From: Clostridiales bacterium
Lineage (GTDB): Bacteria > Bacillota > Clostridia > Oscillospirales > Acutalibacteraceae
DNA: 64,000 bases
Direction of reading: 5' to 3'
Assembly: GCA_012839345.1 (NCBI GenBank)
Contig: DUNN01000033.1
Coordinates: forward strand, 1-64,000
The translations under genes and the position numbers were made by a program. The notes beneath the pieces are model-generated. The model saw only the letters and a list, made by a program, of their open reading frames with translations, was not told the DNA's origin and did not search any database. Below are positions 1 to 64,000 of the stretch, one piece after another (positions within the stretch are counted from its first letter, which is position 1; the number at the start of each line of letters is the position of its first letter).

Positions 1-93
1 CTGGTATGATTTTGTCATGAGGACTCGTCTCCTTTCGGGAGTACATTGTTTTGTGTCAAAACCATTGTACCAGAAGGGCTGACGAGTCCTCAA
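1..93 (+). promoter_or_regulatory. Nested inverted repeats upstream of fabZ (structured leader)
   Basis: A perfect 12-bp stem pairs 18-29 with 81-92. Inside it are a small CTCC/GGAG hairpin (about 29-40) and a longer hairpin pairing 41-53 with 57-70, with one bulge and one mismatch. Bases 1-6 are also the exact complement of 68-73, so 1-14 could compete for the 3' arm of the inner hairpin. No T-tract follows, so it does not look like a simple terminator. It matches no riboswitch class I can name. It could be an RNA regulator, a processing site or an operator of the fatty-acid operon. Confidence 0.5.
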
Positions 94-141
94 CTTTCAT
101 TTAACTTTACAATACGTGCGCGGAGATACGGAGGATTTTTT

Positions 142-558
142 ATGAACCGGGAAGAACTGAAAACGATCCTTCCGCACCGCGAGCCGATGCTGCTTGTAGA
201 TGAAGCGGAATTAAAAGAGGAAAATTTAGCGGTTGGAAGCTATACCGTAAAGGGGGACGAATGGTTCCTGCAGGGGCATTTCCCCCAGCGGCCCATTGTG
301 CCCGGCGTGGTTCTGTGCGAAATGATGGGGCAGATTTCCAGCGTGCTGCTTGCAGAGCAGGTACGCGGCAAACTTCCGCTTTTTACCGGTTTGGATAAAG
401 TGCGTTTTAAGCACCCGGTGGTTCCGGGCGACACGCTGATGGTGGAATGCAGCCTGCTTAGAAGCCGGCCACCCTTTTATTTTATCCAGGCGAAGGGGAC
501 GGTGAATGGAAAACTGGCGGTCAGCGCGGAACTTTCCTTTGCCCTTACATCACAGTGA
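142..558 (+). CDS. fabZ: 3-hydroxyacyl-[acyl-carrier-protein] dehydratase FabZ
   Basis: FabZ removes water from 3-hydroxyacyl-ACP to give trans-2-enoyl-ACP in type II fatty-acid elongation in the cytosol. The product is 138 residues, normal for the family. It has the hot-dog fold signature GHFPQRPIVPG, with catalytic His46 and Glu60 at the expected spacing. An in-frame ATG at 46 would add 32 residues unlike FabZ and would read through the hairpin region. The ATG at 142 follows a CGGAGG site and is preferred. It is the first gene of a run with accC, accD and accA, the usual clostridial order, so the rest of the fab cluster probably lies upstream of the window. Confidence 0.95.
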   Translation: MNREELKTILPHREPMLLVDEAELKEENLAVGSYTVKGDEWFLQGHFPQRPIVPGVVLCEMMGQISSVLLAEQVRGKLPLFTGLDKVRFKHPVVPGDTLMVECSLLRSRPPFYFIQAKGTVNGKLAVSAELSFALTSQ

Positions 559-577
559 GAGAAAAGGGGTGGAAACC

Positions 578-1942
578 TTGTTTTCAAAAATTCTGATAGC
601 CAACCGCGGGGAAATTGCCGTGCGCGTCATCCGCGCCTGCAAAGAAATGGGAATTTCCACAGTTGCCGTGTTTTCCGAAGCGGACCGGGAAGCGCTGCAC
701 GTCTGCCTGGCGGATGAAAGCGTCTGCATTGGGCCTGCACCGGTAAAGGACAGCTATTTGAACTGCACGGCGATTCTTTCCGCCGCTATAGCGACCGGTG
801 CCGAGGCGATTCACCCGGGGTACGGCCTGCTTTCGGAAAACGCGAAATTTGCCGAGCTTTGTGCGCAGTGTCATATTGCCTTTATCGGCCCGCCTGCGGA
901 AGTCATCTCGAAAATGGGCGACAAGGATATGGCGCGTAAAATCATGCAGGCCGCCGGCGTGCCCGTCATTCCGGGCAGCGCCATGGTAACCGACGCGGCC
1001 CAGGCTGCACAGGAAGCGGAACGCATCGGCTACCCGCTGTTAATAAAGGCCCGCAGCGGCGGCGGCGGTCGCGGAATCCGCATGGTAAACTGCACGGAAG
1101 AATTTGAACAGGCGTTTCGTCTGGCTTCCTCCGAAGCGCAGACCGCTTTTGGGGACGGTGCTGTTTATCTGGAAAAATACCTGTTCCCCGCAAAACATAT
1201 TGAAATGCAGATTTTATGCGACCACCAGGGAAAGGTCGTTGTTCTGGGGGAGCGCGAATGTTCGGTTCAGCGGAAACATCAGAAGCTGATAGAAGAAAGC
1301 CCCTGTGCCTTGCTGAGCGAAAAAACGCGCGAGGAAATGGCGCGGGCAGCGGAACAGGCGGCTCGTGCAGCGCATTATGTAAACGCCGGGACCATTGAAT
1401 TTTTGCTGGACCGGGATCAGAATTTTTATTTTATGGAGATGAACACCCGAATTCAGGTGGAACATCCCGTTACGGAAATGGTAACGGGCATTGACCTTGT
1501 AAAGTGGCAGATCCGTATTGCCGCGGGGGTTCCCATCTCTTTCGACCAGAAAGACGTCCAGGTGGAGGGCTGCGCGATTGAATGCCGCATCAATGCCGAA
1601 AATCCGGCGCTGAACTTCCGGCCAAGCAGCGGGAAAATCACGCTGCTGCACACGCCGGGCGGCCCCTGGGTCCGGTTCGACACCGCGCTGTATCAGGACT
1701 ATATGGTTCCTCCTTTTTACGATTCCCTCATTGGCAAGCTGATTGTTCACGCGCAGACCCGGGAAGAAGCGATTCGCAAAATGAAGGCGGCGCTCTGCGA
1801 ACTGGTTGTGGAGGGCGTGGACCACAATGCCGATTTGTATCGGAATCTTTTATGCGAACCGGATTTTCAGTCCGGAAATTACGACACCGGTTTTCTGGAA
1901 AAGCTGGAGAAGGCGGGTAAAGTTTCAAAACAGACTTTTTAA
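578..1942 (+). CDS. accC: Acetyl-CoA carboxylase, biotin carboxylase subunit
   Basis: AccC carboxylates biotin on the carrier protein AccB using ATP and bicarbonate, the first half-reaction of malonyl-CoA synthesis. The 454-residue product begins with the KILIANRGEIAVRV motif and has the ATP-grasp glycine loop SGGGGRG near residue 162. ERECSVQRKHQK lies near 225 and the active-site stretch NTRIQVEHPVTE near 288. An ATG at 506 would overlap fabZ and add unrelated residues. The TTG at 578 follows AAAAGGGGTGG and matches the family N-terminus; a GTG at 569 is the other option. The gene starts 19 bases after fabZ and is clearly in the same operon. No accB is in the window. Confidence 0.95.
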   Translation: MFSKILIANRGEIAVRVIRACKEMGISTVAVFSEADREALHVCLADESVCIGPAPVKDSYLNCTAILSAAIATGAEAIHPGYGLLSENAKFAELCAQCHIAFIGPPAEVISKMGDKDMARKIMQAAGVPVIPGSAMVTDAAQAAQEAERIGYPLLIKARSGGGGRGIRMVNCTEEFEQAFRLASSEAQTAFGDGAVYLEKYLFPAKHIEMQILCDHQGKVVVLGERECSVQRKHQKLIEESPCALLSEKTREEMARAAEQAARAAHYVNAGTIEFLLDRDQNFYFMEMNTRIQVEHPVTEMVTGIDLVKWQIRIAAGVPISFDQKDVQVEGCAIECRINAENPALNFRPSSGKITLLHTPGGPWVRFDTALYQDYMVPPFYDSLIGKLIVHAQTREEAIRKMKAALCELVVEGVDHNADLYRNLLCEPDFQSGNYDTGFLEKLEKAGKVSKQTF

Positions 1943-1997
1943 ACTGGAAGCTTCGCTTTCGGCGTTCTGCCGAACCGGCCGAAGCCTCCGGCTTTCT

Positions 1998-2011
1998 GCG
2001 AAAGGATGGTC
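1998..2011 (+). promoter_or_regulatory. Extended ribosome-binding site with embedded ATG (accD)
   Basis: GCGAAAGGATGGTC precedes accD. The ATG inside it (2006) is in frame and exactly 12 bases before the preferred start at 2018, so it would add only four residues (MVLN). The same arrangement, with the same 12-base distance, occurs before znuB, pduC and the extended shell gene at 51722. The motif is close to the anti-SD complement GAAAGGAGGT with one inserted T, so I read it as the binding site rather than the start. Confidence 0.6.
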
Positions 2012-2017
2012 TTGAAT

Positions 2018-2902
2018 ATGTTGAATCGCAATCTGTTTAAACAACCGAAAAACGCCTTGGAATCTTATGACCGTCATGTGAAAATCCCTTCGCCGGACGC
2101 GCCGGATCAGATGTGCGTTTCCTGCCCGGACTGCAAATCTATTTTGCTGACCGAGGATTTAAGTGAGAACTTCAGCGTTTGCCCGAAGTGCGGGTATCAT
2201 TTCCGCATGAATGCCCGGCAGCGCATTGATTTGATTGCGGACGCCGGTTCCTTTCAGGAAATGGATGCGCAGATGCGTTCCTCGAATCTACTGGGATTTC
2301 CGAATTATGAAAAAAAACTCTGGCACGCGCGTCTGGAAAGTGCGGAAAACGAGGGCGTGGTATGCGGTACGGCGAAGATTGGCGGCAATGTGTGCGGCCT
2401 GTTTGTGATGGAGCCATATTATATGATGGGCAGCATGGGCACCGTGGTGGGGGAAAAGATTACACGGCTGTTTGAGTATGCGACCGAGCACAGCCTTCCG
2501 GTTGTGGGGTATACGGTATCCGGCGGGGCACGCATGCAGGAGGGGATTTTATCTCTGATGCAGATGGCGAAAACCAGCGGAGCTGTCAAACGCCACAGCG
2601 ACGCGGGCAATCTTTATATAGCAGTATTAACCGACCCGACCACCGGCGGTGTGACCGCCAGCTTTGCGATGGAAGCGGATATTACGCTGTCCGAACCCAA
2701 GGCGCTCATTGGGTTTGCCGGCCCGCGCGTCATTGAGCAGACCCTTCGCCAGCGGCTTCCGGCGGGATTCCAGCGGGCAGAATTCGTATTTGAAAAAGGA
2801 TTTTTGGATGATATTGTGAAGCGCCCCGACCAGAAGGCTTACCTTGCAAAGCTTCTCGCGCTTCACGGGAAGGGGGACCCATGGAAGCATACGACAGAGT
2901 AA
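2018..2902 (+). CDS. accD: Acetyl-CoA carboxylase, carboxyltransferase subunit beta
   Basis: AccD and AccA together transfer the carboxyl group from carboxybiotin to acetyl-CoA. The 294-residue protein has an N-terminal zinc ribbon with two Cys pairs (CPDC and CPKC, roughly residues 33-56). A crotonase-like carboxyltransferase core follows, with the conserved SGGARMQEG segment. The start at 2018 is chosen because the upstream in-frame ATG at 2006 is part of the ribosome-binding site. The last 22 bases overlap accA, so the two subunits are probably translated in a coupled, equimolar manner, as expected for an alpha2beta2 enzyme. Confidence 0.95.
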   Translation: MLNRNLFKQPKNALESYDRHVKIPSPDAPDQMCVSCPDCKSILLTEDLSENFSVCPKCGYHFRMNARQRIDLIADAGSFQEMDAQMRSSNLLGFPNYEKKLWHARLESAENEGVVCGTAKIGGNVCGLFVMEPYYMMGSMGTVVGEKITRLFEYATEHSLPVVGYTVSGGARMQEGILSLMQMAKTSGAVKRHSDAGNLYIAVLTDPTTGGVTASFAMEADITLSEPKALIGFAGPRVIEQTLRQRLPAGFQRAEFVFEKGFLDDIVKRPDQKAYLAKLLALHGKGDPWKHTTE

Positions 2903-3666
2903 CGGCCGCCAGGGCCAAGGGCAGGCCCACCGGTTTGCAGTATATTCAGACGATTTTTTCGGATTTTATCGAGCTGCATGGGGACCGCCGGTTTGGCGAT
3001 GACCCGGCGATTGTGGCCGGTGTGGCGCAGCTGTGCGGAATGCCGGTCACGGTGATTGCCCATGAACGCGGAGGGGACACCAGGGAAAAGGTGCGCCGCA
3101 ATTTTGGCATGGCGCATCCGGAAGGCTACCGCAAGGCACTTCGCCAAATGAAGCTGGCGGAAAAATTCGGCCGTCCGGTAGTCTGCTTTGTAGACACTGC
3201 CGGCGCCTACTGCGGCATCGGCGCGGAGGAACGCGGGCAGGGTCAGGCGATTGCGGAAAATCTGATGGAGATGATGACCCTGAATACCCCGGTGATTTCT
3301 ATCCTGATTGGGGAAGGCGGCAGCGGCGGTGCGCTGGCACTTGCGGTGGCCGACGAAGTCTGGATGATGGAAAACGCGGTGTACTCGGTGATTTCCCCAG
3401 AGGGCTGTGCCAGCATCCTTTGGAAAGATAAATCCAAAGCGCGGGAAGCCGCACGCTGCCTGAAAATGACCGCGCAGGACCTGCTGCAGATGAATGTGGT
3501 GGAACGGATTATTCCCGAAGCCGAACGCAGCTTCAGCCAAATCTGCGACGGCCTTCGCAGCGACCTGTTGGAAACGCTCCGGCGGGAAAAGGAAATGGAG
3601 CCTGCTCTGCTGCTGCAGAAGCGTTACGAGCGCTTTCGCCGCATCGGAAGTCCGGATGCGGATTAA
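2881..3666 (+). CDS. accA: Acetyl-CoA carboxylase, carboxyltransferase subunit alpha
   Basis: This is the second carboxyltransferase subunit, which binds carboxybiotin and partners with AccD. At 261 residues it lacks about 55 N-terminal residues compared with the roughly 320-residue proteobacterial protein, as in many Clostridia. The core is intact: ELHGDRRFGDD near residue 35, and the oxyanion-forming glycine runs around GEGGSGGALAL near 145. Its start lies inside the end of accD and shares that reading region, indicating translational coupling. It is the last gene of the operon, followed after about 25 bases by a strong terminator. Confidence 0.95.
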   Translation: MEAYDRVTAARAKGRPTGLQYIQTIFSDFIELHGDRRFGDDPAIVAGVAQLCGMPVTVIAHERGGDTREKVRRNFGMAHPEGYRKALRQMKLAEKFGRPVVCFVDTAGAYCGIGAEERGQGQAIAENLMEMMTLNTPVISILIGEGGSGGALALAVADEVWMMENAVYSVISPEGCASILWKDKSKAREAARCLKMTAQDLLQMNVVERIIPEAERSFSQICDGLRSDLLETLRREKEMEPALLLQKRYERFRRIGSPDAD

Positions 3667-3690
3667 ATCAATGTGAAGAAAAGCGGCTGC

Positions 3691-3742
3691 AAAAGCGCCG
3701 CGTCAGTTCCCCGAATTAGGCGGATTGACGCGGCGCTTTCTT
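3691..3742 (+). terminator. Terminator of the fab/acc operon
   Basis: AAAGCGCCGCGTCA (3692-3705) pairs perfectly with TGACGCGGCGCTTT (3726-3739). The stem is GC-rich and ends in a short T run. Confidence 0.85.
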
Positions 3743-3955
3743 AGCAGAAAGATATTTGTTTTACTTAATCCACACCGTAAATTTCACCGTTCGACGATTC
3801 CAAACGAACATGATAGAATAGAAAGGGAAGGCAGCGGCATTCAAAGGAACAAAACCGAAGGTCCTTTGGATAGAATGCCGACAAAAGTGAACACAAAAAA
3901 TCGGGCGGAACCGTTTGAAAAGAGATAAGATAAAGACACGACAGGAGTGGTGGCT

Positions 3956-4813
3956 ATGGGTTGGATTGAAGGAATCGGCGACGCAATCCGCTATATCGAA
4001 GAAAATATCACGGAGGACCTTACCGTAGAGGAGATTGCAAAAAGGGCGATGGTGTCTCCGTTTTATTTTCAAAAAGGCTTTGCCATGCTCTGCGGCTTTA
4101 CGGTCGCGGAATATATCCGGCGGCGCAGGCTCACCCTTGCCGGCAGTGAACTGGTGTCCACGGATGCAAAAATCATCGATATTGCGCTGAAGTACGGCTA
4201 CGATTCACCGGACAGCTTTACTAAGGCGTTTACTCGATTCCATGGCGTAACCCCCACGGCTGTCCGAAAGGACGGGGCAATGATCCGGTCGTTCGCCCCG
4301 CTCAAAATCAAATTTTCTTTGGAAGGCGGTTATATCATGGATTACAAGATTGTGGAGAAAGAATCGTTTACGGTTATGGGCGTGTCCAAAACATTTTCGT
4401 ATGACGACGCAAAAACGAAGATTCCGCAGTTTTGGACGGAACATTATCAAACAGGCAAAGGAAAATTTGTTTGCGGCATGTACGGCGTGTGCATGGAGGA
4501 AAGCAAGGGCTCCGATACGTTTGAATATTTGATTGCAGACGATTATAATCCGTCCAAGGAAGTGCCGGACGGATTCATCACAAAGGTGATTCCAAAGCAC
4601 ACCTGGGCCGTTTTTGCCTGCAAGGGTCCAATGCCTAAGGCACTGCAGGAGGTAAATGAAAAAATTTACTCGGAATGGCTGCCCAACTGCAGAGATTATG
4701 AAATCGCGGCGGGGTACAACATTGAACGGTACACCAACGTCGCGGATTATCCGAAAGGCAATGAGGATGAAAACTATTACAGCGAAATTTGGATTCCGAT
4801 CCGTAATAAATAA
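3956..4813 (+). CDS. AraC-family regulator with GyrI-like effector domain
   Basis: This is a putative DNA-binding regulator that responds to a small molecule. Residues 5-100 form two AraC-type helix-turn-helix motifs, including the typical IIDIALKYGYDSPDSFTKAF segment. From about residue 125 to the end there is a GyrI/SOUL-like effector-binding domain, ending in SEIWIPI as in Rob- and BmrR-type sensors. The arrangement (HTH first, sensor second) is that of Rob-like regulators. The chosen ATG is 8 bases after AGGAG; a GTG at 3947 overlaps the binding site and is less likely. The gene stands alone, so the target is unknown; multidrug or stress response is only a guess. Confidence 0.85.
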   Translation: MGWIEGIGDAIRYIEENITEDLTVEEIAKRAMVSPFYFQKGFAMLCGFTVAEYIRRRRLTLAGSELVSTDAKIIDIALKYGYDSPDSFTKAFTRFHGVTPTAVRKDGAMIRSFAPLKIKFSLEGGYIMDYKIVEKESFTVMGVSKTFSYDDAKTKIPQFWTEHYQTGKGKFVCGMYGVCMEESKGSDTFEYLIADDYNPSKEVPDGFITKVIPKHTWAVFACKGPMPKALQEVNEKIYSEWLPNCRDYEIAAGYNIERYTNVADYPKGNEDENYYSEIWIPIRNK

Positions 4814-4864
4814 TCGCGTGAACCGGGCCGGTCCACGCCCCGGTTTGCCGGAATGAATCCCCTG

Positions 4865-5365
4865 CTATGTATTGCCCGCACCGTCTGCCGGATTTTCCCG
4901 TGCTTTAAGGAAATCTCGGTAGCGGCTGCGGGCTTCGCTGTCTTCCTGAAAGAAAGAGAGAAGCGCGTCCAGCCGCAGGACGGTATCGTGATTGACGGAA
5001 TGTTCAATCAGCTCTGTTTCCTTCAGCGTGTCGGTAATGCCGATTAAGTGAAGAAAATTCTCAATGATATTATGGCGCTGCAGTAAAAATGCTCCGATGT
5101 CTTTGCCCTTGTCCGTCAAAAAAATAATGTCGTAGCGGTCGTATTTAACATACCCAAGCTCGGAGAGCTTATAAATCATTTTTGAGGTGGAAGAGGGCTT
5201 GACATGCAGCACTTCGGACAGCCGCCCAACCCGGGTATAACCCTCTTTACTGCACAGGCGGTAAATCATTTCCAGGTAATCCTCCATTGCTGGGGTAAGC
5301 TGTCCGCCCTGCTGGCTGAGCATTTGGTATCCCCTTACGGTATGAAACTGGCGGTTGTTATCCAT
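4865..5365 (-). CDS. mntR: DtxR/MntR-family metal-dependent repressor
   Basis: This is a metal-sensing transcription repressor, probably for Mn2+ or Fe2+. The 166-residue protein has an N-terminal winged helix-turn-helix and a helical dimerisation and metal domain. All six ligands of the Bacillus MntR binuclear site have counterparts: the Asp and Glu of MEDYLEMIY, the His of RHNIIENF, and Glu/Glu/His in ETELIEH. The SH3 tail of DtxR/IdeR is missing, also as in MntR. The frame is open up to 5410, but the ATG at 5365 follows AGAGGG at good spacing. It is divergent from feoA, so it may control that gene as well as manganese uptake elsewhere. Confidence 0.85.
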   Translation of the reverse strand: MDNNRQFHTVRGYQMLSQQGGQLTPAMEDYLEMIYRLCSKEGYTRVGRLSEVLHVKPSSTSKMIYKLSELGYVKYDRYDIIFLTDKGKDIGAFLLQRHNIIENFLHLIGITDTLKETELIEHSVNHDTVLRLDALLSFFQEDSEARSRYRDFLKARENPADGAGNT

Positions 5366-5382
5366 AAAATCCGACCCTCTTT

Positions 5383-5449
5383 CGATGGAATATCCATCGC
5401 TTTTCATCAAATCTTGTGCGATATTACATTATATTCGGAACATTTTCCG
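5383..5449. promoter_or_regulatory. mntR-feoA divergent control region
   Basis: Two inverted repeats lie between the divergent genes. CGATGGA/TCCATCG flanks a 3-base spacer (5383-5399), and CGGAA-N4-TTCCG lies at 5436-5449. On the minus strand a TATAAT (5428-5433) can serve mntR. The CGGAA repeat then falls just upstream of that -10, where a repressor or autoregulator would act. Neither repeat matches the textbook MntR box closely, so the binding protein is an inference. Confidence 0.4.
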
Positions 5450-5525
5450 TTTAGTAACATAGATTAGTCACAGGAAAACATTTCATACAGAGCTGCAAAT
5501 TTAGAAAAAGTTGAGGTGAACGCAG

Positions 5526-5762
5526 TTGCAGCGAAAGGAAATCCCATTGAATGAAATTCCGGTTGGTAAGGTTGCAAGCGTTTCATCATTGACAGCGGAC
5601 GGAGCAACCAGACGTCGTATGCTTGACCTCGGCGTTGTCGGCGGTACGAAAATCGAACCGCTTTATAAAAGTCCCTCAGGGAATCCGGTGGCTTATCTGA
5701 TTCGCGGGGCGGTTATCGCCCTTCGTTCCGACGTTTCCGCACAAATCATGGTGGAGGCTTGA
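5526..5762 (+). CDS. feoA: FeoA-domain protein (ferrous iron transport, orphan)
   Basis: This is a 78-residue SH3-like FeoA domain, the cytosolic accessory of the FeoB ferrous-iron channel. Typical features are the LxxIPxGKxAxV start and the RRRMLDLGVVGGTKIEPLYKSPSGNPVAYLIRG-type core, read here from residue 6 to 70. The TTG start lies 7 bases after GAGGTGA; no ATG is available. No feoB follows: the next gene, 217 bases on, is an esterase. The protein must either act on a FeoB encoded elsewhere or have another role. Its divergence from mntR supports metal control. Confidence 0.85.
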   Translation: MQRKEIPLNEIPVGKVASVSSLTADGATRRRMLDLGVVGGTKIEPLYKSPSGNPVAYLIRGAVIALRSDVSAQIMVEA

Positions 5763-5879
5763 ATTTTCGGGTGAATGCGCAGCCGGCGCAAGGCTGCAGA
5801 CTGACTGGCTGCGTATGATACGCCCGTTTTACATAGTTTGGCCGCCGTTACCAATGGTTGAAACTCTCAATTTTTCTTA

Positions 5880-5908
5880 TTGATAATTATATGAACATAT
5901 GGTAAAAT
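5880..5908 (+). promoter_or_regulatory. Sigma-70-type promoter of the esterase gene
   Basis: TTGATA (5880-5885), a 17-base spacer and TAAAAT (5903-5908) lie 70 bases before the start codon. Upstream, 5763-5879 holds only a weak GCAGCC/GGCTGC hairpin (5779-5797) after feoA. Confidence 0.7.
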
Positions 5909-5978
5909 CTGTCAGTAGTATTGCTTACCCACTCATTCGCAAATCAGCTGATGGGTGGCGGGGAAGGATGTGTAATTC

Positions 5979-6731
5979 ATGGTACTAACTGGCAGTGTTT
6001 ATTCCAAATCAATCGATGTTGACACCTGGCTTTCCGTGGTTTATCCCGACCGGAGCAACAAAAGCGGCCCGCCTAAGGTGGCCTATATGCTGCACGGTTC
6101 CACCGGGAACAGCACGAACTGGGTGCAGAACACGCTTCTGCCGCTGTATGCGCAGGAGTACAACGTAGTATTCATTATGCCCGAGGTAGGCAACACCTGG
6201 TATCGGAACATTAAGGACCGCGGCAGCTATTTTACCTATATTGCGGACGAGCTGCCCGAGCTGGTTTACAAAATGTTCCGCGTTTCTATGGAGCGGGAGA
6301 ATGTCGCCATCATGGGCAACTCCATGGGTGCCTACGGTGCGTTGAAATGCGCGCTTGCCCGTCCGGACCAGTACTGGCTCTGCGGGGCGTTTTCCACCGC
6401 GTGTGTGGGAATCCGCGCGTATTTGGCGGAACTAAGGCAGCAGAAAGATGCCATTGAAAACCCGAATATGCGCTCAGTATTTGGTCCTGAGCTGGCGTGT
6501 GAAGACAGCGACGACCTGCTGAAGCTTGCGGAGAAGGCTGCGCAAAACCCCTTAAATCCATCCATATATATGACGATTGGCGCCAATGACTTTCTCTACG
6601 AAGCCAACATACAGTTCAGTGATTCCCTGAAGGAGCTGCCGCTGGACTTTACCTTTGAAAGTTGGAGCGGCGGCCATGACTGGCATTTTTGGAATCAGTC
6701 GCTCAAATCCATTTTGGACAAGTATTTTTAA
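5979..6731 (+). CDS. Esterase of the EstA / S-formylglutathione hydrolase-like family
   Basis: This is a 250-residue alpha/beta hydrolase of the esterase-D type, likely a cytosolic carboxylesterase active on short acyl esters. The oxyanion loop is YMLHGSTGN (about residue 36), and the nucleophile elbow GNSMGAYGA places the Ser near residue 110. The acid is probably the Asp of IGANDF, and the final His is in GGHDWHF near 230. No signal peptide is present. The ATG follows GGGGAAGG at 9-10 bases. It has its own promoter and a shared terminator, so it is monocistronic. The natural substrate cannot be told from sequence. Confidence 0.85.
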   Translation: MVLTGSVYSKSIDVDTWLSVVYPDRSNKSGPPKVAYMLHGSTGNSTNWVQNTLLPLYAQEYNVVFIMPEVGNTWYRNIKDRGSYFTYIADELPELVYKMFRVSMERENVAIMGNSMGAYGALKCALARPDQYWLCGAFSTACVGIRAYLAELRQQKDAIENPNMRSVFGPELACEDSDDLLKLAEKAAQNPLNPSIYMTIGANDFLYEANIQFSDSLKELPLDFTFESWSGGHDWHFWNQSLKSILDKYF

Positions 6732-6750
6732 TTCTGCCGGATATCCGGTA

Positions 6751-6786
6751 AAAATCCCCCGGAAGTTTCCTTCCGGGGGATTTTTC
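6751..6786. terminator. Bidirectional terminator between esterase and MATE genes
   Basis: AAAATCCCCCGGAA (6751-6764) pairs with TTCCGGGGGATTTT (6771-6784). A and T runs on both sides allow it to serve both convergent genes. Confidence 0.9.
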
Positions 6787-6803
6787 AAAAGTACTATATT
6801 AGG

Positions 6804-8171
6804 TTATGTATTGAGTGAGGATACCCACCGCACGCGAAGAATCAGAATAATGGAAATTACGGCGGCCATGTAGTTGGAGAAAAGGTTTCCCCAGAAAACG
6901 GAATAGTATTGCAGCATTGGCTCGGTCATCAAAATAAAAATGAAACGAAGCAGCCAGATGCGCAGCAGACCGAGAATCATGGGTACAACGGTTTTCCCCA
7001 GGCCGATAAATGCTCCCTGAACCGCCATGCACACACCAAAGCCGACAACCGAATACGTGTAGATATGCAGGGCGTTGTTTGCAACCGATAAAACGTCCGG
7101 CTGATGGGTAAACAGTACAGTGAGGTAGGGGGAAAGCGGTACCACAATGGCAATGACCGCGACCGCCGTGATGGCGCTGGCAAGACAGCCCACCAAACAG
7201 GAGCGCTTGGCCTTTTCCGGCTGATTGGCGCCGATGTTCAGGCTGACCATGGTGGTAACGGCGGAGCCGAAGGAGGATGGCAGGTTAAAACAAACTGCGG
7301 TAATGTTACCTGCGATTCCCTGTCCGTTTAAAATGACCGGTCCGTATTTCTGCGTTTCATGGTTAATTAAAAAGAAACCGAAATTCAGCAGCAGGCTGGT
7401 GATCATGGCGGGAATTCCTACGCGGATCATCTGCGCAATCAGGCCCCTGTCATAGCGGAAGCCCTTCAAGGTCAGCTGGTCTTCACTTTTCGCCACGAAC
7501 AATTCGTAGAACATCCAGATGCAGATTAACACGTTGGCGCACAGGGAAGAAAGCACGCACCCCACAACTTCTAAACGCAGCCATACGATGAACACAAAGT
7601 TGAAAATGATTTTCAGAAACAGCATCAGCACCATTCGAATGAACGAGGCTTCCGGTTTGCCGGTCGCGTTTTTGATGGCGTTGTAAATGCTTTCCATAAA
7701 CGAAAAGGGAAGTACGGTTGCATATAAACTAATATAAAGAAACACATTGTGCGAAATCTGCGCATCCACGCTGTGAGAAATTGGCATTGCAAGCAGCGCA
7801 AGCAGCGGCGCAAAACAGAATCCCATGGTAAAGGCGAATACTACCACCTGTGTGGAAATCCGTTTCACCTTTATCAGGTCGCCTTGCCCATTGGCCTGCC
7901 CAATAATCGCCATGGCGGCCACGCTCAATCCCTGCGCTAGGGCGGTCATCATGTTTACAATTGGTTCGCTGTAAGTAACGGCGCTGGCCACAAGCGTTCC
8001 TGCTGAGTTATTGATAAAAAGACCGTCCGACAGCGGCATTAGGGACTGAATTACGCTCATCATCAAAGTCGGAACGGACAACAGAATGAGTGTTTTTAGA
8101 ATACTGCTGTGTAAAATTAAATCACGTCGCTGTTCTGTGCTTTGGTGTAAAAAATTAAGTTTCACTGGCAA
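6804..8171 (-). CDS. MATE-family multidrug/cation efflux protein
   Basis: This is a 455-residue membrane protein with about 12 hydrophobic segments in two related halves. The first half opens with the MATE pattern of small and polar residues (SLMPLSDGLFINN, then AQGLSVAAMAIIGQANGQGD). It probably exports organic cations or drugs against Na+ or H+. The start used is TTG at 8171; a GTG two codons later is equally possible, since neither has a strong binding site. The gene is alone between a bidirectional terminator and its own promoter. The substrate is unknown. Confidence 0.85.
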   Translation of the reverse strand: MPVKLNFLHQSTEQRRDLILHSSILKTLILLSVPTLMMSVIQSLMPLSDGLFINNSAGTLVASAVTYSEPIVNMMTALAQGLSVAAMAIIGQANGQGDLIKVKRISTQVVVFAFTMGFCFAPLLALLAMPISHSVDAQISHNVFLYISLYATVLPFSFMESIYNAIKNATGKPEASFIRMVLMLFLKIIFNFVFIVWLRLEVVGCVLSSLCANVLICIWMFYELFVAKSEDQLTLKGFRYDRGLIAQMIRVGIPAMITSLLLNFGFFLINHETQKYGPVILNGQGIAGNITAVCFNLPSSFGSAVTTMVSLNIGANQPEKAKRSCLVGCLASAITAVAVIAIVVPLSPYLTVLFTHQPDVLSVANNALHIYTYSVVGFGVCMAVQGAFIGLGKTVVPMILGLLRIWLLRFIFILMTEPMLQYYSVFWGNLFSNYMAAVISIILILRVRWVSSLNT

Positions 8172-8196
8172 CCCGCTTTCTATCTCATGAAACTAT

Positions 8197-8225
8197 AATA
8201 TAACATGATTCTGTATAATTTGCAA
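8197..8225 (-). promoter_or_regulatory. Promoter of the MATE gene
   Basis: Read on the minus strand, TTGCAA (8225-8220), 17 bases and TATATT (8202-8197) precede the MATE start by about 25 bases. The stretch 8226-8394 up to the next promoter holds nothing I recognise. Confidence 0.6.
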
Positions 8226-8394
8226 TCTTAAGAAGCTGGTGTCCCATGAGAATATTGAGCGGAATTTTTCTTGGAATTTGTCGTTTTTTCCCATTCTCGG
8301 CGAATCAGAATACAAGGTGGATTTAGATAAAAAAATAGTAGGAAACTGAAACAGATATATTTTTAAAAAACGATAATTATTTGCATTTTTACGC

Positions 8395-8423
8395 TTGAAA
8401 AAACCATACTGATTTCGTATACT
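8395..8423 (+). promoter_or_regulatory. Promoter of gpmA
   Basis: TTGAAA (8395-8400), a 17-base spacer and TATACT (8418-8423) give a near-consensus vegetative promoter about 80 bases before gpmA. Confidence 0.75.
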
Positions 8424-8501
8424 ATAGCCAGAACAAAGAACCGAACCACATCATCGTATTTCTGCAAATTTGGAAAATACGAAAAAATAAAGGAGGCAAG
8501 T

Positions 8502-9263
8502 ATGATGAAGCTAGTATTAATCCGGCATGGGGAAAGCGAATGGAATCGGGAAAATCTGTTTACCGGCTGGACGGATGTTGACCTTTCGGAAACGGGCCGG
8601 GAGGAAGCGAAAAACGCCGGCCTTTTGTTGAAAGAAGGCGGCTATGATTTTGATGTGTGTTACACCTCCTATTTGAAGCGCGCCATCCATACGCTGAACC
8701 TGGTTTTGCAGCAGCTTGACCGCGAATGGCTCCCGGTTGTGAAGACATGGAAGCTGAACGAACGCCACTACGGGGCATTGCAGGGCCTGAACAAGGCGGA
8801 AACCGCGCAGAAATACGGGGAAGAACAGGTGAAAATCTGGCGCCGGTCGTTTGACGTGCGTCCCCCCGAACTGGAGCAGGATGACGCGCGCAGCCCCCGC
8901 ACGCAGGAGCAGTATCGAATGGAAAACCCGGCGGAGCTTCCGCTCTGTGAAAGCCTGAAGGATACGATTGACCGTGTCATTCCCTACTTTGAATCCGTCA
9001 TTAAAAAAGACATGCAGAATGGCCGAAGGGTGCTGATTGCCGCACATGGCAATTCCCTCCGTGCGTTGGTTCAATATTTTGACCATCTTTCTCCGCAGGA
9101 GATTATGGAAGTCAACATTCCAACCGGAGTTCCGCTTGTGTATGAATTTGATGAAGCGTTTCGGCCAATCAAGCACTACTATCTCGGCGACCCCAAGCTG
9201 ATTGAGGCAAAAATGCAAAAGGTTGCCAACCAGGGGAAAGCCATCAGCAAACCGATTGGATGA
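8502..9263 (+). CDS. gpmA: 2,3-bisphosphoglycerate-dependent phosphoglycerate mutase
   Basis: This enzyme interconverts 3- and 2-phosphoglycerate in glycolysis through a phosphohistidine. The 253-residue length is typical of GpmA. The phospho-acceptor motif [10 protein letters not shown] is at residues 6-15. The catalytic Glu lies in [10 protein letters not shown] near 87, and the second His in [10 protein letters not shown] near 185. Two adjacent ATGs (8502, 8505) follow AAAGGAGG; the second has slightly better spacing but both give the same enzyme. It is monocistronic, flanked by its own promoter and by two hairpins downstream. Confidence 0.95.
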
Positions 9264-9341
9264 AGCCGTGTATTAATAATAAGTTGTTTCGAAGTTGTTT
9301 CGTCCGGCGGTGCACCGAAAATTTTATTTATATAAAAGGAG

Positions 9342-9421
9342 AGCGGTGCAAGACACCGCTTTCCTCGTAAAAAAATGCACCTGCAAATGGGTTTTAAACG
9401 CCCGCTTCCGGTGCATTTTTA
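9342..9421 (+). terminator. Two hairpins after gpmA
   Basis: AGCGGTG/CACCGCT (9342-9360) is followed by TTCCT. A second hairpin, AAAAATGCACC/GGTGCATTTTT (9371-9420), has a long loop. Either can end gpmA; the second is symmetric and could work on both strands. The rest of 9264-9522 shows no gene. Confidence 0.65.
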
Positions 9422-9522
9422 TGTCTTATTTGGTGGAGAAGCTATTATGCGGCAGCCACCTATTGTGCTATGTTTTGGAATGTCGGTTTCCGTCGCTTTA
9501 GGGGAAAATATATTTGTTACGC

Positions 9523-9551
9523 TTGTTACCTTAGGGTAAATCAGGTATAAT
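9523..9551 (+). promoter_or_regulatory. Promoter with internal inverted repeat before the gene at 9597
   Basis: TTGTTA (9523-9528), a 17-base spacer and TATAAT (9546-9551) form a promoter. Its spacer contains TTACC-TTAG-GGTAA (9526-9539), a good place for a repressor to bind. Confidence 0.65.
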
Positions 9552-9596
9552 AATAATTCGTGCGCATTTTATCTCTATAGCGAAAGGACTTGCAAA

Positions 9597-10040
9597 ATGG
9601 CAAAAATCAAAGAAGTTTTCACGAACGACGAGTACTATCCCTTTGTTTCCTACTGCGAGGAGCATGGGTACGAGGAAATGGCAGATCTGATGAAATTTCC
9701 CTTTCATGAACTGAGAGGGGACTCGGATATTCCCCCCAGACTATTAAGCAAAATCAAAACTATATTTGTAATGTATTCTAAAATGCACAGTTCGGAATTT
9801 TCGGCTGCCAAAAAGCCGTCGGTGCGCAAACCGGTTTCTTCCCCTACCCCGCAGGCGGAACTGGAGGCGGAGCTGGAGGTTTATTTTCAAAGCAACGCCG
9901 ACCGTTTGGTTCGGATTTCAGATATTTCAAAATCATTGGGCAGAAAAGTAAAGCGTTCAGACCTGCTGAAAATTCTGGAGCAGGCGCCGTGGTGTAAAGC
10001 CGTAGATGCAACCACTTTTTTCTATGCACCACAGTCATAA
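9597..10040 (+). CDS. Hypothetical protein, 147 residues
   Basis: I do not recognise this protein. It has two parts. Residues 1-62 are a compact, acidic N-terminal region with the phrase FHELRGDSDIPPRLLSKIK, reminiscent of a helix-hairpin-helix or DNA-binding tip but not conclusive. After a Pro/Ser-rich linker (residues 70-85), residues 87-147 form a small alpha/beta region (ISDISKSLGRKVKRSDLLK) that could be a winged helix. There is no signal peptide or membrane segment. A GCGAAAGGA site precedes the ATG, and the promoter upstream has an inverted repeat. A small cytosolic regulator is one guess; its function is open. Confidence 0.75.
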   Translation: MAKIKEVFTNDEYYPFVSYCEEHGYEEMADLMKFPFHELRGDSDIPPRLLSKIKTIFVMYSKMHSSEFSAAKKPSVRKPVSSPTPQAELEAELEVYFQSNADRLVRISDISKSLGRKVKRSDLLKILEQAPWCKAVDATTFFYAPQS

Positions 10041-10142
10041 GCCCAAATTTTTATTGAAATTTGTTTCTCATATAGAAATAACAGCTCGATTTCTTATCAC
10101 TTTCTTTATGCCGATTTACTTTCTTATTCTTATGAACTATTG

Positions 10143-10148
10143 TATAAT
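10143..10148 (+). promoter_or_regulatory. Likely -10 element of the potassium importer gene
   Basis: A TATAAT in the otherwise AT-rich gap 10041-10313 has only a weak TTTCTT-like -35. It would give a leader of about 155 bases. I looked for the c-di-AMP (ydaO) riboswitch often found before this gene family and did not see its conserved blocks. Confidence 0.4.
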
Positions 10149-10313
10149 ATGCTTCCAATAAAAAGCTATTCTGGCCATACTACTTTTAAATAATAGGTAA
10201 ATTTACCAGATTGCAGTATTCAGTTCATTTACAAGGTGATTCAGCAATCTTTTGTAAATAAGCGGAGGAACGCTCAGCAGTAAAAATTTAGCACAACTTA
10301 AGGATGTGTTAGT

Positions 10314-12152
10314 GTGTTCAAAAAAATAAAATCCATTCTTATCGGCAAGGCGATTAAATCGACCGAAAGCGAACATCAAAAATTCAGCGTTATCTGGGGC
10401 CTTCCCATTTTGTCCAGCGACGCGATTTCTTCTGTTTCCTATGCCTCTGAGGAAATCCTGATGGTTCTCGTCCCCGTGATTGGAATGGCTTCCTACAAAC
10501 CGATGATGGCCATTGCAGCTGCCATCGTGTGCCTGCTTGTAATTCTGGTGTTTTCTTACCGACAGACCATTGACTGTTACCCGCAGGGCGGCGGCTCTTA
10601 TCGGGTCGCCAGCGAAAACATCGGCAGGATTCCCGGCCTTGTGGCGGCGGCTTCACTGTCTACCGATTATGTGTTGACGGTTGCGGTCAGCACCTGTGCG
10701 GGTACGGCGGCAATTACCTCCGCTTTTCCTGAGCTGCTTCCCTACCGAGTAGGTATTACACTGTTCCTAATCCTGGTTCTTACCCTTGGGAACCTGAGAG
10801 GAATTCGGGAGTCCTCCATTCTTTTCGGCGTTCCGACGTATTTGTTTGTATTTTCCATTCTCGCTATGATTGTGACCGGAATCGTGCGCGTGCTGGTTTT
10901 GGGACAGGTTCCCCAGAATGTGCCGGTTCCGCAGCAGTCAATACAGGATATTTCCGTATTTTTGATTCTGCGGGCTTTCGCGTCGGGATGCACAGCCTTG
11001 ACCGGCGTAGAAGCAATCAGCGACGGGGTTCCGAATTTTAAGGCGCCATCCCAGAAAAACGCCAAGCGCGTTTTGGTCATGCTGGCTTCGCTGGTATTCG
11101 TTATTTTTATCGGCGTCTGTTATCTTGCGTCCATGTATCATGTTACCCCAAAGTCGGATATTACGGTGGTTGCGCAGATTGCGACCGGGGTATTCGGGCG
11201 TGACAGCATGATGTTCTATTTGGTGCAGGCCACAACGGCGCTGATTCTGGTCATGGCCGCCAATACTGCTTTTGCCGACCTGCCTCTACTGCTGTCGCTT
11301 CTTGCAAAGGACGGCTTTGTCGCCAGAAGCTTTGCAACCCGCGGCACGAGATTAAGCTTTTCCAACGGCATTATGCTGCTGTTTATTCTTTCCTCCACGT
11401 TGGTGATCGTTTTCAAAGCAGACCAGCATCATCTTCTTCCGCTTTACGCAGTCGGGGTATTCCTGTCCTTTACTTTGTCCCAGACCGGAATGTTTCGAAG
11501 ATGGATTACCCGCAAGGAAGGGAAATGGCGCCACAAGGCAGTGATTAACGGCTGCGGAGCGATTGTTTCTGCCATAACCTGCATTGTGCTGTCCGTCACA
11601 AAGTTCCTGCTGGGGGCTTGGGTGGTTTTAATCTGCATTCCTGCACTGATCTGTCTGATGCTGGTGATTCGCCGCCATTACGACAAGGTGCGCGATAATC
11701 TGGTGATTGAAAAGAGCGGAAACGAGCTGATCCATAAGGTCCCCACGGAAAATTGCATTATCCTGCCGATTCAGTCGGTGAATAAATCCTTTGTCAAAGC
11801 GCTCAACTACGCGATGACACTTGGCGGAAAAATTGAGATTTATCATGTCAGCACCGATCAGGCTGCCACGGAAAAGCTGATCAACCAGTACCGGCAGCTG
11901 AAGGTAGATTTTCCGCTGGTGATTGAGGAAGCCCCTTACCGTAATGTTAATGAAATGCTGATTGCCCATGTGGATGCAAGGCTGGCAAGGCTGGAGCCGC
12001 ACCAAATGCTGACGGTGGTTCTGCCGCAGTTTATCATTCCAAAGAGCTGGCACTATTTACTGCACAACCAGACTTCCCTTCGCTTGAAGAGCGCTCTGCT
12101 GAAGCGGCGCGATGTTGCGGTAATTTCCGTTCCCTATATTATTAATGAATAA
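10314..12152 (+). CDS. kimA: KimA-type (YdaO) potassium importer, APC superfamily
   Basis: This is a 612-residue permease, the size of Bacillus KimA (607). It imports K+ with protons across the cytoplasmic membrane and is inhibited by c-di-AMP in characterised members. The N-terminal 430 residues hold about 12 membrane segments with the family phrases LPILSSDAISSVSYASEE and YPQGGGSYRVASEN. From about residue 455 there is a soluble USP-like domain (IILPIQSVNKSFVKALNYA), which binds the nucleotide in KimA. The GTG start is preceded by AAGGATG. Related amino-acid permeases share the fold, but the size, the N-terminus and the C-terminal domain favour KimA. Confidence 0.8.
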   Translation: MFKKIKSILIGKAIKSTESEHQKFSVIWGLPILSSDAISSVSYASEEILMVLVPVIGMASYKPMMAIAAAIVCLLVILVFSYRQTIDCYPQGGGSYRVASENIGRIPGLVAAASLSTDYVLTVAVSTCAGTAAITSAFPELLPYRVGITLFLILVLTLGNLRGIRESSILFGVPTYLFVFSILAMIVTGIVRVLVLGQVPQNVPVPQQSIQDISVFLILRAFASGCTALTGVEAISDGVPNFKAPSQKNAKRVLVMLASLVFVIFIGVCYLASMYHVTPKSDITVVAQIATGVFGRDSMMFYLVQATTALILVMAANTAFADLPLLLSLLAKDGFVARSFATRGTRLSFSNGIMLLFILSSTLVIVFKADQHHLLPLYAVGVFLSFTLSQTGMFRRWITRKEGKWRHKAVINGCGAIVSAITCIVLSVTKFLLGAWVVLICIPALICLMLVIRRHYDKVRDNLVIEKSGNELIHKVPTENCIILPIQSVNKSFVKALNYAMTLGGKIEIYHVSTDQAATEKLINQYRQLKVDFPLVIEEAPYRNVNEMLIAHVDARLARLEPHQMLTVVLPQFIIPKSWHYLLHNQTSLRLKSALLKRRDVAVISVPYIINE

Positions 12153-12171
12153 AAATAATCAATAGAAAATA

Positions 12172-12220
12172 AAAAGAGAGTCGGTTTTGTAGCTGTGGCT
12201 ACTTACAGGCTCTCTTTTCT
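12172..12220 (+). terminator. Terminator after kimA
   Basis: AAAAGAGAG (12172-12180) pairs with CTCTCTTTT (12210-12218), with an inner GTAGC/GCTAC hairpin. The hcp promoter must lie within or just after it (TATACT near 12225). Confidence 0.75.
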
Positions 12221-12271
12221 CTATTATACTGAAACCAACAAATTGAACGAGATTTGATTGGAGGAAGTAAA

Positions 12272-13873
12272 ATGGATAAAATGTTTTGTTTTCAGTGCGA
12301 ACAGACCGCAAATGGAACCGGATGCACTCAGGCTGGTGTTTGCGGAAAAAGTGCGGACACCGCAATTTTACAGGATGAGCTGACCGGCGCGTTGGTTGGC
12401 CTTGCAAAAGCCGCAGGAAACGGCGGACGTACCAAAGAAACCGACCGCCTTATGCTGGAGGGCCTTTTTACCTGCATTACCAATGTGAATTTTGATGACG
12501 CTTCGATTCAGCGCAAGATTGCTGAAGTCAATCAGGCGAAAAATTCGATTGTTCCTGGCTGTGTAGCGTGTATTTCCCGCTGCGGAAATGCAGATAATAT
12601 GGATATGGTGGCCTTATGGAGCGCGGATGAAGATATTCGCTCCCTGAAATCCCTGCTGCTGCTTGGCTTGCGCGGCATGGCTGCCTATGCGTACCACGCG
12701 CATGCGCTTGGCTATGAGGATGACGAGGTAACCGAATGGTTCTACAAGGGGTTGGCGGCGATCGGAACCGACCTGGATGCGGATACGCTGCTTTCCCTGC
12801 TGATGGAGTTTGGTCAGGTCAACCTGAAGTGCATGGCGCTGCTGGATCGTGCCAACACCGGAACTTACGGCGACCCTGTTCCGACCGAAGTGCCGAATAC
12901 GATTGAAAAAGGCCCGTTCATCATTATTTCCGGCCATGACCTTCACGACCTGAAGCAGCTTCTGGAGCAGACAGAAGGCAAGGGCGTGAACATTTATACC
13001 CACGGTGAAATGCTGCCCGCGCATGGTTATCCGGAATTGAAAAAGTATGCGCACCTGAAGGGCAACTTCGGAACAGCCTGGCAAAATCAGCAGAAGGAGT
13101 TTGACGGGGTTCCCGCTCCGATTTTGTTTACCACGAATTGCCTGATGCGTCCTCGTGCTTCTTATGCGGACCGTGTCTTCACCACTGGCGTGGTGGCCTA
13201 CCCGGAACTGGTCCACATTGAAGAACAGGATGGCAAAAAGGACTTTTCCGAAGTAATTGCAAAGGCACTGGAGTTGGGCGGCTATGAAGCAGACCGTGAA
13301 CTCCCGGGCATTAACGGGGGAAAGAAACTGCTGACCGGATTTGCCCACGGCACCGTGTTGGGCGTGGCTGACAAGGTGGTGGACGCCGTAAAGTCCGGCG
13401 CACTGAAGCATATCTTCCTGGTGGGCGGATGCGACGGAGCAAAGCCGGGCCGCAACTATTACACCGAGTTTGTAAAGCAGACCCCGGCGGATTCCGTTGT
13501 GTTGACCGTCGCCTGCGGCAAGTACCGCTTTAACGACCTTGATCTCGGTACCTTGGGCGGCCTGCCGCGTCTGATGGACATGGGGCAGTGCAACGATGCT
13601 TATTCCGCCATCCGTGTGGCGGTTGCGCTTGCCGATGCGTTTGGCTGCGGTGTAAACGATCTTCCGCTTCACATTGTGCTTTCGTGGTACGAACAGAAAG
13701 CTGTCTGCATTTTGCTGACGCTGTTTGCGCTTGGGATTCAGAATATCCGCCTCGGCCCGACCCTTCCGGCGTTTGTATCGCCGAATGTGCTGAAAATCCT
13801 TGTGGATAAGTTTAACGTACATCCGATTTCAACGCCGGAAATGGATTTGGCTGAAATGATGCATCAGGAGTGA
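12272..13873 (+). CDS. hcp: Hybrid-cluster protein Hcp (class I), NO/hydroxylamine reductase
   Basis: Hcp reduces nitric oxide (and hydroxylamine) in the cytosol using a [4Fe-4S] cluster and a 4Fe-2S-2O hybrid cluster. The N-terminal cluster motif is C6-x2-C9-x8-C18-x5-C24, the class I pattern of strict anaerobes. Every expected hybrid-cluster ligand region is present: GHDLHDL and HGEMLPAHGYP, TTNCLM, GGCDGAKPGR, TVACGKYRF, MGQCNDAYSA and WYEQKAVC. Length is 533 residues. The ATG at 12272 follows GGAGG; an in-frame ATG at 12254 lies before that site. No hcr reductase is adjacent. A cupin gene starts 5 bases after the stop codon. Confidence 0.95.
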   Translation: MDKMFCFQCEQTANGTGCTQAGVCGKSADTAILQDELTGALVGLAKAAGNGGRTKETDRLMLEGLFTCITNVNFDDASIQRKIAEVNQAKNSIVPGCVACISRCGNADNMDMVALWSADEDIRSLKSLLLLGLRGMAAYAYHAHALGYEDDEVTEWFYKGLAAIGTDLDADTLLSLLMEFGQVNLKCMALLDRANTGTYGDPVPTEVPNTIEKGPFIIISGHDLHDLKQLLEQTEGKGVNIYTHGEMLPAHGYPELKKYAHLKGNFGTAWQNQQKEFDGVPAPILFTTNCLMRPRASYADRVFTTGVVAYPELVHIEEQDGKKDFSEVIAKALELGGYEADRELPGINGGKKLLTGFAHGTVLGVADKVVDAVKSGALKHIFLVGGCDGAKPGRNYYTEFVKQTPADSVVLTVACGKYRFNDLDLGTLGGLPRLMDMGQCNDAYSAIRVAVALADAFGCGVNDLPLHIVLSWYEQKAVCILLTLFALGIQNIRLGPTLPAFVSPNVLKILVDKFNVHPISTPEMDLAEMMHQE

Positions 13874-13878
13874 TAACA

Positions 13879-14217
13879 ATGGGCCAGAACTATATTAAAA
13901 ATATTGATTTTTCCACCGCCCTCAAAATGGCCGATCTGGTTTCGTACCAGCCCGGCCAGGTAGTCAGTAAAACACTGGCTCAGAATCCCGCGGTCAGCTT
14001 GACCCTGTTTGCTTTTGACCGCGGGGAAGAGATTAGTACCCACTCTTCTACCGGCGATGCGCTTGTGCTTGCGCTGGATGGAGAAGGAGAAATTACTATC
14101 AATGGGGAAAAGCATGAACTGAAGCAGGGCGAAACCATTGTCATGCCAGCCAATGCGCCTCATGCGGTATATGCAAAAGAACGTTTTAAAATGTTTTTGG
14201 TCGTTGTTTTTCCTTAA
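13879..14217 (+). CDS. Small cupin-domain protein coupled to hcp
   Basis: This is a single-domain cupin of 112 residues. The first motif reads GEEISTHSSTGDALVLALDGEGE, with one His and no second His of the classical HxH. The second motif ends in ANAPHAVYA with its His. Metal binding is possible but incomplete. The ATG lies 5 bases after the hcp stop and follows CAGGAG, which overlaps the end of hcp, so the two are translated together. A frame-compatible GTG at 13870 overlaps hcp and is less likely. Its place suggests a role in NO or iron-sulfur stress handling with Hcp, but this is inference. Confidence 0.85.
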   Translation: MGQNYIKNIDFSTALKMADLVSYQPGQVVSKTLAQNPAVSLTLFAFDRGEEISTHSSTGDALVLALDGEGEITINGEKHELKQGETIVMPANAPHAVYAKERFKMFLVVVFP

Positions 14218-14225
14218 TGGTTCTC

Positions 14226-14272
14226 CCAAAAGGGCCGGAACCGGGTTTTGCCCGGTTCCGGCCCTTTTGGCG
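14226..14272 (+). terminator. Strong terminator of hcp-cupin
   Basis: A stem of about 19-20 bp pairs 14226-14245 with 14251-14270 (CCAAAAGGGCCGGAACCGGG and its complement) around a short loop. Confidence 0.9.
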
Positions 14273-14645
14273 TAATAGCAAATGATGATATCTAACCACT
14301 GTGTAGGACAGAAGTTTAAAGCTGCAAATATTCTGACCTGAGCGGATTTCAAATTGCTTTTCTCAGCGGTTACCTAGGCAGTGCTAATACCAAAACGCTA
14401 TTTGACTGAGCGGGAGCTTCGGATTTGCCCGTCCCATTTCTCACCAAAAGAAGAAACGGAACATATTTTATAGCAGCGCACTATGGCCGTGCAGCCGGAG
14501 CGGTAAAGCCGCAGCAATGCAATTTTTGGCGGGACTTCAGGCTGAAAACAGAAGATTGCCGGCTGTGCCGCCGAAAGTGAAATGCTGCAGAGGCCTTCGA
14601 AGTAAAAAACAATTCAGATTCAATCGGAAAAACGAGGTGAGATCG
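14273..14645 (+). other. 373-base gap before the NMT1-type ABC operon
   Basis: No gene is visible. A CTGAG/CTCAG hairpin lies at about 14339-14368, and GC-rich short repeats at about 14490-14515. I looked for the TPP riboswitch blocks common before thiamine-precursor importers of this ABC family and do not see them. A promoter cannot be placed with confidence. Confidence 0.4.
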
Positions 14646-15410
14646 ATGGAAGTACTGAACGTAAAAAATATTCAGGAAATTTATCAGGCGGAAAACGGAG
14701 AAATTTCCGCCCTGAAAAATATTAGTTTTACCGCACAAAAAGGAGAACTGATCAGCATCGTTGGACCAAGTGGCTGCGGAAAATCCACCTTGCTTTCCAT
14801 TCTGGCCGGACTGCTGAAGCCGACCGGCGGAGAAGTTTATGTAAAAGGAGAAAAGGTGAACGGGGTGTCTCCCCATATCGGCTATATGATGCAGAAAGAC
14901 AGCCTGCTGGACTGGCGCAACATTTATAAAAATGTAATGTTCGGCCTGGAGGTACGGGGCATGATGCAGCCGGAGTACCGGGAGCGCGCGGAAAAGCTTC
15001 TGAAAACGTATGGACTGTATGAGTTTAAGGATAAATATCCGTCCCAGCTGTCGGGCGGAATGCGCCAAAGGGTGGCGCTCATCCGCACGCTGGCAATCAA
15101 CCCGGACATTCTGCTTCTGGACGAAGCGTTTTCCGCGCTGGATTACCAGACCAGGCTGACGGTAACCGATGACGTATACCGCATTTTAAAGCAGGAGCAG
15201 GTAACCACCATTATGGTTACCCATGATATACCGGAAAGCATCAGCATGGGCGACAAAGTCCTGATTTTCAGCCAGCGGCCGGCCGAAATCAAGGAAGTGC
15301 TGGAAATTGACTTTGAGGACCCGGACCGTACGCCGATTAGCTGCAGGAACAATCCCAAATTCAGCCGTTATTTTGACCACATTTGGAGGGAGCTGTCGGC
15401 AAATGAATAA
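14646..15410 (+). CDS. ABC transporter ATPase, nitrate/sulfonate/taurine (NitT/TauT) family
   Basis: This is the ATP-hydrolysing subunit of an importer. The 254-residue protein has Walker A GPSGCGKST (about residue 39), signature LSGGMRQRVAL (about 137) and Walker B ILLLDEAFSALD (about 157), then the H-loop MVTHD. The phrase SGCGKSTLLSILAGLLKPTGG is typical of SsuB, TauB and ThiZ. An upstream frame-open ATG at 14517 would add 43 unrelated residues; the ATG at 14646 follows GAGGTGA. The permease gene starts 8 bases before its stop codon, so the subunits are coupled. Confidence 0.9.
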   Translation: MEVLNVKNIQEIYQAENGEISALKNISFTAQKGELISIVGPSGCGKSTLLSILAGLLKPTGGEVYVKGEKVNGVSPHIGYMMQKDSLLDWRNIYKNVMFGLEVRGMMQPEYRERAEKLLKTYGLYEFKDKYPSQLSGGMRQRVALIRTLAINPDILLLDEAFSALDYQTRLTVTDDVYRILKQEQVTTIMVTHDIPESISMGDKVLIFSQRPAEIKEVLEIDFEDPDRTPISCRNNPKFSRYFDHIWRELSANE

Positions 15411-16239
15411 ACAATCAGTTCGAAATACGGAAAAATTTCCGCCGGAAATTTCAAAAGAGCGGGAGGTTTACCTGCAGAAAAAGCAGCGCAGAAAAATGTG
15501 GATCCGCATCAGCCAGTGGGGAATCCTTTTGCTGTTTCTCGCGCAGTGGGAAATTACCGCCAGACTGGGCTGGATTGACAGCTTCATTCTAAGCCAGCCT
15601 TCGCGAATCGGCAACACATTCCTGAACATGGCGCAGAACGATTTGCTGATGCATCTGGGCGTGACGGTTTACGAAACGTTGGTCGGGTTCCTGCTGGGGG
15701 TGGTTTTCGGTACCCTGCTTGCCATCATTCTGTGGTGGAGCGACTTTATATCCAAGGTTAGCGAACCTTATCTGGTTGTGTTGAACAGTCTGCCGAAAAT
15801 TGCGCTGGGCCCTGTCATTATTGTGATTGCCGGGGCGGGCACCCAGGCGATTATTTTTATGGCGCTGGCTATTTCACTCGTCGTTACGGTGCTGGAAATG
15901 CTCAACGGGTTTCGCCGCACCGACCCGGAGTATATCCGCATGGCGATGTCGTTTGGTGCGAACAAAAGGCAGATTTTTACGAAAGTTGTGTTTCCGTACA
16001 ATATCGCAACGTTGTTCAATTCCCTAAAAATCAATATCGGCCTGTCGCTGGTCGGCGTGATTGCAGGGGAATTTTTGGTTTCCAAAGCGGGGCTCGGGTA
16101 TTTGATTGTTTACGGTGGTCAGGTATTCCAGCTCGATTTGGTTATGACAAGTGTGATTATTCTTGCAGTGGTCGCGGCGCTGATGTACGAAGCGGTGGTG
16201 CTGCTTCAAAAACTGGTCATGAAGTGGTATGGGCATTGA
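15403..16239 (+). CDS. ABC transporter permease, nitrate/sulfonate/taurine family
   Basis: This is the membrane subunit of the same importer: 278 residues, about six membrane segments, with the BPD_transp_1 fold. The EAA loop for ATPase contact reads EYIRMAMSFGANKRQIFTKV, around residues 178-197. The first 40 residues are cytosolic and charged. The ATG overlaps the ATPase gene, and GGAGGGAG lies upstream inside that gene. A larger frame-open start at 15307 lies wholly within the ATPase gene and is rejected. Confidence 0.9.
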   Translation: MNKQSVRNTEKFPPEISKEREVYLQKKQRRKMWIRISQWGILLLFLAQWEITARLGWIDSFILSQPSRIGNTFLNMAQNDLLMHLGVTVYETLVGFLLGVVFGTLLAIILWWSDFISKVSEPYLVVLNSLPKIALGPVIIVIAGAGTQAIIFMALAISLVVTVLEMLNGFRRTDPEYIRMAMSFGANKRQIFTKVVFPYNIATLFNSLKINIGLSLVGVIAGEFLVSKAGLGYLIVYGGQVFQLDLVMTSVIILAVVAALMYEAVVLLQKLVMKWYGH

Positions 16240-16292
16240 GGTAAAACAATTTTGTCCGGGTGGCTGATGAATCTGATGAGGGAGGTATGCTT

Positions 16293-17306
16293 ATGAAGAA
16301 GCGGATAAGATTTTTAGCGCTTGCGCTGTGCCTTGCGACGGTTTTGACCCTGTTTGCGGGGTGCGGAAAGAAACAATCACAGGAAACCGTAAAAGTGCGT
16401 CTGTGCGAAGTGACGCATTCTATTTTTTACGCGCCGCAGTATGTGGCGATGAATCTGGGGTATTTCAAACAGGAGGGCATCGAGCTGGAGCTCACCAACG
16501 GACAGGGTGCGGATAAAGTAATGACGGCGGTACTGTCGAACAGTGCAGACATTGGATTCGCCGGGCCGGAAGCCTCCATTTACGTTTATAATGAAGGAAA
16601 AACGGATTATACACAGGTTTTTGCTCTTTTAACACAGCGGGACGGCTCCTTCCTGGTTGGTCGTCAGCCCGACCCGAATTTCACCTGGGATAAGGTAAAG
16701 GGAAAAGTGGTTCTGCCCGGCCGCAAAGGCGGCGTACCTTATATGACACTGGAATATGTCATGCGCAAAAACGGGGTTGACCCAAACAAAGATACTAAGT
16801 TGGATGACAGCATCCAGTATGCTTTAATGGCGACCGCGTTTACCAACGGGACCGGCGATTATGTCACCATTTTCGAACCAACGGCTTCTATTATTGAGGC
16901 ACAGAAGAAAGGCTATATTGTCGCTTCCATCGGCAAGGAAAGCGGAGAAATTCCCTATACCGCTTATTTTGCAAAAAAGAGTTTTTTGGAGAAAAACTCG
17001 GATATCATCGAACGCTTTACGCGTGCGATTTACCGCGGCCAACTCTGGGTGTCGAGTCACAGTGCAGAGGAGATTGCAAAGGCTGTGGCGACCTCGTTCC
17101 CGGACACCGACGTATCCATTTTGACGACGGTCGCCCAGCGTTACAAGGATATTGAGGCGTGGAGCCCGAATCCGATTCTGAAGTCTTCTGCTTTCGATAT
17201 GCTGCAGAAAGTTATGACAGAGGCCGGCGAACTGAAGCAGACGGCCCCTTATGATAAAATTGTAAATACCTCCTATGCAGAAAAAGTGATGAAAGAGGTT
17301 AAATAA
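16293..17306 (+). CDS. Substrate-binding lipoprotein, NMT1/THI5-like
   Basis: This is the extracytoplasmic binding protein of the importer. The signal peptide (residues 1-25) ends in the lipobox LFAGC, so it is anchored by lipid on the outer face of the membrane. The mature part has the NMT1/SsuA-like pattern: HSIFYAPQYVAMNLGYFKQEGIELEL near the start and DIGFAGPEA near residue 85. Family members bind nitrate, aliphatic sulfonates, taurine or the thiamine precursor HMP. I see no diagnostic residue, and no metabolic gene is next to it, so the ligand is open. The start at 16293 is 8 bases after GGGAGG. Confidence 0.9.
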   Translation: MKKRIRFLALALCLATVLTLFAGCGKKQSQETVKVRLCEVTHSIFYAPQYVAMNLGYFKQEGIELELTNGQGADKVMTAVLSNSADIGFAGPEASIYVYNEGKTDYTQVFALLTQRDGSFLVGRQPDPNFTWDKVKGKVVLPGRKGGVPYMTLEYVMRKNGVDPNKDTKLDDSIQYALMATAFTNGTGDYVTIFEPTASIIEAQKKGYIVASIGKESGEIPYTAYFAKKSFLEKNSDIIERFTRAIYRGQLWVSSHSAEEIAKAVATSFPDTDVSILTTVAQRYKDIEAWSPNPILKSSAFDMLQKVMTEAGELKQTAPYDKIVNTSYAEKVMKEVK

Positions 17307-17331
17307 TTCTTACGAAGATTAGCAGTTGGAG

Positions 17332-17369
17332 CGCCGCAAAATGGGTGAAAACTCATTTTGCGGCACTTT
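17332..17369 (+). terminator. Terminator of the ABC operon
   Basis: GCCGCAAAATG (17333-17343) pairs with CATTTTGCGGC (17354-17364), followed by ACTTTC. Confidence 0.8.
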
Positions 17370-17466
17370 CCTTCTGGAAAAACCAATTCGGTACCAGCGG
17401 CATATTTTGTATTACCCAGCAAGGGAAAGTGTCGGGATAAATTTGGGGAAAAGATAGAATCTGGAC

Positions 17467-17522
17467 TTGACTTTGCCGGGGAAAGCGGTATAATACAGTT
17501 GAACAAGTAATCAACTGTTCAA
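17467..17522 (+). promoter_or_regulatory. Promoter and operator of the ArsR/CadC gene
   Basis: TTGACT (17467-17472), 16 bases and TATAAT (17489-17494) form the promoter. Directly downstream lies AGTTGA-N8-TCAACT (17497-17502 and 17511-17516). It is nested in TTGAACA-N10-TGTTCAA (17499-17505 and 17516-17522). The position just after the -10 fits a repressor that is released by metal. The same AGTTGA-N8-TCAACT occurs before the ATPase gene. Confidence 0.8.
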
Positions 17523-17550
17523 TGAAAAAAACCGTAAGGGAGGGTCCAAA

Positions 17551-17916
17551 ATGAATTCCAATACACCGGATATTGATAAATGCGACTGCACGATTATACA
17601 CGAAGATATTGTGGCAGAGGTGCGTCAGCATATGCCGGAGGAAGAAAATCTGCTGGACCTTGCGGATTTATTCAAGGTGTTCGGGGATTCCACCAGGGTG
17701 AAGATTGTTTGTGCTCTATTTCAATCCGAAATGTGTGTTTGCGACATTGCCGCCCTTCTGGGCATGACCAAATCGGCCATTTCTCATCAGCTGCGCGTTT
17801 TAAAGCAGTCCAAACTGGTGAAAAACCGCCGGGACGGGAAAGTAGTTTATTATTCGCTGGATGATGAGCATGTAAAGAACATCTTTGATCAAGGTCTTGC
17901 GCACGTGTCGGAATAG
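17551..17916 (+). CDS. cadC: ArsR/SmtB-family metal-responsive repressor, CadC-like
   Basis: This is a winged-helix repressor of 121 residues that leaves DNA when it binds Cd2+, Pb2+ or Zn2+. The alpha3 metal motif reads EMCVCDIA, and an N-terminal CDC pair (residues 11 and 13) can complete the thiolate site as in CadC. The alpha5 zinc site of the family also looks intact: DDEH near residue 107 and LAHVSE near 117 supply Asp/His and His/Glu. The recognition helix is TKSAISHQLRVLK. It has its own promoter and operator, with the P1B ATPase next, so autoregulation plus control of the pump is the likely scheme. Confidence 0.9.
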   Translation: MNSNTPDIDKCDCTIIHEDIVAEVRQHMPEEENLLDLADLFKVFGDSTRVKIVCALFQSEMCVCDIAALLGMTKSAISHQLRVLKQSKLVKNRRDGKVVYYSLDDEHVKNIFDQGLAHVSE

Positions 17917-17930
17917 TCGATATAAATTAT

Positions 17931-17979
17931 TTGCAGCAAGCGCTATTTTTTACCTATATAGTTGATTGATTGCTCAACT
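17931..17979 (+). promoter_or_regulatory. Promoter and operator of the Cd/Zn ATPase gene
   Basis: TTGCAG (17931-17936), 18 bases and TATATA (17955-17960) are followed at once by AGTTGA-N8-TCAACT (17960-17965 and 17974-17979). This is the same 6-8-6 operator as in front of cadC. Confidence 0.75.
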
Positions 17980-18011
17980 AATCACACTAACAACGAAAGG
18001 CTGGGGATAAC

Positions 18012-20363
18012 ATGGCGTCGATTAAAAAGCAATATGAACTCGAAGGCCTTTGCTGCGGCAACTGCGCGGCAAATATTGAACGCGAAGTAGGTGGTTTGGA
18101 CGGCGTTCTTTCGGCAAGCGTGGACTTTCCGTCCAGACTGCTGACCGTTGAACTAACGGGCGCGGACTTTGCGGAAAGCTTCGCCGATCAGGCCGGAAAA
18201 ATTGCCCGGCGGCACGATTCCGGAATTCAGCTGAAGGAGCGGGAAGCGGTCCAGATCGGTAGAAAGGTTCTGTATCTAAGCGGCCTTGGTTGTGCGGACT
18301 GTGCCCAAAAAATCGAGGCCGCCGTTGCCCGGCTGGATGGTGTCCATGCGGCCGGGCTCGATTTTGTCGCGCAGAAGCTTACCATCGAAACTTTAGACCC
18401 CCAGAAAATGCCTTCCGTTCTCAGACAAGCTGCGCAAATCATCCGCGAAATAGAGCCTGATGTGGAAATTTCGTATTCTCAGAAGGCCGCGGCGGAGGCG
18501 GAAGAAAACGGGAACAAACGCTGGCTTCGCCGAGCTGGATTGATTGCCGGAGCCGTATTGTTTGTGGCCGGCATGGTCTTTCCACTCCCACAGCCTTATC
18601 ATCTGATTCTGTTCCTGGTCAGCTATCTGCTGGTCGGCGGGGACGTGATACTGCGGGCGGCCCGGAACATCACCAAGGGGCAGATCTTTGATGAAAACTT
18701 CCTGATGGGCGTTGCAACCATCGGCGCGTTCTGCATTGGGGATTACGCGGAAGGCGTCGCTGTGATGCTGTTCTATCAAGTCGGGGAGTTTTTTCAGGAC
18801 CTTGCTGTTGAACGTTCCCGCAAGTCCATATCCGCGCTGATGGATATCCGCCCGGATTACGCCAACCTGAAAGTGGGGGAGAGCGTGACCAAGGTTTCTC
18901 CGGAAGAAGTCGGAATCGGGGATTTGATTCTGGTTCGTCCGGGGGAAAAGGTGCCGCTGGACGGAACCGTTGTGGAAGGAGTTTCTTCCGTGGATACCGC
19001 CGCCCTGACCGGGGAATCCCTTCCCCGTGATGTTGAGCCGGGCAGCCGTTTATTGTCGGGTTCCGTTAACATCAACGGACTTTTAACGGTGGAGGTCACG
19101 AGGGAGTTCGGTGATTCCACGGTTACAAAGATTCTGGATTTGGTGCAGAATGCCAGCGGCCGGAAGGCACCGACGGAAAACTTTATCACGAAGTTCGCAC
19201 GGTATTACACCCCTACCGTGGTGTTTGCCGCCCTTGCGCTGGCGGTTTTGCCGCCCCTGCTGCTTCCCGGTGCGGCGTTTGTCGACTGGATTAACCGCGC
19301 GCTGACCTTTTTGGTTGTTTCCTGCCCCTGCGCTCTGGTTATTTCCATCCCGCTCAGCTTTTTCGGCGGAATCGGCGGAGCCTCTAAAAAAGGAATTTTG
19401 GTCAAGGGCAGTAATTATCTGGAAGCGCTGAATAACGTGGATACCATTGTATTTGACAAAACCGGTACGCTGACGAAGGGAAACTTCCGTGTGACTCGGA
19501 TTGCTGCCGAAAACGGATGGAGTGAGGAAGCACTCCTGCGCTATGCCGCGCACGCGGAACTGTACTCCAGCCATCCGATTGCGGTATCCATCCGGGAAGC
19601 GTACAAAAGTGAACCGGATGCGGCACAGGTGGCGGATTATGAAGAGATTTCCGGAAAAGGGGTTCGCGTAAAAGTACAGGGCCGAACGGTGCTGGCGGGC
19701 AGTGGAAAGCTGATGGAGTCGGAAAAGATTTCGTATCAGGCGTCTTCTTCCTCGGGAACCACGGTTTATCTGGCGGTGGACGGAGTCTATGCCGGGTCGA
19801 TTGTAATTTCGGATGAAATTAAACCGGACAGCCGACAGGCCATTCGGGACCTGAAGGCCGCCGGCGTTCGAAAAACCGTAATGCTGACGGGCGATAACCG
19901 GAAGACCGGCGAAGCGGTTGCCGGTGAGCTCGGCCTGGATGAGGTTTATACCGAATTGCTCCCGCAGCAAAAGGTGGAGCAGATGGAAGTGTTGAGCAAG
20001 CAGATTGCCAAGGGAGGAAAATTGGTCTTTGTTGGGGATGGCATCAATGACGCGCCCGTTCTCGCCCGGGCGGATGTCGGCGTAGCGATGGGTGGGGTCG
20101 GTTCGGACGCGGCGATTGAAGCAGCAGATGTTGTGCTGATGACGGATGAACCTGCCAAGCTGGTTTCGGCAATTCGAATTGCCAAGAAGACCAAATCCAT
20201 TGTTTGGCAGAATATTGTGTTTGCACTCGGCGTGAAAGTACTCATTCTGGTTCTGGCCGCGTTCGGCCTCGCCAATATGTGGGAAGCCGTTTTCGGCGAT
20301 GTGGGCGTTACAATCATCGCGATTTTAAATGCGATTCGGGCAACGCAGGGAAAGGACCTATAA
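18012..20363 (+). CDS. cadA: Cd2+/Zn2+/Pb2+-exporting P1B-type ATPase
   Basis: This is a membrane pump that exports soft divalent metals using ATP. The 783-residue protein has two N-terminal heavy-metal-binding domains, with CCGNC at residues 14-18 and GCADC near 94-98. The membrane metal site SCPCALV (near 437) marks the Zn/Cd/Pb subgroup. The phosphorylation site DKTGTLTKG is near 482, the SSHPIA motif near 523 and GDGINDAP near 675. Cytosolic domains and about eight membrane helices follow the normal order. The start ATG follows CGAAAGG. It is controlled by the CadC-like repressor just upstream. Confidence 0.95.
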   Translation: MASIKKQYELEGLCCGNCAANIEREVGGLDGVLSASVDFPSRLLTVELTGADFAESFADQAGKIARRHDSGIQLKEREAVQIGRKVLYLSGLGCADCAQKIEAAVARLDGVHAAGLDFVAQKLTIETLDPQKMPSVLRQAAQIIREIEPDVEISYSQKAAAEAEENGNKRWLRRAGLIAGAVLFVAGMVFPLPQPYHLILFLVSYLLVGGDVILRAARNITKGQIFDENFLMGVATIGAFCIGDYAEGVAVMLFYQVGEFFQDLAVERSRKSISALMDIRPDYANLKVGESVTKVSPEEVGIGDLILVRPGEKVPLDGTVVEGVSSVDTAALTGESLPRDVEPGSRLLSGSVNINGLLTVEVTREFGDSTVTKILDLVQNASGRKAPTENFITKFARYYTPTVVFAALALAVLPPLLLPGAAFVDWINRALTFLVVSCPCALVISIPLSFFGGIGGASKKGILVKGSNYLEALNNVDTIVFDKTGTLTKGNFRVTRIAAENGWSEEALLRYAAHAELYSSHPIAVSIREAYKSEPDAAQVADYEEISGKGVRVKVQGRTVLAGSGKLMESEKISYQASSSSGTTVYLAVDGVYAGSIVISDEIKPDSRQAIRDLKAAGVRKTVMLTGDNRKTGEAVAGELGLDEVYTELLPQQKVEQMEVLSKQIAKGGKLVFVGDGINDAPVLARADVGVAMGGVGSDAAIEAADVVLMTDEPAKLVSAIRIAKKTKSIVWQNIVFALGVKVLILVLAAFGLANMWEAVFGDVGVTIIAILNAIRATQGKDL

Positions 20364-20430
20364 TTCCCCAGCAAATGTGTGAAAAGGTTTGGAATAGCTG
20401 GGACGCACCTCAACAAATCATAGATTTACC

Positions 20431-20475
20431 AAAAGGGTTTGACGTCTGCCGTGGCAGGCGTCAAACCCTTTTGCT
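20431..20475 (+). terminator. Terminator of cadA
   Basis: A near-perfect stem of about 20 bp pairs 20431-20450 (AAAAGGGTTTGACGTCTGCC) with the complementary run ending at 20472. Confidence 0.9.
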
Positions 20476-20532
20476 TTTCCCAGAACAAACAAAACATATA
20501 TAATTTACATAATACAGAAAGGGGCGCTATCC

Positions 20533-20684
20533 ATGACTGCTACCCTAAAATCACCGAATTTATTTTGGAGCTGCTGAAAAAGGTAAAGCGGGAATTAGGT
20601 GTAACCATTCTGTTGATTACCCACCAGATGAAAGTTATTAAAAATATTTGCAGCCGCATGGTCGTGATGGTAAATTGTATCTAA
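20533..20684 (+). pseudogene. Remnant of a MetN-like ABC ATPase
   Basis: About 45 codons resemble the part of methionine-importer ATPases after the D-loop. CYPKITEFILELLKKVK, then TILLITHQMKVIKNIC and RMVVM match the usual DPxTTxxILxLLKxIN and TIVLITHEMxVVxxICDRVAVM, including the H-loop His. Walker A, the signature and Walker B are all missing, and the frame stops at 20684. An AAAGGGG site precedes the ATG at 20533, but in that ATG's frame translation stops after about 13 residues. It is a decayed fragment. No metI or metQ is near. Confidence 0.7.
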
Positions 20685-20836
20685 AGATTTTTAACCCCAC
20701 CAGTTATGCGTGGTAGGAAACTTAACTGCGATATAGCTTTCTTAATATTATATTAATTAAAGAAATAAATACTTCATTCTATAATTGCTTTGAAAGATAA
20801 TGATTATAAAACGATATGAAACCAGTTAGATAACAA

Positions 20837-21592
20837 AGTGATATAATTATAATACTTTACTATGATGATACGATCGACTATGTGATCGTACATAACAACA
20901 ACACAAACAATCTACTGCCGCTGAATATTGTTCTAAGCGATGACGGACTCTATTACGGCACATTCACAACCACATCGTTTTCCAGGTTTGCCGTAGCAAA
21001 CAAAAAGGCGCTGAGTACAAGCGGTAACAGTGGCAGAAGTGGCAGAAGTAAACATTCTTCCTCTGTGTCTTCCGCTGAAACAGTTGCTTCATCGACCTTT
21101 GTCAGCGATACAACAAACGATTTCAGCGTAAACGGTACTTACCAGTTTAAGATTACAAGCACAAACAGTGCTGCTCCGGTCCTTGTAGCCGGAACACCGG
21201 GTGTATTTGATGTTCAACTTGTCAATTCGGCAGGCAACAATTACTTTATTAAATTGATCGCTATCGGTAGTCCGGGCGAGGAAAGCGAAATTTATGTGAA
21301 TGGCATGAAGCTCTTAGTGGCAACGGTAGGCGCAACAGCGGTAACTTCCGACATTAAGAGCGACACTACAGGATCTTTTCAGGTTAAGGCTGGCAAGGCC
21401 TATACCTTTAAGATCACGGCGAACTTAAAACCGGTCTTCATGGCGGGAACACCTTCCGCATTTAAGGTTCAATTTGTAAAAGCCATTGGCAAGGACTACT
21501 TCTATCAGGTAACGGCAGCCGGCAAGATAGGCACGGGCTCCGGATTCTATGTGAATTCCAAAAGAGTTGCAGCAGCTACCATAACAAAATGA
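20837..21592 (+). pseudogene. 5'-truncated surface protein with two repeat domains
   Basis: The frame is open from 20834 and still reads like a surface protein before the first possible start (YYDDTIDYVIVHNN), but no ATG or signal peptide is present. A GTG at 20882 could give 236 residues but has no clear binding site. Then come a Ser/Gly linker (about residues 44-70 of that reading) and two repeats of about 75 residues. Each opens with SDTT, followed a few residues later by a YQFKIT- or YTFKIT-type strand. The same repeat type ends the GH25 lysozyme at 33 kb. I read it as the C-terminal remnant of a secreted cell-wall protein. Confidence 0.65.
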
Positions 21593-21655
21593 TTTTTCCT
21601 GCGCAACTAGCAACTACAATAAAAAGGCAACCACTTTTCTGATTCTGCAAATGTA

Positions 21656-21698
21656 AAGAGAACCCATCCTTCACTTCTCGCGTTGGGTGGGTTCTTTG
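21656..21698 (+). terminator. Terminator of the truncated surface gene
   Basis: GAACCCATCC pairs with GGGTGGGTTC (arms about 21660-21669 and 21685-21694), followed by TTTG. Confidence 0.7.
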
Positions 21699-21720
21699 AC
21701 AGCTTGCTACAATGCGAACT

Positions 21721-21788
21721 GCCTCATTTGCGGCATGAGGCTGGCGCACTTAGAAAATGATGTTAACCATCGATGAAGTGATGGTTAA
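21721..21788. repeat. Two short inverted repeats in a gene-free gap
   Basis: GCCTCAT/ATGAGGC (21721-21727 and 21735-21741) and a perfect 9-bp pair TTAACCATC/GATGGTTAA (21763-21771 and 21780-21788) lie between the surface-protein remnant and the tRNA. No gene is visible from 21699 to 21901. Confidence 0.45.
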
Positions 21789-21901
21789 AATTAATAGCAT
21801 TTTTCTGGAGTGTTACGGGATAGGAAAGGCACAACGGAAACCATGTTCTTGTTTTCATGTTATGCCGCCTGTATTTTCAGAGAAACGCAAATGAGCAAAG
21901 A

Positions 21902-21934
21902 AAAAAGGGTAAAAGCATATGCTCTTACCCTTAT
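21902..21934 (-). terminator. Terminator of the tRNA-Val gene
   Basis: On the minus strand AAGGGTAAGAGC pairs with GCTTTTACCCTT and is followed by a T run, directly after the tRNA. Confidence 0.8.
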
Positions 21935-21938
21935 TATG

Positions 21939-22015
21939 TGGTGGACGTTATAGGACTCGAACCTATGACCTTTCGCACGTCAAGCGAACGCTCTAGCCAG
22001 CTGAGCTAAACGTCC
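21939..22015 (-). tRNA. tRNA-Val (anticodon GAC), CCA encoded
   Basis: Read on the minus strand, the sequence folds as a full cloverleaf. The 7-bp acceptor GGACGTT/AACGTCC is followed by discriminator A and a genome-encoded CCA. The D arm is GCTC...GAGC. The anticodon stem TTCGC/GCGAA encloses the loop TTGACGT, giving anticodon GAC for valine. The T arm contains GGTTCGAGTCC. It has its own terminator. It borders a decayed stretch, but I see no att repeats. Confidence 0.95.
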
Positions 22016-22169
22016 ATATTTTTCGGAGTGCTCGATTATTATATCGTATCTTCCATAAAAAATCAAGATTAAATTTTAAAAAGTTTGAATTTAATTTGTA
22101 CGCTTGTATTTTGTCGACCTATCTTCTATAATATTTAATAAGATTATAGAATAAAACGAGGTGCTGGCA

Positions 22170-23024
22170 ATGTCGGTTGGTCTTGTTCTGGAAGGCGGAG
22201 GAATGCGCGGTGCTTATACAAGCGGTGTTTTGGATGTTTTTTTGCAAAACGGCGTCGAATTTCCGTGTGTTTACGGCATTTCTGCAGGCGCGTGCAACGC
22301 GCTCAGCTATATTTCCAAACAGAAAAACCGCAATTTTGATATTTTTTATCAATATGTTGCCGACAAGCGTTACATCAGCGTGGAAAATCTGCAGAACAGC
22401 GGCTCCCTGTTCGGTTTTGACTTTATTTTCGGGGAACTCGCCCATGAGCTTTTACCATTTGATTACGATACGTTCTTTCAGTCCGAGACGAATTTAAAGG
22501 TGGGTGCCACGGATTTAAAAACCGGAAAAGCGGTGTTTTTTGAAAAGTCTGAAATGGATGAAGCGTTCACAGCGGTCCGGGCCTCCAGCTCGCTTCCGTT
22601 CATTTCTAATATCGTCATTTACCAGGGATATGAACTGCTGGACGGCGGCTGCGCCATGCCAATTCCGCTGGAACGTTCTATTTTTGACGGAAACGAATAC
22701 AATGTAGTAGTGCTGACCCGTGACCGTTCTTACCGCAAGAAAAACCGCCCGGAATTTCCACGTTCGGTTCTTCGTGCCAAATATGGCGATTACCCGAACT
22801 TTATCAACACCATGATGAACCGTTCGGAAATTTATAACAGTGAGCTGGAAGTATGCCGCCGCCAGGAGAAGGATGGCAAGGCAGTAGTCATTCGGCCGAG
22901 CAGCCCGATTGTGACCGGGCGCTACGAAAAGGATCCGGAACGGCTGAAATCCATTTATGAAATGGGTGTTTCCGATGCGATGAAACAGCTGCCGGAGGTT
23001 TTGGAAGTTCTGAAAAAAGCTTGA
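22170..23024 (+). CDS. Patatin-like phospholipase/esterase, YjjU family
   Basis: This is a 284-residue cytosolic hydrolase with a Ser-Asp dyad. The oxyanion motif LEGGGMRGAY lies at residues 6-15. The nucleophile elbow GISAGACN places the Ser near residue 38, and the Asp is in DGGCAMPIP near 157. It resembles bacterial YjjU/RssA-like patatins, which act on phospholipid or acyl esters. The ATG at 22170 follows GAGGTG; the GTG at 22161 is part of that binding site. It is monocistronic with a terminator 30 bases on. Its substrate is not known. Confidence 0.85.
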   Translation: MSVGLVLEGGGMRGAYTSGVLDVFLQNGVEFPCVYGISAGACNALSYISKQKNRNFDIFYQYVADKRYISVENLQNSGSLFGFDFIFGELAHELLPFDYDTFFQSETNLKVGATDLKTGKAVFFEKSEMDEAFTAVRASSSLPFISNIVIYQGYELLDGGCAMPIPLERSIFDGNEYNVVVLTRDRSYRKKNRPEFPRSVLRAKYGDYPNFINTMMNRSEIYNSELEVCRRQEKDGKAVVIRPSSPIVTGRYEKDPERLKSIYEMGVSDAMKQLPEVLEVLKKA

Positions 23025-23053
23025 GAATAGACTGAATGATGGAATCTTATTTA

Positions 23054-23083
23054 CAGGGCGGAGGAATCCGCCCTGATTTTTTT
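23054..23083 (+). terminator. Terminator of the patatin gene
   Basis: CAGGGCGGA (23054-23062) pairs perfectly with TCCGCCCTG (23067-23075), followed by ATTTTTTT. Confidence 0.95.
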
Positions 23084-23084
23084 C

Positions 23085-23138
23085 TTGACAGATGTGAAAA
23101 AAGCCCTTATTATATTAAATTGCAAGTCATTAGCATTT
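23085..23138 (+). promoter_or_regulatory. znu promoter with candidate Zur box
   Basis: TTGACA (23085-23090), 17 bases and TATTAT (23108-23113) form a strong promoter. Just after it AAATTGCAA-GTCA-TTAGCATTT (23117-23138) is an inverted repeat with 7 of 9 pairs. It resembles the AAATCGTAAT-type Zur box of Firmicutes in place and form. Confidence 0.65.
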
Positions 23139-23225
23139 ACGAAGTCCCTACGGAAAGATTGCATGCGGTTTGTGTCCTCCATTTACTACGGAAAAGGAAA
23201 CCACTGCAGGGGAAAGAAAGAAGGG

Positions 23226-24110
23226 ATGCCCTTGAAAAAGTGGATCGCCTTAATTTTGGCGGCGCTTATAGCGCTTTCATCGGCGGGGTGCACGCGCAGA
23301 ACAGAAACGGTCGTACGGTTCCGCGTGGTTACTTCGTTCTATCCGCTCTATATTATGGCCCTGAATATTACCGACGGCGTGGCCGGTGTTCAGGTAGACA
23401 ACATGGCCGGTCAGCAGGCAGGCTGCCTGCACGATTATCAGCTGCAGTCCAAGGATATGAAAAATATTGAGCAGGCAAATGTGTTTGTCATTAACGGGGC
23501 GGGCATGGAAAGCTTTATGGATAAGGTGACGTCCCGGCTTCCATCGCTGAAGGTGGTGGACACCAGCGCCGGCGTGGAACTGCTGGAAGATGAGCAGGGC
23601 ACGCCGAATCCGCATCTGTGGGTCTCCATTTCCAATTATATGATACAGCTGAAAAATATGTCTGAGGGCTTATGTAAAGCCGACCCACAGGACGCCCCTG
23701 CGTTCCGCAAAAATACGCAGGTGTATCTGGAAAAGCTGAGTGCCTTAAGCGAAAAAATGCATTCTGAACTGGACCATGTTCCGCAGAAGAATATCATTAC
23801 GTTCCACGAGGCGTTCCCTTATTTTGCGCAGGAATTCGGCCTGAATATTGCGGCGGTGGTGAACCGGGAACCGGACAGCCAACCTAGCGCAAAGGAACTG
23901 GCGGAAACCATTCGCCTGATTCGCAACGTAGGAATTTCCGCCGTGTTCGCGGAGCCGCAGTATCCTAAGTCCGCGGCAAACATCGTCGCGCAGGAAAGCG
24001 GCGCCACCGTTTATACGCTTGACCCGGGCGTAACCGGGGAAAACGACAAAAATGCGTATTTGAACGCAATGGAGCAGAATCTGAGCGTGCTGAAACGCGC
24101 GCTGTCATAA
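23226..24110 (+). CDS. znuA: Zinc ABC transporter, substrate-binding lipoprotein
   Basis: This is a cluster 9 (ZnuA/TroA-type) metal-binding protein of the high-affinity zinc importer, lipid-anchored outside the membrane. The signal peptide ends in the lipobox LSSAGC (about residue 22). The family metal ligands lie in GCLHDYQL, NPHLWVS and FHEAFPYFA, three His residues, with an acidic ligand near AEPQYP or LDPG. There is no His-rich loop. Start: ATG 23226, or TTG 23232 if AAGGG is the binding site. The upstream frame to 23085 is leader. znuC and znuB follow directly. A manganese role is possible but less likely given the Zur-like box. Confidence 0.85.
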   Translation: MPLKKWIALILAALIALSSAGCTRRTETVVRFRVVTSFYPLYIMALNITDGVAGVQVDNMAGQQAGCLHDYQLQSKDMKNIEQANVFVINGAGMESFMDKVTSRLPSLKVVDTSAGVELLEDEQGTPNPHLWVSISNYMIQLKNMSEGLCKADPQDAPAFRKNTQVYLEKLSALSEKMHSELDHVPQKNIITFHEAFPYFAQEFGLNIAAVVNREPDSQPSAKELAETIRLIRNVGISAVFAEPQYPKSAANIVAQESGATVYTLDPGVTGENDKNAYLNAMEQNLSVLKRALS

Positions 24111-24150
24111 GCTTTGGGCGGGGAAGACCCTGCCGGCAGAAGGAGATTCT

Positions 24151-24894
24151 ATGGAAAGCTGTAAATGCAGTACAAAAATACGAAATCTGACCGTGAAAAA
24201 ACACGATGGCATTCTCCTGCATAACGTATCGTTCGATGTTCACCACGGTGAGATTCTGGCGCTCATTGGGCGCAACGGCGCAGGGAAGACGACGCTTCTC
24301 AAGGCGCTTCTGGGCCGGATTCCTTACACCGGAACAGTCACATTCATTGATTCCGCTGGGAAACCGGTGGAGCAGCCGCGCATTGGATATGTGCCCCAGA
24401 ACCTGGTGTTTGACCGCACCACCCCCGTGACCGTGGCCGATATGCTGTGCGCGAACACCAGCGGCTTTCCGGTGTGGCTGGGGCATAAAAAGGAAAAGCG
24501 GGCCCATGCCGAAAAAATGTTGACCATGGTCGGCGCGAATGCTTCCCTGCTGAATAAAAAACTCGGGAGCCTTTCCGGCGGCGAAATGCAGCGGGTGCTG
24601 CTCGCGTTTGCCTTGGAACCAAAGCCGGACTTGCTGCTACTGGATGAGCCCGTTTCCGCGGTGGACCGCAAGGGAATAGAGGTTTTTTACGATCTGGTCA
24701 CTTCAATGCGCAGGGAACATCAGATGCCCATCATCCTGGTTTCGCACGATTTGTCCCATGTGGAAAAGTACGCGACGCGCGCAGTGCTGTTGGACCGCAC
24801 TGTTTTGGTCAGCGGCAGCGTGGCGGAAGTGATGAAAACGCCGCAGGTGCGGGAAGCCTTCGGGCTGAAGCTGACCGGAGGCGGGAAAGTTTGA
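24151..24894 (+). CDS. znuC: Zinc ABC transporter, ATP-binding protein
   Basis: This is the ATPase of the zinc importer, 247 residues. Walker A is GRNGAGKTT (about residue 43), the signature LSGGEMQRVLL (about 146) and Walker B LLLLDEPVSAVD (about 168), with H-loop VSHD near 203. The wording SGGEMQRVLLAFAL is typical of ZnuC/AdcC. An N-terminal CKC pair (residues 4 and 6) is unusual and might bind metal, but this is only a remark. It lies 40 bases after znuA in the same operon. Confidence 0.9.
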   Translation: MESCKCSTKIRNLTVKKHDGILLHNVSFDVHHGEILALIGRNGAGKTTLLKALLGRIPYTGTVTFIDSAGKPVEQPRIGYVPQNLVFDRTTPVTVADMLCANTSGFPVWLGHKKEKRAHAEKMLTMVGANASLLNKKLGSLSGGEMQRVLLAFALEPKPDLLLLDEPVSAVDRKGIEVFYDLVTSMRREHQMPIILVSHDLSHVEKYATRAVLLDRTVLVSGSVAEVMKTPQVREAFGLKLTGGGKV

Positions 24895-24917
24895 GCAGCC
24901 TGAAAAACGGCTTTCGC

Positions 24918-24931
24918 AGAAAGGATGGTTC
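24918..24931 (+). promoter_or_regulatory. Extended ribosome-binding site with embedded ATG (znuB)
   Basis: AGAAAGGATGGTTC precedes znuB. Its internal ATG (24925) is in frame and 12 bases before the preferred ATG at 24937, the same layout as before accD, pduC and the gene at 51722. Confidence 0.55.
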
Positions 24932-24936
24932 CAAGA

Positions 24937-25794
24937 ATGAGCGCGGTTTATTCCTTAATTGATACCCTGCTGCCGTTTGAATGGACGGAATTCGGGTATA
25001 TGAAAAATGCGCTGATTGCGGTTCTGATTATTACCCCCTTGTTCGGGTTGGTCGGCACCATGATTGTGAATAATAAAATGTCGTTCTTTTCCGACGCGCT
25101 GGGTCACTCTGCGCTGACCGGCATTGCCATCGGTGTGCTGATGGGAATTGACAATTACGTAATCTCTATGATGGGATTTGCGCTGCTGTTTGCGCTGTGC
25201 ATTTCCGCCGTTATGGATTCGGGTGCTTCCTCCGCCGATACGATTATCGGCGTGTTTTCCTCCACCGGGCTGGCGCTGGGGGTGGTTCTTCTGTCCGCTT
25301 CGGGCGGATTCGCTAAATATTCCGGCTATTTAATCGGCGATATTCTGACCGTTCAGCCGGAAGAAATTGGCCTGCTCCTCATCATTCTGGCGGCTGTCGT
25401 CATCATTTGGGTACTGTTTTTCAACCGCTACCTTTTGACCAGCATCAACGCCGACCTCGCTGCCAGCAAGGGAATCCGGGTGCGCCTGATGGAAAAGATT
25501 TTTGTGGTCATTGTGGCGGTCATCGTTACCGTAACGATTAAATGGGTTGGAATTCTGATTATTAATTCGCTGCTGGTACTCCCCGCTGCAGCCGCACGCA
25601 ATTTGGCGAAAAGCATGCGTTCTTACCACATTACCGCCATTTTAATCTCCCTGTTTTCCGGTGTGAGCGGCTTGATTTTTTCCTACTATTGGGGTACCGC
25701 AGCGGGAGGAACCATTGTGCTGGTCGCGGCGGTGCTGTTCTTCCTCAGCTTTTTTGTCAACCGTTTCCAGGGGATGCAAAACCACTCCCTGTGA
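24937..25794 (+). CDS. znuB: Zinc ABC transporter, permease
   Basis: This is an ABC-3 family permease of 285 residues with about eight membrane segments, forming the channel of the zinc importer with ZnuA and ZnuC. Family marks are SFFSDALGHSALTGIAIG near residue 50 and VLPAAAARNLAKSM near 215, the latter being the region that contacts the ATPase. The start at 24937 is preferred over the in-frame ATG at 24925, which sits in the ribosome-binding site. It is the last gene of the operon. Confidence 0.9.
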   Translation: MSAVYSLIDTLLPFEWTEFGYMKNALIAVLIITPLFGLVGTMIVNNKMSFFSDALGHSALTGIAIGVLMGIDNYVISMMGFALLFALCISAVMDSGASSADTIIGVFSSTGLALGVVLLSASGGFAKYSGYLIGDILTVQPEEIGLLLIILAAVVIIWVLFFNRYLLTSINADLAASKGIRVRLMEKIFVVIVAVIVTVTIKWVGILIINSLLVLPAAAARNLAKSMRSYHITAILISLFSGVSGLIFSYYWGTAAGGTIVLVAAVLFFLSFFVNRFQGMQNHSL

Positions 25795-25856
25795 GCTGTC
25801 GTACGGGTTGTCCCCCGCTGACGTTCCTACTATATCCTATATATAATGATATCATG

Positions 25857-25900
25857 AAAATACTGCAGAATGAGAAATCCTTCATTTTGCGGTATTTTTT
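25857..25900 (+). terminator. Terminator of the znu operon
   Basis: AAAATACTGCAGAATGA pairs, with small mismatches, with TCATTTTGCGGTATTTT and runs into a T tract. Confidence 0.75.
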
Positions 25901-25919
25901 GCTGTAAATTGTAAAAGTA

Positions 25920-25948
25920 TTGCACGGGTTGGAACGCTGTGGTATGAT
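25920..25948 (+). promoter_or_regulatory. Promoter of the DUF1015 gene
   Basis: TTGCAC (25920-25925), 17 bases and TATGAT (25943-25948) lie about 60 bases before the start codon. Confidence 0.7.
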
Positions 25949-26010
25949 GAAAAGGCTGAGCGCTGGATGAAATTCCGCGTAGTTTATTCCGACTTTTGGA
26001 GGGAATCCCC

Positions 26011-27234
26011 ATGAAGCGTATTTATAAAGCAGCCGACCTTCTTTTGCCGAAGGAGGTGCCGGTTTCCCGCTGGTGCACCGTTGCCTGCGACCAGTACACT
26101 TCCGAACCGGAGTATTGGGAAAAAGTCCGCAAAACGGCGGGGGATTCCCCGTCCACCTACCATATGATTTACCCGGAATGCTATTTGGAGCAGACCAATC
26201 CGGAAGAATATGCGCAGAACATCAATCGAACCATGGAGCGATATTTGGAGCAAGGCGTATTCCGTGAACTGAACGGAACATATCTCTATGTGGAGCGCAC
26301 GCTGGCAAATGGCGCGGTGCGCCGCGGCATTATGATGGCGCTGGACCTGGAAGCCTACTGCTACGAAAAAGGGAGCAAATCCCCGATTCGCGCTACGGAG
26401 GGAACGGTGTTGGAGCGCATCCCGCCGCGAGTGAAAATCCGCCGCGGCGCGCCGCTGGAACTGCCCCATATCATGATTTTGATTGACGACCCGCAACGTA
26501 CCGTGATTGAGCCGATTGAATCCGGTGACCTTACGCTGGAATATGAAGGGGACTTAATGCAGGAAAGCGGGCATCTGCGCGGGTTCAGCCTGAATAACGC
26601 GGCGGCCCGTCGGCTGGAAAGCGCGATAGACGCACTGCCGGTTCGCGACAATCTGCTGTTTGCCGTGGGCGACGGGAATCACTCCCTCGCAACTGCGAAG
26701 GCCTGCTACGAGGAGCTGAAGCAGACGCTTTCCCCGGAACAGGCGGCGATGCACCCGGCCCGCTGGGCGCTGGTGGAGGTCGTGAACCTGTACGACGATT
26801 CCCTGCAGTTCGAGCCGATTCATCGCGTTGTGTTCCACACCGATGCAGAAAAGCTTTTGCGGGAATTGCGGGATTATTACGACGTATCAGATACTCCCTG
26901 TAAAGGGCATCCGCTGGTCTGCGTTGTGGGGCAGCAAAAGAAAACCGTATGGGTAAAAAATCCGCCGTCCAACCTTGCGGTCGGAACATTGCAGCGGTTT
27001 TTGGATGAACGGCTTTCCGCGGTCGGCGGCAAGGTAGACTATATCCACGGGGAAGAAGTGGTGGAACGCCTTTGCGTCGAAAATTCCGACGCGGTCGGGT
27101 TCCTTCTGCCGAATATGGAAAAAAGCAGCCTGTTTGAAACGGTCGCCCTCGACGGGGCCCTGCCCCGGAAGACGTTTTCCATGGGGCATGCCTGTGACAA
27201 ACGGTTTTACATGGAGTGCCGGAAAATCAAATAA
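26011..27234 (+). CDS. DUF1015-family protein
   Basis: This is a 407-residue cytosolic protein of the DUF1015 family (PF06245), widespread in Clostridia and Bacteroidetes but without an established activity. The family signature GDGNHSLATAKACYEELK lies near residues 217-234, and RDNLLFAVGDGNH suggests a nucleotide- or phosphate-binding loop. The N-terminus (AADLLLPKEVPVSRWCTVACDQYT) is the conserved family opening. The ATG at 26011 follows GGAGGG; an in-frame ATG at 25996 lies before it. In other genomes family members often sit near serine or hydroxyacid metabolism, but that is not the case here. Confidence 0.85.
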   Translation: MKRIYKAADLLLPKEVPVSRWCTVACDQYTSEPEYWEKVRKTAGDSPSTYHMIYPECYLEQTNPEEYAQNINRTMERYLEQGVFRELNGTYLYVERTLANGAVRRGIMMALDLEAYCYEKGSKSPIRATEGTVLERIPPRVKIRRGAPLELPHIMILIDDPQRTVIEPIESGDLTLEYEGDLMQESGHLRGFSLNNAAARRLESAIDALPVRDNLLFAVGDGNHSLATAKACYEELKQTLSPEQAAMHPARWALVEVVNLYDDSLQFEPIHRVVFHTDAEKLLRELRDYYDVSDTPCKGHPLVCVVGQQKKTVWVKNPPSNLAVGTLQRFLDERLSAVGGKVDYIHGEEVVERLCVENSDAVGFLLPNMEKSSLFETVALDGALPRKTFSMGHACDKRFYMECRKIK

Positions 27235-27243
27235 AAAACAACT

Positions 27244-27267
27244 GGGCGGTGAGGAAACTCACCGCCC
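27244..27267 (+). terminator. Hairpin after the DUF1015 gene
   Basis: GGGCGGTGAG (27244-27253) pairs perfectly with CTCACCGCCC (27258-27267) around GAAA. There is no T tract, so termination may be partial. Confidence 0.55.
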
Positions 27268-27578
27268 GACTTGCATGATTGAGAATGAATGATTTTTATG
27301 AAATGACGATTGATTCTGTGCGTTAAAATGAATATATGGAAGCGAGATCTACTTATTATTTTACAATTATGTTTATATTTGAATATATGAACAGATATGC
27401 GCACAAAAATTCCGCAATACTCATAGCCCGGGCAGGATTGCCGGCGAAAATTTTATGGAAAACAGAAATGTTGAGTTCCGCCCTTTATAATGCATATTAC
27501 ATGTGCTAATATTATTTTGTTGGCTCTTCATTAGCAAGGAAATAGGAAGCGGCCGTTAAACGGCGGAACGGAGGAAAT
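27268..27578 (+). other. AT-rich gap before purL
   Basis: This stretch of 311 bases has no gene. A TATAAT at 27486-27491 is the best -10 candidate for purL but has no good -35. No PurR box or purine riboswitch is visible. Confidence 0.4.
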
Positions 27579-30500
27579 ATGTCTGACGTAATCAGAGTTT
27601 TTGTCGAAAAAAAGCCCGGCTTTGATGTGGAAGCACAGCACATAAAAACCGACCTGACCGGCAACCTTGGAATTCGCACAATTGAGGACCTCCGGTTAAT
27701 TAACCGGTACGACATTTCCGGTTTGACTAGGGAGGAATTTGTGGCCGCGCGGGATACAGTTTTATCTGAACCCAATGTGGACCAGGTATATGAAGAAACC
27801 TATCCGCTCCCGGAAGGGTACGTTGCTTTTGCCATGGAGTACCTGCCCGGCCAGTACGACCAGCGTGCCGATTCCGCCGCCCAGTGCGTGCAGCTGCTTA
27901 CTCAGGGGGAACGCCCGCAGGTGGCAACGGCCCGGATGATTGCACTGAAAGGCAATGTGAGCGATGAACAGTTGGAAGCAATTAAGAACTATCTGGTCAA
28001 TCCGGTGGAAAGCCGGCTGGCCTCTCTTTCAAAGCCCGAAACGCTTGACCTGACTGCAGATGTGCCGCCGGATGTTGCGCGTGTCACGGGCTTTATCCAT
28101 TGGAATGCGGAAGAACGGAAGGCTTATTATCAGTCCATGGGTTTTGCCATGAGCTTGGAAGACCTCGCGTTCTGCCAAACTTATTTCCGCGATGAGGAAC
28201 ACCGTGACCCCACGGTAACGGAGCTGCGGGTCATTGATACCTATTGGAGTGACCACTGCCGCCACACCACGTTTTCCACGCGGCTGAACCGGATTGACAT
28301 TGAGCGGTCCGCGGTGAGCGGAGTCATTGAGGATGCGCTGCGCGCGTATTATGAGGCACGGGATGAGGTGTACGGAAAAACCGATCGCCCGGTTACGCTG
28401 ATGGATATGGCCGTCATTGGAATGAAACTTCTGCGCAAGCGCGGAATGATTCCGGACCTTGACCTGAGCGAAGAAATCAACGCCTGTTCCATTCAGGTTC
28501 CCGTTACCATTGACGGGGTGACGCAGCAGTGGCTGGTACAGTTTAAAAATGAAACACACAATCATCCGACGGAAATCGAACCGTTCGGCGGCGCAGCGAC
28601 CTGCCTGGGCGGCGCAATCCGGGACCCGCTTTCCGGGCGTGCTTACGTTTATCAGGCCATGCGCGTAACCGGTTCGGGTGACCCGCGCACCCCGTTTGAA
28701 AAAACGCTGCACGGCAAGCTGCCCACCCGGAAAATCACAACGGGTGCAGCACACGGTTACAGTTCTTACGGCAACCAAATCGGCCTGGCAACCGGCCAGG
28801 TGACTGAACTGTACGATGCCGGTTATGTGGCAAAACGCATGGAAATCGGTGCGGTTATCGGCGCTTCCCCGAAGGAAAACGTGGTGCGGGGTGTGCCGGA
28901 GGAAGGCGACGTAATTGTGCTTTTGGGCGGCAGCACCGGGCGTGACGGCTGCGGTGGTGCGACCGGCTCCAGCAAGGCACACACGGAGCAATCGATTGAA
29001 GTGTGCGGCGCGGAGGTTCAGAAGGGCAATCCGCCCACCGAACGGAAAATCCAGCGGCTGTTCCGCAAGCCGAGCGTGGCGCGGCTGATTAAGCGCTGCA
29101 ACGACTTCGGCGCAGGCGGTGTCTGCGTGGCCATCGGCGAGCTGGCAGACGGCCTGGACATCGACCTGAATCAGGTTCCGAAAAAGTACGAAGGGCTGGA
29201 CGGCACCGAGCTGGCTATTTCTGAATCGCAGGAACGGATGGCGGTTGTTCTGTCACCGAAGGATGTGGAAACTTTTCTTGCGGCAGCAAAGCAGGAAAAC
29301 TTGAATGCGAAGGCGGTTGCCGTTGTTACCCGCGAGCCCCGCTTAAAAATGCAATGGCGCGGGGATACCATTGTCAATATCAGCCGCGCATTTTTAAATA
29401 CCAATGGCGTGACCCAGAATGCGGACGTTGTCATCAGCGCCGTAAACCCGGAGGAAAATTACCGTGTGCAGGTTCCCGAATGCCTGCGGGGCAAACCGCT
29501 GGCGCAGGCATTTGAGGAAAACCTCGCCCGGCTGGAAGTTTGCTCCCAGAAAGGGCTGGGCGAACAGTTTGATGGCAGTATCGGCGCGGCGACGGTACTA
29601 ATGCCCTACGCGGGTACTTATCAGCTGACTCCGGAAGAAGCCATGGTCGCCAAGCTCCCGGTTATTCACGGGGAAACAGATGACGCAACGGCAATGGCCT
29701 ACGGCTTTATTCCGGGCATTTCAAAATTCAGCCCGTTCCACGGAGCTGCTTACGCGGTGGTGGAAAGCCTTTCCAAACTGGCCGCCGTGGGTGCAAATCC
29801 GCTGACTGCGCGGCTGACTTTTCAGGAATATTTTGAACGGCTCAATACCGACCCGAAGCGCTGGGGTAAACCGACGGCTGCACTTTTGGGTGCGCTGACG
29901 GCGCAGATGGGGCTGGGCATCCCGGCCATCGGCGGAAAGGACAGCATGAGCGGCAGTTTCGAGCAGCTCGATGTGCCGCCGACCCTGGTGAGCTTTGCGG
30001 TTGCCATGACGAAGGCAAGCGCAACCATTTCCGCCGCGTTCCGTCAGGCGGGCTCCAAGGTGGTTCTGCTTTCTCTGCCGGAGGATTCTGCGGCTATGCT
30101 GCCCAACTGGCCGGCACTTCGTGCGTATTATCAATCAGTTTATGAAATGGCCTGCTCCGGTGTGATCCGTTCCGCTTCCGTTGTGAAGGAGGGCGGTGTG
30201 GCCGCCGCGGTTGCCAAAATGTGTTTCGGTAATCAAATCGGGTTTCGGTTTGAACCGGGTGTGTTGGACAGCCGCCTTTTGTTTGCTCCGGTTTCCGGCG
30301 CAATCCTTGTAGAACTAAATGATTCTGCAAATCCTGGCATTGCGCACATTGCACTGGGAGAAACGATTGCGGAGGACGCTGTTTATTTGGGCAGCGACCG
30401 GCTTGCGCTCGACCGGCTGGCAGCCGTGTGGAGCGGCACGCTGGAATCCGTTTTTCCAAGCGGTGCGCTCGAGCAGCCGGTAAAATATGATGTTCCGCTC

Positions 30501-31340
30501 TGTGCCGAACACAGCCGGCTGGCCCCCGCAGTCAAAGCGGCGAAGCCGCGCGTGTTTATCCCCGTGTTCCCCGGTACTAACTGCGAATACGACAGTGCAA
30601 GAGCGTTTGAACGCGCAGGTGCGGAGCCGGAAATTCTTGTGGTGAAAAACCTGACTCCCTCCGATATTGAGGAAACCATTGAGGCCATGGAAAAGGCAAT
30701 CCGCAGAGCGCAGATTATTATGCTTCCCGGCGGCTTTTCCGGCGGGGATGAGCCGGACGGTTCCGGCAAGTTTATTGCAACCACCTTCCGCAACCCCAAG
30801 ATTGCGGAAGCGGTTACCGACCTGCTGCAGCACCGCGACGGCCTGATGCTTGGCATCTGCAACGGATTCCAGGCGCTGATTAAGCTGGGACTGGTTCCCT
30901 ATGGGGAAATCCGCAAGCCGTCCGCCAACGCGCCAACTCTGACCTTTAACACCCTGGGCCGCCATGTTTCGCGCATGGTATACACGCGCGTGACTTCGGT
31001 AAAATCACCGTGGTTTGCCGGGGTGAACGCAGGCGATGTGTTTGCTGTGCCCGTTTCCCACGGCGAAGGGCGGTTTGTAGCGGAGGATGAAACGCTGCGC
31101 AAACTGATGGAAAATGGACAAATCGCCACACAGTATGTTACACCGGACGGAAAACCGGACGGCAGCATTGTGTGGAACCCCAACGGTTCCGTCTGTGCGG
31201 TGGAGGGCATTACCAGCCCCGACGGAAGAATCCTGGGTAAAATGGGCCATTCCGAGCGAATGGGTTCAAATCTTTATAAAAATGTTCCCGGTGAAAAGGA
31301 TCAGAAGATTTTTGAATCGGGTGTGAACTATTTTAAATAA
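27579..31340 (+). CDS. purL: Phosphoribosylformylglycinamidine synthase, single chain
   Basis: This enzyme converts FGAR plus glutamine and ATP to FGAM, the fourth step of purine synthesis. At 1253 residues it is the large form with the glutaminase fused on, unlike the split PurS/PurL/PurQ system of Bacillus. The synthetase active-site motif ETHNHPTEIEPFGGAATC is near residue 325. At the C-terminus, GICNGFQ gives the glutaminase Cys near 1093, and VSHGEGRF gives the His and Glu near 1160. The ATG follows GGAGG. No other pur gene is adjacent, so it is a separate unit here. Confidence 0.95.
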   Translation: MSDVIRVFVEKKPGFDVEAQHIKTDLTGNLGIRTIEDLRLINRYDISGLTREEFVAARDTVLSEPNVDQVYEETYPLPEGYVAFAMEYLPGQYDQRADSAAQCVQLLTQGERPQVATARMIALKGNVSDEQLEAIKNYLVNPVESRLASLSKPETLDLTADVPPDVARVTGFIHWNAEERKAYYQSMGFAMSLEDLAFCQTYFRDEEHRDPTVTELRVIDTYWSDHCRHTTFSTRLNRIDIERSAVSGVIEDALRAYYEARDEVYGKTDRPVTLMDMAVIGMKLLRKRGMIPDLDLSEEINACSIQVPVTIDGVTQQWLVQFKNETHNHPTEIEPFGGAATCLGGAIRDPLSGRAYVYQAMRVTGSGDPRTPFEKTLHGKLPTRKITTGAAHGYSSYGNQIGLATGQVTELYDAGYVAKRMEIGAVIGASPKENVVRGVPEEGDVIVLLGGSTGRDGCGGATGSSKAHTEQSIEVCGAEVQKGNPPTERKIQRLFRKPSVARLIKRCNDFGAGGVCVAIGELADGLDIDLNQVPKKYEGLDGTELAISESQERMAVVLSPKDVETFLAAAKQENLNAKAVAVVTREPRLKMQWRGDTIVNISRAFLNTNGVTQNADVVISAVNPEENYRVQVPECLRGKPLAQAFEENLARLEVCSQKGLGEQFDGSIGAATVLMPYAGTYQLTPEEAMVAKLPVIHGETDDATAMAYGFIPGISKFSPFHGAAYAVVESLSKLAAVGANPLTARLTFQEYFERLNTDPKRWGKPTAALLGALTAQMGLGIPAIGGKDSMSGSFEQLDVPPTLVSFAVAMTKASATISAAFRQAGSKVVLLSLPEDSAAMLPNWPALRAYYQSVYEMACSGVIRSASVVKEGGVAAAVAKMCFGNQIGFRFEPGVLDSRLLFAPVSGAILVELNDSANPGIAHIALGETIAEDAVYLGSDRLALDRLAAVWSGTLESVFPSGALEQPVKYDVPLCAEHSRLAPAVKAAKPRVFIPVFPGTNCEYDSARAFERAGAEPEILVVKNLTPSDIEETIEAMEKAIRRAQIIMLPGGFSGGDEPDGSGKFIATTFRNPKIAEAVTDLLQHRDGLMLGICNGFQALIKLGLVPYGEIRKPSANAPTLTFNTLGRHVSRMVYTRVTSVKSPWFAGVNAGDVFAVPVSHGEGRFVAEDETLRKLMENGQIATQYVTPDGKPDGSIVWNPNGSVCAVEGITSPDGRILGKMGHSERMGSNLYKNVPGEKDQKIFESGVNYFK

Positions 31341-31411
31341 CGGCCGAAGAACGAAACGTACGGTTTAATCTGGTTTTTCCGTTTTCCGAAAGCCCGGTAC
31401 GGGCAGCCGTA

Positions 31412-31422
31412 GCGAAAGGATG
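31412..31422 (+). promoter_or_regulatory. GCGAAAGGATG ribosome-binding site of alr
   Basis: This is the same opening as the accD-type site, but its ATG here is followed at once by a stop in its frame (ATG AAT TAG) and lies 13 bases before the alr start. It must therefore act as a binding site only. Confidence 0.6.
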
Positions 31423-31432
31423 AATTAGAATA

Positions 31433-32620
31433 ATGCATGATTTTTTAAAGCGGACCTGGGCTGAAATTAACCTTGATGCGGTGGAACAGAATTATCGTAT
31501 GATTCGGGCTCAGTTGAATCCCAATACGCTTTTTTGCTGTGTGGTGAAAGCAGATGCTTACGGCCACGGCGCGGAAGTTTTGGCAAAGGAATACGAACGG
31601 CTTGGTGCGGATTGGTTTGCTGTGTCTAATCTGGAGGAGGCGGAGCAGCTGCGCGCGGCTGGAATCCACCTGCCGATTCTGATTTTGGGTTACACCCCAC
31701 CCTGTTGCGCGGAAAGGCTGAGCAAGCTGGGGATTGCCCAGGCGGTTCTCTCTACGGAGTATGCCTGTAAGCTGTCGAAAGAAGCGGTGGCAGCCGGGGT
31801 TACCGTGCGTGTTCATATGAAGCTGGATACCGGCATGGGCCGGATTGGGTTCCTTTATCAGAAGCCGGAACGCGACAGCCGCGTCATTGACGAAGTGGCT
31901 GCGGCCTGTGCGCTGCCCGGTTTGGACCCGGAGGGGATCTTTACTCATTTTTCCGTGGCAGATGAAGGAGAGGACGGAAAGGAGTATACCCTTTCACAGT
32001 ACGAAAACTTTACCAAAGCGATTCATCTGCTGGAGCAGCAGGGGATTACGTTCCGAATCCGGCATTGCTGCAATTCCGCCGCAATACTGGATTATCCAGA
32101 AATGCAGCTGGATATGGTCCGCCCGGGAATTATCCTTTACGGTCTTCTTCCCTCGCAGCAGGTGAGCAATAAAATTGCGCTGGTGCCGGTTATGGAACTG
32201 AAGAGCATCATTTCCATGGTGAAAACAGTGGAGCCACAAACTAGCGTCAGCTATGGCAGACGCTTTGTAACCAAGCGCAAAACTGTAATTGCAACGGTTC
32301 CCATCGGTTATGCGGACGGTTATCCGCGGCATCTTTATGTGCGCGGAAGCATGCTGGTGCGCGGTCAGAAAGCTAAAATTATCGGGCGCGTCTGTATGGA
32401 TCAGCTGATGCTGAACGTTTCTTCCGTGAAAGGTGTGCAGGAAGGCGACACGGTCACGGTAATCGGCCGCGACGGACAGAACAGCATTACGGCCGACGAA
32501 CTAGCTGCACACAACAACACCATCAACTATGAAATTGTCAGTATGATTTCCAAGCGTGTTCCGCGTATTTACTTTAAAAATGGCAAGGAAATTGCGGAAT
32601 TGAATTACATTGCAAAATAG
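31433..32620 (+). CDS. alr: Alanine racemase
   Basis: This PLP enzyme interconverts L- and D-alanine for peptidoglycan. The 395-residue protein has the cofactor Lys39 in VVKADAYGHG and the catalytic Tyr in SYGRRF near residue 273. The substrate-binding CMDQLMLNV stretch is near 320. The N-terminal TIM barrel and C-terminal beta domain have normal lengths. The ATG lies 11 bases after GCGAAAGGA. It follows purL by 92 bases and may be read from the same transcript. It is followed by a terminator. Confidence 0.95.
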   Translation: MHDFLKRTWAEINLDAVEQNYRMIRAQLNPNTLFCCVVKADAYGHGAEVLAKEYERLGADWFAVSNLEEAEQLRAAGIHLPILILGYTPPCCAERLSKLGIAQAVLSTEYACKLSKEAVAAGVTVRVHMKLDTGMGRIGFLYQKPERDSRVIDEVAAACALPGLDPEGIFTHFSVADEGEDGKEYTLSQYENFTKAIHLLEQQGITFRIRHCCNSAAILDYPEMQLDMVRPGIILYGLLPSQQVSNKIALVPVMELKSIISMVKTVEPQTSVSYGRRFVTKRKTVIATVPIGYADGYPRHLYVRGSMLVRGQKAKIIGRVCMDQLMLNVSSVKGVQEGDTVTVIGRDGQNSITADELAAHNNTINYEIVSMISKRVPRIYFKNGKEIAELNYIAK

Positions 32621-32635
32621 TGTAGGAAACTGCAA

Positions 32636-32686
32636 AAAAGGGAAACGCTTCTGATTTTCAGGGGCGTTTCCTTCCTGTTTTTTGCA
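32636..32686 (+). terminator. Terminator after alr
   Basis: GGAAACGC (32641-32648) pairs with GCGTTTCC (32664-32671), followed by TTCCTGTTTTTT. Confidence 0.8.
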
Positions 32687-32721
32687 AAATAATTATACTT
32701 TTTGTTATTATAATATGTATC

Positions 32722-32750
32722 TTGACACATAACAGTAGAACCCATATAAT
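32722..32750 (+). promoter_or_regulatory. Consensus promoter of the lysozyme gene
   Basis: TTGACA (32722-32727), exactly 17 bases and TATAAT (32745-32750) form a perfect vegetative promoter. It gives a leader of about 210 bases before the lysozyme start. Confidence 0.9.
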
Positions 32751-32812
32751 GAGAGTAAGTTTTGCCGAAATCGTTGTGTAATTGTGACTGGTTCGGAACA
32801 GAGGGGGAGATT

Positions 32813-32932
32813 TTGAAGAACTTTATTTTGGAAACGAATGCAGAAATGAAGCGCGGAATCTGCTTGCCCCTTGGCTGGTGGAATTCGCACCGAGCAAGAC
32901 TTCAGGGGCGGAATTTTGCCCTTCGTGAGTGA
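32813..32932 (+). CDS. Candidate 39-residue leader peptide before the lysozyme gene
   Basis: A TTG codon follows the very strong site AGAGGGGGAG by 3-4 bases and opens a 39-codon frame ending at 32932, 35 bases before the lysozyme start. The peptide is basic and has a CLPLGWWNSHRARLQ stretch. It has no known homology that I can name. It may be a regulatory leader peptide controlling the downstream gene, or a chance frame. The strong binding site in an otherwise long leader is the only real evidence. Confidence 0.35.
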   Translation: MKNFILETNAEMKRGICLPLGWWNSHRARLQGRNFALRE

Positions 32933-32967
32933 AATGTGGACGAAGTAAAAACGGAGGTAGAAGAAGT

Positions 32968-34671
32968 TTGACTAAAAAAATAGTCTCCCTAATTCTCGTA
33001 TTGATTATAGCAGTATCATGTACATACACAACGGCTTTTGCCGACAGCGCTTCCTCAACCGATTTGACGCTGGATCAGAGCACCGCGATTGTCAAGGTAG
33101 GGGGCACCATTCAGGTAACGGCAACCTTGTACGGTTTTTCTCCGGCTCCGGTCAACTGGTCTATTGCAGACCCCAGCGTGGCAACGGTGAACGCAAACGG
33201 TGTTGTGACCGGAAAAAAGATCGGTCTTACTACGCTGACCGCAAGTGCGGACGGCTTAACTGCTACCTGTGCTATTTATGTAGGAATCAAGGGAATCGAT
33301 GTTTCTCATTATCAAAGTGACAGAGGCGCAATCGATTGGAACAGCGTAAAATCTTCGGGCGTTGATTTTGTTTTTGTCAAGGCGACCGAAGGGGTGAATT
33401 ATGTAGACCCAGGCTTTAAACAGAATGTTTCGGGGGCGATCGCCGCGGGACTTCACGTGGGCGCATACCATTTTCTGCGTGCAGGGGATGCGGTGCAGCA
33501 GGCAAAGGAATTTATTGCCGCAGTGAAACCGTATTCCGTAGATTATCCGCTGGCCTGCGACGTCGAAAAGGATGAACTGATCTCCATGGGCAAGGACAAG
33601 CTCACCGATATGGTCATTGCGTTCTGCGAAACCGTGCGTGCCGCCGGGTACCGTCCGATGATTTATCTGAATTTAAACTGGGCGAGGAACTATGTTGATA
33701 TGTCCCGCCTGAGCGATTATGAGCTCTGGTTCGCGCGCTACAACCATGAACCGGGCTATGACGGTGTGGATATCTGGCAGTACAGCAGCACCACTACGGT
33801 TCCTGGAATCAACGGCGCCGTGGATGGAAACTACGCGTTTGTCAATTACGCGAGCACCCTGCAGAGCGACACGGTGGCTACTTATACATTCGGAACAAAC
33901 AGCACCTATATTTATAAAATTACAACACGGCTGACGACGCCACCGAAAGCCTATTCCAGCAATCCAAATGCAGTCAGCGTAGCGTTTTACCAAAAAATTA
34001 GCGGCGGGTATCTCTATAAAATAACAAATGTGAATCAGGGGGTTGCGCAAATTACGACCACCGGTTCGGATGGCAGCTACACCAGCTTTACAGCGATTGG
34101 AAGGCTGAAAGGCGTAGTCAGCGATACGACCGCGCCGTTTACCATGAAGCCGGGCGCCACCTATCAAATGAAACTGACCCTGGTTGGCGGCGCAACCGCA
34201 ACGCCGTATGTTTCCACCGGAAACGGGCAAGTCCTTAAAGTGCTGTCCACTGTGAAGAGCGGGAACAGCTTTTATGTAAAAATCCAAGCGCTCAGCGCAG
34301 GCTGCACCAGTGTTTATACCACAATGCCGGGGCAGAGCGCAATCCGCCAGTGTATGGTAACGGTGGATGGCAGCAGCAGTACCAATTCGAACAGCGGACC
34401 TGCTGCGACCAGCGTTTCGTCCGATACCACCGATCCGTTCACGATGCAGAAAGACGGAACCTATCAGTTCAAGTTCACCTTGGTAGGCGGTACCAGCGGG
34501 ACACCGGTATTTTCTACAGGAAACGGTTCCGTACTGCAGGTTTCGTCGAGCGTGCGGTCCGGGAACAGCTTCTTCGTGAAAGTGAAGGGCGTTGGCAGCG
34601 GCTGCACCGGTGTTTACACCACGCTGCCGGGCCAGCAGGCGGTTCGTCAGTGCATTGTTACTGTCGCGTAA
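32968..34671 (+). CDS. Secreted GH25 lysozyme with Big_2 and three C-terminal repeats
   Basis: This is a cell-wall muramidase (N-acetylmuramidase), exported. With TTG 32968 (9 bases after GGAGGT) the signal peptide is clean: KK, a hydrophobic run, then TTAFADS. An upstream ATG at 32929 would add 13 charged residues and spoil it. Residues 30-112 form a bacterial Ig-like Big_2 domain (VNWSIADPSVATVN). Residues about 112-300 form the GH25 domain opening with GIDVSHYQSD, with the catalytic Asp/Glu pair in CDVEKDE near 198. Then come three repeats of about 80 residues; the last two open with SDTTAPF and SDTTDPF and end in RQCMVTV and RQCIVTV. They may bind the cell wall. Confidence 0.9.
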   Translation: MTKKIVSLILVLIIAVSCTYTTAFADSASSTDLTLDQSTAIVKVGGTIQVTATLYGFSPAPVNWSIADPSVATVNANGVVTGKKIGLTTLTASADGLTATCAIYVGIKGIDVSHYQSDRGAIDWNSVKSSGVDFVFVKATEGVNYVDPGFKQNVSGAIAAGLHVGAYHFLRAGDAVQQAKEFIAAVKPYSVDYPLACDVEKDELISMGKDKLTDMVIAFCETVRAAGYRPMIYLNLNWARNYVDMSRLSDYELWFARYNHEPGYDGVDIWQYSSTTTVPGINGAVDGNYAFVNYASTLQSDTVATYTFGTNSTYIYKITTRLTTPPKAYSSNPNAVSVAFYQKISGGYLYKITNVNQGVAQITTTGSDGSYTSFTAIGRLKGVVSDTTAPFTMKPGATYQMKLTLVGGATATPYVSTGNGQVLKVLSTVKSGNSFYVKIQALSAGCTSVYTTMPGQSAIRQCMVTVDGSSSTNSNSGPAATSVSSDTTDPFTMQKDGTYQFKFTLVGGTSGTPVFSTGNGSVLQVSSSVRSGNSFFVKVKGVGSGCTGVYTTLPGQQAVRQCIVTVA

Positions 34672-34710
34672 TCAAAAAATCAGCATCCCTTTCGTCTGAA
34701 TCAGTCTGTT

Positions 34711-34760
34711 AAAAGAGGGCGCTGCGAATGAGTTTTCACTCATTTTGCAGCGCCCTCTTT
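34711..34760. terminator. Bidirectional terminator between lysozyme and dedA
   Basis: AAAGAGGGCGCTGC pairs with GCAGCGCCCTCTTT around a second GAATGAG/CTCATT hairpin. A and T runs flank it on both sides. Confidence 0.9.
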
Positions 34761-34785
34761 GATTCCTGCTCCCCCAAAATGGTTC

Positions 34786-35442
34786 TTATTTTGTTTCCCT
34801 TTTGTTCTCCGAACGGTCCACAGGAACAACTTTGGACTTGATTCGTTTTTTATAGTACCAAATTCCCGCGCCCACGGTCAGCACGGCGAGAGCGGTAATT
34901 CCAACGGCGGAATAAATCCCTGCGTATTCCGCAATCGTCTGCCACGAAGAACCGAAGAAAGCGCCGAGGGTGACCAATACGATATTCCAGATGGTGGTGC
35001 CGAGCACCGTTAAAAATAGAAACAGGCCAAGGTTCATCTGCGCCATCCCGGCGGGAATGGAAATCAGACTGCGCACAACGGGAATAAAGCGGCAGAAAAA
35101 GACCGTCCATTTTCCACGCCGGGCAAACCACTTTCCAGCACGGCTGATGTCCCCGGGCTTCAGACGAAGCATATGACCGATTTTCCCTGTGATCATCCGT
35201 TCCAGCCGTTCCTTGTTAAACCACCGGCCAATTCCGTACAGCACTACCGCCCCGGCAACCGAACCGATTGTGGCGGCCAATACCACGCCCCAAACCGACA
35301 TTTGCGTAAAGGTGGTCATAAATCCGCCGAAGGTCAGAATCACTTCCGATGGAATGGGAGGAAAAATATTTTCAATGGCAATCAGTAAAGCAATCCCCCA
35401 GTAGCCATGTTGATTCATTATATCGATAATAAAATTCTGCAC
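34786..35442 (-). CDS. DedA/SNARE-associated family membrane protein
   Basis: This is a 218-residue inner-membrane protein with about five hydrophobic segments. The DedA marks are present: ENIFPPIPSEVIL near residue 25, and FCRFIPVVRSLISIPAGMA near 115, with the conserved Arg and Pro. Members act as lipid (undecaprenyl-phosphate or phospholipid) transporters; recent work assigns UndP flipping to some. The basic tail (KKRIKSK) is cytosolic. The GTG start follows GGAGG on the minus strand. It is monocistronic. Which lipid it handles cannot be told from sequence. Confidence 0.85.
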   Translation of the reverse strand: MQNFIIDIMNQHGYWGIALLIAIENIFPPIPSEVILTFGGFMTTFTQMSVWGVVLAATIGSVAGAVVLYGIGRWFNKERLERMITGKIGHMLRLKPGDISRAGKWFARRGKWTVFFCRFIPVVRSLISIPAGMAQMNLGLFLFLTVLGTTIWNIVLVTLGAFFGSSWQTIAEYAGIYSAVGITALAVLTVGAGIWYYKKRIKSKVVPVDRSENKRETK

Positions 35443-35576
35443 GATACGCCTCCATTGTTCTGATTTCCTCTATTGTATCGAAATTCGGCTTTCAATACTT
35501 GAATAAATCTTAAATATTTTACAAATGGCGAAAATTAAAAAAATAGAAGAATTTAATAAATTTTTTATTTTCCTGT

Positions 35577-35603
35577 CAAATTATATCCAACAACTGCCGA
35601 TAT
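35577..35603 (+). promoter_or_regulatory. Sigma-28 (SigD)-type promoter of motAB
   Basis: CAAA (35577-35580), 15 bases and GCCGATAT (35596-35603) match the flagellar sigma consensus TAAA-N15-GCCGATAT, with the -10 perfect and one mismatch in the -35. It lies about 57 bases before the MotA start, which also argues against the longer upstream reading of that frame. Confidence 0.8.
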
Positions 35604-35659
35604 ATCATTGTAGCACTTCAATATTTAATGGCTGGTATCCCATTCAAGGAGGAAATGGC

Positions 35660-36463
35660 GTGGACTTTTCAACTTTAATTGGACTTATTATTGCTTTCGG
35701 TAGTGTAATTGCAGGTTTCATTATGGAAAAAGGGACAATTACCTCGTTATTTATCCTGAGTTCCCTTTTTATTGTGTTCGGTGGCACTTGGGGCGCAATT
35801 ATCGCTTCCTTCGGGTTCCATGATTTGATTGCTGCATTCAAAGCGCTGTTTAACAGTTATTTCAACAAGAATCAGCCGGACCCGGAAAAACTGGTGAAAA
35901 AGATTTCGGAAATGGCGGACGCCTGCCGTAAGGAAGGTCTTTTGAAGCTGCAGACAATGCTGAATGACTCCGATATCAACGATGATAACTATCTTCCGCT
36001 GAAAGAAGGTATGATTTTAACGCTTGATATGAAGCCGGCAGAAGAAATTGAAGCAGCAATGCAGTCCGACCTGGATACATACACCATGAAAAAGCAGATG
36101 GAAATTGAAATTTTCCAAAGCGCCGGTGGCTTTTCCCCTACGCTCGGCATTATTGGTACGGTTATGGGCCTGGTTCAGGTCCTGGGCAACATGACGGACG
36201 CTTCGGAATTGACCAAGGCAATCTCGTCGGCATTTATCGCCACCCTGTACGGTATTTGTTTTGCTAACTTGCTGTACTTCCCGGCGGCCAACCGACTGAA
36301 AACGATATTGAAGCGGCAGACCGTATTCCGTGAGATGATGGTGGAAGGAATTTGCTTGATTGCCAGCGGAAAATCTTCGCGGGATGTGGAGAACCAGCTT
36401 TCCCTGTATTATCATGTTTTCCCGGGTGGAGAGAAGAAATATAAGGATGGCATTAATAACTAA
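35660..36463 (+). CDS. motA: Flagellar stator protein MotA
   Basis: This is the proton-channel subunit of the flagellar motor: four membrane segments, 267 residues. After the GTG start the first helix reads DFSTLIGLIIAFGSVIAGF. A large cytosolic loop follows, with the charged torque residues in that region, and then the last two helices around FSPTLGIIGTVMGLVQVL and AFIATLYGICFANLLYFP. The frame is open back to 35525, but the GTG at 35660 follows AAGGAGGA by 6-7 bases and lies after the SigD-type promoter. motB follows after 27 bases. No other flagellar gene is nearby. Confidence 0.9.
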   Translation: MDFSTLIGLIIAFGSVIAGFIMEKGTITSLFILSSLFIVFGGTWGAIIASFGFHDLIAAFKALFNSYFNKNQPDPEKLVKKISEMADACRKEGLLKLQTMLNDSDINDDNYLPLKEGMILTLDMKPAEEIEAAMQSDLDTYTMKKQMEIEIFQSAGGFSPTLGIIGTVMGLVQVLGNMTDASELTKAISSAFIATLYGICFANLLYFPAANRLKTILKRQTVFREMMVEGICLIASGKSSRDVENQLSLYYHVFPGGEKKYKDGINN

Positions 36464-36490
36464 CGTTCGAAGATTCGGGGATTATAGATT

Positions 36491-37357
36491 ATGGCTAAAA
36501 AGAAGAAAAAGATGTCGGAAACGCCCGAAAACAGTGAAAGATGGCTGCTTACCTATTCCGATATGATCACACTGTTGCTGGCGCTGTTTATTATTTTGTA
36601 TGCGACCAGCAATGTTGATGCAAAAAAATTCGCTCAGATTGCGCAAAGCATGGGCGAAGCGCTTGGTACCAGTACTTCGATTTCTGCTGGAACGGGAACG
36701 GGTACAGGTACAGGGACCGGAAAAGGGATCGGAAATGGCACAGGCGGGCTCGGAAAGGGAAGTGGCATCACGGGCGTTCAGGTCGATGCACTGGATCAGA
36801 TTTATAATATTTTACAGTCGTATGTTGACCAGAATCATCTGGAGAATCAGATTGGCCTGGTGAACACCAATACTTATGTAAAAATTCACTTGAAAGATCA
36901 ACTGATGTTTAGGCCGGACAGCGCGACGATGCTGCCGGGCAGCGAGCCGGTTTTGAAGGAAATTGAAGACGCGATTTCCAAGGTTTACGACCAAGTGGAT
37001 CATGTTACGTTCAGCGGCCATACCGCCGACGTTGGCCCCCATACGCGGGCCGGCGACCAGGTTTCGTGGAAGCTTTCTACCGAGCGTGCTGTGACGGTGC
37101 TGAATAAGATGATTGAATACGGGTTGGATCAGGATAAAGTTTCTATTGAAGGCTATGCCCATTTTTCTCCGGTTGCCAATAACAATACAGAAGAAGGGCG
37201 TGCTAAGAACCGCCGCGTGGAAATTACGATTTATAAAACACCGAAGGCTAAGACAACGACCTCTGCAGTTCCCTCTGCCAATACGAACGGTGCTGCAAGT
37301 CCTACCAATCCGTCTTCGGGTACTACAAGCTCACAGGCTTCCGTCAGCAGCAAATAA
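36491..37357 (+). CDS. motB: Flagellar stator protein MotB
   Basis: MotB anchors the stator to peptidoglycan. The N-terminus is basic, then one membrane helix carries the essential proton-binding Asp24 (TYSDMITLLLALF). A Gly/Thr linker follows (about residues 65-95), encoded by repeated GGWACN units. The OmpA-like peptidoglycan-binding domain (residues about 130-250) contains the pattern FSGHTADVGP and NRRVEI. A low-complexity Thr/Ser tail ends the 288-residue protein. The Gly-Thr linker is longer and more repetitive than usual. It is co-transcribed with motA. Confidence 0.9.
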   Translation: MAKKKKKMSETPENSERWLLTYSDMITLLLALFIILYATSNVDAKKFAQIAQSMGEALGTSTSISAGTGTGTGTGTGKGIGNGTGGLGKGSGITGVQVDALDQIYNILQSYVDQNHLENQIGLVNTNTYVKIHLKDQLMFRPDSATMLPGSEPVLKEIEDAISKVYDQVDHVTFSGHTADVGPHTRAGDQVSWKLSTERAVTVLNKMIEYGLDQDKVSIEGYAHFSPVANNNTEEGRAKNRRVEITIYKTPKAKTTTSAVPSANTNGAASPTNPSSGTTSSQASVSSK

Positions 37358-37483
37358 CGTAAAATATTTCGGACAGCCGTGGGTGGGTTTTTTCCATATC
37401 ACAGCAGTTTGCCTCATTCGGTCGGGACTGCTTTTCCCCCGGCTGGTGGCTTCTTTTTATGAGAATAGTCTGATCAAAGAAAT

Positions 37484-37525
37484 AATCGATGGTTTGAATA
37501 TTGGAATCAAACCGTCGATTTTTTC
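37484..37525 (+). terminator. Terminator of motAB
   Basis: AATCGATGGTTTGA (37484-37497) pairs with TCAAACCGTCGATT (37507-37520) with one G-T pair, followed by TTTTC. Confidence 0.85.
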
Positions 37526-37627
37526 TTATTATATAGTACATTGATGGTACCCATTTGGCAGTCTGTGCTATAATTAAATGCATTGATGATGTGCAATAAT
37601 GCTCGTTTTAATGTGGAAGGGATTCGA

Positions 37628-38890
37628 TTGAATCGCGTTTTATCCAAATTTTCTGATTTTTTTCATACGACGTTTCGCGCCCTGCAATACCGGAATTTTA
37701 GGCTGTTCTGGTTCGGCCAGTGCATTTCCCTGACCGGAACCTGGATGCAGCGCACGGCGCAGACGTGGCTGGTTTACACCGTAACCAATTCGCCAATTAA
37801 GGTTGGACTGGTTGGGGTGTTTCAATTTACCCCCATGCTGTTGTTTTCCCTGTTTGCGGGGGTTTTGGCGGATCGGATTCCGAAGAAAAGGCTGTTGATT
37901 TTAACACAGACCGTCTTCATGCTGCAGGCCGTCATCATGACGCTTCTGACCTTCAGCGGCCGGATTCAATACTGGCACATCCTTTTGCTCAGTATGCTGT
38001 TTGGTTTTACGCAAACCCTTGATATGCCCGCCCGGCAGTCTTTTTTTATTGAACTGGTTGGTCCCGAGAACCTGACCAACGCCATTTCCCTGAATTCCAC
38101 CATTGTTAACCTCGCAAAAATTGTGGGACCGGCGGTCTCCGGTTTCGTGATGGTTCAGTGCGGAATGACCGTCTGCTTTTTCATTAATGCGGTCAGTTTT
38201 CTTCCGGTCATCGCCGGAATCCTTTTGATTCGCGTGGAGAAAACGCCGGTGCACCGTGCAAATGCGCATATACTGCCGGAAATCGTGGACGGAATCCGTT
38301 ACATTGGCCGCAATGACACGCTAATTTTGAACGTGTTGATTACTGCCGTGGTCTGCACTTTCGCCATGAATAACGATGTCATCATCCCCATTTTTGCGCG
38401 TGAGGTACTTGGACGGGGCGCGGACGGCTACTCTTCGCTGATGGCTGCGGCTGGGTTCGGTGCGTTTGTTGGTGCGGTTACCATGGCTTACCGCAGCAAA
38501 TTCGGCGTAAAGAAGAGTTTGCTGATTTTCAGCGGGGCGGCGAGCGCTTTGCTGCAGGTTTTGACGATCTTTTCCCATCAGTACTGGATGAGTGCTGTGT
38601 TGATTGCCGGAATCGGCTTTAACAATCTTGTTTTTATGAACATGGCCAATTCGATTTTCCAAATCAACTCTTCCAACGATTACCGAGGGCGGGTCATGAG
38701 CGTGTACTCCTTTTTAAATCAGGGCTCAACACCAATCGGAAATTTCCTTTCCGGCCTGGGAATGGAATACTTCGGCGGGGGAAGCGGATTCGTGTTCTGC
38801 GGTGTGACCACAGCAACTTTGTTATGCGCCGTACTATTTGTTAAGCGCAGCTCGCTGAAGAACTGGTTGCCAAGAAAAAACGCGACCTGA
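37628..38890 (+). CDS. MFS transporter, EntS/DUF894-like
   Basis: This is a 420-residue, 12-helix exporter of the major facilitator superfamily. The phrases RNFRLFWFGQCISLTGTWMQR at the first helix and the loop ADRIPKKR (helix 2-3) are typical of the EntS/MFS_3 group, which exports siderophores or drugs. The TTG at 37628 follows GGAAGGG. A TATAAT at 37569-37574 places transcription start near 37582, so the in-frame ATGs at 37583 and later would be leaderless and are less likely. It has no partner genes, so the substrate is unknown. Confidence 0.85.
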   Translation: MNRVLSKFSDFFHTTFRALQYRNFRLFWFGQCISLTGTWMQRTAQTWLVYTVTNSPIKVGLVGVFQFTPMLLFSLFAGVLADRIPKKRLLILTQTVFMLQAVIMTLLTFSGRIQYWHILLLSMLFGFTQTLDMPARQSFFIELVGPENLTNAISLNSTIVNLAKIVGPAVSGFVMVQCGMTVCFFINAVSFLPVIAGILLIRVEKTPVHRANAHILPEIVDGIRYIGRNDTLILNVLITAVVCTFAMNNDVIIPIFAREVLGRGADGYSSLMAAAGFGAFVGAVTMAYRSKFGVKKSLLIFSGAASALLQVLTIFSHQYWMSAVLIAGIGFNNLVFMNMANSIFQINSSNDYRGRVMSVYSFLNQGSTPIGNFLSGLGMEYFGGGSGFVFCGVTTATLLCAVLFVKRSSLKNWLPRKNAT

Positions 38891-39068
38891 TCCTATTAAA
38901 TTTGCACACAGCTGTTTATTAAGCAATTTCCGATGTGAATGTACCCGCGAAAAGGCGGAGAACAGCCCCCGGAAAATTGGATTTTTCAGCTTAGGGAACG
39001 GTTGCTTTTATTCAGTTAAAGTGATATAGTAACGGCAGTTCACCTGAATATGAGGAGATGTGATTGAA

Positions 39069-39881
39069 TTGATTAAGCTGGACATGAAGCCGAGTGAAAA
39101 CAGTAAGGCAAGACTGATTGGATACCTGCATGACCGGGTGGAAAATGAAATGCCAACCCGTCTAACACGGCCCTGCGTTTTGATTTGCCCCGGCGGCGGA
39201 TATGAATTTTTATCCGAGCGGGAATCGGACCCGCCCGCGTTTGCCTTTTTTGCCAGAGGGTACAATGTGTTTATCCTATATTACTCTGTTAAGGAGCAGG
39301 CCGCGCAGATGAGCCCGCTTGTGGAAATTTCCGATTCCGTGCGGCTGATTCGGCGCAACAGCGCAGAATGGGGAATTAATGCAGACCAGATTGCCGTATG
39401 CGGTTTTTCCGCGGGCGCGCATCTGGCGGCATCCCTGGGAACTTTGTGGAACCATCCGGCGCTGAAGGAAAAAACGGACACCGGCAACGGGGCAAACCGG
39501 CCGGACGCCATGATTTTATGCTATCCGGTCATTTCCAGCGGCCCGTATGCCCACCGGGGCTCCATTTGCCAGATTACGGGAGGAAAAGACGACCCGGAAC
39601 TGCTGGAACTTTTCTCTTTGGAAAAGCAGGTCAGCAGCCAGACTCCGCCGGCTTTTCTATGGCATACCGTGGAGGACGGCACGGTGCCGGTGGAAAACAC
39701 CATGCTGTTTATTTCGGCGCTGCAGAAGCATAAAGTTCCCTTTGAATGCCATATTTATCCCAACGGCGGGCACGGCCTTTCCATGTGCTCTGACGAGGTG
39801 AATACTCCGAATCCCCACTGCGCCAGCTGGTTCCGCCTGTGCGAAACTTGGCTGAACGATTTGTTCCATTTTACCTATTAA
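39069..39881 (+). CDS. Alpha/beta hydrolase, BD-FAE / acetylesterase-like
   Basis: This is a 270-residue cytosolic hydrolase of the type grouped with acetyl-xylan esterases and BD-FAE esterases. It has the oxyanion loop CPGGGYEFLS (about residue 42) and the nucleophile elbow CGFSAGAHLAA with Ser near 113. The Asp is in TVEDGTVPVE and the His in GGHGLSM near 236. It may deacetylate sugars, which would suit the neighbouring rhamnose genes, but its terminator and opposite neighbour make it a separate unit. Start: TTG 39069 lies 11 bases after GAGGAG; the GTG at 39060 is too close to that site. Confidence 0.8.
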   Translation: MIKLDMKPSENSKARLIGYLHDRVENEMPTRLTRPCVLICPGGGYEFLSERESDPPAFAFFARGYNVFILYYSVKEQAAQMSPLVEISDSVRLIRRNSAEWGINADQIAVCGFSAGAHLAASLGTLWNHPALKEKTDTGNGANRPDAMILCYPVISSGPYAHRGSICQITGGKDDPELLELFSLEKQVSSQTPPAFLWHTVEDGTVPVENTMLFISALQKHKVPFECHIYPNGGHGLSMCSDEVNTPNPHCASWFRLCETWLNDLFHFTY

Positions 39882-39946
39882 GAGTTTCCAATATAAAACC
39901 GCCGGTTCCTGTCATTTTGATTACAGGGCCGCAATCGAAATGGAAG

Positions 39947-40009
39947 AAACAGCACCCCATTTGTCGTTCCGTACCTTGGTACGGCCTGACAAATGGGGTG
40001 CTGTTTTTC
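39947..40009. terminator. Large bidirectional terminator
   Basis: AAACAGCACCCCATTTGTC (39947-39965) pairs perfectly over 19 bp with its complement at 39988-40006, with an inner CCGTACC/GGTACGG hairpin. It ends both the hydrolase and deoR transcripts. Confidence 0.9.
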
Positions 40010-40033
40010 TGATGGTGTTCTTTTTTCATAGCG

Positions 40034-40801
40034 TCAGGAATTCATGCCCGGGCGTGTGTGCAGATGCGTGTACTGGTTGCACAGGTCGTTGATTTCCTTT
40101 TTCTCTGTGATGACTTCATAAAATTCGCTGAGCGGCGCAAGCCGACACATAAAGTCCAGGTTCATTTTGGATGTGTCGCACATTAAAATCGCTTTTTTGC
40201 TGTTCGCCAAATATTGCGTTTTCACATAGCATTCGTCTTCACTTGCTTCCGAGGCGCCGTTTTCCACGCTGAACCCGCGGCAGGAAAGAAACGCAAGGTC
40301 GGCATTGTAGCGGCTGATGAACTCCTTTGCCGCCAGGCCGACGAGCGATTTGGAGTTTTCCCGAAGGGAACCGCCCGTGCACAGGACTTTTACATTTTTG
40401 AATTCCGAAAGAAGCAGGGCGGATTTTAGGCCGTTTGTAATTACTTTCAGGTTATTGAACTTTTCCAGCCCTTTTGCCAGTGTGTTCACCGTGCTGCTGG
40501 AATCCAGAAAAATCGTCATTCCGTCGCGCACATGGCGGATGGCAAGGTCGGCAATCACCTGCTTTTTTACGGAGTTCTGGGTTTCTCGGAAGGCAAGCGG
40601 GTCTTCACTGGTGCTTCCTTCCACCAGTACTGCGCCTCCATGCGTGCGGTGGATGAGCTTGCTTTCCTCCAGGTCCTTTAAATCCCTTCGGATGGTCGCG
40701 CCGCTTGCAAACAGGCTTTCGCAGAGCTGGTCGACCGTTACCACCCGATTGTTCTGCCGCATCAGCTCAAGAATCTGTTTTTTGCGCTCGTAAGCAATCA
40801 T
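40034..40801 (-). CDS. DeoR-family repressor, probable regulator of the microcompartment operon
   Basis: This is a 255-residue sugar-phosphate-responsive repressor. Residues 5-60 are the DeoR winged helix (RRDLKDLEESKLIHRTHGGA), and residues 75-235 the DeoRC sensor with TNGLKSALLL and the phosphate-binding DSSSTVNTLA loop. Family members sense phosphorylated sugars such as fuculose-1-phosphate. It is read away from the microcompartment operon, sharing a 179-base control region with the aldolase gene. The fit is therefore control by rhamnulose- or fuculose-1-phosphate, which is inference. Start ATG at 40801. Confidence 0.85.
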   Translation of the reverse strand: MIAYERKKQILELMRQNNRVVTVDQLCESLFASGATIRRDLKDLEESKLIHRTHGGAVLVEGSTSEDPLAFRETQNSVKKQVIADLAIRHVRDGMTIFLDSSSTVNTLAKGLEKFNNLKVITNGLKSALLLSEFKNVKVLCTGGSLRENSKSLVGLAAKEFISRYNADLAFLSCRGFSVENGASEASEDECYVKTQYLANSKKAILMCDTSKMNLDFMCRLAPLSEFYEVITEKKEINDLCNQYTHLHTRPGMNS

Positions 40802-40822
40802 TTTTCGGGTTCCTCTCTTTGT

Positions 40823-40921
40823 GATTAATTTTGATTATTTCTGACGATTATTTAAATTTTTGGTGCCTTTTTCTCAATTATAACGCCAAATATAGTTCAA
40901 TTTGCTTATTTGTGATAAAAT
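40823..40921. promoter_or_regulatory. Divergent control region of deoR and the microcompartment operon
   Basis: Three direct repeats lie near the deoR start: GATTAATT (40823-40830), GATTATTT (40833-40840) and GATTATTT (40846-40853), 10 and 13 bases apart. They are candidate operators. A TAAAAT (40916-40921) is the best -10 for the plus-strand operon, with a weak -35. The inverted repeat TGAT-AAA-ATCA covers it. A TATAAT on the minus strand (near 40881) could serve deoR. No cobalamin riboswitch is visible. Confidence 0.45.
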
Positions 40922-40980
40922 CATACCAAGAAACCGGAATAAAATCAATAGTGAAAAATGATTGAAAAGGAGAAATCAGT

Positions 40981-41805
40981 ATGGCATCTTCAGCTTACGA
41001 AATTAAAAAGGAATTGTGCGAAATAGGCCGCAGAATTTATCAAAACGGATTCGTCGCTGCAAACGACGGCAACTTTTCCGTTAAAATAAACGACAACGAG
41101 TTCTATTGCACACCAACCGGCGTATCGAAGGGCTTTATGACCCCGGATATGATCTTAAAGGTAGACGGAAAGGGAAATATGCTGGAACCCAACGCCAAGT
41201 ACCGTCCGTCCTCCGAATTCAAAATGCATCTGAGAGTGTATCAGGAGCGCCCCGACGTTCGAGCGGTTGTTCACGCACATCCTCCGATTGCTACCGCGCA
41301 CGCTGTTGCGGGCCTCGGTCTGGATTCCTACATAATGCCGGAAGCTGTCATCGCCCTCGGCAATGTTCCTCTGACCAAATATGGCACTCCTTCCACCATG
41401 GAAATTCCGGACGCAATTTCAGAAGAAATTCAAACACATGACGCAGTTCTGTTGGAAAACCACGGTGCTCTTTCCATGGGACCTGACCTTATGACTGCTT
41501 ACTTTAAGATGGAATCCCTGGAATTCTTCGCAAAGGTCAGCTTCTATGCCAACCAGCTTGGCGGCGGCAGAGAGTTTACCTGCGAGGAAATTGAGAAGCT
41601 GCTGGAAGTCCGCAAAAGAATGGGCCTGCCGGGCCGTCATCCGGGCTGCAGCAAATGCGCAAACCGCGGCACATCGAACTGCCACTGCCTGACCCCCGAA
41701 CAGAAAGCCGCTGCTCAGGCAAAACCGGCCGCAGCGTCTTCTACTTCCACCGATGATCTTGTTCGTGAAATCACCAAGAAGGTTCTCGCACAGCTGGGCA
41801 AATAA
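40981..41805 (+). CDS. Class II aldolase (rhamnulose/fuculose-1-phosphate) with C-terminal encapsulation helix
   Basis: The enzyme splits a 6-deoxyketose 1-phosphate into DHAP and lactaldehyde using zinc. The FucA-like core (residues 1-215) has AANDGNFSVK at the substrate phosphate loop, zinc ligands in VHAHPP (about residues 97-100) and ENHGAL, and the catalytic Glu in PSSEFKMHL. Beyond the usual 215-residue core it has a Cys-rich patch (GCSKCANRGTSNCHC, about 220-234) and an Ala/Pro linker. It ends in the amphipathic helix TDDLVREITKKVLAQLGK, like the encapsulation peptides of its neighbours. The gene is first in the microcompartment operon. Rhamnulose-1-phosphate is the favoured substrate, because rhaA and rhaB are 20 kb away. 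Confidence 0.9.
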   Translation: MASSAYEIKKELCEIGRRIYQNGFVAANDGNFSVKINDNEFYCTPTGVSKGFMTPDMILKVDGKGNMLEPNAKYRPSSEFKMHLRVYQERPDVRAVVHAHPPIATAHAVAGLGLDSYIMPEAVIALGNVPLTKYGTPSTMEIPDAISEEIQTHDAVLLENHGALSMGPDLMTAYFKMESLEFFAKVSFYANQLGGGREFTCEEIEKLLEVRKRMGLPGRHPGCSKCANRGTSNCHCLTPEQKAAAQAKPAAASSTSTDDLVREITKKVLAQLGK

Positions 41806-41838
41806 GCAGTGCCGTACCGGTTTAGAAAAAAGTGCTCA

Positions 41839-41852
41839 ACGAAAGGATGGTC
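41839..41852 (+). promoter_or_regulatory. Extended ribosome-binding site with embedded ATG (pduC)
   Basis: ACGAAAGGATGGTC. The internal ATG at 41847 is in frame and 12 bases before the preferred start at 41859; reading from it would add only MVAT. Confidence 0.55.
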
Positions 41853-41858
41853 GCAACA

Positions 41859-43526
41859 ATGCCGCAAAGCAAACGATTTCAAGTTCTGCATGACCGTCCG
41901 GTAAATCAGGACAGCTTTATTAAAGAGTGCCCTGAATTTGGGTTTGTGGCGATGGATTCCCCCTATGACCCAAAGCCTTCGCTTCGAATAGAAAACGGCG
42001 TGATTGTCGAGATGGATCAGAAGCGCCGCGAAGATTTCGATTTTGAAGACTGCTTCATTGCCGACCACGCAATTGACCGTTCCATCGCAGAGGAAGCGAT
42101 GGCAATGGACTCGCTTCAGTTTGCCCGCATGCTGGTGGATATTTCCATAAGCAAGGAGGAAATTACCCGCCTTGCAGGCGGCATGACCCCGGCAAAGCTC
42201 TGCGAGGTGATGAGCCACCTGAACGTGGTGGAAATGATGATGGCTATGCAGAAGGTGCGGGAACGCCTGTTCCCGGCTAACCAGACCCATGTAACCAACA
42301 AGGATGACAATCCGATTCAAATTGCCTGCGACGCGGCGGAAGCTGCCCTGCGCGGTTTTGCGGAGACCGAAACCACGGTCGGGGTCGCCCGCTACGCTCC
42401 GCTTTGTGCCATCGGACTTCTGGTCGGTTCCCAGTGCGGCCGCCCCGGCGTGCTTTCCCAGTGCGCTGTGGAAGAAGCAACCGAATTGATGCTGGGAATG
42501 CTCGGCATTACCACGTATGCGGAAACGCTTTCCGTTTACGGTACGGAGAAGGTCTTTGTGGACGGCGACGACACGCCGTATTCCAAGGCATTCCTCGCAT
42601 CCGCTTATGCCTCCCGCGGAATCAAGGTGCGCTGCACCTCCGGTACCGCATCGGAGGCGCTGATGGGAAACGCGGAAAAGAAATCCATGCTGTACCTGGA
42701 AGCCCGCTGCCTGCTCCTAATTAAGGGCGCGGGGGTTCAGGGAACGCAGAACGGTTCGGTCAGCTGCATTGGACTTGCCAGCTCGGTTCCTTCCGGAATC
42801 CGTGCGGTGCTTTCCGAAAACCTGATCGCCGCCATGCTCGGCCTGGAATGTGCCTCCAGTAATGACCAGACGTTTTCTCATTCGGATATTCGCCGCACAG
42901 CCCGTATGCTGATGCAGATGCTTCCGGGGACGGACTTCATCTTTTCCGGCTACAGCTGCACACCGAACTATGACAACATGTTCGCCGGTTCCAATTTTGA
43001 CGCCGACGATTTTGACGATTACAACGTGCTTCAGCGCGACCTGAAGGTGGACGGCGGCCTTCGTCCGGTAACGGAGGAAGAAACCGTGGCGGTTCGCTAT
43101 AAAGCCGCCCGTGCCATGCAGTCGTTGTTTGACCGGCTGGGCTTTCCGCCCGTAACCGATGAACAGGTAGAACAATGCGTTTATGCACACGGCAGCAAGG
43201 ATATTACGGCGAAGCGTAATGTAGAAGAAGACCTAAAAGCTGCAAAACGCGTAATGGACGGCGAAGTCAACGGGCTGGACATTGTCTGCGCGCTGTCGCA
43301 GACCGGCCACGAGGATGTGGCGCGTTCAATTTTGAACATGCTCAAACAGCGCGTTTCGGGGGATTATCTTCAGACCGCAGCAATTTTGGATCGCGATTTT
43401 AATGTGCACAGCTCGATTAATAATAAAAACGTTTACCAGGGCCCCGGAACCGGATACCGCCTGGAGGGCGCCGAGTGGGAAAAGGTCAAAAACATCCCGC
43501 AGGCGCTCGACCCGGATGAAATGTAA
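41859..43526 (+). CDS. pduC: Propanediol dehydratase large subunit (B12-dependent)
   Basis: This is the catalytic alpha subunit of the adenosylcobalamin-dependent diol dehydratase (1,2-propanediol to propanal), acting in the microcompartment lumen. The 555-residue length equals Klebsiella/Salmonella PduC (554). Substrate and ion ligands have counterparts: Gln142 and His144 in NQTHVTN, the Glu in CAVEEATEL, and the Asp in CASSNDQTFSH. Glycerol dehydratase is a close relative and cannot be excluded, but the aldolase and rhamnose context points to propanediol. Start at 41859 by analogy with the other GAAAGGATGG sites. Confidence 0.93.
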   Translation: MPQSKRFQVLHDRPVNQDSFIKECPEFGFVAMDSPYDPKPSLRIENGVIVEMDQKRREDFDFEDCFIADHAIDRSIAEEAMAMDSLQFARMLVDISISKEEITRLAGGMTPAKLCEVMSHLNVVEMMMAMQKVRERLFPANQTHVTNKDDNPIQIACDAAEAALRGFAETETTVGVARYAPLCAIGLLVGSQCGRPGVLSQCAVEEATELMLGMLGITTYAETLSVYGTEKVFVDGDDTPYSKAFLASAYASRGIKVRCTSGTASEALMGNAEKKSMLYLEARCLLLIKGAGVQGTQNGSVSCIGLASSVPSGIRAVLSENLIAAMLGLECASSNDQTFSHSDIRRTARMLMQMLPGTDFIFSGYSCTPNYDNMFAGSNFDADDFDDYNVLQRDLKVDGGLRPVTEEETVAVRYKAARAMQSLFDRLGFPPVTDEQVEQCVYAHGSKDITAKRNVEEDLKAAKRVMDGEVNGLDIVCALSQTGHEDVARSILNMLKQRVSGDYLQTAAILDRDFNVHSSINNKNVYQGPGTGYRLEGAEWEKVKNIPQALDPDEM

Positions 43527-43541
43527 AGGAGAGAGGATAAC

Positions 43542-44204
43542 ATGGCATTGGATGAACAGCTTGTTGCGGAAGTGACCCGCAAGGTCATGGAAGAGCTCTC
43601 CCGGTACACCGCATCGCCGGCTTCCGCTCCGGCAGGTGCCGAGCCGGATTCCGACTTTACCATCACCGAAGTGGGCGAGGCCAAAGTCGGCACAAGCCCG
43701 GATGAGGTGGTCATCGGTCTGGCCCCCGCATTCGGTGATACCCAGACGAAAACCATCTGCGGAATTCCGCATTCCGAGGTTCTGCGCGAAATTGCCGCCG
43801 GAATTGAGGAAGAGGGGCTGCGGCCGCGCTTTATCCGCGTGGTGGATATTTCCGACGTTTCGTTTATCGCCCGACGTGCCGCTGGTTACAGCGGCTCCGG
43901 CATCGGCATCGGCATTCAGTCCAAGGGCACGACGGTTATTCATCAGAAAGATTTGTTCCCGCTGTCCAACCTGGAATTGTTCCCGCAGGCGCCGCTGATT
44001 ACACTGGAAATCTACCGTAAAATCGGCAAAAACGCGGCGCGGTACGCAAAAGGCCAGTCGCCGGTTCCGATTGAAACGGAAAATGACCCCATGGTTCGTC
44101 CGACTTACCAAACCAAGGCGGCTGTTTTACATATTAAGGAAACACAGCAGATTCGCCCCGGCCAAAAGCCGGTGCAGCTGGAGGTGAAGTGGCGCAATGG
44201 ATAA
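43542..44204 (+). CDS. pduD: Propanediol dehydratase medium subunit
   Basis: This is the beta subunit of the diol dehydratase, 220 residues, which helps to bind the cobalamin. The N-terminal helix [16 protein letters not shown] (residues 4-19) is an encapsulation peptide, as experimentally shown for PduD in Salmonella. After a Pro/Ala linker comes the conserved core with [19 protein letters not shown] near residue 125. The ATG at 43542 follows AAAGGAGAGAGG. Its last 8 bases overlap pduE. Confidence 0.93.
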
Positions 44205-44733
44205 CGCAACGGAGCATACGGTTGAAAATCTTGTCGCGCTGCTTGCCCGGGAGCTGAAAGCAGGAGAAGCACAGCAGTCAAAGCCGGAAAAATCGGCAGC
44301 AAGCGCTTCTCCGAAAAAAACAACCGGATATACGGCGGCGGATTACCCCATTCTGCAAAAGCACGCCGATTCCGTCAAAACACCGACCGGCAAAAGCATT
44401 TCGGACATCACCTTGGATCATGTTCTTTCCGGCAAGGTCGACATTAAGGACGTAAGAATTTCCGACGAAATGCTTCTGGCACAGGCGCAGGTGGCAGAAA
44501 GCGCAGGCAAAGCCCAGTTGGGACAAAACCTGCGGCGTGCTGCGGAACTGACGCGTGTGCCGGACGATACCATTATTAAAATGTACGATATGCTCCGCCC
44601 GAACCGTTCCACCAAAGCGCAGCTGCAGGAACTGGAGCAAACCTTACAGAACAGCTACCACGCTCCCCTGTGTGCGCAGCTGGTGCACGAGGCGGCGGAA
44701 GTCTACGAAAAACGCGGCATCCTTCATCCGTAA
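44197..44733 (+). CDS. pduE: Propanediol dehydratase small subunit
   Basis: This is the gamma subunit of the diol dehydratase, 178 residues. An N-terminal amphipathic helix ([16 protein letters not shown], residues 8-23) resembles an encapsulation peptide. A Ser/Lys-rich linker leads to the core starting [15 protein letters not shown] near residue 44, with the family helix [12 protein letters not shown]-like stretch near 130. The start overlaps pduD by 8 bases, which supports coupled synthesis of the subunits. Length and order C-D-E are as in known pdu operons. Confidence 0.92.
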
Positions 44734-44753
44734 CCGAAAGGAGGCTGCGAACT

Positions 44754-46607
44754 ATGAGCGAAGCATCCGAAAACCGGTTTTCCTACCGGGAAAATAAAAA
44801 AATTGTGGTTGGAATTGATATTGGAAATTCCACCACGGAAGCGGTGGTTCTGGACAAAACCGCGGAAAAGCCTGTGTACCTTTCCTCTGCCATGAAGCCA
44901 ACCACCGGTGTGAAAGGAACGCTGCGCAACGTGGAGGGCTGTATTGCCGCTTTGGACGAAGCGCTTTCCGCGGCAGGATTGAACCGCAGGGACGTGTGTT
45001 CCATCCGGATTAATCAGGCAGCTCCGGTTATCAGCGACCTTTCCATGGATACCGTCAGCGAAACGGTGGTTATCGGTTCGGCTATGATTGGCCATAACCC
45101 GGACACTCCGGGCGGCGAAGGTCTTGCTATGGGGTTGACGACACCGGTTCGTGAACTGGAAGCACAGGCTGGCCAAAAGGAAAATCTGGTGGCCATCGTG
45201 GATGACTGCCCCTATTATGAAGCCGCCAATCTGCTGAACCGTGCGTTTGAGCGCGGAATCAATGTGGTGGCCGCGATTGTGCGGCAGGACGACGGCGTGC
45301 TGATTGCCAACCGCCTGACCCGGACCATTCCCATTGTGGACGAAGTGAAGCGCATCGATCAGGTGGAGCTTCATGTTCCGGCCGCCGTCGAAGTTGCCCG
45401 GAACGGAGAAAGCATCCGAACGCTTTCCAACCCCTACGGAATCGCGGGGCTGTTCCATCTGGACGCCCAGCAGACCAAAGACAGCATTCCGGTGGCGCGC
45501 AGTCTGACCGGCTGCCGTTCCGGCGTGGTCATCCGGGCAAAGGGCGCTCAGGTAAAGTCGCGCCGGATTCCGGCGGGTACACTCCGTATGGAGGGTGAAC
45601 GCAAAACCGTGGAGTTGGACGTGAACCGAGGCTCCGATGCGATTATGGCGGCGCTGGAACAGGCGGGCCGCCTGAAAGATGCTTCCGGGGAGGAAGGCAC
45701 CAACGTCGGCGGGCTGATCCGCGGCATTAAGCAGACCATGGCGGAGCTGACGGAACAGCCGGTACAAGAGATGAAAATCTCTGACTTGCTGGCGGCGGAT
45801 ACCTTTGCGGCTGTTAAGGTCGGCGGGGCGTTGGCGGAAGAACATGCCATGGAAAACGTGGTGATGCTCGCCGCCATGGTGCAGACCTCCGCACTGAACA
45901 TGAACCGCATTGCGCAGGCGTTGGAACGGCAGACCGGTGTAAGCGTGACCGTTTCCGGCAAGGAAGCGGAAATGGCGCTGAAAGGCGCGCTGACTACGCC
46001 CGGCTGCGAAACACCGCTCGCTATCCTGGACTTGGGCGGCGGTTCCACCGACGCGGCGCTGATCGATGAAACCGGAAAAGTGGTTTCCATCCATCACGCG
46101 GGCGCGGGGGAAATGGTCACCCGGATGATTAATCTGGAATTAAACCTCAATGACCGTGATACAGCGGAGCTGATTAAAAAGTTTCCGCTGGCCAAGGTGG
46201 AGGGGCTTTTGTACCTTCGGTTCGAGGATTCCAGCGTTCGGTTTGTAACCGAGCCGCTGCCGCCGCAGTACTTTTCGCGGGTGGTGGTTGTTACGGATGA
46301 TGGGCTGGTGCCTATCCGGTCGGACAAAAAGCTGACTATGGATAAAATCGCTTCGGTCCGCCGCGCGGCAAAGAAAAAGGTGTTCCTTACCAACGCGCAG
46401 CGCGCACTGAAAGCGGTCGCTCCCGAAGGGGAAATCCGGCGCATCGGTTCTGTAGTTCTGGTCGGCGGCAGTTCGCAGGATTTTGAAATTGCGGATATTC
46501 TTTCTGAATATCTCAGCACCTACCGCATTGCGGCGGGGCGTGCCAATCTTCTAGGATTCCTGCCGCCGCACAGCGCAGTAGCCCTGGGTCTGGCGCTTTC
46601 GGAGTGA
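44754..46607 (+). CDS. pduG: Diol dehydratase reactivase, large subunit
   Basis: This is a chaperone-like ATPase that swaps damaged cobalamin out of the dehydratase. It has 617 residues, as in PduG/DdrA (about 610). The actin/Hsp70-like phosphate loops are seen in VGIDIGNSTTEAVV (residues 19-32) and ILDLGGGSTDAA near 425. The swivel-domain region after about 90 is normal. The ATG at 44754 follows AAAGGAGG; an upstream frame to 44670 lies inside pduE. The small subunit PduH (about 117 residues), normally next, is not present: pduO follows after 46 bases. Confidence 0.93.
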   Translation: MSEASENRFSYRENKKIVVGIDIGNSTTEAVVLDKTAEKPVYLSSAMKPTTGVKGTLRNVEGCIAALDEALSAAGLNRRDVCSIRINQAAPVISDLSMDTVSETVVIGSAMIGHNPDTPGGEGLAMGLTTPVRELEAQAGQKENLVAIVDDCPYYEAANLLNRAFERGINVVAAIVRQDDGVLIANRLTRTIPIVDEVKRIDQVELHVPAAVEVARNGESIRTLSNPYGIAGLFHLDAQQTKDSIPVARSLTGCRSGVVIRAKGAQVKSRRIPAGTLRMEGERKTVELDVNRGSDAIMAALEQAGRLKDASGEEGTNVGGLIRGIKQTMAELTEQPVQEMKISDLLAADTFAAVKVGGALAEEHAMENVVMLAAMVQTSALNMNRIAQALERQTGVSVTVSGKEAEMALKGALTTPGCETPLAILDLGGGSTDAALIDETGKVVSIHHAGAGEMVTRMINLELNLNDRDTAELIKKFPLAKVEGLLYLRFEDSSVRFVTEPLPPQYFSRVVVVTDDGLVPIRSDKKLTMDKIASVRRAAKKKVFLTNAQRALKAVAPEGEIRRIGSVVLVGGSSQDFEIADILSEYLSTYRIAAGRANLLGFLPPHSAVALGLALSE

Positions 46608-46653
46608 GCTGCATCGTTCACGCATTCAACCTCCAAAGGAGGAAAACCCAAAC

Positions 46654-47637
46654 ATGAGCAATCTTTACACCAAAAACGGAGATAACGGATTTGCCAGCAC
46701 GATTACGCGCCGGATGATTCCGAAAAACAGCCCGATTTTTTCCTTGCTGGGCACGCTGGACGAGCTGAATTCGGCGCTCGGCGTGGCACGCAGCAAAATG
46801 CCCCCCGAGCCCGGTGAAATTGTCCGCTCCATTCAGCAGGACGTAATTTCCTTCAGTACGGAACTGGCGGGCGGGGAACGGTTTGCGACCAAAGAAAAAG
46901 TGTCCGCTATGGAAAAATCCATCGACCTGATTATGGAGTCCGTTCCGGAAATCACGGCGTTTATCACGCCGGGCGATAGTCCGGCCGGCGCGGCGCTGGA
47001 CCTTGCGCGCACCATCGCGCGGCGCGCGGAACGTGAACTGGTCGCCAGCAAGCTGACCGGCGGCGTAACGCGGGAGGCTATGATGTGGGGCAACCGTTTA
47101 TCCGATTTACTTTACGCCTTGGCGCGTATGATGGACGCGAAAGCGGCCGGCATTCCGGCGGCTGTTCCAGTTTCCGCAGCGCCGCAGGCAGTGGCTTCCG
47201 TTCCAGCCCCGGCAGGGGAAGAATTCCTAGATTTGGCACTCTGGCTGTGCCGGCAGGTGCTGAACAAAGCGAAGGAATGGAATCTTCCGGTGGTCACGGC
47301 GGTCTGCGACGCAGGCGCAAATCCGGTTGTACTGCTCCGCGCGGACGGCGCATACATCGCCAGCGTAGACATTGCGCAGAACAAGGCGTTTACCAGCTGC
47401 TCGCTGAAAATGTCCACCGAACAGCTCGGCACGCTCAGTCAGCCGAACGGCCCGCTTTACGGGATACAGAATACGAACGGCGGACGCATCGTGATTTTCG
47501 GCGGCGGCATTCCGCTGTTTGAAAACGGCCGTCTGCTGGGCGGATTCGGGGTAAGCGGCGGTTCAGCCGAGCAGGATACTTCCCTGGCACATTATGCGCA
47601 GGAACAGTTTGAACGGCGAAATGAAATGAAGTCTTAA
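46654..47637 (+). CDS. pduO: PduO: cob(I)alamin adenosyltransferase fused to GlcG/HbpS domain
   Basis: The N-terminal domain (residues 1-165) makes adenosylcobalamin from cob(I)alamin and ATP. It has YTKNGDNGFAST, LGTLDELNSALG and RTIARRAERELV, the ATP and trimer motifs of PduO-type enzymes. An Ala/Pro/Val linker (about 168-190) joins it to a GlcG/HbpS-like domain (about 192-327) that binds haem in characterised PduO. Length 327 equals the two-domain Salmonella form. The ATG follows AAAGGAGG. No encapsulation helix is visible. Confidence 0.92.
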   Translation: MSNLYTKNGDNGFASTITRRMIPKNSPIFSLLGTLDELNSALGVARSKMPPEPGEIVRSIQQDVISFSTELAGGERFATKEKVSAMEKSIDLIMESVPEITAFITPGDSPAGAALDLARTIARRAERELVASKLTGGVTREAMMWGNRLSDLLYALARMMDAKAAGIPAAVPVSAAPQAVASVPAPAGEEFLDLALWLCRQVLNKAKEWNLPVVTAVCDAGANPVVLLRADGAYIASVDIAQNKAFTSCSLKMSTEQLGTLSQPNGPLYGIQNTNGGRIVIFGGGIPLFENGRLLGGFGVSGGSAEQDTSLAHYAQEQFERRNEMKS

Positions 47638-47656
47638 TCAATTAATTAAATTATCC

Positions 47657-47695
47657 GTGTTTTTACAGGTTTGTACGATAAAACGGTAAAAACGC
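47657..47695 (+). repeat. Hairpin just before pduP
   Basis: GTGTTTTTAC (47657-47666) pairs with GTAAAAACGC (47686-47695) with one G-T-type pair. It ends directly before an in-frame ATG (47696). It may stabilise the message or set the level of pduP. It lacks a T tract. Confidence 0.4.
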
Positions 47696-47716
47696 ATGGA
47701 AAAGGAGGAATATGCC

Positions 47717-49147
47717 TTGAATATACAGGAAAAAGAGATCGCGGAAATTGTTCGCAAGGTTCTGGAAGGCATGGGCGGCGCTTCCGCTGCGCCGGCCGAT
47801 CAGGGTGTTGTGATTGACGGCAAAACGTATCTCGGCGTATTCAACGATATGAACGATGCCATCGAGGCGGCGTATCAGGCGCAGAAGGTACTGCGCGACA
47901 TGTCATACGAACAGAGGGAAAAAATGATTTCCTGCATTCGCCGTCTCATTATGGAGGAAGCCCCCATTATGGCAAAGCTCGGCGTGGAGGAAACGGGCAT
48001 GGGCCGCGTAGAGCACAAAATCCTGAAGCACCGCTATGTGGCGATGAAGACCCCCGGTACGGAGGACCTTCACACCGAAGCTATTTCGGGCGACAAGGGC
48101 CTGACGCTCCATGAAATGGCGCCTTATGGTGTCATTGGAGCCATTACCCCCAGCACCAACCCGAGCGAAACCGTGCTGTGCAACTCCATCGGCATGATTG
48201 CTGCAGGCAATACGGTGGTGTTTAATCCTCATCCGGGCGCAGTGAAAACTTCCCTTTACGCGGTCGACCTGGTCAACCGCGCGGCAAAGGAATCGGGTGC
48301 TCCGCTGAATCTGGCGGTTTCCGTTGCGAAGCCGACGCTGGCAACCAGCGACATCATGGTAAAACACCCGTACATTAAGATGCTGTGCTGCACCGGCGGC
48401 CCGGGCGTTGTAAAAATGCTTTTGTCCTCCGGCAAAAAGGCCATCGGCGCTGGCGCTGGCAATCCCCCGGTGATTGTGGATGATACCGCCGATATTCCAA
48501 AGGCCGGCAAAGACATTATCGACGGCTGCACATTCGATAACAATCTACCCTGCATCGCGGAAAAAGAAGTATTTGCCCTGCAGTCGATTGCCGACGAGCT
48601 GATTTACTACATGCAGCAGAACGGTGCTTACCTCATCAACCGTGACCAGATGCTCCAGTTGGAGAAGGTTGTACTGAAGGACGGCAAGAATGGCGAAAAG
48701 GTCATCAACAAAGCATGGGTGGGCAAAGACGCAAAGCTGATTCTGAAGCAGATTGGCATCGATGTGGGCGACGAAATCCGCTGCGTCATCTGCGAAGCGC
48801 AGGAACAAGACCACTTTGTCCAAATTGAGCTGATGATGCCGATTTTGGCCATTGTGCGCGTGCCGGATGTAGACACCGCAATTGACATGGCGGTTCGCGC
48901 TGAACACGGCAACCGTCATACTGCGCATATGCATTCCAAGAATATTGAGAACCTGACGAAATTCGCCAAGGCAGTGGAAACCACCATCTTCGTGAAAAAC
49001 GCTCCTTCCTATGCAGGCATCGGCGTGGGCGGTGAGGGCCACTGCACGTTCACCATTGCGGGGCCGACCGGCGAGGGCCTGACCTCCGCCAGAAGCTTCA
49101 CCCGCCGCAGAAGATGCGTTATGGTCGATTCGCTTCATATCGTATAA
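47717..49147 (+). CDS. pduP: CoA-acylating propionaldehyde dehydrogenase
   Basis: PduP oxidises propanal with CoA and NAD+ to propionyl-CoA inside the shell. The 476-residue protein starts with the encapsulation helix EKEIAEIVRKVLEGMG, then a linker, then the aldehyde dehydrogenase core with the catalytic Cys in NNLPCIAEKE (near residue 282). The nucleotide-binding phrase ITPSTNPSETV is near 148. The TTG at 47717 (8 bases after AAAGGAGG) gives the family N-terminus MNIQEKE. The ATG at 47696 lies before that site and is rejected. Confidence 0.93.
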   Translation: MNIQEKEIAEIVRKVLEGMGGASAAPADQGVVIDGKTYLGVFNDMNDAIEAAYQAQKVLRDMSYEQREKMISCIRRLIMEEAPIMAKLGVEETGMGRVEHKILKHRYVAMKTPGTEDLHTEAISGDKGLTLHEMAPYGVIGAITPSTNPSETVLCNSIGMIAAGNTVVFNPHPGAVKTSLYAVDLVNRAAKESGAPLNLAVSVAKPTLATSDIMVKHPYIKMLCCTGGPGVVKMLLSSGKKAIGAGAGNPPVIVDDTADIPKAGKDIIDGCTFDNNLPCIAEKEVFALQSIADELIYYMQQNGAYLINRDQMLQLEKVVLKDGKNGEKVINKAWVGKDAKLILKQIGIDVGDEIRCVICEAQEQDHFVQIELMMPILAIVRVPDVDTAIDMAVRAEHGNRHTAHMHSKNIENLTKFAKAVETTIFVKNAPSYAGIGVGGEGHCTFTIAGPTGEGLTSARSFTRRRRCVMVDSLHIV

Positions 49148-49172
49148 ATCATTTTTATGGGAGGTTATCATC

Positions 49173-50360
49173 ATGGATATTAATGCAAGCCAGATTGAGA
49201 GCATTGTCCGTTCCGTGCTTTCCAACATGGGTAACGTAACTACGGCTGCACCGTCCGGCATGGCAAGGGTTGCTATGCTGACTGCGGCAAAGCATTTCGA
49301 AGTCAAAGAATTTCCCATTCCGGAAATCGGCGATGATGAAATTTTGGTTAAGGTAGAAGGCTGCGGCGTTTGCGGCACCGACGTGCACGAATGGAAGGGC
49401 GACCCCTTTGGCTATATTCCACTGGTGCTCGGCCACGAAGGAACCGGTGAAATTATTGCGCTGGGTAAGAATGTAACACACGACACGCAGGGCCACCCGG
49501 TAAAGATCGGCGACAAAATCGTGACCTCCGTGATTTGCTGCAACCACTGCTGGAACTGCCTGAATCACCCGGAAGCACAGAATCTGTGCGAAAATCAGGG
49601 CATTCACGGCCTGATTCCCGACAGCCCGGATCATCATCTGGCAGGCTGGTTTGCCACCCACCTGCACATTAAGAAAGGTTCCACCTTCTTTGTGGTCAAC
49701 GAGCTTTCTCTGGACCAGAGAATGCTGTTGGAACCCGCTGCTGTTACTACCCACGCGCTGGAACAGGGCAAGAAAACCGGACGCCTTAAGTTTAACAGCA
49801 AGGTGCTGGTGCAGGGCTGCGGCCCGATCGGCCTGATGATGATTGCCACCCTGCGCACCATGGGCGTCAACTACATCATCGCGTTGGACGGCAACGAAAA
49901 ACGTTTGGAATTCGCCCGCAGGCTCGGTGCGGACGCAGTCATCAACTTTAAGGAGCTCACCACACTGGAGCAGCGCGTGGAAGCGGTAAAGGCCATGACG
50001 GACGGCGTCGGTGCGGACTTTGTGTACCAGTGCACCGGCAACCCGAACGCTGCATCCGACGCTTACAAATATGTCCGCCGCGGCGGCGGCCTGTGCGAAA
50101 TGGGCTTCTTCGTCAATAATGGCGAATGCACCATCAACCCGCATTTCGATATCTGCAACAAAGAAATCATGTTGGTTGGTTCCTGGGATTATGGCGCGGA
50201 CGAATACCCGAACACCATTGCCTTCATGAAGCGCGCGAAGGCACTGGGTCTGCCGCTGGAAGAACTGATTACCCATCGGTACCCGCTGGACCAGATGAAC
50301 GAAGCGATGGAAACCAACATTTCTCAGAAGGGCATTAAAATCTGCTATATTGCGAAGTAA
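49173..50360 (+). CDS. Zinc alcohol dehydrogenase with encapsulation peptide
   Basis: This is a medium-chain zinc dehydrogenase of 395 residues. Residues 1-20 (NASQIESIVRSVLSNMG) are an encapsulation helix. The catalytic zinc ligands are Cys67 and His88-Glu89 (GHEGTG), a structural-zinc Cys cluster spans 122-139, and the coenzyme motif is QGCGPIGLMM near 220. It takes the place of PduQ, the iron alcohol dehydrogenase of classical pdu operons. It may reduce propanal to propanol, regenerating NAD+, and could also reduce lactaldehyde to 1,2-propanediol, a step for which no other gene is present. The ATG follows GGGAGG. Confidence 0.9.
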   Translation: MDINASQIESIVRSVLSNMGNVTTAAPSGMARVAMLTAAKHFEVKEFPIPEIGDDEILVKVEGCGVCGTDVHEWKGDPFGYIPLVLGHEGTGEIIALGKNVTHDTQGHPVKIGDKIVTSVICCNHCWNCLNHPEAQNLCENQGIHGLIPDSPDHHLAGWFATHLHIKKGSTFFVVNELSLDQRMLLEPAAVTTHALEQGKKTGRLKFNSKVLVQGCGPIGLMMIATLRTMGVNYIIALDGNEKRLEFARRLGADAVINFKELTTLEQRVEAVKAMTDGVGADFVYQCTGNPNAASDAYKYVRRGGGLCEMGFFVNNGECTINPHFDICNKEIMLVGSWDYGADEYPNTIAFMKRAKALGLPLEELITHRYPLDQMNEAMETNISQKGIKICYIAK

Positions 50361-50386
50361 AACCGGATCCGGAATGAGGTGAGATT

Positions 50387-50716
50387 ATGGCGTTAGGCAT
50401 GATAGAAGTTTTCGGCTTTGCCACGTCGATTGTTGTTGCGGACGCGGCTGCAAAAGCCGGGAATGTAACCATAGTCGCGCTGGATAAAAACAAACCCGCG
50501 GCAGGTGACGCGGCGGAAGTTCCGCTGATTATGTCCGTAAAGATTCAGGGCGCTGTTTCCGACGTGGAACAGGCCGTGGAGGCCGGGGAACGGATTGCAA
50601 AGGAAAAAGGTCAGTTTATTTTGTCCCACATCATTTCCAACGAAGCGGATGACACCAAGAAAATGGCGAAAATCAACGCGGTTGGTCATGATAAATTCAA
50701 TATCCTGGAATATTAA
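50387..50716 (+). CDS. BMC-H shell protein, divergent, with C-terminal tail
   Basis: This is a single BMC domain (residues 1-87) that forms hexagonal shell tiles, followed by a short charged tail to residue 109. It differs from the PduA-like copies downstream: [35 protein letters not shown] replaces the [12 protein letters not shown] opening, and the pore loop is not the usual GSG. It is likely a minor tile with different pore properties. Start ATG 50387 after GAGGTGAG. Confidence 0.88.
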
Positions 50717-50745
50717 CTGAAAAAAAGAAAAAGGAGATTACAGTT

Positions 50746-51021
50746 ATGTTGGAAGCATTAGGTATGGTAGAAACCAGAGGTTTGGTCGCATCCATTGAAG
50801 CAGCAGATGCTATGGTAAAGGCAGCAAATGTCACTTTAATCGGCACGGAAAAAATCGGTTCCGGTTTGGTGAGCGTTATGGTGCGCGGCGATGTCGGCGC
50901 AGTGAAGGCAGCCGTTGAGGCCGGCGGTGCAGCCGCAGCAAGACTGGGCGAAGTCATTGCCACACACGTCATCCCGAGACCGCACACCGATGTAGAAAAG
51001 ATTCTCCCTTCCGTAAAATAA
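50746..51021 (+). CDS. pduA: BMC-H shell protein, PduA/PduJ-like, copy 1
   Basis: This is a 91-residue canonical hexameric shell tile, with [20 protein letters not shown] at the start, pore loop KIGSGL and end [16 protein letters not shown]. The small pore lined by GSG suits passage of propanediol while holding propanal, as shown for PduA. It is 95-97% identical in protein to the copies at 51093 and 51956 (4 and 3 differences), so the three arose by recent duplication or are kept alike by gene conversion. AAGGAG lies exactly 9 bases before the ATG. Confidence 0.93.
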
Positions 51022-51092
51022 TTGCCGGACTGGCGGGAAAAAGGTCCATTTAATTCCGTTCACTTTGAAATGAAGAAAAGGAGAGCTTAATT

Positions 51093-51368
51093 ATGTTGGA
51101 AGCATTAGGTATGGTGGAAACCAGAGGTTTGGTCGCATCCGTTGAAGCCGCGGATGCCATGGTAAAGGCAGCAAACGTCACCCTCATCGGCACAGAAAAA
51201 ATCGGTTCCGGTTTGGTAAGTGTCATGGTGCGTGGCGATGTCGGCGCAGTAAAGGCAGCGGTTGAAGCAGGCGGCGCAGCCGCGGCAAGACTGGGCGAAG
51301 TCGTTGCCACACACGTCATCCCCAGACCGCATAGCGACGTAGAGAAAATTCTTCCTTCCCTGAAATAA
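51093..51368 (+). CDS. pduJ: BMC-H shell protein, PduA/PduJ-like, copy 2
   Basis: The 91-residue tile differs from copy 1 at only four positions (I17V, I71V, T81S and V90L, approximate numbering). It has the same pore loop KIGSGL. AAGGAG lies 9 bases before the ATG, as in copy 1, and the flanking bases are also alike. It is probably the main facet tile together with copy 1; the names PduA and PduJ cannot be assigned separately on this evidence. Confidence 0.92.
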
Positions 51369-51382
51369 TAGTGGGGTGATTT

Positions 51383-51670
51383 TTGTTGGAAAAGGCAATC
51401 GCACTGCTTGAGGTGCAAGCGCTTGTTGCGGCCATTACCGGCCTGGACGCCATGCTGAAAGCAGCGGATGTTCGCCTGGTACATATTGAACGCAGGCTTG
51501 GCGGCCGTTTGGTCACCGTCGTCGTGGACGGCAGCGTTTCGGATGTTCAGGCGGCGGCCCTCGCGGGGAAAGCAGCTGCCGAAAAAGTCGGCAAGGTAAA
51601 GCTCTGTGAGGTCATTGCCCGTCCTCATCCTGAAATTCAGAAATTCATCTACACAGACTCGGAACTGTAA
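51383..51670 (+). CDS. BMC-H shell protein, divergent copy 4
   Basis: This 95-residue BMC domain is only distantly like its neighbours: KAIALLEVQALVAAITGLDAMLKAADVRLVHIERRLGGRL. The pore loop is RRLGGRL, with more Arg, so the pore would be positively charged and could suit anionic substrates such as phosphates or CoA species. It starts at one of two adjacent TTG codons after GGGGTGAT, only 14 bases after copy 2. Confidence 0.88.
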   Translation: MLEKAIALLEVQALVAAITGLDAMLKAADVRLVHIERRLGGRLVTVVVDGSVSDVQAAALAGKAAAEKVGKVKLCEVIARPHPEIQKFIYTDSEL

Positions 51671-51701
51671 GCGTGGAGATCCGGATTTTCAAACGTTCTC
51701 A

Positions 51702-51715
51702 GCGAAAGGATGGTC
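51702..51715 (+). promoter_or_regulatory. Extended ribosome-binding site with embedded ATG (extended shell gene)
   Basis: GCGAAAGGATGGTC is identical over 14 bases to the accD site at 1998. The embedded ATG at 51710 is in frame, 12 bases before the preferred ATG at 51722. Confidence 0.55.
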
Positions 51716-51721
51716 ATCGTT

Positions 51722-52228
51722 ATGGCAGCCAAGAATGAAAAAAATGAACCGCTAGAAAAAAACGAAGGCACGGGGAAGAAATCGCAAACCCCGCAGGTAA
51801 AGCAATCTGTCATCGCCGCAACGGACCCCCAGGTTCTAAACATGGTGGAAAAATCGCTGGCCGCAAAACAGCAGCCCGCACCGGAACCGGCGAAGAGAAA
51901 AACGAGAGCCGTTTCGAATACGGCACATCAAAATACAAAAAAGGAGCGTTATGAAATGGAAGCATTAGGCATGGTGGAAACCAGAGGTTTGGTCGCATCC
52001 ATTGAGGCGGCAGATGCTATGACGAAAGCTGCAAACGTTACACTCATCGGCACGGAAAAAATCGGTTCCGGTTTGGTAACCGTTATGGTGCGCGGCGATG
52101 TCGGCGCAGTGAAAGCAGCCGTTGAGGCGGGCGGCGCAGCCGCGGCAAGACTGGGAGAAGTCATTGCAACTCACGTCATTCCGAGACCGCATTCGGACGT
52201 TGAAAAAATCCTTCCCAGTGTAAAGTAA
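51722..52228 (+). CDS. N-terminally extended BMC-H shell protein with internal start (PduB-like organisation)
   Basis: The 168-residue protein has two parts. Residues 1-78 are a Lys/Glu/Pro-rich extension containing an amphipathic stretch [15 protein letters not shown] (35-49), like the encapsulation helices of the enzymes. Residues 79-168 are a PduA-like tile almost identical to copies 1 and 2. An internal AAGGAG (51941-51946) lies 9 bases before the in-frame ATG 51956, the same spacing as in copies 1 and 2. A short form should therefore also be made. This mirrors PduB/PduB', although the fold here is a single BMC domain. The extension could tie the enzyme core to the shell. Confidence 0.88.
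51941..51958 (+). promoter_or_regulatory. Internal ribosome-binding site and start codon for a short shell isoform
   Basis: AAGGAG (51941-51946), 9 bases and ATG (51956) match the layout before the shell genes at 50746 and 51093. Translation from here gives a 90-residue tile [11 protein letters not shown] onward. Confidence 0.65.
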
Positions 52229-52272
52229 GATTGTTGCGTTTCACAGGTTTTTTGCAAAGCACCTGACCGTTC

Positions 52273-52303
52273 GGCGGCGGGACGACGGTTCCGCCGCCCT
52301 TTT
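52273..52303 (+). terminator. GC-rich hairpin with short T run between shell genes and pduL
   Basis: GGCGGCGG (52273-52280) pairs with CCGCCGCC (52291-52298), followed by CTTTT. It lies in the longest gap (141 bases) inside the operon. It may reduce read-through or protect the shell-gene message, so that tiles are made in excess over the downstream proteins. Confidence 0.6.
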
Positions 52304-52369
52304 AAATCATGCCGGTACCAATTCATAAGCGGGAAAACGCTGTGGTAGCGGCAGCGGAGGAGGATTTTT

Positions 52370-53056
52370 ATGGCAGTGGACGAAAAAGTAATTCAAGAAA
52401 TTGTCCGGCAGATTTTGGCTGCCAAAGGTTTGCAGTCCGCTCCGGCAGAGCCAAAGAAGGAAGCACCGCAGGCATCTGACGAATTTCCGATTATTCCGGT
52501 GGGCGTATCTGCACGCCATGTGCATCTTTCCAGAAAGGATATGGATACCCTGTTCGGGCCGGGCAGCGAGCTGACGCCAATCAAACCGCTGATGGGCGGG
52601 CAGTACGCCGCTAAAGAACAGGTAACCATCATCGGTCCCTCGCTGCGTTCCATTGAAAGGGTGCGCGTGCTTGGCCCACTCAGAAAACAGTCCCAGGTGG
52701 AAATTTCCGCCACCGATAGCTTTGTTTTAAAGGTGAAGCCTCCAGTTCGGCCATCCGGCGACCTGAAGGGTTCTGCGGGAATTACAATCGTCGGCCCGAA
52801 AGGCGTGGTAAAGCTGGAGGAAGGCTGCATCATTGCGAACCGGCACATCCACATGTCCCCAGAAGATGCGAAACGCTTTGGCGTGAAGGACGGGGATTAT
52901 GTGAACACGCTGGCGGAGGGCGAACGCAGAACCATGCTGTACGGGGTTCAAATTCGCGTCAGCCCGGAATATACCCTTGAAATGCATATTGACACGGATG
53001 ACGCAAACGCCATCGGGTTTAAAGATAAAACCGAAGTAACCATGTTTAAAAGGTAG
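52370..53056 (+). CDS. pduL: Phosphate propanoyltransferase PduL with encapsulation peptide
   Basis: PduL converts propionyl-CoA plus phosphate to propionyl-phosphate and recycles CoA in the lumen. Residues 1-20 (DEKVIQEIVRQILAAKGL) are an encapsulation helix, then a linker, then two beta-barrel halves. The zinc ligands lie in SARHVHLS (near residue 50) and NRHIHMS (near 157), as in the known structure. The length of 228 is slightly above the Salmonella protein (210) because of the linker. The ATG follows GGAGGA. Confidence 0.93.
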   Translation: MAVDEKVIQEIVRQILAAKGLQSAPAEPKKEAPQASDEFPIIPVGVSARHVHLSRKDMDTLFGPGSELTPIKPLMGGQYAAKEQVTIIGPSLRSIERVRVLGPLRKQSQVEISATDSFVLKVKPPVRPSGDLKGSAGITIVGPKGVVKLEEGCIIANRHIHMSPEDAKRFGVKDGDYVNTLAEGERRTMLYGVQIRVSPEYTLEMHIDTDDANAIGFKDKTEVTMFKR

Positions 53057-53095
53057 GAACTCCTGCCTTCATCCGATGAAAGGAAACGGTAGCTT

Positions 53096-53344
53096 ATGTT
53101 AAGCGGAAAAGTGATTGGTACCATTGTATCCACCCGTAAGGTGGAATCTCTTGTCGGCTCAAAATTTCTGGAAGTACAGCTTTTCCGGGACGGGAAAGAC
53201 ACAAACGAATACATCATTGCCATTGATACGGTCGGCGCAGGAATCGGGGAAAAGGTTTTAATTACCACCGGAAGCGGCGCAAGGCTTGCCCTGGACCGTC
53301 CGGATACCCCGACAGATGCGGTGATTGTAGGAATTATTGACTGA
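53096..53344 (+). CDS. pduN: BMC-P pentameric vertex protein (PduN/EutN)
   Basis: This 82-residue EutN/CcmL-fold protein forms pentamers that close the twelve vertices of the shell. The signature GKVIGTIVSTRKVESLVGSKFLEVQ is at the N-terminus, with the conserved IDTVGAGIGEKVLI stretch and end ALDRPDTPTDAVIVGIID. It is the only BMC-P gene in the window. The ATG follows AAAGGAAA. Confidence 0.93.
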   Translation: MLSGKVIGTIVSTRKVESLVGSKFLEVQLFRDGKDTNEYIIAIDTVGAGIGEKVLITTGSGARLALDRPDTPTDAVIVGIID

Positions 53345-53409
53345 GCAAATGCGTTCTGGTTTTCCCGCTTGGGAAAGAACGCGATAGAATGCAGGAAGGG
53401 AAGCGTCCG

Positions 53410-54744
53410 ATGAACTTAGAAGAACTCAGGGAAAAGATTAAAGCGGCTGGCGTAATCGGAGCAGGCGGAGCCGGGTTCCCAACCCATATGAAGCTTGCGC
53501 CCGGTATCGATACGGTGCTGGTCAACGCGTCGGAGTGCGAACCGCTGCTTTACACGGATTATGTGATTTTGCAGCAGCACATGGACCGTGTGGCAGCTGG
53601 TGCAGAGGCGATGGCACAAGCGCTTGGCGCAAAGCAGGTGCTGATTGCCATGAAAGCGCACACCGCCGCACGGCTGGGCTGCCGGGAAGGCGACGCCGCG
53701 GGTGTTAGCGCAAAGATAAAAACTCTGCCGGACGTTTATCCCATCGGGGATGAAATTATTTTGATTTATCAGGCACTGGGAAGAATTGTGCCGCCCGGCC
53801 AGCTCCCGTCCAAGGTGGGGGTTGTCGTCATTAATGTGGAAACCGCTTATAACGTATACCATAGCCTCAGCGGAATTCCGGTAACGGAAAAGTGGATTAC
53901 CATCGGCGGGAAGGTTCCAAATCCGATGGTGGTAAAGGTTCCCATTAACTGTGATGTGAAAACCGTGCTGAAGGCGGCCGGGGTTACGGTCCCGCAGGAC
54001 TGCACCGTAGTCGACGGAGGCCCTGCGATGGGCATGCCGATAAACCCCGCCACCGCAAGAATAACGAAGAAAACAAAATCGCTGCTGATTCTCCCAAGCG
54101 AGATTCCGGCGATTGCTTTTAAATCACTTTCCGCGCAGCGCGCGGTCAGGCGGACATCTTCCGCCTGCTGCCAGTGTTCTTACTGCACGGATATGTGCCC
54201 GCGCCACCTGATCGGCTACCCGATTCAGCCGCATAAAACCCTCCGGGCCGTCGGCTCTGAAGTGATTAGCCACCCGGATGACCTTTTGACCGCGTCGCTT
54301 TGCTGCGGCTGCAGCGTCTGCACGCTGATGGCCTGCTGCCAGGGAATTTCCCCTTCGGTCACCATGTTTGAAGTGAAAAAGAACCTTGGCAAAAACCGGA
54401 TTGGCTACCGGAGTACAGAGCCAACGACGCCCGACCCAAACCGTGATAACCGCATGATTCCGGTTAGCCGCTTTAAAAGCCGCATTGGCGTGGCTGAATT
54501 TGACCGGGTCGCGCAGTACCGGGAGGATTTTAAAATTTCGCAGGATGTGTTTACGCTTCCGCTTTCCCAGCACGTCGGCAAGCCGTCTGTGCCGGTGGTA
54601 AAGGCAGGGGATACGGTGCAGGCCGGGCAGATGATTGCACGGGCGGACGAAGGAATCTCCGCAGCGCTGCATACTCCAGTTGCCGGAACCGTGCGGAGCG
54701 TAACGGAAACCGCAATTCAAATCGCATCGGAAGGAGTGAAGTAA
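53410..54744 (+). CDS. pduS: PduS: RnfC-like iron-sulfur flavoprotein (cobalamin reductase)
   Basis: PduS reduces cob(III)alamin/cob(II)alamin or moves electrons across the shell. The 444-residue protein has the NAD/FMN-binding RnfC-like N-terminus (GVIGAGGAGFPTHMK), an SLBB-type region around 165-215, and two [4Fe-4S] ferredoxin motifs (CCQCSYCTDMCP near 252-264; CCGCSVCTLMACC near 297-309). The C-terminal barrel-sandwich domain is near 385-444. The in-frame ATG at 53389 lies before the AGGAAGGGA site and is less likely. pduT follows one base after its stop codon, fitting a PduS-PduT complex. Confidence 0.92.
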   Translation: MNLEELREKIKAAGVIGAGGAGFPTHMKLAPGIDTVLVNASECEPLLYTDYVILQQHMDRVAAGAEAMAQALGAKQVLIAMKAHTAARLGCREGDAAGVSAKIKTLPDVYPIGDEIILIYQALGRIVPPGQLPSKVGVVVINVETAYNVYHSLSGIPVTEKWITIGGKVPNPMVVKVPINCDVKTVLKAAGVTVPQDCTVVDGGPAMGMPINPATARITKKTKSLLILPSEIPAIAFKSLSAQRAVRRTSSACCQCSYCTDMCPRHLIGYPIQPHKTLRAVGSEVISHPDDLLTASLCCGCSVCTLMACCQGISPSVTMFEVKKNLGKNRIGYRSTEPTTPDPNRDNRMIPVSRFKSRIGVAEFDRVAQYREDFKISQDVFTLPLSQHVGKPSVPVVKAGDTVQAGQMIARADEGISAALHTPVAGTVRSVTETAIQIASEGVK

Positions 54745-54745
54745 G

Positions 54746-55291
54746 ATGGAATATTCTGTAGGAGTACTCGAAATGAAAAGCATCGCCATGGGTGTTCAGG
54801 CTTCCGATGACGCACTGAAGGCGGCGGGCATTCGCCTAATATCCGCACAGCCGATCTGCCCCGGCAAGTTTGAGCTGATTATTACCGGCGAGCTTGCGCA
54901 GGTGAACGCAGCAATGGAGAAAATCCGCACTTCTTATGAAACATACCTGGTGGATTCCACGCTGATCGGCCGTATTGAGCCCAGTGTGGTTAGGGCGCTT
55001 CTGGGTGCCCAGCCCGAATCGAAAAAGGGCGCAATCGGCACCATCGAGACCTACTCGATAGCCAGCGCCATTCAGGCGGCAGATACCGCTGTAAAATCCT
55101 CCAATGTGGAAATTGTGGAATTGAGGACCGCCCGCGGCGTGGGCGGGAAGGGAATTGTATTCCTGTCCGGTGAAATCGCCGACGTTACGGCGGCCGTGGA
55201 AAACGGTTCCCGCTACGCCAAAGAGCAGGGCGTATTTGTGGCCAGCACCGTTATCGGTTCGCCGCATGAGGAGCTGTGGAATTTCATTTAA
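54746..55291 (+). CDS. pduT: PduT: tandem BMC shell protein with central iron-sulfur site
   Basis: This is a trimeric shell tile made of two BMC domains (residues 1-90 and 94-181). Cys38 lies in AQPICPGKF, the same position and context as the Cys that binds a [4Fe-4S] cluster at the trimer centre of Salmonella PduT. Electrons from PduS could pass there through the shell. It is the only tandem BMC protein in the window. The ATG starts 1 base after the pduS stop codon, and it is the last gene of the operon. Confidence 0.93.
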   Translation: MEYSVGVLEMKSIAMGVQASDDALKAAGIRLISAQPICPGKFELIITGELAQVNAAMEKIRTSYETYLVDSTLIGRIEPSVVRALLGAQPESKKGAIGTIETYSIASAIQAADTAVKSSNVEIVELRTARGVGGKGIVFLSGEIADVTAAVENGSRYAKEQGVFVASTVIGSPHEELWNFI

Positions 55292-55375
55292 CGGGTTAAA
55301 TTTTATTTTTTATTGCACGGCTTCCAATCCGATACGGTGTCAGACTTTTATTTCCGTTTGGAATCCGTTTACCGT

Positions 55376-55415
55376 AAAGAAAGCAGGAACTTGCCGATAA
55401 GTCCCTGCTTTCTTT
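55376..55415 (+). terminator. Terminator of the microcompartment operon
   Basis: AAAGAAAGCAGG pairs with CCTGCTTTCTTT (outer arms about 55376-55387 and 55404-55415), with a further AC/GT pair inside. Confidence 0.85.
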
Positions 55416-55457
55416 GTAATACTACTCACAGGCGCTGCCGCTTTTGACAAAAATAGA

Positions 55458-55491
55458 GGGTTATTGCGAAACTTTTATTTCGCAATAACCC
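55458..55491 (-). terminator. Terminator of the rhamnose ABC operon
   Basis: On the minus strand GGGTTATTGCGAAA pairs perfectly with TTTCGCAATAACCC (14 bp, 6-base loop), followed by CTCTATTTTTG. Confidence 0.85.
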
Positions 55492-55532
55492 CAGGATTTA
55501 TGTATTATCAGGACTTCAGAGGGAACGAGATA

Positions 55533-56708
55533 TTACAGCTTCTTAACCCACTCTTCCATGTTGTCCTTATAGAAGGAATACGGTTTGCCCACAACAACTT
55601 CCGTGCCTTTGTCCGCCGGATGCTGAATGGTTTCAAAAGTTCTCGACGGGTAACTGCCGAATTCGGCTAGTTTGAATGTGGAACCCACTGCACCGGTATA
55701 ACCATCATTCAAAGCTGCCCATGTTGCACCAGCTGCAACGCGGCCAAGGTCATATACATCCCACAGGAACATATACGGGCAAATAAAGTCAAATGCGTTG
55801 TCGGATGATTTCGCAGGCATAAAGTTGGACATTTCGCTTGGAAGTCCAAGACCGGTCAGTTTAATCTTGCAGCTCGGGTTGGATTTCAGAGCCTGGCCGG
55901 CTGCGACCATGCCGACGGTTGTTGGGGAAATAATCACGTCCACATTGTTTTCAGAAATGAATGCGTTCGCCTGGGTAGTGCTTGCAGTCGGGTCATCGTT
56001 GCCATACTTCTTGGTTAGTGTTGCGCTGACCTTGCCCTTGTACACGTCGCGTTTCAGTTCCTCTTCCATTCGTGCAATCCAACCGTTTTGAACCGGAGTA
56101 TCAATGGAGGCGGACAGAACGCCAAACTTAATTTCTTTGCCGGAGTAGCTCTTCAGGGCCTCTTCACAAGCGGATTTTAGGTCGCCGTCGGAGGGATAAT
56201 CCTTTTTCATGGCGATCAGGGTAGCGGCTTGCACCAAAGACTGCCCAATTCCCTCTTGGCTGGTCGGGTCAACATGCGTAATGCGGTAATCCGGGCTTGC
56301 CTTGGAGTCAACCGATATAATTTTGATTCCCGCGTCCTTTGCCTTTTTGAAAACCTCATCATAACCGGTATCGCCGTTGGTAGAGATGGTAATGCTGGCA
56401 ACCTTTTGTGTAATCAGTTCATCGATCAGTTTTACCTGAGCGGCAACTGTTGTTTCAGCGGGGCTCTTGTAAGCAGGCTTTCCGCCGTTCTTTGTAATTA
56501 CTTCCTGGAACCCTTCGTACATCTTGTCACCGAAAGAGTTGCCGGTGCTCTTGAACATGAATATGTTGGCACCTTGAAGGTCTCCTCCGCCGCCCTGCGC
56601 GGCGCCGTTGTCCGCGGCCGGACCGGTGGTGGGCTGAGTGCTGGTACATCCGAACAGGGATGACAGGGCGATTGTTGCCGACAGTACGAGAGCTAAACCT
56701 TTTTTCAT
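55533..56708 (-). CDS. Sugar ABC transporter substrate-binding lipoprotein, rhamnose (RhaS)-type
   Basis: This is the binding protein of the importer. The signal peptide ends in the lipobox SLFGC (about residue 21), followed by a Gly-rich spacer. The mature part is a periplasmic-binding-protein type I (RbsB-like) fold: IFMFKSTGNSFGDKMYEGFQEV, then DGDTGYDEV-like NGDTGYDE and GLGLPSEMSNFM. The fold and the neighbours (RhaT-like ATPase, two permeases, rhaA) favour L-rhamnose. The ATG at 56708 is 8 bases after AAAGGAGG; the TTG two codons upstream is too close. It is the last gene of the operon, 233 bases after the permease. Confidence 0.88.
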   Translation of the reverse strand: MKKGLALVLSATIALSSLFGCTSTQPTTGPAADNGAAQGGGGDLQGANIFMFKSTGNSFGDKMYEGFQEVITKNGGKPAYKSPAETTVAAQVKLIDELITQKVASITISTNGDTGYDEVFKKAKDAGIKIISVDSKASPDYRITHVDPTSQEGIGQSLVQAATLIAMKKDYPSDGDLKSACEEALKSYSGKEIKFGVLSASIDTPVQNGWIARMEEELKRDVYKGKVSATLTKKYGNDDPTASTTQANAFISENNVDVIISPTTVGMVAAGQALKSNPSCKIKLTGLGLPSEMSNFMPAKSSDNAFDFICPYMFLWDVYDLGRVAAGATWAALNDGYTGAVGSTFKLAEFGSYPSRTFETIQHPADKGTEVVVGKPYSFYKDNMEEWVKKL

Positions 56709-56941
56709 TTTCAAATCCTCCTTTAAAAATTTAAATGCGGCAATGGCATGGCTGGTATCTTAAGTGAAATACCGCGCGAAAGATGGTGAGCCACATTTAA
56801 TTTGACAAAGTAAACTGGGGTACAGGGGAAGTGCTGGAAACGGTTTTTCCCTCCTTTCCGATACGTTTTTGTAAATGCAATAATCCTTCGGATTTTATCG
56901 CAAGAAGAATGTGAGTTCAGTCCGGACCACTGCATTTTCAA

Positions 56942-58201
56942 TTATTTTGAAAGAGCCCTGTTTGTTTTCATATTCTGCTGCTTTAATTCATCCTTCATGG
57001 CTTTTGTTGTTTGTGCGCACTTTTTGGTTAACGCGGCAATTTTATCCTCATATGCCTTTCGTTTCGCTGCTTTGTCCGCTTCGGAAAGCGATGTGTCATG
57101 TTTGAGCGCTTTCATCTTATGGCGGATTTCGGTGACTTCTTCGTGGCAGCGGATATTCACCGCTTCAATGTTTTTATTGTTCGCATAGAAGAGCTTTAAT
57201 TTGATTTCATCAATCAGCTGTTTGTTAAAGTAAGGAATCAAAACCGCGACAATCAGGATAATGCCGGTAAAAATTTGTCTGGTGTTTGTATCCACGCCGA
57301 GCAAACCCATGGTGTAGGAAAGAAAGGCCATAATCAGGGTTGCAATTACCGGGCCGTAAACCTTGCCTTTGCCTCCGCTTGTGGATACACCGCCCAAAAC
57401 AGCGATGGCAATAACGTTCATTTCATAGCCTTTTCCCATGGTAGAACTTAAGCCGCCGCCCATACGGCCTACAAAGAAGATGGAGGAAACGCCGGCCATA
57501 AATCCCATGATTACAAATACCAGGATTTTGGTACGGGTAACATTGATTCCGGAATATAGGGAGGCCACCGGGTTGTTGCCGATCATATAGAGCGTGCGCC
57601 CGAATTTCCCTTTATGGAGCACAATCGCAAACACGGCAGCAAGGGCTAAAAAGATCAGCAAAGCGACGGGAATTCCCAATATGTTGTCCCAGGCCAGATC
57701 CTGAAACCATTTCGGAAAGTTTTTCAGAACATTTACATCCAGCCGGATTTTGACAATGCCGCGGAACAGAGAAGAGGTTGCGATGGTCACAATGACGGCA
57801 GGCATCCCTATTTTAGCAACCAGTACGCCGTTAAACAGCCCGCAGAGCACGCCGGCCAGCAGCCCGCACAAGACGACAATTAGGTCATTCATGCCTGCGT
57901 CTTTTAAAAGACCCATGACCATTCCGCAGACCACCATGATGGAAGCAACGGAAACGTCAATATCGCCAAGCAGCAGGATGAAGATCATCCCCAGCACCAT
58001 ACAGGACAAATCCATGCCGGACTGTATGATGGACGGAATGGTGTTTGCCGCGAAATAGTAATTTGGCTTTGCAATCATCAAAATGACATTAATGAGTACT
58101 AAAATGTAAACCAGAATCATTTCCCACTTCACAAGAAAACTGTTGAGCTTAAATTCTTTTTTTACGGTGAGGCTATGGGAGGGAGTATTCACAGAGCTCA
58201 T
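56942..58201 (-). CDS. Sugar ABC transporter permease with cytoplasmic coiled-coil tail
   Basis: This is one of two permeases of the rhamnose-type importer (BPD_transp_2, RbsC-like). Residues 25-330 hold 8-10 membrane segments with GDIDVSVASIMVV, the conserved phrase of the family near 80. Unlike usual permeases (about 320-340 residues), it continues for about 85 more, from residue 335 to 419, as a highly charged helical tail (KAKALKHDTSLSEAD-type Lys/Glu-rich repeats), probably a coiled coil. The start overlaps the preceding permease's stop by 4 bases. The tail's role is unknown. Confidence 0.88.
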   Translation of the reverse strand: MSSVNTPSHSLTVKKEFKLNSFLVKWEMILVYILVLINVILMIAKPNYYFAANTIPSIIQSGMDLSCMVLGMIFILLLGDIDVSVASIMVVCGMVMGLLKDAGMNDLIVVLCGLLAGVLCGLFNGVLVAKIGMPAVIVTIATSSLFRGIVKIRLDVNVLKNFPKWFQDLAWDNILGIPVALLIFLALAAVFAIVLHKGKFGRTLYMIGNNPVASLYSGINVTRTKILVFVIMGFMAGVSSIFFVGRMGGGLSSTMGKGYEMNVIAIAVLGGVSTSGGKGKVYGPVIATLIMAFLSYTMGLLGVDTNTRQIFTGIILIVAVLIPYFNKQLIDEIKLKLFYANNKNIEAVNIRCHEEVTEIRHKMKALKHDTSLSEADKAAKRKAYEDKIAALTKKCAQTTKAMKDELKQQNMKTNRALSK

Positions 58202-59229
58202 ATCATCGCGCCCCTTTCTTTCAGAATCCGTTTAATGGTCATTCTTTCCGTAAAGATGTTGATTGCGACCGCGACGATGATGATAGCGCCTTGAATCGCA
58301 TCCTGCCATACGCTGAGCCCAGGCAGCAAACCGATAAAGTAGGAAATCACGCTCATCAACACGGCACCGATTACAACGCCGTCAATCCGTCCGGTGCCGC
58401 CGATCAGGCTGACGCCGCCCAGCACACAGATTGCGATGGCCTGCATTTCAAAGCCGTCTGCAATGCCGTAGTAGCAGATCGAATAGTTGGCAGTGTAAAG
58501 AACCCCTGCAAGGCCGCTCAGAGCGCCGCACAGCACATAGGACATTACGGTGACGTTGCCAATTTTAATGCCCGAAACATGGGCGGATTCCACATTGGTG
58601 CCAACCGCATAAATTCTTCTGCCCGGCTGAGTGTAGGACAGAAAGACCCCGGCAACGAGGAACAGGATGATTGTAATCCAGGTAATGTTGTAAATGCCAA
58701 GAATACTGCCTTGGGACATTACTGTAAAGTCTTCGGTAAATTTATTCGGGAACAGCCATACGCCGCCGCTGATCAGGAAGGCAAGGCCGCGGTATATGTA
58801 CATGGTAGCCAGTGTAGCAATCATGGGGGTCATTTTTAATTTGCCGATCAGAAATCCGTTGAACAGTCCGCAGAGCGCACCTATGGCAAGCGATACGATG
58901 ACCCATACGATTGCGGGAACCGAAGGGTTTTGCGTCATTAACGTGGTAGAAATTACGCCGGACAGGCTCAATGTGGAGGCAATTGAAATATCGATGCCGC
59001 CGGTCAGAATAACAACCATTTCGCCAATCGCAAGAATTGCATAGATGGAGTTGTTGCGGAGCATTGCAACCAGCGACGCGGGTTGATACATTGCGGGTGT
59101 AATAAATTTTGCAAGGAGCCCGAGCAGGATCAGTGCGACAATTAGGCCGAACTGCTTATAATTCAGAATCCGCTCAAATATGGACTCTTGCTTCTGTGCG
59201 GAAGTTCTTGTTTTTGGAAATGCGGCCAT
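58198..59229 (-). CDS. Sugar ABC transporter permease, rhamnose-type
   Basis: This is the second permease, with the standard 343 residues and about ten hydrophobic segments. The family phrase EMVVILTGGIDISIASTLSL lies near residue 75, and GGVSLIGGTGRIDG near 280. Its 3' end overlaps the next permease by 4 bases (ATGA). The two permeases differ strongly in sequence, so the channel is probably a heterodimer, as in rhamnose importers of rhizobia (RhaP and RhaQ). The start is 4 bases after the ATPase stop. Confidence 0.9.
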   Translation of the reverse strand: MAAFPKTRTSAQKQESIFERILNYKQFGLIVALILLGLLAKFITPAMYQPASLVAMLRNNSIYAILAIGEMVVILTGGIDISIASTLSLSGVISTTLMTQNPSVPAIVWVIVSLAIGALCGLFNGFLIGKLKMTPMIATLATMYIYRGLAFLISGGVWLFPNKFTEDFTVMSQGSILGIYNITWITIILFLVAGVFLSYTQPGRRIYAVGTNVESAHVSGIKIGNVTVMSYVLCGALSGLAGVLYTANYSICYYGIADGFEMQAIAICVLGGVSLIGGTGRIDGVVIGAVLMSVISYFIGLLPGLSVWQDAIQGAIIIVAVAINIFTERMTIKRILKERGAMI

Positions 59230-59233
59230 TCTT

Positions 59234-60754
59234 TTATGCCTCCTTTTTCAGTTCTACCGGTTCTTCATGCTTCATTACCATGGCTTCCATAATTCTTTCC
59301 TGTGTCGCATCCTTTACATTGAATTCTCCGGATACACGACCGGACTTCATCACGACAATGCGGTCAGCCATGCCAAGAACTTCAGGCATTTCCGAAGAAA
59401 CCATAATGATGGTGTAGCCGCTGGTGGCGAGTTGGTTCATGATTTCATAAATTGAGTTTTTCGCACCGACGTCGATTCCTTTTGTCGGTTCATCCAGAAT
59501 CAAGACTTTCAAATCGCAGTTCAGCAGTTTGGCAAAGACGACCTTCTGCTGGTTGCCGCCGGAAAGAGCCGAAGGCGGAGCGGCGATATTCTTTGCTTTC
59601 AGCTGGATTTTTTCGCAAAGCTGAATTGCCTTATTCATCTCCTGATTATTATCCAGCAGCCCTTTTTGTACGAAATTGTCTAGTACCGCTGCGGAAACAT
59701 TCTGAAAAATTGGCAGCTGGTAAACCAGACCCTGAATCTGACGGTCCTCCGGAAGCAGTCCAATCCCGTGGTTTAGCGCGTCGATCGGGCTTTTGATATT
59801 GACTTTTTGGCCATCCAGATAAACGCTGCCGCTGTCCGGCTGCATGATCCCGAAAATGGTTTGGCAGACTTCAGTTCTGCCCGCGCCGACTAAGCCGGTC
59901 AGAGCCAGAATTTCCCCCTTGCGCGCTTCAAACGAAACATCTTTAAAATATCCTTCCTTGGAAAGATGCTCTACCTTTAGCACAACGTCGCCGATGACGG
60001 CTGTTTTCTTTGGATACAGCTGATCCAATTCACGACCGACCATGGCCTGAATCAGTTTTGCGTTGGATATTTTATCAACATCCCAGGAGCCAATGTATTC
60101 CGAGTCGCGGAATACGGTAACACGGCTGGCACAGCGGTACATATCCTCGAATTTGTGGGTAATGAGAATGATGGAAACACCGTCATCACGCAGCCGGTCT
60201 ACAATTTTGTACAGCTCTTCGCATTCGTGCTTGGTCAGGGAGGCGGTCGGTTCATCCATAATGAGGATCCGCGCATCCCGGGAAAGGGCCTTGGCAATTT
60301 CAACAAGCTGCTGCTGTGCGACGCTCAGGGACCGCATCGGTTTTGTTACGTCGATTTCATCGCTGAGGTTAGAAATGATTTCTTTTGCCTTTTTTCTCAT
60401 ATCCGCCCAGCGATAAAATCCAAGCTTGGTTTTCAATTCCTGCCCCATAAAAATATTTTCCGTAACGGAAAGGTCCGGAAAGGAAGTGACGTGCTGGTAA
60501 ATTGCCGCAATGCCGAGATTTTGGGAATCAACGGTGGAATGAAAAGAAACTTTTTCGCCATCCAGCATCATAATGCCGCTGTCGGGCTGATGCACGCCGG
60601 TTATGACCTTAATGAAGGTTGATTTTCCGGCTCCGTTTTCCCCCATTAGGGCGTGAACCTCTCCTTTTTTCAGCTGAAACTGCACTCCGTTCAATGCAGT
60701 AACGCCGTCAAAGGTTTTTACAATGTCCTTTAACTCAAGTATGTAATCATTCAT
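59234..60754 (-). CDS. Sugar ABC transporter ATPase (RhaT/RbsA-like, two nucleotide domains)
   Basis: This is a 506-residue ATPase with two nucleotide-binding domains. The first has Walker A GENGAGKST (about residue 40) and Walker B ILIMDEPTASL. The second has the degenerate loop GLVGAGRTE near 285 and the intact signature LSGGNQQKV with ILDEPTKGID. This is the normal RbsA/MglA layout, where only one site is fully active. It energises import of a monosaccharide; L-rhamnose is inferred from the neighbours. It is the first gene of the minus-strand operon. Confidence 0.92.
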   Translation of the reverse strand: MNDYILELKDIVKTFDGVTALNGVQFQLKKGEVHALMGENGAGKSTFIKVITGVHQPDSGIMMLDGEKVSFHSTVDSQNLGIAAIYQHVTSFPDLSVTENIFMGQELKTKLGFYRWADMRKKAKEIISNLSDEIDVTKPMRSLSVAQQQLVEIAKALSRDARILIMDEPTASLTKHECEELYKIVDRLRDDGVSIILITHKFEDMYRCASRVTVFRDSEYIGSWDVDKISNAKLIQAMVGRELDQLYPKKTAVIGDVVLKVEHLSKEGYFKDVSFEARKGEILALTGLVGAGRTEVCQTIFGIMQPDSGSVYLDGQKVNIKSPIDALNHGIGLLPEDRQIQGLVYQLPIFQNVSAAVLDNFVQKGLLDNNQEMNKAIQLCEKIQLKAKNIAAPPSALSGGNQQKVVFAKLLNCDLKVLILDEPTKGIDVGAKNSIYEIMNQLATSGYTIIMVSSEMPEVLGMADRIVVMKSGRVSGEFNVKDATQERIMEAMVMKHEEPVELKKEA

Positions 60755-60820
60755 ATTAATCCCCTTTCCGGTTTAAATATTTCAGTACATTTTCACAGTT
60801 TTTTCGGGCCTTGTACCAGA

Positions 60821-60849
60821 ATCATACGCAAAGTTTTTTGCAAAAACAA
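60821..60849 (-). promoter_or_regulatory. Promoter of the rhamnose ABC operon
   Basis: On the minus strand TTGTTT (60849-60844), 17 bases and TATGAT (60826-60821) precede the ATPase gene by about 65 bases. Confidence 0.65.
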
Positions 60850-60872
60850 TATCAATTCTTGCTTTTTGATAT

Positions 60873-60883
60873 GCAATAATTGC
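60873..60883. promoter_or_regulatory. Palindrome in the araC-ABC divergent region
   Basis: GCAAT-A-ATTGC, just upstream of the ABC promoter -35, in the 202-base gap between the divergent genes. It is a candidate site for the AraC-type regulator. Confidence 0.4.
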
Positions 60884-60956
60884 TTTATGATGCTTGATTA
60901 CTCATTTTTGATAAATAAGGTGTATGTTTTTGTCAGTTTAGACGGGAGAGTTACAT

Positions 60957-61814
60957 ATGAAAGTTAAAAAAAGATTAATACAGTCAAAGTATATGGAAAT
61001 CAACAACTTCAATCCAGACCATTCGGAGAAATTTCCCTTTTCGATTAAACGCTTCGGCTATTGCTTAGATCGAAAGTTCTCTGTGGGAGACGAAGAAAAT
61101 ATCAATGATATTTTGATCTTGCTTTCATTGACCAGTGTCGTCGAATTTTTTCACCATCGGGACGTTCGATATTTGAATCCGTATGATCTTGTGATTTCAG
61201 CCTGCCATGCACCGCTCCGGTTTAATGCGGTTGGCCGTGAAAAATGGAGTTTCTTTTACGTCATCTTTGACGGGGCACAGGCAAAATATTTTTACAATCT
61301 GATTCGTCCGACGAACAATATCATGAGAATTAATCCGTTTTCGAGCATCATCGATTTGTTTATTGATCTGACGGAAGTGAAATACGATGGTTCCCTTCTT
61401 TCCAGTATGCACCAGAGCATGCTGATTCACAGTCTGCTTTACGAACTGTACAGCGCTTCCTGTGACATTGTGGTATGCAAACACATGATTCCAGCTCAGG
61501 ATACGGATGTCAACATCGCGATTAACTATATTAATACGCATTATCATGAGCCGCTTTCGGTTGATATTATCTGCAATAAGGTTTGCCTATCCAAATATTA
61601 CTTCTGTAAAATTTTTAGGGAACATACCGGCATTTCGCTGTACCAGTACATTAACCAGTGTCGTGTGAATAAAGCGAAGGAACTGCTGTCGTATTCTAAG
61701 CTTAGCGTCAACGACGTAGGGGCGACCGTGGGATTTAAGAATCCGGTCACTTTTATCCGCAATTTTGAAAAATATACCCGCATGACGCCAAGCGAATACC
61801 GAGAGAATTTCTGA
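60957..61814 (+). CDS. AraC-family transcriptional regulator, probable rhamnose regulator
   Basis: The 285-residue protein has an N-terminal cupin-like sensor (about residues 25-165) and a C-terminal AraC double helix-turn-helix. The latter includes CLSKYYFCKIFREHTGISLY and DVGATVGFKNPVTFIRNFEKY, ending MTPSEYRENF. The domain order fits RhaS/RhaR-type activators. It lies between rhaBA and the sugar importer, divergent from the importer, so both are likely targets, with L-rhamnose as the inducer. The ATG follows GGGAGAG. The sensor sequence is not close enough to name it RhaR or RhaS. Confidence 0.88.
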   Translation: MKVKKRLIQSKYMEINNFNPDHSEKFPFSIKRFGYCLDRKFSVGDEENINDILILLSLTSVVEFFHHRDVRYLNPYDLVISACHAPLRFNAVGREKWSFFYVIFDGAQAKYFYNLIRPTNNIMRINPFSSIIDLFIDLTEVKYDGSLLSSMHQSMLIHSLLYELYSASCDIVVCKHMIPAQDTDVNIAINYINTHYHEPLSVDIICNKVCLSKYYFCKIFREHTGISLYQYINQCRVNKAKELLSYSKLSVNDVGATVGFKNPVTFIRNFEKYTRMTPSEYRENF

Positions 61815-61832
61815 GGACACACAAAAATGAAA

Positions 61833-61920
61833 AGCAACGGCGGTCCGCAAATGCGGACCGCCGTTGCTAATCAAAAGAGAAACCATAAAAAATACAGGGG
61901 ACCGCGGTTGCGGTCCCCTG
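61833..61920 (-). terminator. Tandem terminators of rhaBA
   Basis: Two perfect hairpins lie in the gap. One pairs 61833-61848 with 61853-61868 (16 bp), the other 61895-61905 with 61910-61920 (11 bp). On the minus strand they are followed by TTTTCATTTTT and TATTTTTT, so they end rhaA transcripts. They could also stop the convergent araC gene. Confidence 0.85.
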
Positions 61921-61983
61921 CTAACAAGAAGGAATTTTTCCAGAAAGGGGGACTTTCTGAATAAAATAGTTTTGTACGCTTAC

Positions 61984-63231
61984 TTAATTTCGCTTGGAAA
62001 GAACGTCGGTTTCATACTGTTTGATTGACTGGAACCAGTCGCCCTGCGGCACGCCGCTCTTTTCACAGTAGGCATCCCATACGTCGCCAAACGGGAAGGT
62101 CTTCATTTCCTCGTTCATCACGAGTAGCTGCGTAAAGTCCGCGTTGTCCTGCATCTCTTTCATGGCCTTGTTCGGCATCAGCATGGCGTACAGAAGCGCT
62201 TTCTGCATATTGCGGGTGCCAATAACCCAGGCAGCAACGCGGTTAATGCTGGCATCGAAGAAGTCCAGTGCGATGAGCACACGGTCCAGCGCATCATTGC
62301 GGACAATTTCCTTCGCAATTTCCTTCAGCTCATCATCCAGAATTACCACATGGTCGCTGTCCCAGCGGACCGGGCGGGAAACGTGGAGCGCTACCTTATC
62401 AGCGAACACCAGCATGGAGGAAATTTTGTCGGAAACAACTTCTGTGGGGTGGTAGTGACCAGTGTCCAGCAAGCAGAGCTTGTTGTTCTTGGCCGCGTAA
62501 TTCATATAGAATTCGCTGGAACCGACGGTGTAAGATTCCACGCCGATTGCGAATACCTTGGATTCAATGGTGTCAATGACATAGCGCTCGTCAACCTTCT
62601 GGGAGAAGATTTCATCCAGAGATTCCTTTAAGCGCATGCGGGGGCCGAGGCGGTCCCCTGGAATGTCCTTCATGCCGTCCGGAATCCAGATGTTGCACAG
62701 GCAGGGCTGGCCAAGCTCTTTGCCAAAGTATTCGGCAATGGTGCGGCAGGCTTTGCAGTGCTTAATCCAGTAATTCCGCACGACGGGGTCGGGGGAAGAA
62801 AGGGTAAGGCCGTTCTTGACCATGGGGCTGGAAAATAGGGTGGGATTAAAATCAAGGCCCAGTCCACGTTCTTTAGCAAATTCCACCCATTTGGCAAAGT
62901 GTTCGGGCTTTAATTCGCTGCGGTCCACTTTTTCGCCGTTGGTAATGGCGTAAATTGCATGCAGGTTGATTTTGTTTTTACCGGGAATCAGGCTGAGTGC
63001 TTTGTCGATGTCTGCCATCAGTTCTTCCGGGGTGCGTGCTTTTCCGGGGTAGTTGCCCGTAGTGGCAATGCCGTCCGACGCACCGCCGAAATCCTCAAAT
63101 CCGTTCACGTCGTCGCCCTGCCAGCAGTGGATGGAAATTTTTACGTTAGCGAGTTTTTCAAGGGCCGCGTCGGTATCCACACCGATTTTTGCATAAGCCT
63201 TTTTTGCTTCTTCATATCTCTGATTGGGCAT
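61984..63231 (-). CDS. rhaA: L-rhamnose isomerase
   Basis: RhaA converts L-rhamnose to L-rhamnulose in the cytosol with Mn2+ and Zn2+. The 415-residue length is typical (about 419). Family motifs include [15 protein letters not shown] near residue 33, and the metal-ligand stretches [12 protein letters not shown] near 125, [11 protein letters not shown] near 180 and [11 protein letters not shown] near 255. The ATG lies 24 bases after the rhaB stop, so rhaB and rhaA are one operon. Together with the kinase it supplies rhamnulose-1-phosphate to the encapsulated aldolase. Confidence 0.95.
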
Positions 63232-63255
63232 GCTTACATCTCCTTATTTCTATAT

Positions 63256-64000
63256 TTAATGAAATTCTTTAATTTCGAAGGATTCGGCGACTGCCGCGCG
63301 CGCAGCGGTCAGGTCGGCAAACACGCCGTCCTTCAGCATCTGCGCCAGCAAATTGCCGATTGCCGTGGCCTCTACCGGGCCGGCCAGCACCGTTTTATGT
63401 GTGTACTGCGCGGTTAATGCGTTGAGAAAATCGTCTTTGGTGCCGCCGCCCACAATGTGGACCGCCGGATACTGCACACCCGAAACTTCCTCAATTTCGC
63501 GTACGGTGTCGCCGTAGCTTTTGGCAAGGCTGTGATAAATACAGGCGAACAACTGGCCAGTGCTTTCCGGCACCTGCTGATGGGTGCGCACGCAGTAGTC
63601 CCGAATGGCCTGTGTCATGTTGGCGGGGGACAGGAACGAAGCGTCGTTTACATTAATACGGGACGGGAACGTTTCGTTTTGCCGTGCCATGTCGCACAGT
63701 TCGTCAAAGCTGAGTTTATGTTCCAATTCACGGCGTGCAGACTGAATGATCCAGAGCCCCATAATGTTTTTCAAGAAGCGGAAGCGGTAATTGTAGCCGC
63801 CTTCGTTGGTGAAGTTCAGGCGCTGGCTGCGCATGCTGCAGTCGGGTTCCATGCGCTCCACACCCATCAGCGACCAGGTGCCGGAGCTTAAGTAAATGCC
63901 GTCGTTCGCAGGAACTGCCATGACGGCAGAACCGGTGTCGTGCGTTGCAGGCAGAACCACTTCGCAGTCGAAGCCGACTTCCTTCTGAATTTCCGGCAGA
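63256..64000 (-). CDS. rhaB: Rhamnulokinase, C-terminal part (cut by window edge)
   Basis: This is an FGGY-family kinase phosphorylating L-rhamnulose at C1 with ATP. About 248 C-terminal residues are in the window; the frame continues past 64000 and is still coding at the edge (EIQKEVGFDCEVVLPATHD). Seen are LPATHDTGSAVMAVP with the catalytic Asp, SSGTWSLMGVE, and the ATP-binding phrase HIVGGGTKDDFLNALTA. These match rhamnulokinases, including the ATHDTGSAV wording. It precedes rhaA in the same operon. The N-terminal half and start lie outside the window. Confidence 0.92.
   Translation of the reverse strand, partial: LPEIQKEVGFDCEVVLPATHDTGSAVMAVPANDGIYLSSGTWSLMGVERMEPDCSMRSQRLNFTNEGGYNYRFRFLKNIMGLWIIQSARRELEHKLSFDELCDMARQNETFPSRINVNDASFLSPANMTQAIRDYCVRTHQQVPESTGQLFACIYHSLAKSYGDTVREIEEVSGVQYPAVHIVGGGTKDDFLNALTAQYTHKTVLAGPVEATAIGNLLAQMLKDGVFADLTAARAAVAESFEIKEFH

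Follow-up and report, generated by a model that had tools for sequence, protein, structure and literature searches.

Two proteins encoded in the window (the whole stretch of DNA analysed, 64,000 nucleotides) end in copies of an undescribed domain of about 80 residues, the SDTT domain, which is predicted to be Ig-like and which in our judgement is likely to be a non-covalent cell-wall-binding module, serving the host as a C-terminal anchor and used on phage lysins as well. The Ig-like fold itself is known; what is new is a lineage-specific domain that nearly always lies at the very end of its carriers.

The first of the two proteins is a GH25 lysozyme which, from its N-terminus, consists of a leader (recognised by eye), a Big_2 domain, the catalytic domain and three SDTT-type domains (R1–R3). 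The second is an open frame, apparently a gene truncated at its 5' end, with two more (R4 and R5; Table 1). Repeats in the window are 76–85 residues long, and the conserved positions of the family are S-D-T, Tyr15, Lys18, Pro27 and several glycines. A preliminary description of this DNA had placed two repeats in the remnant at 21.1–21.6 kb, and these are R4 and R5; it had also rightly seen repeats at the C-terminus of the lysozyme, but three copies are present there, so that its starting point at 34118 omits R1. BLAST against the fetched carriers gave no match for the 95 residues with which the truncated frame opens (window 20834–21100). Downstream of this frame, at 21942–22015, is a tRNA gene.

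Table 1. Features of the two window proteins and one further carrier (window positions unless a contig is given)
Feature	Position	Strand	Basis or remark
GH25 lysozyme gene, 580 aa	32929..34671	+	Pfam GH25 E 9.8e-44, Big_2 E 4.3e-9
N-terminal Big_2 Ig-like domain of lysozyme (residues 45-107)	33058..33249	+	Pfam
GH25 catalytic domain of lysozyme (residues 123-294)	33295..33810	+	Pfam
SDTT-type domain R1, diverged subtype, lysozyme	33865..34113	+	profile search
SDTT-type domain R2, lysozyme	34120..34368	+	profile search
SDTT-type domain R3, lysozyme, last codons before stop	34420..34668	+	profile search; AlphaFold2 pLDDT 93.7
Open frame, apparently 5'-truncated gene, 252 residues, without leader, two C-terminal SDTT-type domains	20834..21592	+	
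SDTT-type domain R4, truncated frame	21104..21331	+	profile search
SDTT-type domain R5, truncated frame	21359..21589	+	profile search; AlphaFold2 pLDDT 96.2
Repeat-only protein L050	genome G000, C3:80241-81263		relatives L060, L066, L070, L079, L087, L091, L100, L109

That one repeat is common to the lysozyme and the truncated protein, as had been proposed, is borne out by profiles of either gene, each of which finds the repeats of the other. This cross-gene arrangement, with 1841 targets including 1000 shuffled repeats, avoids circularity. The R1–R3 profile recovered R4 (domain E 8e-9) and R5 (8e-8), the best shuffled repeat reaching 0.0014, and the R4–R5 profile recovered R3 (1.5e-7), R2 (1e-4) and R1 (0.01; best shuffle 0.097). 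With R2–R3 only, R4 (6e-7) and R5 (0.015) were found (best shuffle 0.044), and R1 had no significant match to this profile (E 3.9 in 1841 targets). Of the five copies in the window R1 is the weakest; with an iterated profile built on 187 domains it reaches 66 bits, against 72–81 bits for the counterparts of R1 in other species. By these profile scores it is a third, diverged copy in the lysozyme.

AlphaFold2 models of R3 and R5 each show a seven-strand sandwich. Each model was compared with the PDB, rather than the two being superposed on one another. The best match of R3 was domain 5 of the S-layer protein SbsC (Z 10.8, rmsd 2.1 over 79 residues), with the Big_2 part of 7r3t at Z 9.6 (rmsd 1.9 over 73), while R5 came closest to part of a virion protein of phage SU10 (Z 10.1, rmsd 1.8 over 71), followed by a nucleoporin stretch (Z 9.2) and again SbsC domain 5 (Z 9.1, rmsd 2.2 over 74). 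Invasin-type domains are among the matches of both models and a Big_2 domain among those of R3. The predicted fold of the SDTT domain is thus Ig-like, a common fold that does not by itself show function. A fold search of BFVD with the R5 model gave nothing at E<=0.001, the best match being a phage protein named BIG2 (4.1e-3). The preliminary description had allowed for two outcomes that would separate the repeats or assign them to a known family. Instead of unrelated folds, both models are Ig-like and match the same SbsC domain, and instead of a known Pfam domain, no Pfam or NCBIfam model scores above its own cut-off on the repeats.

Scans of the repeats with Pfam, NCBIfam and PHROGs returned sub-threshold or unrelated matches only, and a sequence search of the PDB nothing credible. 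On the two window proteins, Big_2 (PF02368) matches the lysozyme N-terminus (residues 45–107) and not the repeats, and it is absent from the 25 of 32 Pfam families listed for 41 member domains. Comparison of the SDTT family with Big_2 by hhalign gave probabilities of 10.6% and 6.0%; the R1 subtype reached 42%, a weak profile similarity. The structural matches do not single out one nearest Ig-like family, and these sequence comparisons do not establish a descent from Big_2. Familiar wall-binding repeats were also sought: LysM, SLH, CWB2 and choline-binding repeats did not appear on the two window proteins in Pfam at E up to 10, and Choline_bind_1 matched two of the 41 member domains (best E 0.088), which we take as chance. 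A PA14 match on the truncated remnant (22.8 bits, cut-off 24) was rejected, as the predicted fold is Ig-like. No description of the SDTT domain was found in the openly licensed PMC literature, as far as titles and the starts of abstracts go.

Searching the window genome with a profile of its five window copies gave 18 matches at E<=1, of which 17 are at E<=1e-3 (16 in a search of 60 genomes), spread over ten proteins or fragments. In the 60-genome search the domain was present in the window genome and in nine of the ten other Caproiciproducens genomes, these nine holding 10–29 copies each, and in none of 49 genomes of other genera. A range limited to the genus was nevertheless dropped, since with a 41-domain profile 27 of 300 genomes of the family Acutalibacteraceae, in which NCBI places Caproiciproducens, and 11 of its 135 genera carry the domain. 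Of 345 genomes at the level of the order five match, including one weak and partial match outside the family; of 391 at the level of the class five match, including two (E 1e-4) outside it. Both totals count genomes of the family along with others. As sampled, the domain thus appears essentially restricted to one family. Caproiciproducens carriers sampled include C. faecalis, C. galactitolivorans and Amazonia massiliensis. Copy number is far higher in three genomes of the Anaeromassilibacillus group, with 104 in Anaeromassilibacillus senegalensis and 85 and 58 in the other two, the close relatives Clostridium sp. D33t1 and Clostridia bacterium UC5.1-1E11; the 12 carriers fetched from this group have one copy per protein.

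The position of the domain is nearly constant. In all 72 Caproiciproducens carriers (from regions around the matches listed in nine genomes; G008 contributed a single region and G009 none) the last copy ends 1–12 residues before a verified stop, in 59 of them at one residue, and each protein has 1–8 copies, 187 in all. Well-sampled Caproiciproducens genomes have at least 7–12 proteins ending in the domain, among the matches listed. It is also terminal in 75 of 76 proteins with a stop in view at loci of named organisms and in 20 of 22 carriers from other genera, whose genomes partly overlap the former set. Exceptions are a locus at about 7431–8984 of an uncultured Clostridia MAG (L208), where two SDTT domains are followed by 240 residues with choline-binding repeats and a transglutaminase core, and two proteins from other genera with 199 (G277_L153) and 184 residues (G292_L152) after the domain. 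As a control, Big_2 domains of Caproiciproducens (30 loci of 42 matches listed) lie within 12 residues of the stop in one case out of 30; as 16 of them sit in proteins that end in an SDTT domain, one of the remaining 14 is the fairer figure.

The carriers are of many kinds. An earlier suggestion of one uncharacterised wall-attached or wall-binding domain used in several secreted proteins of this organism agrees with its occurrence on lysozymes, phage lysins and other secreted proteins. The window genome encodes another eight proteins or fragments that carry it. With names partly given by eye, these are a further GH25 lysozyme, two enzymes resembling GH3 and beta-lactamase, a surface-type protein of 940 aa, a six-copy repeat-only protein and, at contig edges, two lysin fragments (contig starts) and a long GH31-like frame (contig end). 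Pfam scans of 32 carriers from three genomes gave GH25 (7), Big_2 (7), FIVAR (4) and GH3 (3), with beta-lactamase, GH38, GH31 and Amidase_2 among the single cases. In the Anaeromassilibacillus group, 26 carriers were scanned, a subset comprising proteins of 1000 aa or more; FIVAR was found in 23, F5/8-type domains in 10, GH2 in 5, GH3 in 4, and GH38, GH97 and GH127 in 2 each.

A simple rule assigns a leader to 60 of the 72 Caproiciproducens carriers. The rule requires an ATG and so misses the window lysozyme and truncated ORFs. Of the 12 negative cases, two are leaderless lysins, three have a leader by eye and no ATG at the start (the window lysozyme, G001_L096 and G005_L092), and in the remaining seven the 5' end is cut, masked or uncertain. 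Proteins of about 920–1160 aa that end in two or three copies resemble surface-layer proteins, judged by size, leader and paralogy only. Exported proteins made up of six to eight tandem copies and little else were seen in eight of the nine Caproiciproducens genomes with fetched carriers.

The SDTT domain also occurs on phage and prophage lysins. A leaderless GH25 protein of Amazonia massiliensis (286 aa) ends in the domain, and its relatives in seven IMG/VR contigs all have it at their C-terminus; one of these (L235) is identical to the query, and the two most likely represent the same prophage. Taken together, five scans gave nine IMG/VR contigs with a lysin-sized ORF and a C-terminal domain, seven of them GH25, one M15/VanY (L247) and one (L253) without a Pfam match; the last lies downstream of a baseplate gene and shows only a weak PHROG match to a minor tail protein. 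The lysins of L238 and L239 are identical, so that the nine contigs represent eight distinct proteins. In a prophage-like region of C. faecalis (G003) an Amidase_2 protein ends in the domain; the viral scan found no relative of this amidase. Hence, a Pfam catalytic domain precedes the SDTT domain in eight of nine viral contigs (L239 by its identity with L238) and in one prophage-like region, and the catalytic domains are unrelated: GH25, Amidase_2 and Peptidase_M15/VanY. Tape-measure, tail-fibre or baseplate genes lie upstream in seven of eight loci (L235, L236, L237, L241, L244, L247 and L253); at the eighth, L238, two neighbours were tested, of which one had no match and the other is a DNA methyltransferase.

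Endolysins commonly join a catalytic domain to a wall-binding domain. They are reported to be host-adapted and variable in these domains (PMC9371310). A shared C-terminus behind three unrelated, Pfam-defined catalytic domains is the pattern expected of a wall-binding module, and we regard this use in phage lysins as the strongest clue to a binding of the wall by the SDTT domain. In named phages, the lysin of L237 has 184 matching records, none of which covers 80% of it, and none of the best 25 of these 184 extends beyond residue 219 of 284, the domain occupying residues 209–283; a search of 50,697 phage records gave no match to the pair of C-terminal domains in L241. The GH25 endolysin profile phrog_291 matches the window at 33244–34272, past the catalytic domain and into R1–R2 (residues 106–448 of the lysozyme), which may reflect a related C-terminus in some phages of that group. 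In two further IMG/VR contigs labelled as viral (L254 and L255), which are perhaps host DNA, the domain is found on a large protein that reads as amylase-like and on a C-terminal fragment.

On this architecture, we strongly infer that the domain binds the wall. In Caproiciproducens and the Anaeromassilibacillus group, one to eight terminal copies would keep exported hydrolases, large glycosidases and repeat-only proteins attached to the wall. Phages of these bacteria would use the module in the same C-terminal place on peptidoglycan hydrolases of unrelated types, which would thereby be bound to the wall of the host during lysis. Attachment would be non-covalent, and the ligand a wall component characteristic of the family. 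This may be peptidoglycan or, more likely given the narrow taxonomic range, a secondary wall polymer; the same range suggests a ligand exclusive to Acutalibacteraceae.

The domain is probably a main C-terminal surface anchor in Caproiciproducens and in the Anaeromassilibacillus group. Classical surface anchors are scarce in Caproiciproducens: among its 11 genomes CWB2 was found in none, SLH in two and LPXTG in two with one match each, while sortases occur in 10. Anchoring of the carriers by LPXTG and sortase was considered and rejected, as they end in the SDTT domain itself and the 1–12 residues that follow are too few for an LPXTG signal. A more far-reaching version, to which we give about an even chance, is that this Ig-like family is the general C-terminal retention tag of a Gram-positive lineage and has largely replaced SLH, CWB2 and sortase anchoring. 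It would then serve up to about 100 proteins per cell, probably including surface-layer proteins, by binding a wall polymer found in this lineage only, and would have been captured by the phages of the lineage to aim their lysins.

Of the other explanations, a carbohydrate-binding module for external substrates such as plant, mucin or starch glycans, comparable to CBM37 and with the cell surface in a secondary role, would suit the large carriers of the Anaeromassilibacillus group, many of which (in the 26 scanned) are glycosidases with other sugar-binding domains; a substrate-binding role is conceivable there. CBM37 itself shows that a module unique to one lineage can occur on many of its secreted enzymes (PMC4300822). 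We nevertheless consider this explanation improbable, as the domain is also found on lysozymes, phage lysins and repeat-only proteins and the target of an endolysin is the wall and not an external glycan. Slightly less probable still is a passive Ig-like spacer or a protein–protein contact, for example in an S-layer lattice or a dimer, with no affinity for the wall. Big domains often act as spacers, and the structural matches include SbsC domain 5 and filamin Ig repeats. Spacers, however, lie between domains, whereas the SDTT domain is terminal in all 72 carriers examined (Big_2: the single terminal case in 30, or in 14 outside SDTT carriers), and a terminal spacer has no evident use in short phage lysins with one catalytic domain.

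The strict C-terminal position, the many different cargoes and the narrow taxonomic range are also reminiscent of an export or sorting tag which, as in type IX secretion, is recognised by a machine dedicated to secretion or attachment. This we consider very improbable, as most carriers have a leader of their own by the simple rule (60 of 72), leaderless lysin-type proteins also bear the domain, and the tail behind it is too short for an LPXTG signal although sortases are encoded in nearly all of the genomes (10 of 11).

Wall binding by the SDTT domain, the reading that we prefer, can be placed beside several known systems. Like Big_2 (PF02368) and SbsC domain 5, the domain is an Ig-like sandwich of about 80 residues by prediction, but unlike Big_2 its repeats have no Pfam match, have conserved positions of their own and are terminal rather than internal. 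With the wall-binding domains of phage endolysins (LysM, choline-binding and Cpl-7 repeats) it shares a place C-terminal to unrelated peptidoglycan hydrolases and an occurrence in phage lysis regions and on host lysozymes, and like them it may be limited to one host lineage; it differs from them in having no family model and in being terminal on many host proteins too. LysM and choline-binding repeats have a fold different from that predicted for the SDTT domain. SLH (PF00395) and CWB2 (PF04122) are repeated modules that hold many different proteins on the Gram-positive wall, and their folds likewise differ; unlike the SDTT domain, present in 10 of the 11 Caproiciproducens genomes, they are rare there, as counted above.

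A purely functional parallel is CBM37 of Ruminococcus albus, which is likewise limited to a lineage and present on many secreted enzymes. According to the title of Ezer 2008, which PMC4300822 cites, CBM37 attaches enzymes to the cell surface. PMC4300822 places it on fibrolytic and some other secreted proteins, whereas the SDTT domain is also found on phage lysins and lysozymes. The mucinolysome of Limousia, a relative once filed as Anaeromassilibacillus or Acutalibacteraceae, is described in PMC12997984 as consisting of cohesin–dockerin complexes with an LPxTG scaffoldin, many secreted glycosidases being predicted to be held at the surface. There, dockerin–cohesin pairs and a sortase-anchored scaffoldin take the place of the terminal Ig-like domain seen here.

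If the SDTT domain does bind the wall, this would explain the retention of many exported proteins at the cell surface, and it would provide a lineage-specific targeting module and point to an unrecognised wall ligand. Three genomes of the Anaeromassilibacillus group have 58–104 copies each, yet no family model was found by which they would be annotated. Its presence on phage lysins makes the idea of wall binding directly testable.

One of the 11 Caproiciproducens genomes, G006, lacks an SDTT match and offers a comparison at a GH25 junction. One of its two GH25 proteins has a C-terminal LysM (E 2.9e-15). The two fragments at contig edges of the window genome are 38–39% identical to this protein (BLAST) up to the same junction, beyond which it has LysM and they have an SDTT domain. 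Pfam finds no match on the two fragments, their GH25 origin being based on BLAST to the G006 protein, and the alignment continues weakly past the junction; a swap between LysM and the SDTT domain at this point is for both reasons suggestive only. The second GH25 protein of G006 has a sub-threshold match to a choline-binding repeat at its N-terminus (24.7 bits, cut-off 27).
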